A stretch of DNA of 21,832 nucleotides from Deltaproteobacteria bacterium RIFOXYA12_FULL_61_11 (GTDB lineage Bacteria; Bdellovibrionota_F; JAHFAK01; YA12-FULL-61-11), in the NCBI GenBank assembly GCA_001799195.1, contig MGSU01000012.1, positions 1 to 21,832 on the forward strand, in the 5' to 3' direction. The notes under the pieces are model-generated. The model was not told the origin of the DNA. It ran no database searches and saw only the letters and a program-made list of their open reading frames with translations. The translations under genes were made by a program, and so were the position numbers. This document shows, piece after piece, positions 1 through 21,832 of this stretch; the stretch's first letter is position 1; every line of letters starts with the position of its first letter.

Positions 1-443
1 GAGAAATACCACTCTTGCCGCGCATTGGGCACAAGGAGGGCGTCGGCCATCCTCAAGGCTTTGATCTTGCTCGATGCGTTCAGGTAAGTCGAGCCGATTC
101 CGCGGAAGTGGTTTTCCAACAAGAGGGGCCCGTGCAGGTCGATCAGCACCGGTACGTGGGGTTCTCGGAGCCACGAGGTAAGATGCCATTGTTCGAAGAG
201 TAGGAGGTCGGGACCGATCTTCGCCACGAGGGCGTCCAGACTTCCTTCCTCGAAACGCACCAGCTTGTCGTCGGTCGTTGCGCCGGCGCTTTTAGCCGTG
301 CGTTCGGGGACGGCGTGGAGCACCTCGTGCCCGGCTCTCCGCAGGATCGAGGCCACGGACCAAGCCCTCAGTCCGCCCCCGAGGACGGCGCGGGAGGGAT
401 TGAGTGGGAGATCGACCGAACAGAATAAAACTCGTCGCTTCAT
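1..443 (-). CDS. Glycosyltransferase family 4, N-terminal part (cut by left edge)
   Basis: The frame opens with ATG at 443-441 and runs without a stop off the left edge, giving about 147 N-terminal residues. The protein begins MKRRVLFCSVDLPLNPS and has the GT4 (GT-B fold) N-terminal pattern: a beta strand, then a glycine-rich turn (GGGLRAWSVASILRRAGHEV) as in enzymes that pass the donor-binding cleft. Further on come a DLHGPLLLEN segment and ADALLVPNARQEWYF, typical of the strand and helix that close the first Rossmann-like half. The donor-binding C-terminal half with its EX7E motif lies outside the window. The gene is the last visible member of the minus-strand glycan cluster, 84 bases after the stop of the membrane protein, so it may be co-transcribed with it. 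The Shine-Dalgarno is weak (GGAAG before the ATG). The acceptor and sugar cannot be told from the sequence. Confidence 0.8.
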   Translation of the reverse strand, partial: MKRRVLFCSVDLPLNPSRAVLGGGLRAWSVASILRRAGHEVLHAVPERTAKSAGATTDDKLVRFEEGSLDALVAKIGPDLLLFEQWHLTSWLREPHVPVLIDLHGPLLLENHFRGIGSTYLNASSKIKALRMADALLVPNARQEWYF

Positions 444-527
444 AGTGCTTCCGGATAGGTCCAAGGCTGCCGCGCTCGTCGACGACCGGCGGAGCGAGAG
501 GCAGCCTAGCAGATGTCCTCACCGAAC

Positions 528-2243
528 TCAACGCGGTGATGAGCCTACCGCTTCGAGCTGGCTATCCACCTCTGCGGCGGCCCGGTGCTCGCCGAGCTGA
601 CGCAAGGTCGCGGCCAACAGTACGAGGGTCGTCTGGTGCCGTTGGTGCTCCGGCCGCAGCGCTCGCAACCGTCGGAGCCGCGCCCCGGGATCCCGCTCCA
701 GGTAGATGGCAAGGATAGCCGCCGGCAACTCTCCGAGATTCCCGCGTCGAAGACCCCGCTCCACTTCGGCCATGACCTGGCTCCGGGGCAGCAGGTCATA
801 ACGGTGCAGGTAGGCCGTGGGGAGCAGCCAGGTGAAGCCGTCTTCGGTTTCGACCCTTGGGAAACGGCCCTGTTTCGTGAAGATCGCGACCTCCTCTCCG
901 AGGTAGACCAGGACCCACCTCCCGCTGGCCCTGACCTCGAGGAAGAAACGCTCCCGTCGACGGTCTCCCGGCCATTGCAGGACCAGGAGGTCGAAACGAT
1001 GGAGGCGGTCCAGCTCGGTCAGGCCGCTGAAGCGCTGCACAGCCTCGAGGTACCTGCCGAAACGGGCCTCGGAATACAGGTCGATGCGGCCGTCGATGTA
1101 GATGCTCACCTCGGGATGACAAATCGCGGCGAGGTATTGGCCGTAATCGAAGCTGTGGAAGACTCTGCCGCCGAGCCGTCGCTGCTCGAGGAACTCTGCT
1201 GCCGCGGCAAGGTCGACCCTGGCCGGTCGCAGTAGGGTCGATCGATCGAGCGCGAGCAGCTCACGGCCGTGCCACAGGGTGCTGACCGTGAGGACCGCGG
1301 CCAAGACGGCACCGAGCGTGCGTCTCGTCCGCAGACCTAAGCCGAGCTCGGCGAAGAGGGGGAGCGCGGTGAGCAGGGTTTCGGGGAGGAACCTGCCCGA
1401 CTGGGTCAGTAACCCGACGCAACAAAAGAACAGGCCGAGGGTCGGCAGAGGGAGTTTTCGCCGATCCCGGAGCACAAGGAGCAGGGCGAGTCCGAGCGCA
1501 AGGACTATGGGGAGCATCGCCGGTGCGGTCCATGCAAGAGGTTGCCACTCTGCCATGTATTCACCGCGGAAGCGCTCGGCCTGGTAATGCGAGAAGAGAG
1601 GATAATACACCATCGGCCCGTAGGGCCCGACGAGGGTCGCTGCCAGGGGCAGGAAGACGCGATAGAGCCGCTTGCGGGACTCATAGGCTTCCACCGCGAA
1701 GAGGAGAGTCAGGTACCCCAGCCCGAGAATGAACGAAGCGTGGACATTGGTCCATATGACCAGTCCGAGCAAGGCCAGGGCGTCCCTCCGTCGCCCCGGC
1801 ACCCCCCTTTCTCCGAGCAGCAGCAGGCCGAGCATCAGCAATAAACCTACCGTATGGCTGCGCAATACCAGCCTCGACTCCAACGCGGGCCAGAGCAGGA
1901 CCAAGAGCAAGAGGCCGGGATACGGATCGCGGCGACCGAGCCGCAATCCTGCCACCAGGAAGACGCCCAGGATCAGGGCAACCTCCGCCGCCACCAGGGC
2001 GACCGTCCCCCCTCCCGAGAGGGCATGGACCAGCAGATCGAACAACCACTTGTGTTCGATCCAGGGTCGCGGTTCCGGATCCAGCGCGAAGGGATCTTGC
2101 CAAGGGACTCCGCCGCTCTCGAGAATGAACTGCCCGGTGCGTTGGTTGAAGAAGACATCGAGGTTGTCGATAGGACCGAGGTCGAGCAAGGGCAGGAGGA
2201 CCACCCAACCCAGCAGCCAGAGTGCGAGAGTGCCCGGCCGCAT
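528..2243 (-). CDS. Polytopic membrane protein, GT-C-like, with soluble C-terminus
   Basis: The protein is 571 residues from ATG 2243-2241. The open frame extends further upstream, but that part overlaps the preceding glycosyltransferase and is not hydrophobic. This start lies two bases after that gene's TGA. The first ~330 residues contain about nine or ten hydrophobic segments, beginning LALWLLGWVVLLPLLDLG. The first loop carries FFNQRTGQFILESGGVP and the charged/aromatic stretch RPWIEHKWLFDLLVH, resembling the first periplasmic loop of GT-C-fold lipid-linked sugar transferases. The C-terminal ~230 residues are soluble and include HSFDYGQYL and YIDGRIDLY, a motif I recall from uncharacterised bacterial membrane proteins of this shape. 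Location between glycosyltransferase genes fits a role in glycan assembly or transfer at the inner membrane. No family name can be given safely; the GT-C assignment is an inference. Confidence 0.8.
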   Translation of the reverse strand: MRPGTLALWLLGWVVLLPLLDLGPIDNLDVFFNQRTGQFILESGGVPWQDPFALDPEPRPWIEHKWLFDLLVHALSGGGTVALVAAEVALILGVFLVAGLRLGRRDPYPGLLLLVLLWPALESRLVLRSHTVGLLLMLGLLLLGERGVPGRRRDALALLGLVIWTNVHASFILGLGYLTLLFAVEAYESRKRLYRVFLPLAATLVGPYGPMVYYPLFSHYQAERFRGEYMAEWQPLAWTAPAMLPIVLALGLALLLVLRDRRKLPLPTLGLFFCCVGLLTQSGRFLPETLLTALPLFAELGLGLRTRRTLGAVLAAVLTVSTLWHGRELLALDRSTLLRPARVDLAAAAEFLEQRRLGGRVFHSFDYGQYLAAICHPEVSIYIDGRIDLYSEARFGRYLEAVQRFSGLTELDRLHRFDLLVLQWPGDRRRERFFLEVRASGRWVLVYLGEEVAIFTKQGRFPRVETEDGFTWLLPTAYLHRYDLLPRSQVMAEVERGLRRGNLGELPAAILAIYLERDPGARLRRLRALRPEHQRHQTTLVLLAATLRQLGEHRAAAEVDSQLEAVGSSPR

Positions 2244-2245
2244 CT

Positions 2246-3538
2246 TCAAAAGAAGGTCCTCGCAGCCCGACCGAGGCCTCGCTTTGCGAGTTCCTCGAGG
2301 TACGCGGCCGCTTGGGTCTCTCGGGCGAGGAATCTGTTCCCGTCGCCGCTGCGCCGGGGGGGTAGGTCCCGGCTGGACAGGCGGGGACTGGACGCGGGTC
2401 GGTCCGACACACCGAGCCGGTCGAAGAAATCCAACCACGAACGGGCCAGAGTATCGTATGTAAATTCAATGGCTTTTGCCCTGGCAGCGCTCGAGCTGCG
2501 TTCCCACAGCGGGCGCTCGGTCAGGTACCGCACGCACGCGGCCACGAACTCGGCCTGATAACGTTGGCCGTGAGCCGGAGGATCGATCAGCCAACCATCC
2601 ACCCCGTGCTCGACCCGCTCGGTCAAGGCCGCGGCCGCGGTGGTCACTACCGGAAGACCCGCTGCCTGGGCCTCGAGTACGGCAATGCAGAAGGTCTCGT
2701 CGAAGGTGTTGGGATAGGCCAGGAGGCGGGAGCGGGCCAGGAACGAAGCCAGTTCGGCCTGCCGAACCGGACCGTGCAGCACGACCCCCTCTTGTCGGGC
2801 TCGGTCGTAGAGGGGCCCGAAGCCGGCGCGATCCTCCTCGTCGGACAAGCCATAGAGCTGCATACCGCTGAACACATGCAGTTCTGCTTCCGGTACCTCG
2901 CGCCGCACGTGGGGGAAGAGGTCGAGCAGCACGTCGAGCCCGCGGAACGGCGTAGAGCTGTAGACCAGATTGCAGGCTCGCCCCTCCCACCCGGGAGGCG
3001 GAGGAAAGTTGCGGGGCTCGAGACCGTTGCGGGTGACGAAGAGCCTTTCAGCGGCAAGACCTAGGTGCCGGACAAAGGTTTCGCCCTGCCAGCGGCCGAC
3101 GGTGAAGACGAAGTCGTAGAAACCGGCCAGCTCGGCCAAGGACGGTACGATCAAGTCCGCTGCGGTTCCTTCGACCCCCTTGCCGAAATCGAGCAGTCCG
3201 CGGACGAACCGCTGGGTGTAGGCATCGGGGGAGAAATACACGGCCAGGCGTCGTCGCAGGCCAATGGTCAAGGGAAAGAGATCGCGCACCGCCACGAGCA
3301 CGTCGATCGGTTCACCGTGCTGCTCGATCGCCTCGTTGCGCCGATACTCCACGCCGGCGTACCTGCCCGGACGCTCACAGGCGCAGTAGACCACGACCCG
3401 CTCGCCGAGCGCCGCCAAGCTCTTCGCGGTCAGGATCAGCGCGGTCTCCGTCCCACCCAGGGGCCTTTCGTCGAGGGTCTCGCCGTTGAAGGACGGGCCG
3501 AAGCTCCAGAAGACGAGGTACAAGGGCCGCCGCTTCAT
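2246..3538 (-). CDS. Glycosyltransferase family 4
   Basis: The protein is 430 residues. The start is ATG 3538-3536, overlapping the stop of the upstream gene in an ATGA, which implies translational coupling; the longer frame upstream lies inside that gene. It has a retaining GT-B layout. The N-terminal half has LYLVFWSFGPSFNG and a GGTETAL glycine-rich turn near residues 28-34. The linker has VTRNGLEPRNFPPPPG. The C-terminal half has RGLDVLLDLFP, LHVFSGMQLYG and the donor-site EX7E motif (E281 to E289, in DETFCIAVLEAQAAGLPVV). These are classical GT4 features for use of a nucleotide-activated sugar. The last ~60 residues, after WLDFFDRLGV, are low-complexity, rich in arginine, proline and serine, and are not part of the fold. 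It is probably cytoplasmic or peripheral to the inner membrane. Donor and acceptor are unknown. Confidence 0.9.
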   Translation of the reverse strand: MKRRPLYLVFWSFGPSFNGETLDERPLGGTETALILTAKSLAALGERVVVYCACERPGRYAGVEYRRNEAIEQHGEPIDVLVAVRDLFPLTIGLRRRLAVYFSPDAYTQRFVRGLLDFGKGVEGTAADLIVPSLAELAGFYDFVFTVGRWQGETFVRHLGLAAERLFVTRNGLEPRNFPPPPGWEGRACNLVYSSTPFRGLDVLLDLFPHVRREVPEAELHVFSGMQLYGLSDEEDRAGFGPLYDRARQEGVVLHGPVRQAELASFLARSRLLAYPNTFDETFCIAVLEAQAAGLPVVTTAAAALTERVEHGVDGWLIDPPAHGQRYQAEFVAACVRYLTERPLWERSSSAARAKAIEFTYDTLARSWLDFFDRLGVSDRPASSPRLSSRDLPPRRSGDGNRFLARETQAAAYLEELAKRGLGRAARTFF

Positions 3539-4926
3539 GTCGATGTTCCTCCCGCTGCCGCGAGCAGGCTTGCGGCAAGGGGATGCTCGGGGTTGCTCGC
3601 CAGGGCTTTTTGGAACTCGGCGCGAGCCTCGACCTGCTTGCCTTCGCGCAACCGTTGCAACCCGCGCAGACAACGCACCATGGGATCGTCACAGTCCGGC
3701 AGGTCGGGGAACACCCGTCCGAGGAGTTCGGTCCTGCCCCGGCTCAGCAGACGTCCTCCCCAGAGTTCGTACAGGCGAAGGCTCCGAGGATGGCTCTGCA
3801 GCATCCTTTGACGCAGGTCCTCGAGTTCGGCGAAGCGGCCGAGGTCGATGGCGGCAAGGCCGAGATTGAGCAGGACGTGTTCCTGGGCTCCTCCGAGCTT
3901 GAGAGCCTTCTCGAGCGAAACCATGGCCCGCTCGGGCTCGTTCGTCGCCAACTGCAACACGCCAAGATTATTGAAAACTTGAAAATCTTTCGGGGTCCGG
4001 GCCGCGAGGCGCCGGAGTAAGGGCACACATTCGGCCGTACGTCCCAGCTCCAGCAGGGCGCTGCTCTGCAACAAGAGCGGCAACGGCTCCTCGGGTTCGG
4101 CATGCTCGGCTCGCCGGAAGAGCTCGAGGGCCTCTTCGGTCCGGCGCACGTGCAAGAGCAGACTCCCCTTGGCGCAGAGAATGCGTCCCGGACGCTTGGC
4201 GGTCTCGAGCGAGCGGGTGAAGGCCTGTTCTGCCTCGCCAAAACGGCCAACTTCCCAGAGCTGCATACCCAACTCGTACCACGGGGTGCTCCCGCCTACG
4301 ACCTCGGCCTTGCGTTCGCTGAGGGCGAGGTAGAGTTCCATCTTCCGGCGGCGCTGCCGCTCGTCGAGGGCCACCTTGCCGTAATGGTGCAAGCGCAGGC
4401 CGGTCGGTACGGGTTGCAGCTCTCCTCGGAGGTCCACGCAGTGTTCGTGGATCAGGCCCTGAAAGCGAAAACGGGCCTCTCGGGGGAAGAGCCGCACCAA
4501 GGAGGATTCGAAATAGCCGGGATAGCCTTCCGCCTCGGGCACTCCGAGCTGGTTGGGCAGGTAGCCGAACACTCCGCTGGCCGTCGTATAGGTGGTCTGG
4601 ACGAGTTGGTACAAGGCCGGCTCCCCGGAGAGAAGCGCGGAGAGGGCTGCATGGTCGCGGGGAGCGAGGACTTCATCCGCGTCGAGCACGAGGATCCAGG
4701 CCGAGGTTGCCAGTTCCAGGGAGACATTCCGGGCCGCGCTGAAATCATCGTTCCAGGGGAAGGCCACGACCCTCGCGCCGTGCGCCGCGGCGACCTCCGG
4801 AGTGCCGTCCCTGCTGCCGGTGTCGACCACGACCATCTCCCGGACGAGTCCGGCGACACTTCGCAGGGCCGCGGGGAGGAGACCCCGCTCGTCGCGGACG
4901 ATCATGCACAAGGACAGGTCGATCAT
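3535..4926 (-). CDS. GT2 glycosyltransferase with C-terminal TPR repeats
   Basis: The protein is 463 residues. The first ~200 residues are a GT-A family 2 domain: SLCMIVRDE at the start, VVDTGSRDGT (34-43) for nucleotide binding, DDFSAARN (60-67), and the metal-binding DXD-type motif in LVLDADEVL (D82-A-D84). From about residue 210 to the end come helical TPR-type repeats (WELGMQLWEVGRFGEAEQAF, LNNLGVLQLATNEPERAM and similar). This GT2+TPR architecture is common in bacterial surface-glycan and protein-glycosylation loci. It is the first gene of the minus-strand cluster, and its TGA overlaps the next gene's ATG. The start is ATG 4926-4924; the ribosome site is poor, with only AAGG about 12 bases upstream. 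The 130-base gap to the divergent gene at 5058 must hold its promoter, but I see no convincing one on this strand. Substrates are unknown. Confidence 0.9.
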   Translation of the reverse strand: MIDLSLCMIVRDERGLLPAALRSVAGLVREMVVVDTGSRDGTPEVAAAHGARVVAFPWNDDFSAARNVSLELATSAWILVLDADEVLAPRDHAALSALLSGEPALYQLVQTTYTTASGVFGYLPNQLGVPEAEGYPGYFESSLVRLFPREARFRFQGLIHEHCVDLRGELQPVPTGLRLHHYGKVALDERQRRRKMELYLALSERKAEVVGGSTPWYELGMQLWEVGRFGEAEQAFTRSLETAKRPGRILCAKGSLLLHVRRTEEALELFRRAEHAEPEEPLPLLLQSSALLELGRTAECVPLLRRLAARTPKDFQVFNNLGVLQLATNEPERAMVSLEKALKLGGAQEHVLLNLGLAAIDLGRFAELEDLRQRMLQSHPRSLRLYELWGGRLLSRGRTELLGRVFPDLPDCDDPMVRCLRGLQRLREGKQVEARAEFQKALASNPEHPLAASLLAAAGGTST

Positions 4927-4995
4927 TCCGGTACAGCCTTGAAGAGGTCGAACCTCGGATCAGCTTAGCAGAACCCGAAGAGATTGGAAGTAGGG

Positions 4996-5024
4996 TTGCC
5001 CGGTCGCGGCCGAACTGCTAGGTA
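4996..5024 (+). promoter_or_regulatory. Weak candidate promoter for the DUF6485-like gene
   Basis: TTGCCC (4996-5001), a 17-base spacer and TAGGTA (5019-5024) preceded by TG one base upstream (extended -10 type) point toward the gene at 5058. The hexamers match the consensus only partly, so this is a tentative call. Confidence 0.25.
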
Positions 5025-5057
5025 AGGCAAGGATGACATCGATTCTGAGGATACTGC

Positions 5058-5270
5058 ATGGAATGCCATCGAGAACGGAATGCGGCCACCTGTGCCTGCA
5101 CATACGAACCGTGCAGCCGCAAGGGGAACTGCTGCGAATGCCTCCGCCATCACCTGCGCTCCCGAGAACTGCCCGCCTGCTGCTTCCCGCCCGAGGCCGA
5201 GCGCACCTACGACCGTTCCTTCGAGCACTTCGCCCGACTGGTGCAGGGCTCGGCCCGTCGCCCAGGTTGA
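5058..5270 (+). CDS. Small cysteine-rich protein, probably DUF6485 family
   Basis: The protein is 70 residues with nine cysteines in the first 42 residues: C3, C12, C14, C19, C25, C26, C28, C41 and C42. They sit in the patterns CxC (12-14) and CCxC (25-28), with CC at 41-42. The second half reads CCFPPEAERTYDRSFEHFARLV. From memory this matches the conserved small proteins annotated DUF6485, whose function is not known. The cysteine pattern suggests metal or iron-sulphur binding in the cytoplasm; there is no signal peptide. The ATG at 5058 follows TGAGGAT at a good distance. A longer in-window frame starting at 5033 in another phase is a shadow and lacks this conservation. It stands alone between the divergent glycosyltransferase operon and sodN. 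A link to nickel or redox chemistry of the next gene is possible but unsupported. Confidence 0.75.
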   Translation: MECHRERNAATCACTYEPCSRKGNCCECLRHHLRSRELPACCFPPEAERTYDRSFEHFARLVQGSARRPG

Positions 5271-5294
5271 CAAGCCCCTCATCGGGGTTAGGGT
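5267..5294 (+). promoter_or_regulatory. Candidate sigma70-type promoter for sodN
   Basis: A perfect TTGACA (5267-5272) is followed after 16 bases by TAGGGT (5289-5294), about 66 bases before the sodN start. The -35 overlaps the stop codon of the preceding gene. The spacer contains CCCC-TCATC-GGGG, a small inverted repeat that could serve as an operator. The -10 match is weak. Confidence 0.35.
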
Positions 5295-5360
5295 AGGCTT
5301 CGCCGGTCGAGGCCACGATCCCCCCCGGCCCCCAGGAACACCGCATCGCCGGAGGTCTTT

Positions 5361-5828
5361 ATGGCAGTACGTTTCCTCGTGATCCTCACCGTCCTCCTCG
5401 CAGGTCGGGCCCAAGCCCACTGCCAGATCCCGTGCGGGATCTACGGAGACGACCTCCGCTTGGCCCTGCTCGACGAGCACGTCACCACCCTCGAGAAGGC
5501 GATGCAGCAGATCGTCGCCCTCGGGACCAAGAACCCCCTCGACCTGCACCAGACCACCCGTTGGATCGAGACCAAGGAACATCATGCCAAGGAGATCCAG
5601 AGTTTGGTCGCCGATTATTTCCTCACCCAGCGGATCAGGCCCGCTGCCGAAGCCGAGGCTGCCGCCCACCGCACCTATGTGCGCCAGTTGACCACCCTGC
5701 ACGGCATATTGCTCGCGGCGATGAAAGCCCGGCAGGGCACCGACCTCGAGCACATTGCCGAGCTGCGCACACTACTCCGAGACTTCCGTTCCCTTTACGG
5801 CAGCACCGCGATTATACCGGCGCGCTGA
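5361..5828 (+). CDS. sodN: Nickel superoxide dismutase with Sec-type signal peptide
   Basis: The protein is 155 residues. Residues 1-19 (MAVRFLVILTVLLAGRAQA) form a Sec signal peptide with an AxA-type signal peptidase I site. Cleavage leaves a mature chain that begins HCQIPCGIY, the nickel-hook of NiSOD: His1, Cys2 and Cys6 as ligands and Tyr9 at the active site. The rest is a mature four-helix-bundle chain of ~136 residues, including RWIETKEHHAKEIQ and YFLTQRIRP, which I recognise from non-actinobacterial NiSODs. It converts superoxide to oxygen and hydrogen peroxide, here most likely in the periplasm. Characterised NiSODs usually carry a short propeptide removed by a dedicated peptidase (SodX); no such gene is in the window. 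GGAGGT four bases before ATG 5361 is a strong ribosome site. The 3' end overlaps the convergent GshB-like gene by 17 bases. Confidence 0.93.
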   Translation: MAVRFLVILTVLLAGRAQAHCQIPCGIYGDDLRLALLDEHVTTLEKAMQQIVALGTKNPLDLHQTTRWIETKEHHAKEIQSLVADYFLTQRIRPAAEAEAAAHRTYVRQLTTLHGILLAAMKARQGTDLEHIAELRTLLRDFRSLYGSTAIIPAR

Positions 5829-6780
5829 TACTCCCCTCACGGACCTCGGCGAGTATGGTTTCGAGATACTCCACCACCGCGCGTTCGGTCCGGAGGCCGC
5901 AGATTTCATTGGTCTCGACCAGCAGGCCGGGGCTGGTGATGTTGAAGTCGCTCAAGCGGCCGGCGATGATATCGAGGGCCACCAGGTGGAGCCCCCGGGC
6001 TCGGAGGTACGGAGCCACGGCCTCGACCACGGCGAGATCCTCCCGGCTCGGCTCGTACGGCACTCCGATCGCGCCGCGCTCGTAATCGGCCTTGAACGAA
6101 CCCCCGGCCGGCAGCTTGCGAAACCAGGCCAACGGAGTGCCTCCCAGCAGGAAGACCCGGGTCTCGCCCTGGTAGATCTCCTCCAGGAACTCCTGGAGCA
6201 TCACGGCGCGCGTGAAGTTGTCGCTGGCCACGCGCAAGGGTTCTGGCTCCCGCGAGGTCACGAGCTCGACTCCCCTGCCAGCGGCGTCGTGCATGACCTT
6301 AACCACCCCCCGGCCGCCGTGTCGATCCAGGAAGGCGAACAGCTCCTCGCGGTCGGCGCTGACCAGGGTATCGGCAACTTGGAGAGGGAATTGTAGGATT
6401 GAGAGTTTCTCCCCATGGGTCGCCAGCGCGAGGGGATCATTGAAGACCAGGGGTCGCCGCGGCAACAAGGAGAGCTGCAAGCACAGGTGGTGGTAGTTGA
6501 GGTCGTAGGGGGGGTCCTTCCGCACGTGGACCGCGTCAAAATCGGTCAGGGGATGGTATTCCTCGCCGCCCAGGTCGAAGCACATCGGACCGGGGAAGGC
6601 GATGCGTCGGCACAGCGCTCCCAGTTCGAGCCGACCATCTTCGACGCGGCAGAGCAGCCGGTCGTACCAGCACACCATGAGCCCGTGCCCGCGCCGATCC
6701 AACTCGCGCATGAGGAGGAAGGTCGTATCGCGGATCGGCTCGAGGCGTTCTGGGGGATCGATGATGACGAGGTGCCGCAT
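5812..6780 (-). CDS. GshB-like ATP-grasp ligase (glutathione synthetase-like)
   Basis: The protein is 322 residues, close to the ~316 of bacterial glutathione synthetase. I start it at ATG 6780-6778 because the GshB N-terminal motif begins there (MRHLVIIDPPERLEPIRDTTFLLMREL). The longer upstream frame is non-conserved and contains a likely promoter. Family motifs in order: DAVHVRKDPPYDLNYHHLCLQ (GshB linker), PLVFNDPLALATHGEKL, VVKVMHDAAGRGVELV (ATP-grasp loop), FRKLPAGGSFKAD, and ALDIIAGRLSDFNITSPG, corresponding to the GshB NVTSPT metal/ATP site. The family joins gamma-glutamylcysteine and glycine using ATP in the cytosol. No gshA is visible, and GshB-like paralogues with other substrates exist, so I give no symbol. 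It is convergent with sodN, tails overlapping by 17 bases, and divergent from the TPR gene. Confidence 0.85.
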   Translation of the reverse strand: MRHLVIIDPPERLEPIRDTTFLLMRELDRRGHGLMVCWYDRLLCRVEDGRLELGALCRRIAFPGPMCFDLGGEEYHPLTDFDAVHVRKDPPYDLNYHHLCLQLSLLPRRPLVFNDPLALATHGEKLSILQFPLQVADTLVSADREELFAFLDRHGGRGVVKVMHDAAGRGVELVTSREPEPLRVASDNFTRAVMLQEFLEEIYQGETRVFLLGGTPLAWFRKLPAGGSFKADYERGAIGVPYEPSREDLAVVEAVAPYLRARGLHLVALDIIAGRLSDFNITSPGLLVETNEICGLRTERAVVEYLETILAEVREGSISAPV

Positions 6781-6867
6781 ACTGTGCTCGACCACGACGA
6801 CCTGCCGGCCGTCCGGATCACATCCAGGAGAGTGCGTCGAGCCCGGCTTCGACCTCTCCGGAGCGCG

Positions 6868-6897
6868 ATCATGGGACTTTACCCCCTCATCTGTCAA
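6868..6897 (-). promoter_or_regulatory. Candidate sigma70-type promoter for the GshB-like gene
   Basis: On the minus strand a perfect TTGACA (6897-6892) is followed after 18 bases by CATGAT (6873-6868), which matches four of six -10 positions. Transcription would begin near 6860, leaving about 80 bases of leader before ATG 6780. This supports the short start chosen for the gene. Confidence 0.45.
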
Positions 6898-6926
6898 CCG
6901 GGACGAAGTCGACTGCATTTTCTTGG

Positions 6927-6956
6927 TTGCATAGCCGGGGAGCTTCCCGGTATACC
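6927..6956 (+). promoter_or_regulatory. Candidate promoter with inverted repeat, for the TPR gene
   Basis: TTGCAT (6927-6932), an 18-base spacer and TATACC (6951-6956) precede the TPR gene by about 40 bases. The spacer ends in CCGGGGAGCTTCCCGG (6935-6950), an inverted repeat with a single mismatched pair, placed where a repressor would block polymerase. Promoter match is moderate. Confidence 0.35.
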
Positions 6957-6997
6957 TATGCGCTGCGGTCAGGAACAGCGATAGGGATGGGACCTCC

Positions 6998-7705
6998 ATG
7001 GACGACAAACAGCGGGAAATGTTCAAGGTCGGTAAAGAGAGCTTCGAGAACGGAGACTACTCCAAGGCCGAACTCAGCTTCAAGGAAGTGCTTGCGGTCA
7101 ACGAACAATATCCCGACATCCATAATATGCTCGGCTTGATCTACCATGAGCAGGGCAAATACACCCAGGCCCTGGCCGAGTTCGAGAAGGCCATCTCGCT
7201 CAACCCCTGTTACATCGAGGCCTTCCTCAACCTGGCGGTGACCTACAACGACCTCGGTCGGTACAAAGACGCAAAACAGGTCTATAAAAAAGCCAAGCAG
7301 GCGGCCAAGGGGCTCAAGAACGACCTCGATCCCTTCGTCAAGGGCAAACTGGCCAACATGCATTCCGAGATCGGCGACACCTACCGGGAGGTCGGCAAAT
7401 ACGACGAAGCCGTCGCCGAGTACACCAAGGCGCTCTTCCTGCGGCCGAAATACCTCGATATCAAGATCAAGCTCGGTGACACCTATCGCGACCAGGGCAA
7501 TGTCGAAAAAGCCATCAAGGAGTACCTCGAGGCTAAGAAGATCAGCAAGGATTTTGCACCGCTGAGGATCAAGCTCGGCGTGGCGTATTACTCCACCGGC
7601 GAGATTGCCAAGGCCCGGGCGGAATGGGACGCGGTCCTGACCAAGGACCCGAAGAACAAGAAGGCCAAGATGTACCTCAACCTGGTCAAGGATCCCAAGG
7701 AGTAA
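6998..7705 (+). CDS. Tetratricopeptide-repeat protein
   Basis: The protein is 235 residues and consists almost wholly of TPR units. I count six, starting near residues 5, 39, 73, 120, 155 and 190. Typical repeat signatures are MLGLIYHEQGKYTQALAEF, LNLAVTYNDLGRYKDAKQVY, SEIGDTYREVGKYDEAVAEY and IKLGDTYRDQGNVEKAIKEY. There is no signal peptide, lipobox or membrane segment, so it should be a cytoplasmic protein-protein interaction scaffold. The lysine-rich composition and good consensus mark it as a real, well-preserved gene. The ATG at 6998 follows a GGGA-rich stretch; the promoter candidate lies directly upstream. It is divergent from the GshB-like gene and stands before the phasin-like and pilin genes. 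PilF-type pilotins are also TPR proteins but are lipoproteins, so that role is unlikely here. The partner is unknown. Confidence 0.9.
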   Translation: MDDKQREMFKVGKESFENGDYSKAELSFKEVLAVNEQYPDIHNMLGLIYHEQGKYTQALAEFEKAISLNPCYIEAFLNLAVTYNDLGRYKDAKQVYKKAKQAAKGLKNDLDPFVKGKLANMHSEIGDTYREVGKYDEAVAEYTKALFLRPKYLDIKIKLGDTYRDQGNVEKAIKEYLEAKKISKDFAPLRIKLGVAYYSTGEIAKARAEWDAVLTKDPKNKKAKMYLNLVKDPKE

Positions 7706-7721
7706 CAGCCTCCTGCGCCGC

Positions 7722-7765
7722 GTCAAGAATTTTCACGCTTCGGCGCTCCTGGTCAAGATTTTCAC
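7722..7765 (+). repeat. Two-copy direct repeat, 30-base period
   Basis: GTCAAGAATTTTCAC (7722-7736) recurs as GTCAAGATTTTCAC (7752-7765), one base shorter. The copies start exactly 30 bases apart, close to three helical turns. They sit just after the TPR gene and about 80-120 bases upstream of the next promoter, where a regulator site could lie. Confidence 0.5.
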
Positions 7766-7841
7766 AAGCGATATTCCGCGTCTCCATCCTCGATTTTATC
7801 CAATTTTCTTCGCCGTTTCATTCTGTTCTAGGAAATAATTG

Positions 7842-7870
7842 TTGACATGTTGCAACTTCGCTGATACATG
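7842..7870 (+). promoter_or_regulatory. Sigma70-type promoter for the phasin-like gene
   Basis: A perfect -35 TTGACA (7842-7847), a 17-base spacer and an extended -10 (TG-A-TACATG, 7862-7870) lie in an AT-rich island unlike its surroundings. The spacer holds the perfect 8-base palindrome GTTGCAAC (7850-7857), a possible operator. Leader length to ATG 7920 is about 45 bases. Confidence 0.55.
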
Positions 7871-7919
7871 GTGTACACTCATTCGTGAGTAGAAAGCATT
7901 TCGTCAGAGGGGGGATTTC

Positions 7920-8252
7920 ATGAACAAGGCGCGCAAAATTACGCACCTCAAGAACTTCGTTCGGCACACCACTTTCGCCACCCATGGATTGGCGAGCTTC
8001 ACCCTGGAGGAAGCCTCGCAGTTGGTACAATCCCTGGTGGACCTCGGCAAGCTGGAACCGGAACAGGGTACCAAACTGCTCGACCGGCTCTCCGATCGCC
8101 TCAACTTGGCAGGTCAGAAGCTGCGCGACCGCATCGATCAAGCCACCGTCGACCTGCTCGATCGTCTCGAGCAAACCCTGGTCGCCGAGCTCGACGACCT
8201 CGAGCAACGGCTTTGCGTCCTTGATCAACGCACAGCGGTCCACGCCGACTGA
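7920..8252 (+). CDS. Phasin-like small coiled-coil protein
   Basis: The protein is 110 residues, highly charged and helical throughout after a short basic N-terminus (MNKARKITHLKNFVRHTTFATHG). The middle reads LVQSLVDLGKLEPEQGTKLLDRL, which resembles the phasin / PhaF-type motif in which a helix is followed by G-x-L-x-x-E-x-G and a second helix. The C-terminal half (DLLDRLEQTLVAELDDLEQRL) has a clear heptad pattern with leucines in a and d positions, predicting a coiled coil. Such proteins coat polyhydroxyalkanoate granules or act as small oligomeric regulators; no PHA enzyme is present here, so the function is open. ATG 7920 follows AGGGGGG at a normal distance and a good promoter. It has no membrane segment or export signal. 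The gene is monocistronic or weakly linked to the pilin genes 90 bases downstream. Confidence 0.8.
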   Translation: MNKARKITHLKNFVRHTTFATHGLASFTLEEASQLVQSLVDLGKLEPEQGTKLLDRLSDRLNLAGQKLRDRIDQATVDLLDRLEQTLVAELDDLEQRLCVLDQRTAVHAD

Positions 8253-8293
8253 TTCTTCTTCCACACCTCCCTTTTCCTTTTCCACTTTTCAGA

Positions 8294-8311
8294 GTATCAT
8301 ACTATAGATAC
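8294..8311. repeat. Short inverted repeat upstream of the pilin gene
   Basis: GTATC-ATACTATA-GATAC has perfect 5-base arms around an AT-only-but-one loop, 30 bases before the pilin ATG. It overlaps possible -10 elements (TACTAT at 8300, TATAGA at 8303), so it could be an operator over the promoter, although no good -35 is evident. Confidence 0.35.
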
Positions 8312-8341
8312 ATTCCAGGACTACAAAACCGGAGCACGTCC

Positions 8342-10732
8342 ATGAAGACGACTCGTCCTCTCCTCCAGGGTTCAGGGTTTTCCTTGATCGAGGTGATGCT
8401 GGTCATCATCATCTCCGCGATCATCGCCATCAGCGCCGTCAAACTCTTCAACATCTACGAGAGTCGTCTCTCGACCGAGACGGTCAAGAGCGACACGTTA
8501 CGCCAGACCGCCATCGTCTCGACCCTGCTCAAGGCCGAGATCGAGCAGATGGGGGTCAACGTCCCGCGCATGCAGGTGCCGATCATTTACCCGCAGTACG
8601 TCAATCCCGCCACCATCGTCTACGGCGACTACCGCGACAACGACATCATCACCTACCTGCGCGCCGAGAAGTATCCCGGCGACACCGATCTCTTCCACAG
8701 CTACCCGCCCATCCCGGTCGACACCACGACCGACAACAACCCGCTGACCAGTCCCATCACCCTGCGGCGCTGCACCCAGAACACGGGCGTAGCCGCCTGC
8801 ACCTCTCTCGGCACCAACTTCGACCCCTACCTCACCGGGACCTACGGCGTCGAAGCCAACGATTTTCTGCTTTTGGTCACCATGGGCCAGAGCATCCTGC
8901 TCAAGGCCACCTCGGGCGTGAGCTGCGGCGACACCACCTGCACCGTGGCCGTCGATCGGCTCAACGGTACCACGAATTACTTCAGCAACGGCGGCATCTA
9001 TTTCCGCCCACTCTGGTACCAGGAATACGACTACGACACAGAAGCGTTGATCAGCTCTCCATGCAATCTCACCGCCACCGCGCTCGACTCCTTTCCCGGC
9101 TGGTCGGCGGACGAGAACAAGGCGGAATCCTACCTCTTGAAGGTCAATCTGGTGCAACTCCAGGTGAATTCGAGCAACCAGCTCGTCCGGCTGACGAGGC
9201 GTTCCGCCGTCGGCGACCTCGACACCTTCGTCCTTCTCGACGACGCCGACAGCTTCAAGGTCGAGTACGTGCTCGACCTCCCCGGCTCGTATATCGCGAA
9301 AGACAACACCGCCGGCCGACTCAAGGCCGTGGCGGGCTTCACCTCGGGCGACCTCTTCGACGACGTCTGGGTAAAACCCAACTGGAAGAACTGGAACACG
9401 GTCTACGACCAGTACAACGAAGGCCCGAGTCAAGCAAGCTGCAGCAATCTCAGCGGGTTCGGCGGCACCTACACCGCCTATCCCTACCAGAATCCCTTCT
9501 GCCGCCCGGGCGGTACGGTCGCCGGCAATACCCAGTGCCGCTCGGCCTTCGTCAAGCAGGTGTACTTCCGCTTCGCCAACGAGGCCCTGGTCGCGGGCAC
9601 CGAAGAACGCCAACTCCGCGTCGGCGCCGACCCGGCGGCCATGAAGACCCAGACCGGGGTGCAGCTCCCCTCCTCCCTGGTCCTGGCCCTGAGCTTCAAC
9701 GACCCCACGCAGACCAAACCCGACCAGTACTCCATCTACAACGCCTCGGCCCAGAATACCATCGACCCCGGCACCTTCTACAAGTCGGCCACGCCCCTCT
9801 CCAACGCGCTGACCTCTGGCGGGCTCAAATCCGCTGGGTCGGCCGCCACCTATGCCACCATGATCAACAGCGGCTTGGTTTTCCAACCGAGCACTGATTC
9901 TGACCGTACCGGCATGCAGATCGAACGCGAAATGACCTTCTCTGCTTGGGTCAAGGTCGATGAACTGGAAAATTATTGCATAGGTGAAGCCAATCCGTAT
10001 GCCAACGTCTCTTGTAGCGGCCATGTCAATCCAGAGGCACCCCTCCACCCAAGCGATGTCACAGTCGATGACGCGAAGCCTCTCTGGCTACCCGTCGGCG
10101 ATGATTCAGGGGATGGCGGAGTACTCATGATCGCCCGGCAAACCAGCACCAACGCGGGTTATGAACTTTTCGCACGCGGCTCCAATTTCAGCGACTCCTA
10201 CCTTGATCCTGTCCCCGACGAGCCAGGAAAACAGCCCACACGTGGTTCCATCTATTTCCGCATGAACGAAACGATGAGCCTCAACCAAATCAGCATGATC
10301 TCCCTCACCGATCCATCCAATGACAAATTCCCCGATGGCTGGGCTAACATCACAATCGTGGCCAAGGCAGATCCGGGTGGCGGCAGCACTCAGGTCAACT
10401 GGACGGTCCGCAATCGTAACTGGACCCCAACTCACACCAAGACCGAGATCCTAACCGGCACGATGCTCGCCGCATCGACGTCATCACCACTGTACATCGG
10501 TACGCACAATAACAGCACGCATGGTTTCCCCGGCGACATCCCAGAAAAATATACCCTGCGCGTGCCCACGGACGAGGTCAAACTGTACAAGGAAGAGCGG
10601 CTCGACGCCCAGCAGAAGCAGGACGCCCTGCAGTTCGACTACTCGCTCAAGAACGACGTGCCGCCCTTCTACGCCGTGTTCGCCGACGACCTCGACGACG
10701 GGTTCATGCTGATGCGGCGCGAGGATCAATGA
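8342..10732 (+). CDS. Giant PilW-like minor pilin with LamG-like C-terminal domain
   Basis: The protein is 796 residues, against roughly 200-400 for ordinary PilW-type minor pilins. It has a 12-residue basic leader ending in glycine, then the prepilin peptidase site and class III helix GFSLIEVMLVIIISAIIAI with Glu at mature position 5. The helix continues through KLFNIYESRLSTETVKSD. Residues ~75-440 form a PilW-like globular region with several cysteine pairs. From ~440 (SLVLALSFND) to ~757 (LRVPTDEVKLYKEERL) the pattern is LamG/concanavalin-like: a beta strand, FSAWVKVDEL, GGVLMIARQ, GYELFARG, WANITIVAKAD and PLYIGTHNN. Such domains bind glycans or proteins, so this may be a tip adhesin of a type IV pilus or pseudopilus. 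The start has GGAG eight bases upstream. The gene is followed four bases later by a PilX-like gene. Base composition drops inside the LamG part. Core pilus genes are not in the window. Confidence 0.9.
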   Translation: MKTTRPLLQGSGFSLIEVMLVIIISAIIAISAVKLFNIYESRLSTETVKSDTLRQTAIVSTLLKAEIEQMGVNVPRMQVPIIYPQYVNPATIVYGDYRDNDIITYLRAEKYPGDTDLFHSYPPIPVDTTTDNNPLTSPITLRRCTQNTGVAACTSLGTNFDPYLTGTYGVEANDFLLLVTMGQSILLKATSGVSCGDTTCTVAVDRLNGTTNYFSNGGIYFRPLWYQEYDYDTEALISSPCNLTATALDSFPGWSADENKAESYLLKVNLVQLQVNSSNQLVRLTRRSAVGDLDTFVLLDDADSFKVEYVLDLPGSYIAKDNTAGRLKAVAGFTSGDLFDDVWVKPNWKNWNTVYDQYNEGPSQASCSNLSGFGGTYTAYPYQNPFCRPGGTVAGNTQCRSAFVKQVYFRFANEALVAGTEERQLRVGADPAAMKTQTGVQLPSSLVLALSFNDPTQTKPDQYSIYNASAQNTIDPGTFYKSATPLSNALTSGGLKSAGSAATYATMINSGLVFQPSTDSDRTGMQIEREMTFSAWVKVDELENYCIGEANPYANVSCSGHVNPEAPLHPSDVTVDDAKPLWLPVGDDSGDGGVLMIARQTSTNAGYELFARGSNFSDSYLDPVPDEPGKQPTRGSIYFRMNETMSLNQISMISLTDPSNDKFPDGWANITIVAKADPGGGSTQVNWTVRNRNWTPTHTKTEILTGTMLAASTSSPLYIGTHNNSTHGFPGDIPEKYTLRVPTDEVKLYKEERLDAQQKQDALQFDYSLKNDVPPFYAVFADDLDDGFMLMRREDQ
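9672..10610 (+). other. LamG-like domain and low-GC segment of the pilin gene
   Basis: This is the coding segment for the LamG-like domain (about residues 444-757). Within it, roughly 9880-10560 is poorer in GC: I counted 27/60 G+C for 9961-10020 and 32/60 for 10141-10200, against 41/60 for 9181-9240 in the same gene. Codons such as AAT, GAT and TCT are commoner there. Composition returns to normal from about 10561. This suggests a domain of separate origin or one that is exchanged. Confidence 0.6.
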
Positions 10733-10736
10733 CCCC

Positions 10737-11591
10737 ATGAAGAGAACGGCTATGACGACCCTGTTCGTGCGAAGTGCCCGCGCCGGCGAGCGAGGCGCAA
10801 CCCTCGTCGCGGTGCTGATCATCCTGATGGTGCTGACCCTCTTGGCCACCTCGGTCTTCGTGACCTCCTCGACCACCTCCAAGGTGATCAAGCAACACTC
10901 GGTCGATGCCGAGGTGAAGGAGCTGCTCAGGAAAGAGCTGAACAAGTTCGTGCTCTACCTGCAGGCCCGCTACCTCGACCCCAACGGCGTCGAAGACTGC
11001 TCTACGGCCGACCCCAGACACAGCAACTGCATCCCCTTCATGGACGAGGTCTCCTTCCTCGGCCTGCTCGATGGCGGCTGCGCTACGACGAATACGAACG
11101 ACCAGTGCATGCCCGCCTCCGGTGCCGAGAACAAGGCGGTCAACCTCGCCCTCGCTGCCAATACCACCCGCCGGGCGTGGATAGCCGCGAACTTGGGTAC
11201 CGAATGCTTCCTGAACGATGATCCCTCCGGTGCCGCTGGTACTGCCTGCGGGCACCCGGCCTTCTCGTACTGGGTCAAGCGACCGGTGCTCTATCCCAAC
11301 GACGCCCAGATCGCAACCTGGACGACCTATGCGGCCAAGGCGGACAACGACAACAACGTGGTCATGGCCTTCTCGCTGCGCATCTACCTGCTCGACGAGG
11401 AGACCGACGCCTCTATCAACGGCATCGAGGGGATCCTGGCCATCCATCTGAAGTGTTCCTACAACTGCAAAGCCGATGGTGCGAATCCGCTTCTTCACCG
11501 CGGTTACTGGAACACGGCCCGTAACGACAAGTTCTACCTGGCCGCGCAGCGCTACCTGTCCAGCAAGAAGAAGCTCGAAGCCCTGGAATAG
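10737..11591 (+). CDS. PilX-like pilus assembly protein
   Basis: The protein is 284 residues. The N-terminus has a basic leader with ERG before a long hydrophobic helix, GATLVAVLIILMVLTLLATSVF, the pattern of PilX N-terminal domains (type IV pilus minor pilin). As in PilX, and unlike major pilins, mature position 5 is not glutamate. The C-terminal ~230 residues are globular with about seven cysteines (LDGGCATTNTNDQCMPAS, LHLKCSYNCKAD-like region) that may form disulphides in the periplasm. The gene starts four bases after the PilW-like stop, so the two are surely one operon. Two starts are possible: ATG 10737 and ATG 10752. The second has AGAG closer to a normal spacing, but both keep the leader. 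PilX-type proteins help prime and stabilise pili; pairing with a LamG-bearing PilW suggests a shared tip complex. Confidence 0.85.
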   Translation: MKRTAMTTLFVRSARAGERGATLVAVLIILMVLTLLATSVFVTSSTTSKVIKQHSVDAEVKELLRKELNKFVLYLQARYLDPNGVEDCSTADPRHSNCIPFMDEVSFLGLLDGGCATTNTNDQCMPASGAENKAVNLALAANTTRRAWIAANLGTECFLNDDPSGAAGTACGHPAFSYWVKRPVLYPNDAQIATWTTYAAKADNDNNVVMAFSLRIYLLDEETDASINGIEGILAIHLKCSYNCKADGANPLLHRGYWNTARNDKFYLAAQRYLSSKKKLEALE

Positions 11592-11633
11592 CGCGAGACC
11601 GGGACCCAGGTCGTACTCCACCTCATCCCCTGG

Positions 11634-11658
11634 CCCCTTCTCCCGCGGGGAGAAGGGG
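11634..11658. repeat. REP-like hairpin between convergent genes
   Basis: CCCCTTCTCCC-GCG-GGGAGAAGGGG is a perfect 25-base hairpin with 11-base arms and a 3-base loop, in the 117-base gap between the convergent PilX-like and Kazal genes. It is preceded by a CCTCATCCCCTGG stretch. The form resembles the dispersed palindromes common in GC-rich bacterial chromosomes. It could work as a bidirectional terminator, although neither side has a T tract. Confidence 0.7.
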
Positions 11659-11708
11659 AAGAAGACGTCACGATCCTGCTTTGCTGCGGACGAGGGAGGT
11701 TCGCTAGT

Positions 11709-12629
11709 TCAGAAAGCGTCGGGGCAGGCGCCCTCGGCGGCAAGGGTTACGCCCGCGCAGGAGGCCTCGCAGGCATTGTTATACGTCTCGCCGTCCGTGC
11801 CGCAGACCGGCTCGTAGGTATCCGAGCAGAGACAGATGGGCGGTTCGCACTCGCCGCGGTAGGCGATCGTCTCGCCCGCGCACCCCGCACCGCACTCGTT
11901 GCCGTAGGTTTGTCCGTTCTCGCCGCACACCGGATCCCACAGTTCGGGGCAGAAGCAGCCCACCGGTAAGCGCGGTGGCCGTTCGAAACGCACCGAAGCC
12001 AGCCGGAAGCCATACATCCAGTTGAACCAGCGGACGAAGAGGCTGCGCGGCGCGAAGACCAACTCGAGCGAGGGGACCTCGAAACGGGTCTCGAAGGAGC
12101 CGAGATCTCCGCTGTAGGTGGCCAGAACCAGGCCCTCGGGGGTGAGCACTGCCAACTCGTCCAGAGCGGGGAACGTGCTGAAACGGTCGAACGTCAGGAC
12201 GATCGCCGTGGTCCCGGCCGGTGCCACGATCGAGGCTTCCACCGTCTGCAAGGTATAAGGATGGGCGCTCTCGACCGGTCCGTTCTCCCCCGGAGCCCGT
12301 TCGGCGCAAGAAGCGCCTCGGAGGGCATCGTCGAGGCAGGCCTTACACCCGGCGCTGAAGAGCTGCTCGCAGCTCGAGCCCTCGGGAAGGCACTGTCCGC
12401 GATAGGCCTCTCCGACCCCGCCGCAATCGAGCATGCAGCCATTGCTGTAGGTCTGGCCGTCCAACCCGCAGACCGGGTCATAGAGCATGGTACAGAAGCA
12501 GCCGAAGTCCTCGGCATACTGGGCTTTGTTCCAGGGGGTCTCGGCCGGTTCGCCGCATCCGACGAACAGCACTATCATTATGAAACTGCTAGACGAGAAG
12601 AACCAACGCATCGCCACCAACCTCCCCAT
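11709..12629 (-). CDS. Kazal / CUB-like / Kazal / Kazal surface lipoprotein
   Basis: The protein is 306 residues with a hydrophobic signal ending in the lipobox LFVGC (Cys25), so it should be lipid-anchored. Domains in order: Kazal 1 at ~44-80 (DPVCGLDGQTYSNGC core); a short cysteine-rich link (87-108); a ~90-residue beta domain at ~125-216 with CUB-like spacing (APAGTTAIVLTFDRF, then LDELAVLTPEG, SFETRFEVPSLELVF, YGFRLASVRF); Kazal 2 at ~225-261 (DPVCGENGQTYGNEC); and Kazal 3 at ~266-302 (EPVCGTDGETYNNAC). Kazal domains bind and inhibit serine proteases, though many bacterial ones are structural. Two starts are possible: ATG 12629, with TGAGG upstream, and ATG 12611, with GGGAGG nine bases upstream; both keep the signal peptide. 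It is convergent with the pilin operon. The CUB call is inference; the Kazal calls are firm. Confidence 0.88.
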   Translation of the reverse strand: MGRLVAMRWFFSSSSFIMIVLFVGCGEPAETPWNKAQYAEDFGCFCTMLYDPVCGLDGQTYSNGCMLDCGGVGEAYRGQCLPEGSSCEQLFSAGCKACLDDALRGASCAERAPGENGPVESAHPYTLQTVEASIVAPAGTTAIVLTFDRFSTFPALDELAVLTPEGLVLATYSGDLGSFETRFEVPSLELVFAPRSLFVRWFNWMYGFRLASVRFERPPRLPVGCFCPELWDPVCGENGQTYGNECGAGCAGETIAYRGECEPPICLCSDTYEPVCGTDGETYNNACEASCAGVTLAAEGACPDAF

Positions 12630-12706
12630 GAGTCCTCAGTGCCCGTTTAACACGCTGCATCGGAAAAGGCAAGCACCATGGCGCACCGCGCACCACTCAG
12701 CGCCTG

Positions 12707-12850
12707 TCAGCGGGGGAGCAGGAAATCGAACCAGCCCAGGTCCAGCCATTCGCTGAGAAGGCCGGCGAAGAGCACCAGCACGTAGAAGACCAGGAAAGCA
12801 TCGACCCAACGTTCTCGATCAAATCGGGGGAACCACCTTCGCAGCGTCAT
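12707..12850 (-). CDS. Possible small single-span membrane protein
   Basis: This is a frame of 47 residues from ATG 12850-12848. GAGAGG lies six bases before this ATG, and another ATG stands two codons upstream. The peptide starts MTLRRWFPRFDRERW and continues with one strong membrane span (AFLVFYVLVLFAGLL), ending SEWLDLGWFDFLLPR. Basic residues before the span predict an N-in orientation. The same frame stays open up to 13030, where its ATG overlaps the rplC start in a CATG, but that distal start has no ribosome site and lies across the rplC promoter region. I therefore prefer the short form. I recognise no family. It may be real or a chance frame, and the evidence is only the span, the ribosome site and the lack of another gene in this ~400-base gap (12630-13028). 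Confidence 0.35.
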   Translation of the reverse strand: MTLRRWFPRFDRERWVDAFLVFYVLVLFAGLLSEWLDLGWFDFLLPR

Positions 12851-12925
12851 TGTCATCCTCTCGAGTTCCTCGGCCGACTTCGGGGGAAAGTCGACACGGT
12901 GTGGTACGACCCTATGAAAAAGGAC

Positions 12926-12954
12926 TTGCAAGATCAACCGAAACCCAGTATGTA
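12926..12954 (+). promoter_or_regulatory. Candidate promoter for rplC
   Basis: TTGCAA (12926-12931), a 17-base spacer and TATGTA (12949-12954) stand about 75 bases before the rplC ATG. The hexamers are only fair matches. A promoter is needed here because no ribosomal gene precedes rplC, and the neighbour to the left is on the other strand. Confidence 0.35.
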
Positions 12955-13028
12955 GGTGTGCTTTCCGGAAGAGGTCCACCCGAAGCCGGAACAGCCACGT
13001 TACCGGCAGCAGCCGCAGGAGATCGGCC

Positions 13029-13673
13029 ATGAAAGGTAAGGGTTTGTTGGGAAAGAAACTTGGCATGACCCAAGTGTATGATGACAACGGAGCGATGCTA
13101 CCGGTCACCGTGGTCCAGCTCGGTCCATGCACCGTCACCCAGGTCAAGACCGTCGCCAACGACGGCTACAGCGCCATCCAGCTCGGCTTCGAGGAGCGCA
13201 AGGTGAAATCCGTCACCAGACCCTTCGCCGGGCACTTCAAGAAACACGGGCTCAATCCCATGCGTTTCGTCCGCGAATTGCGCATCCCGACCGAGGACGA
13301 GGGCGCCTACGAGCCGAAGAAACAGCTCAAGGTCACCGACCTCTTCCACGAGAACGACATGGTCGACGTCATCGGGACCTCGATTGGCAAGGGATACGCC
13401 GGCGTCATGAAGCGGCACAACTTCAACGGCGCTCCGGCCTCTCACGGCGCCCACGAATTTCACCGTCACGGCGGCACCATCGGCTGCCGCACCACCCCGG
13501 GCCGCACCTGGAAGGGCCGGCGCATGGCCGGCCAACTCGGCAACGAGAGGGTCACGACCTTGAACCTGCGCGTGGTCAAGATCCTCGAGAAGGACAATCT
13601 AATCTTGATCCGCGGTTCGATCCCCGGTCCCACCAACGGCTATGTCGTCGTCCGCGCCGCGGTGAAGGGTTAA
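13029..13673 (+). CDS. rplC: 50S ribosomal protein L3
   Basis: The protein is 214 residues, full length for L3. It begins MKGKGLLGKKLGMTQVYDDN, the invariant N-terminus, and carries the conserved ribosome-core loop at ~138-171 (SHGAHEFHRHGGTIG, then GRTWKGRRMAGQLGNERVT) and the C-terminal strand LILIRGSIPGPTNGYVVVR. L3 binds 23S rRNA near the peptidyl-transferase centre and starts assembly of the large subunit. At the position of the E. coli glutamine methylated by PrmB (GQNQTPG) this protein has GCRTTPG, so that target is absent. AGGAG seven bases before ATG 13029 is a good ribosome site. The context is odd: L3 normally sits between rpsJ and rplD in the S10 operon, but here a lipoprotein gene lies upstream and a membrane protease 12 bases downstream. 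It looks intact and under selection. Confidence 0.97.
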   Translation: MKGKGLLGKKLGMTQVYDDNGAMLPVTVVQLGPCTVTQVKTVANDGYSAIQLGFEERKVKSVTRPFAGHFKKHGLNPMRFVRELRIPTEDEGAYEPKKQLKVTDLFHENDMVDVIGTSIGKGYAGVMKRHNFNGAPASHGAHEFHRHGGTIGCRTTPGRTWKGRRMAGQLGNERVTTLNLRVVKILEKDNLILIRGSIPGPTNGYVVVRAAVKG

Positions 13674-13685
13674 AAAGCCGAGGAC

Positions 13686-14519
13686 GTGAAGACCTACCTC
13701 CTGCCCCTCTTCCTCTTCCTTGCAACCTTCGTCTCCATGACCTTCTTCACGTACATGCCCCTTGCCGATGGTTTCTTGTACGCCTCGACGCTGATGGGGA
13801 TTCTGGTGGCCCACGAATTGGGGCACTACCTGATGTGCCGCAGATACCACGTCCCGGCCTCCCTCCCGTTGTTCCTCCCCGCACCGAAGACCCTCTTCGG
13901 GACCCTCGGCGCGATCATTCGGATGGACCCGAACGTCCCGGATCGCCGCGTCCTCTTTGACATCGCCGTGGCAGGACCCTTGGCCGGGGCGGTGCTGGCC
14001 ATTCCCGCCCTGCTCTTCGGTCTCACGGTCTCCACCGTGGTACAGGTCCCCGAAAAAGCAAGCACCTTTGGGGATTCCCTGCTCATCGCGGGCTTGGTTC
14101 ACCTGGTCTTCGGCGCATTGCCCCCCGGCTATGACGTGCTCCTGCACCCGGTCGCCTTCGCCGGCTGGGTCGGCCTCTTCGTAACCTCGCTCAACCTTAT
14201 GCCGATCAGCCAACTCGACGGCGGACACGTCCTCTACGCCCTCGCCCCCCGGCGTGCGGCCACCCTGTACCGCCTGGCCCTGCTCTCCCTGGTTATCCTC
14301 TGCTTCGCGGTCAACCCCGGCTTCCTGCTCCTGGCCCTGCTCCTGGTGCTCTTCCGACTGCAGCACCCTCCGACCAGGAACGACCTCCTCGGCCTCGACC
14401 GCACCCGCCTCGTCGTCGCCGCCCTGGTCGGCGTCCTCTTCGTCCTGACCTTCATCCCCAACCCGGTGCAACTCGGCGCAAGCCCCCTGCAGGACCTCCT
14501 CGACCTGCTCGCCCCGTGA
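13686..14519 (+). CDS. Site-2 protease, M50 family, EGY-like
   Basis: The protein is 277 residues with about seven or eight membrane spans. The zinc motif is HELGH (43-47, in ILVAHELGHYLMCRRYH), and the third ligand is D178 in the SLNLMPISQLDGGH segment (N170, P173, D178, H181). Between them lies GTLGAIIRM followed by PDRRVLFDIAVAGPLAG, the form seen in plant EGY and related bacterial site-2 proteases rather than in RseP; there is no PDZ domain. Such enzymes cut transmembrane helices inside the membrane, often to free a regulator. The start is GTG 13686, with GAGGA directly before it, 12 bases after the rplC stop, so it is probably translated from the rplC transcript. The first ATG would be at residue 18 and would remove part of the first span. 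No substrate is identifiable nearby. Confidence 0.88.
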   Translation: MKTYLLPLFLFLATFVSMTFFTYMPLADGFLYASTLMGILVAHELGHYLMCRRYHVPASLPLFLPAPKTLFGTLGAIIRMDPNVPDRRVLFDIAVAGPLAGAVLAIPALLFGLTVSTVVQVPEKASTFGDSLLIAGLVHLVFGALPPGYDVLLHPVAFAGWVGLFVTSLNLMPISQLDGGHVLYALAPRRAATLYRLALLSLVILCFAVNPGFLLLALLLVLFRLQHPPTRNDLLGLDRTRLVVAALVGVLFVLTFIPNPVQLGASPLQDLLDLLAP

Positions 14520-14605
14520 GTAGGGTATCGCCCCTGAGCCGCTTGACCTCCTCCTCGCTTTCGTTTACTCGAAACCTTGAAATAGCCACCCTTAAGAGGT
14601 TGCAC

Positions 14606-16090
14606 ATGCGTCTCGCAGTCCTGGCTCTCATCGCCGCCATCATCCTCGGCCTCGCCGTACCCCTGATCAACATCCTCACCGCTCCTTCGTTGCCCGACGC
14701 CGACCTCCAGACCTCCGGCTCGGACCTCGGCAAGGCAGGTCCGCTGGCCGAACGCCTGATCTCGGCCTGCGCCCACTGCCACGCCTCGGAGGTCCCCCCG
14801 CCGTGGTATGCGTCCCTGCCGGGTATCGGGGCCATGATCGAGCTGGACCGCAGCCTCGGCCTCGCAGCCCTCACCCTGGACGGCGTCCTCGACAACCCGG
14901 CCCTCCCCCTCGGAGAAGTGGCTGAGGCAAAGCTGGAAGCTGTTTTCCACACCAATGAAATGCCCCCGGCCCGTTACCTCCTGGCCCATTGGACGTCCCG
15001 CCTCAGCAGGGAGCAGCGCCGAGCCGGCCTGCAATGGATCCAGGACCTCCGACGCGTCCGCCGCGGCAACGTCGACCTAGCCGACGCCTTCCGCGGCGAA
15101 CCGGTCCTGCCCATCCCCTCGCCCGCATTCGGAGACCCGAACAAAATAGCCCTCGGCCAACGGCTCTACAACGACGTCCGCCTCTCGGGCGACCGCACCG
15201 TGTCGTGTGCCACCTGCCACGAGCTGGCCAAGGGCGGCACCGACCAGTTGCCGACCTCCAAAGGCATCCGCGGCCAACTCGGGCCGATCAACTCGCCCAC
15301 GGTCTTCAATGCGGTCTTCAACGTCCGCCAGTTCTGGGACGGCCGCGCCGCCGATCTGCAGGAACAGGCCGCCGGTCCGGTCACCAATCCCCTGGAGATG
15401 GATGCGAGCTGGGACCAGGTGACAACAGACCTGTCCTCCGATCCGGTAATGGTCGCCGCCTTCACCCAGGTGTTCGGCGACGGCGCCGTGACCCAGGAAC
15501 GCGTCACCTCGGCTCTTGCAGCCTTCGAGGAAACCCTCCTCACGCCGGGAGCCCCCTTCGACCGCTATCTCCAGGGAGACGAAACAGCCATCACGGCGGA
15601 GGCCCAACAAGGCTACCGCCTCTTCGTGGAACGGGGTTGCACCTCGTGCCACCTCGGGCCAGGTCTCGGAGGCACCCATTTCGAGAAAATGGGACGCCAC
15701 AAGGATTACTTCGCCGCTCGGGGCACAACGATCACCGAGGCCGACTGGGGCCGCTTCAACGCAACGGCGAAAGAGGCTGACCGTCACTCCTTCAAGGTCC
15801 CCCTGCTGCGCAACCTCGAGACGACCTTCCCTTACCTGCACGACGCCAAAGCCCCGACCATCGAGACCGCGATAGAGGTGATGTCGACCTACCAGCTCGC
15901 CAAGCCGATCCCCGCGGCAGAACAGACCCTGGTCGCCGCCTTCCTGCGCACCCTCACCGCGCCGGTCCCACCTCCAGCCACCGACGCCCTGCCGACGGCC
16001 GAGAGCCTGCTGGACAGCTCCGGAGATGCGGCCGGGGATGCTTCCGCTGATCCGGCAATGCCCCCCCTGACCGAGGAGCAGTCCGAATAA
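14606..16090 (+). CDS. Tri-haem fusion: Haem_bd domain plus di-haem cytochrome c peroxidase
   Basis: The protein is 494 residues from ATG 14606, which has AAGAGG six bases upstream; the longer frame begins inside the end of the protease gene and lacks a ribosome site. The N-terminus is a signal or anchor helix (LAVLALIAAIILGLAVPL). Residues ~50-155 carry CAHCH (55-59) followed by EVPPPWYASLPGIGAMIELD and HTNEMPPARY, the pattern of the small Haem_bd domain. Residues ~170-460 are a di-haem peroxidase of the CcpA/MauG group with CATCH (201-205) and CTSCH (345-349), FNAVFNVRQFWDGRAADLQEQ, and FKVPLLRNLETTFPYLHDA near the end. A Met in HFEKMG (about 362) may ligate one haem. It would reduce hydrogen peroxide in the periplasm using cytochrome or quinol electrons. 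A Pro/Ala/Asp-rich tail follows. The architecture recalls tri-haem YhjA but uses a different N-domain. Confidence 0.9.
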   Translation: MRLAVLALIAAIILGLAVPLINILTAPSLPDADLQTSGSDLGKAGPLAERLISACAHCHASEVPPPWYASLPGIGAMIELDRSLGLAALTLDGVLDNPALPLGEVAEAKLEAVFHTNEMPPARYLLAHWTSRLSREQRRAGLQWIQDLRRVRRGNVDLADAFRGEPVLPIPSPAFGDPNKIALGQRLYNDVRLSGDRTVSCATCHELAKGGTDQLPTSKGIRGQLGPINSPTVFNAVFNVRQFWDGRAADLQEQAAGPVTNPLEMDASWDQVTTDLSSDPVMVAAFTQVFGDGAVTQERVTSALAAFEETLLTPGAPFDRYLQGDETAITAEAQQGYRLFVERGCTSCHLGPGLGGTHFEKMGRHKDYFAARGTTITEADWGRFNATAKEADRHSFKVPLLRNLETTFPYLHDAKAPTIETAIEVMSTYQLAKPIPAAEQTLVAAFLRTLTAPVPPPATDALPTAESLLDSSGDAAGDASADPAMPPLTEEQSE

Positions 16091-16092
16091 AC

Positions 16093-16137
16093 CTCGGCCG
16101 AGGAAACCTTGGACGTCGCCTTGGCCGAGCCTCTCGG
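16093..16137. repeat. Inverted repeats after the peroxidase gene
   Basis: CTCGGCC (16093-16099) pairs with GGCCGAG (16123-16129), and CCGAG-CCT-CTCGG (16125-16137) forms a competing smaller hairpin. They lie just after the peroxidase stop and before the next gene, and could attenuate transcription. No T tract follows, so an intrinsic terminator is not supported. Confidence 0.3.
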
Positions 16138-16180
16138 TGAAAAACCCTCAATCGAACCTTCACGACCACACGGAGCAGCG

Positions 16181-16597
16181 ATGAGCCGCCAACGTTGGCC
16201 CTTGATCCCTTATCGAGCCATGCTCCCCTCCCGGCGACAGCCCCACCGCGCTCAACTCGACGAGACCGACCTGGCCGAACGCCTCCGTCGGGCCGAGGTC
16301 TTTTCCCCGCCTGCCACCGTGCAACGCGAGACCGACCGCCTGGACATCACCCTCGAACTCGGCCGGACCTCGGAGGTCCATCTGCGGCATCACGGTCGGA
16401 CCCTCACCGTGTGCGGACTGGGCCGCGGACCGGGAACCCGCGCCGAGCAGGACCTTCCCTTCGCCTGGTCTTGCCGACTGCCCTGGGCCCCTTGCCCAGA
16501 GGACTTCCAGGTCAGCCTGGTCGAGGGCCGACTCAGTATCGTCCTTACCCGACGCTCGCGTTTGACCTTATTGCAACAGCGTTTCTGGGGGCGTTGA
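16181..16597 (+). CDS. Divergent Hsp20 / alpha-crystallin-like protein
   Basis: The protein is 138 residues from ATG 16181, with GGAG six bases upstream; a TTG start at 16109 is possible but has no such site. A basic N-terminal arm (SRQRWPLIPYRAMLPSRRQ) precedes a ~90-residue beta-rich region whose order fits the alpha-crystallin domain: VQRETDRLDITLELGRTSE (strands 2-3), VHLRHHGRTLTVCGLGR (strands 4-5), DLPFAWSCRLPWAPCPEDFQVSL (strand 7 and the following loop), then VEGRLSIVLTRRS (strands 8-9). The usual A-x-x-x-G-V-L signature is altered to L-V-E-G-R-L-S-I. There is no I-x-I tail; it ends RLTLLQQRFWGR. If the assignment is right, it is a small ATP-independent chaperone. It is 90 bases downstream of the peroxidase gene and convergent with the SDR gene. 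Confidence in the gene is good, in the family moderate. Confidence 0.65.
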   Translation: MSRQRWPLIPYRAMLPSRRQPHRAQLDETDLAERLRRAEVFSPPATVQRETDRLDITLELGRTSEVHLRHHGRTLTVCGLGRGPGTRAEQDLPFAWSCRLPWAPCPEDFQVSLVEGRLSIVLTRRSRLTLLQQRFWGR

Positions 16598-16617
16598 AGC
16601 GGCTTGAAGACCCGAGT

Positions 16618-17388
16618 TCAACGGGCGCAGGTCTGGGCCCTGCCTCCATCGATCGGTAGGGTTGCGCCCGTGATCCACCCGCTCCTGGGGGAAGCCAGGA
16701 ACAGTACCGCCTCGGCGATCTCCTCGGCCTCTCCCACCCGGCCGAGCGGATGGCTCTCTTTGCCGTGCTCGAGAAACGCGGCATAGGTCGTCTCGTCCAT
16801 ACCGCCGTTGCGATGAAGCGAGGTCCGTACCACCCCGGGGTTCACCGCATTCACCCGCACCCCTCGCGAGGCCAGCTCGAGCGCCGCGCAGCGGGTGAGC
16901 TGATCGAGCCCGGCCTTGCTCACGCAATAACCGAGGACTCCGGGGAAGGAACGCAGGCCCGTCACGCTGGAGACATTGACCACGGCTCCGGCCGTGCTCT
17001 GCAACTGAGGAAGGCAACGTTGCAACAAAAGGAAGGGTACGCGCAGGTTGAGGTCCATCAAACGATCCCAGGCCTCGGCCGAGGTAGTCTCCACACTGCC
17101 CGAGGTCAAGATACCGGCCGCATTGACCAGGATATCGATGCGGCCGAAGTGCGTGAGAGCCGCATCGACCACGGCCTGAACGGCTCCGTGCTTCGTCAGG
17201 TCGAGGCTCACCGGTAGGATGCGTCCGGGTTCACCGGCACCTGCCTCTGTCAATTCCCGCAAGCGGGTTCCATCCCGGCCGACCGCGACCACGCAGGCTC
17301 CGCCGCGGCAAAAGCCGAGGGCGCACGCCCTGCCGATGCCGCTGCTCGCTCCGGTCACCACCGCGACTCTGTTTACGAATTCGTGCAT
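16618..17388 (-). CDS. Short-chain dehydrogenase/reductase (FabG-like SDR)
   Basis: The protein is 256 residues, the normal size of a classical SDR. The cofactor motif TGASSGIG is at 12-19; an arginine in VAVGRDGTRL after the second strand suggests NADP(H). NAAG lies at ~89-92, the catalytic serine in NVSSVTG (~140-141), and tyrosine and lysine in YCVSK (Y154, K158). NPGVVRTSL follows the active site, and the end IDGGRAQTCAR is typical. It oxidises or reduces an alcohol/ketone on an unknown small substrate in the cytosol. The start is ATG 17388, with AAGGAGG at ideal spacing; a GTG two codons upstream would sit too close to that site. It lies 108 bases downstream of the Hint lipoprotein on the same strand and 20 bases from the convergent Hsp20-like gene. 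No biosynthetic partner is nearby to narrow its role. Confidence 0.93.
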   Translation of the reverse strand: MHEFVNRVAVVTGASSGIGRACALGFCRGGACVVAVGRDGTRLRELTEAGAGEPGRILPVSLDLTKHGAVQAVVDAALTHFGRIDILVNAAGILTSGSVETTSAEAWDRLMDLNLRVPFLLLQRCLPQLQSTAGAVVNVSSVTGLRSFPGVLGYCVSKAGLDQLTRCAALELASRGVRVNAVNPGVVRTSLHRNGGMDETTYAAFLEHGKESHPLGRVGEAEEIAEAVLFLASPRSGWITGATLPIDGGRAQTCAR

Positions 17389-17496
17389 AGCCACCTCCTT
17401 GCATCCTTCGACGAGGTGGTCCTAGCTCAGTCGGAACGAGAAGGCAATGTGTGGAACGGGCTCAACCCGTCAAGGCCCGGAACAGGATGGTCGAAC

Positions 17497-20400
17497 TCAC
17501 TGGCCCGATTTCGAGGCCGCCACGGGCAGGGGTTCAGCGGAGAGGCGTTCCTGTAAGCCGAGGTCGCCGGTGACGAGTCCCTCGGACACGATCAGGTGAT
17601 CTCCGACCTCGCTCGAGAGGGGTTCGAGGGCCAGGTTGAAGACCCTGCGCTGGTACGAGCGGCGTTCGAGCTTGGCGATGGGGACGAAGCTCCCGTCCTC
17701 GCGGAGGAGGAAGTCGAGCGCGGTGAGCTCGCGCGCCAGTTTCAACCCGGCGCGGGTCATCATCGGATGTTTCTCGGAAACCCCGAGGGTCTCACCGCTC
17801 GCGGTCGTCAGATAGATGACCTTCTGCCGTTCCTTGCCGGCGACAGCGCGTTGGACCTTGCGCGGCCGGTCTTTGCTGTCGACGACCTCGTGCTCAGGCA
17901 GGATGCGCTCGACCGGAAGGTATTCCTCGGCGCCGACCTTGATCAGGGTCCCTTCGACGAAACAGCCGTTGATGCGCGGGTCCCGACCGCAGGAAACCCC
18001 GCTCGTGCCGGGTTTGGTGCAGACGCAATCGTCGTAGCATTTATAGATCAAGCTCTCCTTGCCCACGACCGGGGTGCAGAGCAGCTCGTTGCGCACCGTG
18101 CAGGTGCAGACCTCGCTGCAATTGACCACGCCCTCGTTGGGCACCGGATCGACCGGATCGACCTCGTAACACAGCTCGTCGGGTGAACAGGAAATGGCGG
18201 TGTCATACCCCGGATCGACGCAGGTGCATTTGACCTTGGCCGTGGGCTCGAGGTGATAGCCGACCGGCGGATTGCTGCAGATCACCGAACCGTTGGCAGC
18301 ACACATACACACATCGCTGCACGGACTGGTGATCTCTCCCTTGGGCGGTATCGAGGGTAATTCCTCATAGGCCGGAGGATCCGGCACGCAGGAGAGAGCA
18401 TCGTCATGGCCTGGATCCACGCACGTGCAATCGTTCTGACAAGCCGCGGTGCGGTCCCAGAAACCGACCGGCTGACCGGCACAGAGGATCTCGGTGCCAT
18501 TCGGGGAACAGATGCAGGCCTCGCTGCATAGTTCTTCTCCTGCCGCGGGCTCCGGATGCTCGGGCAGGGATTCGAAGGCGGGCGGATTAGGGGTACAGGT
18601 CAGGGCCGAGTCATAGCCCTGGTTGTCGCAATGACAGTCGACCTTGCAGGTTGCCTGGGTCAGGTCGCGATACCCGATCGCCGCGGCGGAACAGACAATG
18701 GAACCATCGGCTCGGCAGATACAGGCATCCTCGCACTTCGCACCCGCTTCGAAGGCCGGGGGTTCGGTCGGCAGGGCTTCGAACGCATCGTGGTCCGGCA
18801 CACAGGTCAGGGCCCAGTCGTACCCCGGGTTGTCGCAGGTACACGAGGTCTGACAAGGACCGGTCTCGTCGTGATACCCATAGGGCGGGGTGGCACAGAC
18901 GATGGCGCCATCGGGGATGCACAGACAGGCCACGCTGCACACGTCCTCGGGGGTGCTCGCGGTGGGCGGGTGAATGGGTACGACCTCGTAGGCCTGCTCG
19001 TCCGGAGTACAGGTCACCGAGGCCTCGACCCCGGGGTTGTCGCAGTGGCACAGCGGTTGACAGGCATCCGTGTGGTCCTTGAAACCGAAGGGGGGACCGG
19101 CACAGACAATGGTCCCATCGGGCGCGCACAAACATGCCTCGGAACAGACGCTGTCCGAGGAACTGGTCGGAGCCACCGCTTGCTCGTACGCCAACACATC
19201 CGGGCAGGTGACTGCAGGGTCATAGCCCGCCTGATTGCAACTGCAACCCCCGGTAGGGGCAGTGCAGCGGCTGGTCTTGTTGTAATGGCCTTCCGGGGTC
19301 TGTTGGCAGGCGATGACCGCATCGGGCATGCAGATACAGGCACTGCCGCAGGCCATTTCGCCGCCGACCTCGGGCAGGACCGGGGCGGTATAGGCCATGA
19401 TCTCCGAGCCAGTCCCTCCGTTGCAGGTCATGACCGGAGAGTCGGCGCCACCTTCGCACCGACAAGCCGCTGTGCAACGGGAGAGCTTGTCGTAGAGCCC
19501 CTCCGGGGTCTGCTCATGGGTCAGACAGGTCAAACTGCCGTTGGCCTCGCAATGACAGGTTTCGAGGCACGAAACGATATCCTCTGCCGCGGTCAGGGCC
19601 TGAACGCGAATGGCCTCGTAGAATTGGCGGTCCTCGTCGGAGAGCAAGGGCGCCGCGGCGAGGGCCTCGGCCACGGCCCGGTAGTTGTAATTGGGCAGTG
19701 TGAACTCGTCCTCGAACGAGAGGGGGAGATGGCGCTGGTATTCGACGATCGGCACCTCGACAACGACCTCGGCGAGTTCTTCACCGCCGACGAGGACGAC
19801 CTCGTCCCCTCCTTGGTACTGGGCGACTTCGGAGCGCAGCATCTCGTCGACAAAGGTCAGGGCCTTCTCCACGGCCACATCGACCTCCACGGTCTCGCTC
19901 GCCTGGGCAGGAGCGAAGAACTTGAACTGGGGCATCAGGCGGTTCAAGGCGATCGCGCCTTTCTTCCGGGAATACTTCACCCCGGCCGCAGCAAAGAAAT
20001 CGCTGTAGCCGAGTAGGCTCTTCTTGGTCGGATCGAGCACCGCGCGACTGGCGTAGTAGACCATGCCCCTCGGTCTCTCCTCAGCCTGTAAGAATTTTTT
20101 GCTGTCGCGTGCAAACACGTCTTTCAATTGCTTGTGGACATCGGTCTCATCCACGGTGCGGGGATTGACCTGGTTGAGATAGAAGTTGAGGTTCATCACC
20201 CGCTCATCGCTGCAACGCCCATCCTCGTTGGAGTCGAGACAGATGAACAGGAGTACGGCGATGGGATCCGTCAGGCCCTCGGGAATCTTGAACTCGGTCG
20301 AGAAGCGCGGGCCCTCCGCCAACGTCGAGGTCAGCAACCCCTTCGCGGTGAGATTGTCTACCAGGAAGGGCTTCCCGCCGACCACGGGTTCGACCGTGGC

Positions 20401-20874
20401 GATGATAGGTTTATCCTGCACGTTCGCCTGAACGAGGTCGTGTTCGCCGAGGTGGTTGCGATGGACGAGGTTCAGCCGTAAGGCCAGGGGAACCTTCTCG
20501 GCTTTGTCCCAGGCTGCGAGCGAGGTACTCCCCTCCCCTGCCTGAAAACGGAACAAGTCCTCGAAGGAGGAGAGTTGAGTGATGATGTCGGTGTTGTAAC
20601 GTTCGACCAAGTGCTCCGGAACGTCTTCTGGATCGAGGCTGGTAGCGGCATGGTTGTTCCGTTGGTACCAGGAAGAGTTGAGGACTGGTGTGGGCGTTAC
20701 AGGATCCGGTTCCGGTTCCGCAGTCTCGTCCGGTTGGACCGGCGCTGGATCCTGCTCCTGCTCCGGCACCTCACCTTCTTGTTGTGGCTGCACCCCGGGT
20801 TGGGGATCGTTGCCCGAGCAACCGATGATCCCTGCGACTACGAAGATCCACGCAAGTATGACAGGTCGTAGCAT
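17497..20874 (-). CDS. Cysteine-repeat lipoprotein with C-terminal Hint autoprocessing domain
   Basis: The protein is 1125 residues from ATG 20874-20872, preceded by GGGGGGA. The longer frame upstream is not signal-like. Layout: signal peptide with lipobox GIIGC (Cys19); a Pro/Glu/Gln-rich linker to ~65; an unrecognised domain ~66-430 containing a calcium-loop-like DSNEDGRCSDE (from ~214); eight cysteine repeats at ~436-970; and a Hint domain at 971-~1105. The Hint domain starts CFVEGTLIKV, with Cys971 as the nucleophile after Gly. It has GVSEKHPMMT (His1036, block B), VFNLALEP, and ends GDHLIVSEGLVTGD where inteins end in HN, so N-side cleavage without splicing is expected. A ~20-residue tail follows. 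By analogy with hedgehog, the Hint domain would release or transfer the cysteine-rich part. I know no characterised protein with this exact order. The SDR gene lies 108 bases downstream. Confidence 0.9.
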   Translation of the reverse strand: MLRPVILAWIFVVAGIIGCSGNDPQPGVQPQQEGEVPEQEQDPAPVQPDETAEPEPDPVTPTPVLNSSWYQRNNHAATSLDPEDVPEHLVERYNTDIITQLSSFEDLFRFQAGEGSTSLAAWDKAEKVPLALRLNLVHRNHLGEHDLVQANVQDKPIIATVEPVVGGKPFLVDNLTAKGLLTSTLAEGPRFSTEFKIPEGLTDPIAVLLFICLDSNEDGRCSDERVMNLNFYLNQVNPRTVDETDVHKQLKDVFARDSKKFLQAEERPRGMVYYASRAVLDPTKKSLLGYSDFFAAAGVKYSRKKGAIALNRLMPQFKFFAPAQASETVEVDVAVEKALTFVDEMLRSEVAQYQGGDEVVLVGGEELAEVVVEVPIVEYQRHLPLSFEDEFTLPNYNYRAVAEALAAAPLLSDEDRQFYEAIRVQALTAAEDIVSCLETCHCEANGSLTCLTHEQTPEGLYDKLSRCTAACRCEGGADSPVMTCNGGTGSEIMAYTAPVLPEVGGEMACGSACICMPDAVIACQQTPEGHYNKTSRCTAPTGGCSCNQAGYDPAVTCPDVLAYEQAVAPTSSSDSVCSEACLCAPDGTIVCAGPPFGFKDHTDACQPLCHCDNPGVEASVTCTPDEQAYEVVPIHPPTASTPEDVCSVACLCIPDGAIVCATPPYGYHDETGPCQTSCTCDNPGYDWALTCVPDHDAFEALPTEPPAFEAGAKCEDACICRADGSIVCSAAAIGYRDLTQATCKVDCHCDNQGYDSALTCTPNPPAFESLPEHPEPAAGEELCSEACICSPNGTEILCAGQPVGFWDRTAACQNDCTCVDPGHDDALSCVPDPPAYEELPSIPPKGEITSPCSDVCMCAANGSVICSNPPVGYHLEPTAKVKCTCVDPGYDTAISCSPDELCYEVDPVDPVPNEGVVNCSEVCTCTVRNELLCTPVVGKESLIYKCYDDCVCTKPGTSGVSCGRDPRINGCFVEGTLIKVGAEEYLPVERILPEHEVVDSKDRPRKVQRAVAGKERQKVIYLTTASGETLGVSEKHPMMTRAGLKLARELTALDFLLREDGSFVPIAKLERRSYQRRVFNLALEPLSSEVGDHLIVSEGLVTGDLGLQERLSAEPLPVAASKSGQ
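17500..17964 (-). other. Hint (hedgehog/intein) domain-coding segment
   Basis: This segment codes for residues 971-1125 of the lipoprotein. Visible Hint blocks are the initial CFVEGTLI after Gly, a PVERILPEHEVVD strand pair, YLTTASGETLGVSEKHPMMT, the ALDFLLREDGSF segment, VFNLALEP and DHLIVSEGLVTGD. The final Asn of inteins and a downstream extein are missing; only ~20 residues follow. This fits a one-sided cleavage domain. Confidence 0.85.
17965..19569 (-). repeat. Eight tandem cysteine-rich protein repeats
   Basis: This segment codes for residues ~436-970. Each unit is about 66-78 residues with seven or eight cysteines. The rough consensus is C-x3-C-x-C-x2-DG-x-I-x-C, then a P-x-G-[YF] segment, C-x3-C-x-C-x-NPGYD-x-A-[LV]-[ST]-C and a Pro-rich spacer with A-[YF]-E. 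Units begin near residues 436, 509, 577, 646, 714, 783, 852 and 919. The first two are divergent (PEGLYDK / PEGHYNK), the middle ones are most alike, and the last leads straight into the Hint cysteine. DNA identity between units is modest, so these are old duplications. Confidence 0.85.
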
Positions 20875-21033
20875 ATTCCCCCCGCTCTTGGAACTCGGCA
20901 CATCGGTGCCAAGGAAGCATAGCCTATACCAAAGCGATAGCGGGGGCAAGTACCATTACATCAATCAATTACGGGAGTATCGTGCAGATGGGGGAGAGCA
21001 ATTTTTCAGCAACACCGAATACCGAGGGGTTGT

Positions 21034-21832
21034 TCAACGCGAGCCTCCAGGGTCTTTCCCCTCCAGGACCGCGGCGACGGCCGCCGGCACGTCGAGCAAT
21101 CCATGGCCGTTCTCGTGGTCGGGTCCTTCTGCCCCGAGGTCCTTAGCGGTGGAACGCAGGACCTCGTAGAGCGCTTGCGGAGGAAGTTCCGGAGCTGCTT
21201 CTTGGAGCAAAGCGATGGCCGCGGTGACATGCGGCGCGGCCATGGACGTCCCCGACATCTCTACCGCACCCTTACCGCGTCGATCGCACGAGACAATGTC
21301 CGCTCCTGGGGCCATGAGATCGGGTTTGAGCACCTCATCGTCCGGAGAACCGAAGGAACTGCTTCCTGCCCGCTCCCCATCGGCGGCCACCGAGCCGACA
21401 GTCAAGAAATGCGGGCTGTTGCCGGGGAAGGTGATCGAGCCGGGACCCTCGAGGCCGTCATTGCCCGCGGATTTGACCAGGGCCACCCCGCGCTCCAGCA
21501 AGCCCTTGCCCACCCGGTCCATCAGGAGCTCATAGGTCAGGCGTCTCTCCTCGCTACTCCTGCTCGAGAGGGGAATGGTGAACGAACAGTTGATCACCGT
21601 GGCTCCGTCCCTGGTCTCGGGATCCCCGTCAGGATCGGCCATCCAATCCAAGGCGGCCGCGACCACGGTCAGGAAACTCCGGCCCTTGACGATATCCCGC
21701 ACTCGGCGCAAGCGCTCAGGAAGAGTGAAAGGATTCAATATCTTGAGAGGATTAAGGGTCAAGACCTCAGGTTCATCGATGACGTTGGCCACAATCAGAC
21801 TCACCCCCGGGGCCACCCCGAAACGGTCTCCC
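21034..21832 (-). CDS. Subtilisin-family serine protease (S8), cut by right edge
   Basis: The frame is open to the right edge and ends at the stop near 21034, giving ~265 C-terminal residues. It starts within GDRFGVAPGVSLIVANVID, the strand that follows the His motif in subtilases; the catalytic Asp and the HGTHVAG motif lie outside the window. Visible motifs are ALVKSAGNDG (oxyanion-hole Asn), FLTVGSVAADGERAGSSSFGS, KPDLMAPGADIVS and the catalytic Ser in MSGTSMAAPHVTAAIALL. The C-terminus GHGLLDVPAAVAAVLEGKDPGGSR closes the domain with no further extension. An insertion between GVAPGV and the NCSF strand (roughly 50 residues, including LTLNPLKILNPFTLPERL) is longer than in subtilisin. Its location relative to the membrane cannot be told. 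It lies 159 bases upstream of the Hint lipoprotein on the same strand, so co-expression is possible. Confidence 0.92.
   Translation of the reverse strand, partial: GDRFGVAPGVSLIVANVIDEPEVLTLNPLKILNPFTLPERLRRVRDIVKGRSFLTVVAAALDWMADPDGDPETRDGATVINCSFTIPLSSRSSEERRLTYELLMDRVGKGLLERGVALVKSAGNDGLEGPGSITFPGNSPHFLTVGSVAADGERAGSSSFGSPDDEVLKPDLMAPGADIVSCDRRGKGAVEMSGTSMAAPHVTAAIALLQEAAPELPPQALYEVLRSTAKDLGAEGPDHENGHGLLDVPAAVAAVLEGKDPGGSR

Follow-up and report, generated by a model that had tools for sequence, protein, structure and literature searches.

What a Hint domain might be doing at the C-terminus of a bacterial lipoprotein is the question raised by a single gene on the minus strand (17497..20874) of the window, i.e. 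the whole 21,832-nucleotide stretch of DNA analysed here. The open frame runs from 20874 to 17497, encodes a protein of 1125 aa from now on referred to as the Hint lipoprotein, and begins with an ATG preceded by a Shine-Dalgarno-like G-rich run (GAGCGGGGGGAAT-ATG). The earlier note had read this frame as a lipobox followed by a linker, a novel domain, eight cysteine repeats and a C-terminal Hint domain. Translation confirms its coordinates, frame and residue numbers, and the cysteine list, alignment and profiles recover every one of these parts, so that the feature can be regarded as real and well described. Residues 1-19 (20818..20874) form a lipoprotein signal peptide with the lipobox I-I-G-C19, C19 being the lipid acceptor, and based on this N-terminal motif the protein is a predicted bacterial lipoprotein. 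The signal peptide is followed by a Pro/Glu/Gln-rich linker (residues 20-62, 20689..20817), an orphan N-domain of ~370 residues (residues 64-435, 19570..20685), eight cysteine repeats (residues 434-967, 17974..19575), the Hint domain (residues 971-1104, 17563..17964) and a 21-residue tail (17500..17562) containing neither a C-extein nor a toxin or sterol-recognition region, all encoded on the minus strand.

The cysteine inventory consists of C19, C212 and C221 within the conserved N-domain motif CLDSNxDGRCSDE, 64 cysteines in the repeats (cysteine list and alignment A12) and C971. Each repeat carries eight cysteines in the pattern C-x3-C-x-C-x7/8-C ... C-x3-C-x-C-x9/10-C, with one cysteine displaced in repeat 7 (C902). 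Cys971 does come after the last repeat, as had been claimed, but not directly, as eight residues (GRDPRING) separate it from the last repeat cysteine, C962. The structure of a single repeat was predicted at a pLDDT of 86, and no match was found in the PDB, either by sequence or by Foldseek using the predicted structure. Given a good model and no Foldseek match in the PDB, no known fold can be named for the repeat. The N-domain is conserved in the 4 full-length paralogs of the host genome, was found in none of the other genomes among the 386 searched and has no relative in the PDB by sequence. Kinship with the N-terminal part of myxobacterial lipoproteins was considered and found no support (hhalign probability 0.2).

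Searches with the single sequence gave little indication of what the C-terminal domain is. The whole protein had no match in Pfam, NCBIfam intein_Nterm (E 0.0042) and PF14890 (E 0.0047) stayed below their cut-offs, the polymorphic toxin HINT family PF07591 reached 15.0 bits against a cut-off of 27.7, and a single-sequence search of the PDB returned weak hits or nothing. The profile search that the earlier note had proposed as a check did yield Hint and bacterial intein-like (BIL) matches: a first family profile, built from the five Hint domains of the host genome and three relatives from a Myxococcota genome (G029), matched many inteins as well as the BIL domain 2lwy (2.1e-10) and hedgehog 6td6 (3.9e-5), and a wider profile of sixteen rows matched 2lwy at 5e-13. 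An AlphaFold2 model, resting on a six-sequence alignment and of low confidence in the repeats, reached a pLDDT of about 80-94 over the core of the Hint domain; loci retrieved through the genome searches did not enter the structure prediction. VIA-align superposed the predicted Hint domain best on BIL2 6y75 (Z 19.6), followed by 2lwy (18.8) and hedgehog 1at0 (17.8). Many rows of the structure alignments pair C971 (model residue 122) with intein residue 1, and D1104 (model residue 255) is paired with the last intein residue, for example residue 440 of Mtu RecA. Because the family profile is clear and the predicted fold unambiguous, the domain starting at Cys971 is firmly predicted to belong to the Hint superfamily, well beyond what chance would give, despite the weak single-sequence matches.

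The first step of Hint chemistry, an N-S acyl shift, needs Cys1 together with the block B motif [ST]xxH, while C-terminal cleavage and splicing need a His-Asn pair and a following nucleophile. Cys971, whose codon lies at 17962..17964 (minus strand), aligns with intein residue 1 and is invariant across the Hint alignments, making G970-C971 the expected scissile bond. Block B is represented by S1033-E-K-H1036 (17767..17778, minus strand), and none of the 54 non-redundant relatives has lost either Cys1 or [ST]xxH. In place of the C-terminal His-Asn the protein has G1103-D1104-L-G-L-Q1108 (17551..17568, minus strand), as seen in alignments and predicted structure, and the corresponding signature G[DS]xxxQ stands at this position in 54/54 relatives (32 D, 22 S; one with Ala for Gly). 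Five further rows in this residue count are inteins or toxin-type HINTs, which served as a contrast set outside the 54. At the block F position that holds a catalytic Asp in many inteins, the protein has Asn, which speaks against the cleavage proposed below. Judging from these alignments, the residues for N-side chemistry are conserved and those for C-side chemistry are lost family-wide, as in hedgehog.

The two observations that the earlier note had raised against splicing, a missing terminal Asn and the lack of an extein, are both borne out: the domain ends in Gly1103-Asp1104-Leu1105 and the 21-residue tail, and there is no +1 nucleophile and no C-extein. Its case against a polymorphic-toxin arrangement likewise stands, as no domain follows Hint and PF07591 remains below its cut-off, with no match above it anywhere in the host genome. 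The weak PF14890 and PF07591 matches are what could be cited in favor of an intein or a polymorphic-toxin HINT, a reading that is hardly credible for a protein with neither His-Asn nor a +1 nucleophile and with no C-extein or toxin after the domain. An intein as such was rejected on account of the G-D at the position of the terminal His-Asn and the short tail. For a domain with Cys971 at residue 1 that has neither a terminal Asn nor a C-extein, the expected chemistry is formation of a thioester and a cut in front of C971, i.e. sequence and model point to a domain built for this one cleavage and unable to splice. Cleavage on the N-terminal side (PMC7765530) and cleavage without splicing (PMC4031507) have both been reported for BILs lacking the C-terminal motif.

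Five Hint genes could be identified in the host genome: the one described here, a pair of neighbours on contig 26, a single gene on contig 112 and another on contig 89, the latter cut off by the contig start. The three other full-length paralogs carry the lipoboxes LVGC, FLGC and LVAC. In the contig 112 paralog (L013:5739-8453, plus strand), the CxC repeats are replaced by repeats of the form WTCSSxYxCVxxxxGxYSxxxACxxxC, Kunitz-like by eye and matching no Pfam family. As these differ from the CxC repeats, the Hint domain caps different cysteine-rich parts. Immediately upstream of this paralog lies a gene (L013:3555-5588, plus strand) whose single frame joins a radical SAM/SPASM enzyme to a lipoprotein-like part (YGV repeats, PrcB_C domain), and on contig 26 another radical SAM gene is arranged tail to tail with the Hint genes.

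Scanning contigs with the Hint sequence alone returned no relatives, and alignment A7 returned three loci. Across genomes, the Hint profile matched 67 of 145 members of the class of G029 (Myxococcota) and 40 of 58 members of a second class (that of G359), including 14 matches in a single genome of the latter (G560; L076 and others), which represents a large expansion of exported Hint proteins. Several long exported proteins of this second class end in [ILM]xTGDLxxQ, as do the Hint domains of the host genome. In the survey of 386 genomes, matches beyond the host genome, G029 and G359 were inteins or toxin-type HINTs. The host phylum is represented in this analysis by two genomes, the host and one other. 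The Myxococcota proteins are of two kinds: one is short and secreted, with a CEPGCYTPDQ-like Hint, and the other is a lipoprotein of ~600-700 residues whose Hint is NACLAEGT-like and ends in VGDxxxQ. By hhalign, the host Hints align with the myxobacterial lipoprotein Hints at E 5.7e-26 and with the short secreted two-Cys group at 3.5e-13. In a tree computed with the C-terminal signature left out, the five host Hints form one clade (98/94), whose moderately supported sister group (84/80) is that of the myxobacterial lipoproteins. A bacterium from Delaware Bay encodes a secreted protein in which DUF4215 or myxo_disulf_rpt cysteine repeats precede a Hint ending in VTGDLLVQ. A single in-frame stop was observed in several Hint matches of one genus (L081, L085 and places in G580, G583 and G584).

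Cysteine counts bear on the state of Cys971. Lipid cysteine aside, the number of cysteines in the exported part before Cys1 is even in 45 of 47 related proteins, and in 46 of the 47 the Hint part holds no second cysteine, so that by count Cys1 has no partner; it should be noted that the 47 proteins are mutually related and non-independent, so that this count is not a probability. Against this picture, an odd cysteine count was found in 2 of the 8 myxobacterial lipoproteins checked. Based on sequence and model, we propose that the Hint lipoprotein is probably a lipid-anchored, disulfide-rich protein of the cell surface or periplasm that is cut once by its C-terminal Hint domain, the cut being resolved by hydrolysis. 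After export to the surface or periplasm and presumed disulfide formation, Cys971, the sole cysteine unpaired by count, would attack the carbonyl of Gly970. The resulting N-S acyl shift, aided by S1033xxH1036, would give a thioester, which water or a small nucleophile would then presumably resolve, releasing the Hint domain and leaving the N-domain and cysteine repeats on their lipid anchor. Splicing would not ensue, as cleavage at the C-terminal side and ligation require a His-Asn pair and a +1 nucleophile, and the protein has neither. This one-cut reading is supported by the five paralogs, which differ in repeat number and type but share a conserved Hint and, in the four full-length ones, a conserved N-domain, and by the same layout of an exported part plus a C-terminal Hint in myxobacterial lipoproteins and in the secreted DUF4215 protein. 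That very layout, in which Hint came last in every exported protein examined, would also suit a Hint that never cleaves and acts as a structural cap or as a sorting signal, e.g. for display at the surface, with the fold kept and the chain uncut, and the conservation of G[DS]xxxQ and downstream residues at the Hint C-terminus suggests some further role. We consider such a cap decidedly unlikely, however, because all 54 relatives keep Cys1 and [ST]xxH, for which a domain of structural function alone would have no use.

The Hint lipoprotein was also compared with the hedgehog Hog domain (1at0, 6td6). Fold, Cys1 and [ST]xxH are common to both, neither has His-Asn, and in both cases Hint sits C-terminal to an exported, anchored domain. 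The Hint lipoprotein differs in being bacterial and in lacking a Hedge domain, a sterol-recognition region and Asp303, the latter (position 46 of Hog) aligning with Ala1012 in the profile alignment. Residues and predicted fold thus liken the Hint lipoprotein to hedgehog in its first step without making it a hedgehog member. The hedgehog-like label of the earlier note was apt for first-step residues, fold and layout, but not for kinship, as its closest kin are Hint proteins exported by bacteria. Hedgehog-type sterol transfer would draw on the likeness in fold (Z 17.8) and the 6td6 profile match and is nevertheless very improbable in a protein with no sterol-recognition region and no Asp303 equivalent, encoded by an 87% complete genome in which neither squalene epoxidase nor a sterol or hopanoid cyclase was matched. 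This hedgehog-specific lipid transfer was rejected as unsupported, given the 21-residue tail, Ala1012 and the unmatched epoxidase and cyclase. Another surface molecule, a non-sterol acceptor, might instead take over the Gly970 acyl group from the thioester through an amine or hydroxyl, which would attach the C-terminus of the cysteine-rich part to it covalently. Such acyl transfer would fit the hedgehog-like N-side chemistry, the anchored, cysteine-rich, Hint-terminated layout and the conserved Cys1, and outside the cell the thioester would presumably face nucleophiles. We regard it as fairly unlikely, since the short tail offers no acceptor-binding region after Hint, an Asp at the Asp303 position is found only in one contig 26 paralog (C26b), and the squalene epoxidase and cyclase searches in the ~87% complete genome were negative. 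Extended further, this idea gives an unlikely bacterial counterpart of hedgehog maturation, in which the C-terminus of a lipid-anchored, cysteine-rich, ligand-like protein would be handed from the thioester to a non-sterol acceptor on the envelope or on a neighbouring cell, so that one covalent route would display the varied cysteine-rich ectodomains of this genome. Single cleavage resolved by hydrolysis remains the preferred reading.

BIL domains are the best profile and structure matches of the Hint lipoprotein. A-type BILs end in His-Asn, whereas the Hint lipoprotein has G-D, and assignment to the A-type was rejected for this reason. B-type BILs are described as having intein N-side motifs, no block G and sequence motifs of their own; in the Hint lipoprotein block G is absent and the N-side motifs are present, which makes it a candidate for this type at most. 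The C-type BIL of Bd2400 reportedly undergoes N-terminal self-cleavage, a result attributed to Dori-Bachash in 2009. The Myxococcota two-Cys group, together with the Hint group of Burglin, presumably corresponds to the C-type BILs of predatory bacteria. The region upstream of Hint consists of cysteine repeats in our protein and looks unlike the two-Cys region of this Myxococcota group. A passage in PMC9185962, citing Dori-Bachash 2009, assigns to C-type BILs a putative predator-specific domain, PPS-1. Burglin 2008 (PMC2362128) described, as a separate subgroup, bacterial proteins that end in a Hint-like domain preceded by two conserved cysteines, some of them with signal peptides; Myxococcus xanthus MXAN_6253 and Stigmatella STIAU_1829 are among its members. 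It is this unnamed group to which the Hint lipoprotein is nearest. Its members are exported, carry Hint at the C-terminus and occur in predatory lineages, and Myxococcota proteins built alike share Cys1, [ST]xxH and G[DS]xxxQ. In the unnamed group, the part upstream of Hint is short, with two to four cysteines, and the end is GS, whereas the Hint lipoprotein has a lipobox, the orphan N-domain, tandem cysteine repeats and a TGDLxLQ end. The lipoprotein-Hint proteins of Archangium and its relatives combine a lipobox, an N-terminal part of 420-460 aa and a C-terminal Hint with a VGDxxxQ end, but this N-terminal part is not detectably related, tandem cysteine repeats are missing and other residues precede Cys1. 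Proteins of this family kind had been glimpsed before. Judged by the open papers, what appears to be new is the tandem-repeat lipoprotein in this phylum, the G[DS]xxxQ signature common to the family and how widely the family is spread.

Little work has been done on Hint domains other than those of inteins and hedgehog. The relatives described here make up a large exported set that spans Myxococcota, a second class and the host phylum, itself represented by two genomes, and that combines one C-terminal signature with differing ectodomains. If the proposed cleavage is true, the first step of hedgehog would serve bacteria as a general means of maturing surface proteins; if transfer is true, a new protein-conjugation chemistry would be at hand. 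The window also encodes a protein of 306 aa that contains three Kazal-type protease inhibitor domains (11709-12629, minus strand), which, together with the Kunitz-like repeats of the contig 112 paralog, suggests that protease-inhibitor-like exported proteins are encoded in this genome. Upstream of the Hint gene and on the same strand, a subtilase-like protein (21034-21816) adjoins the contig end. On the plus strand, the gene for a 796 aa protein with a prepilin N-terminal motif precedes that for a 284 aa protein matching PilX_N weakly (8342-11591), and an M50 peptidase gene is directly followed by one for a MauG-like di-haem cytochrome c peroxidase (13686-16090).
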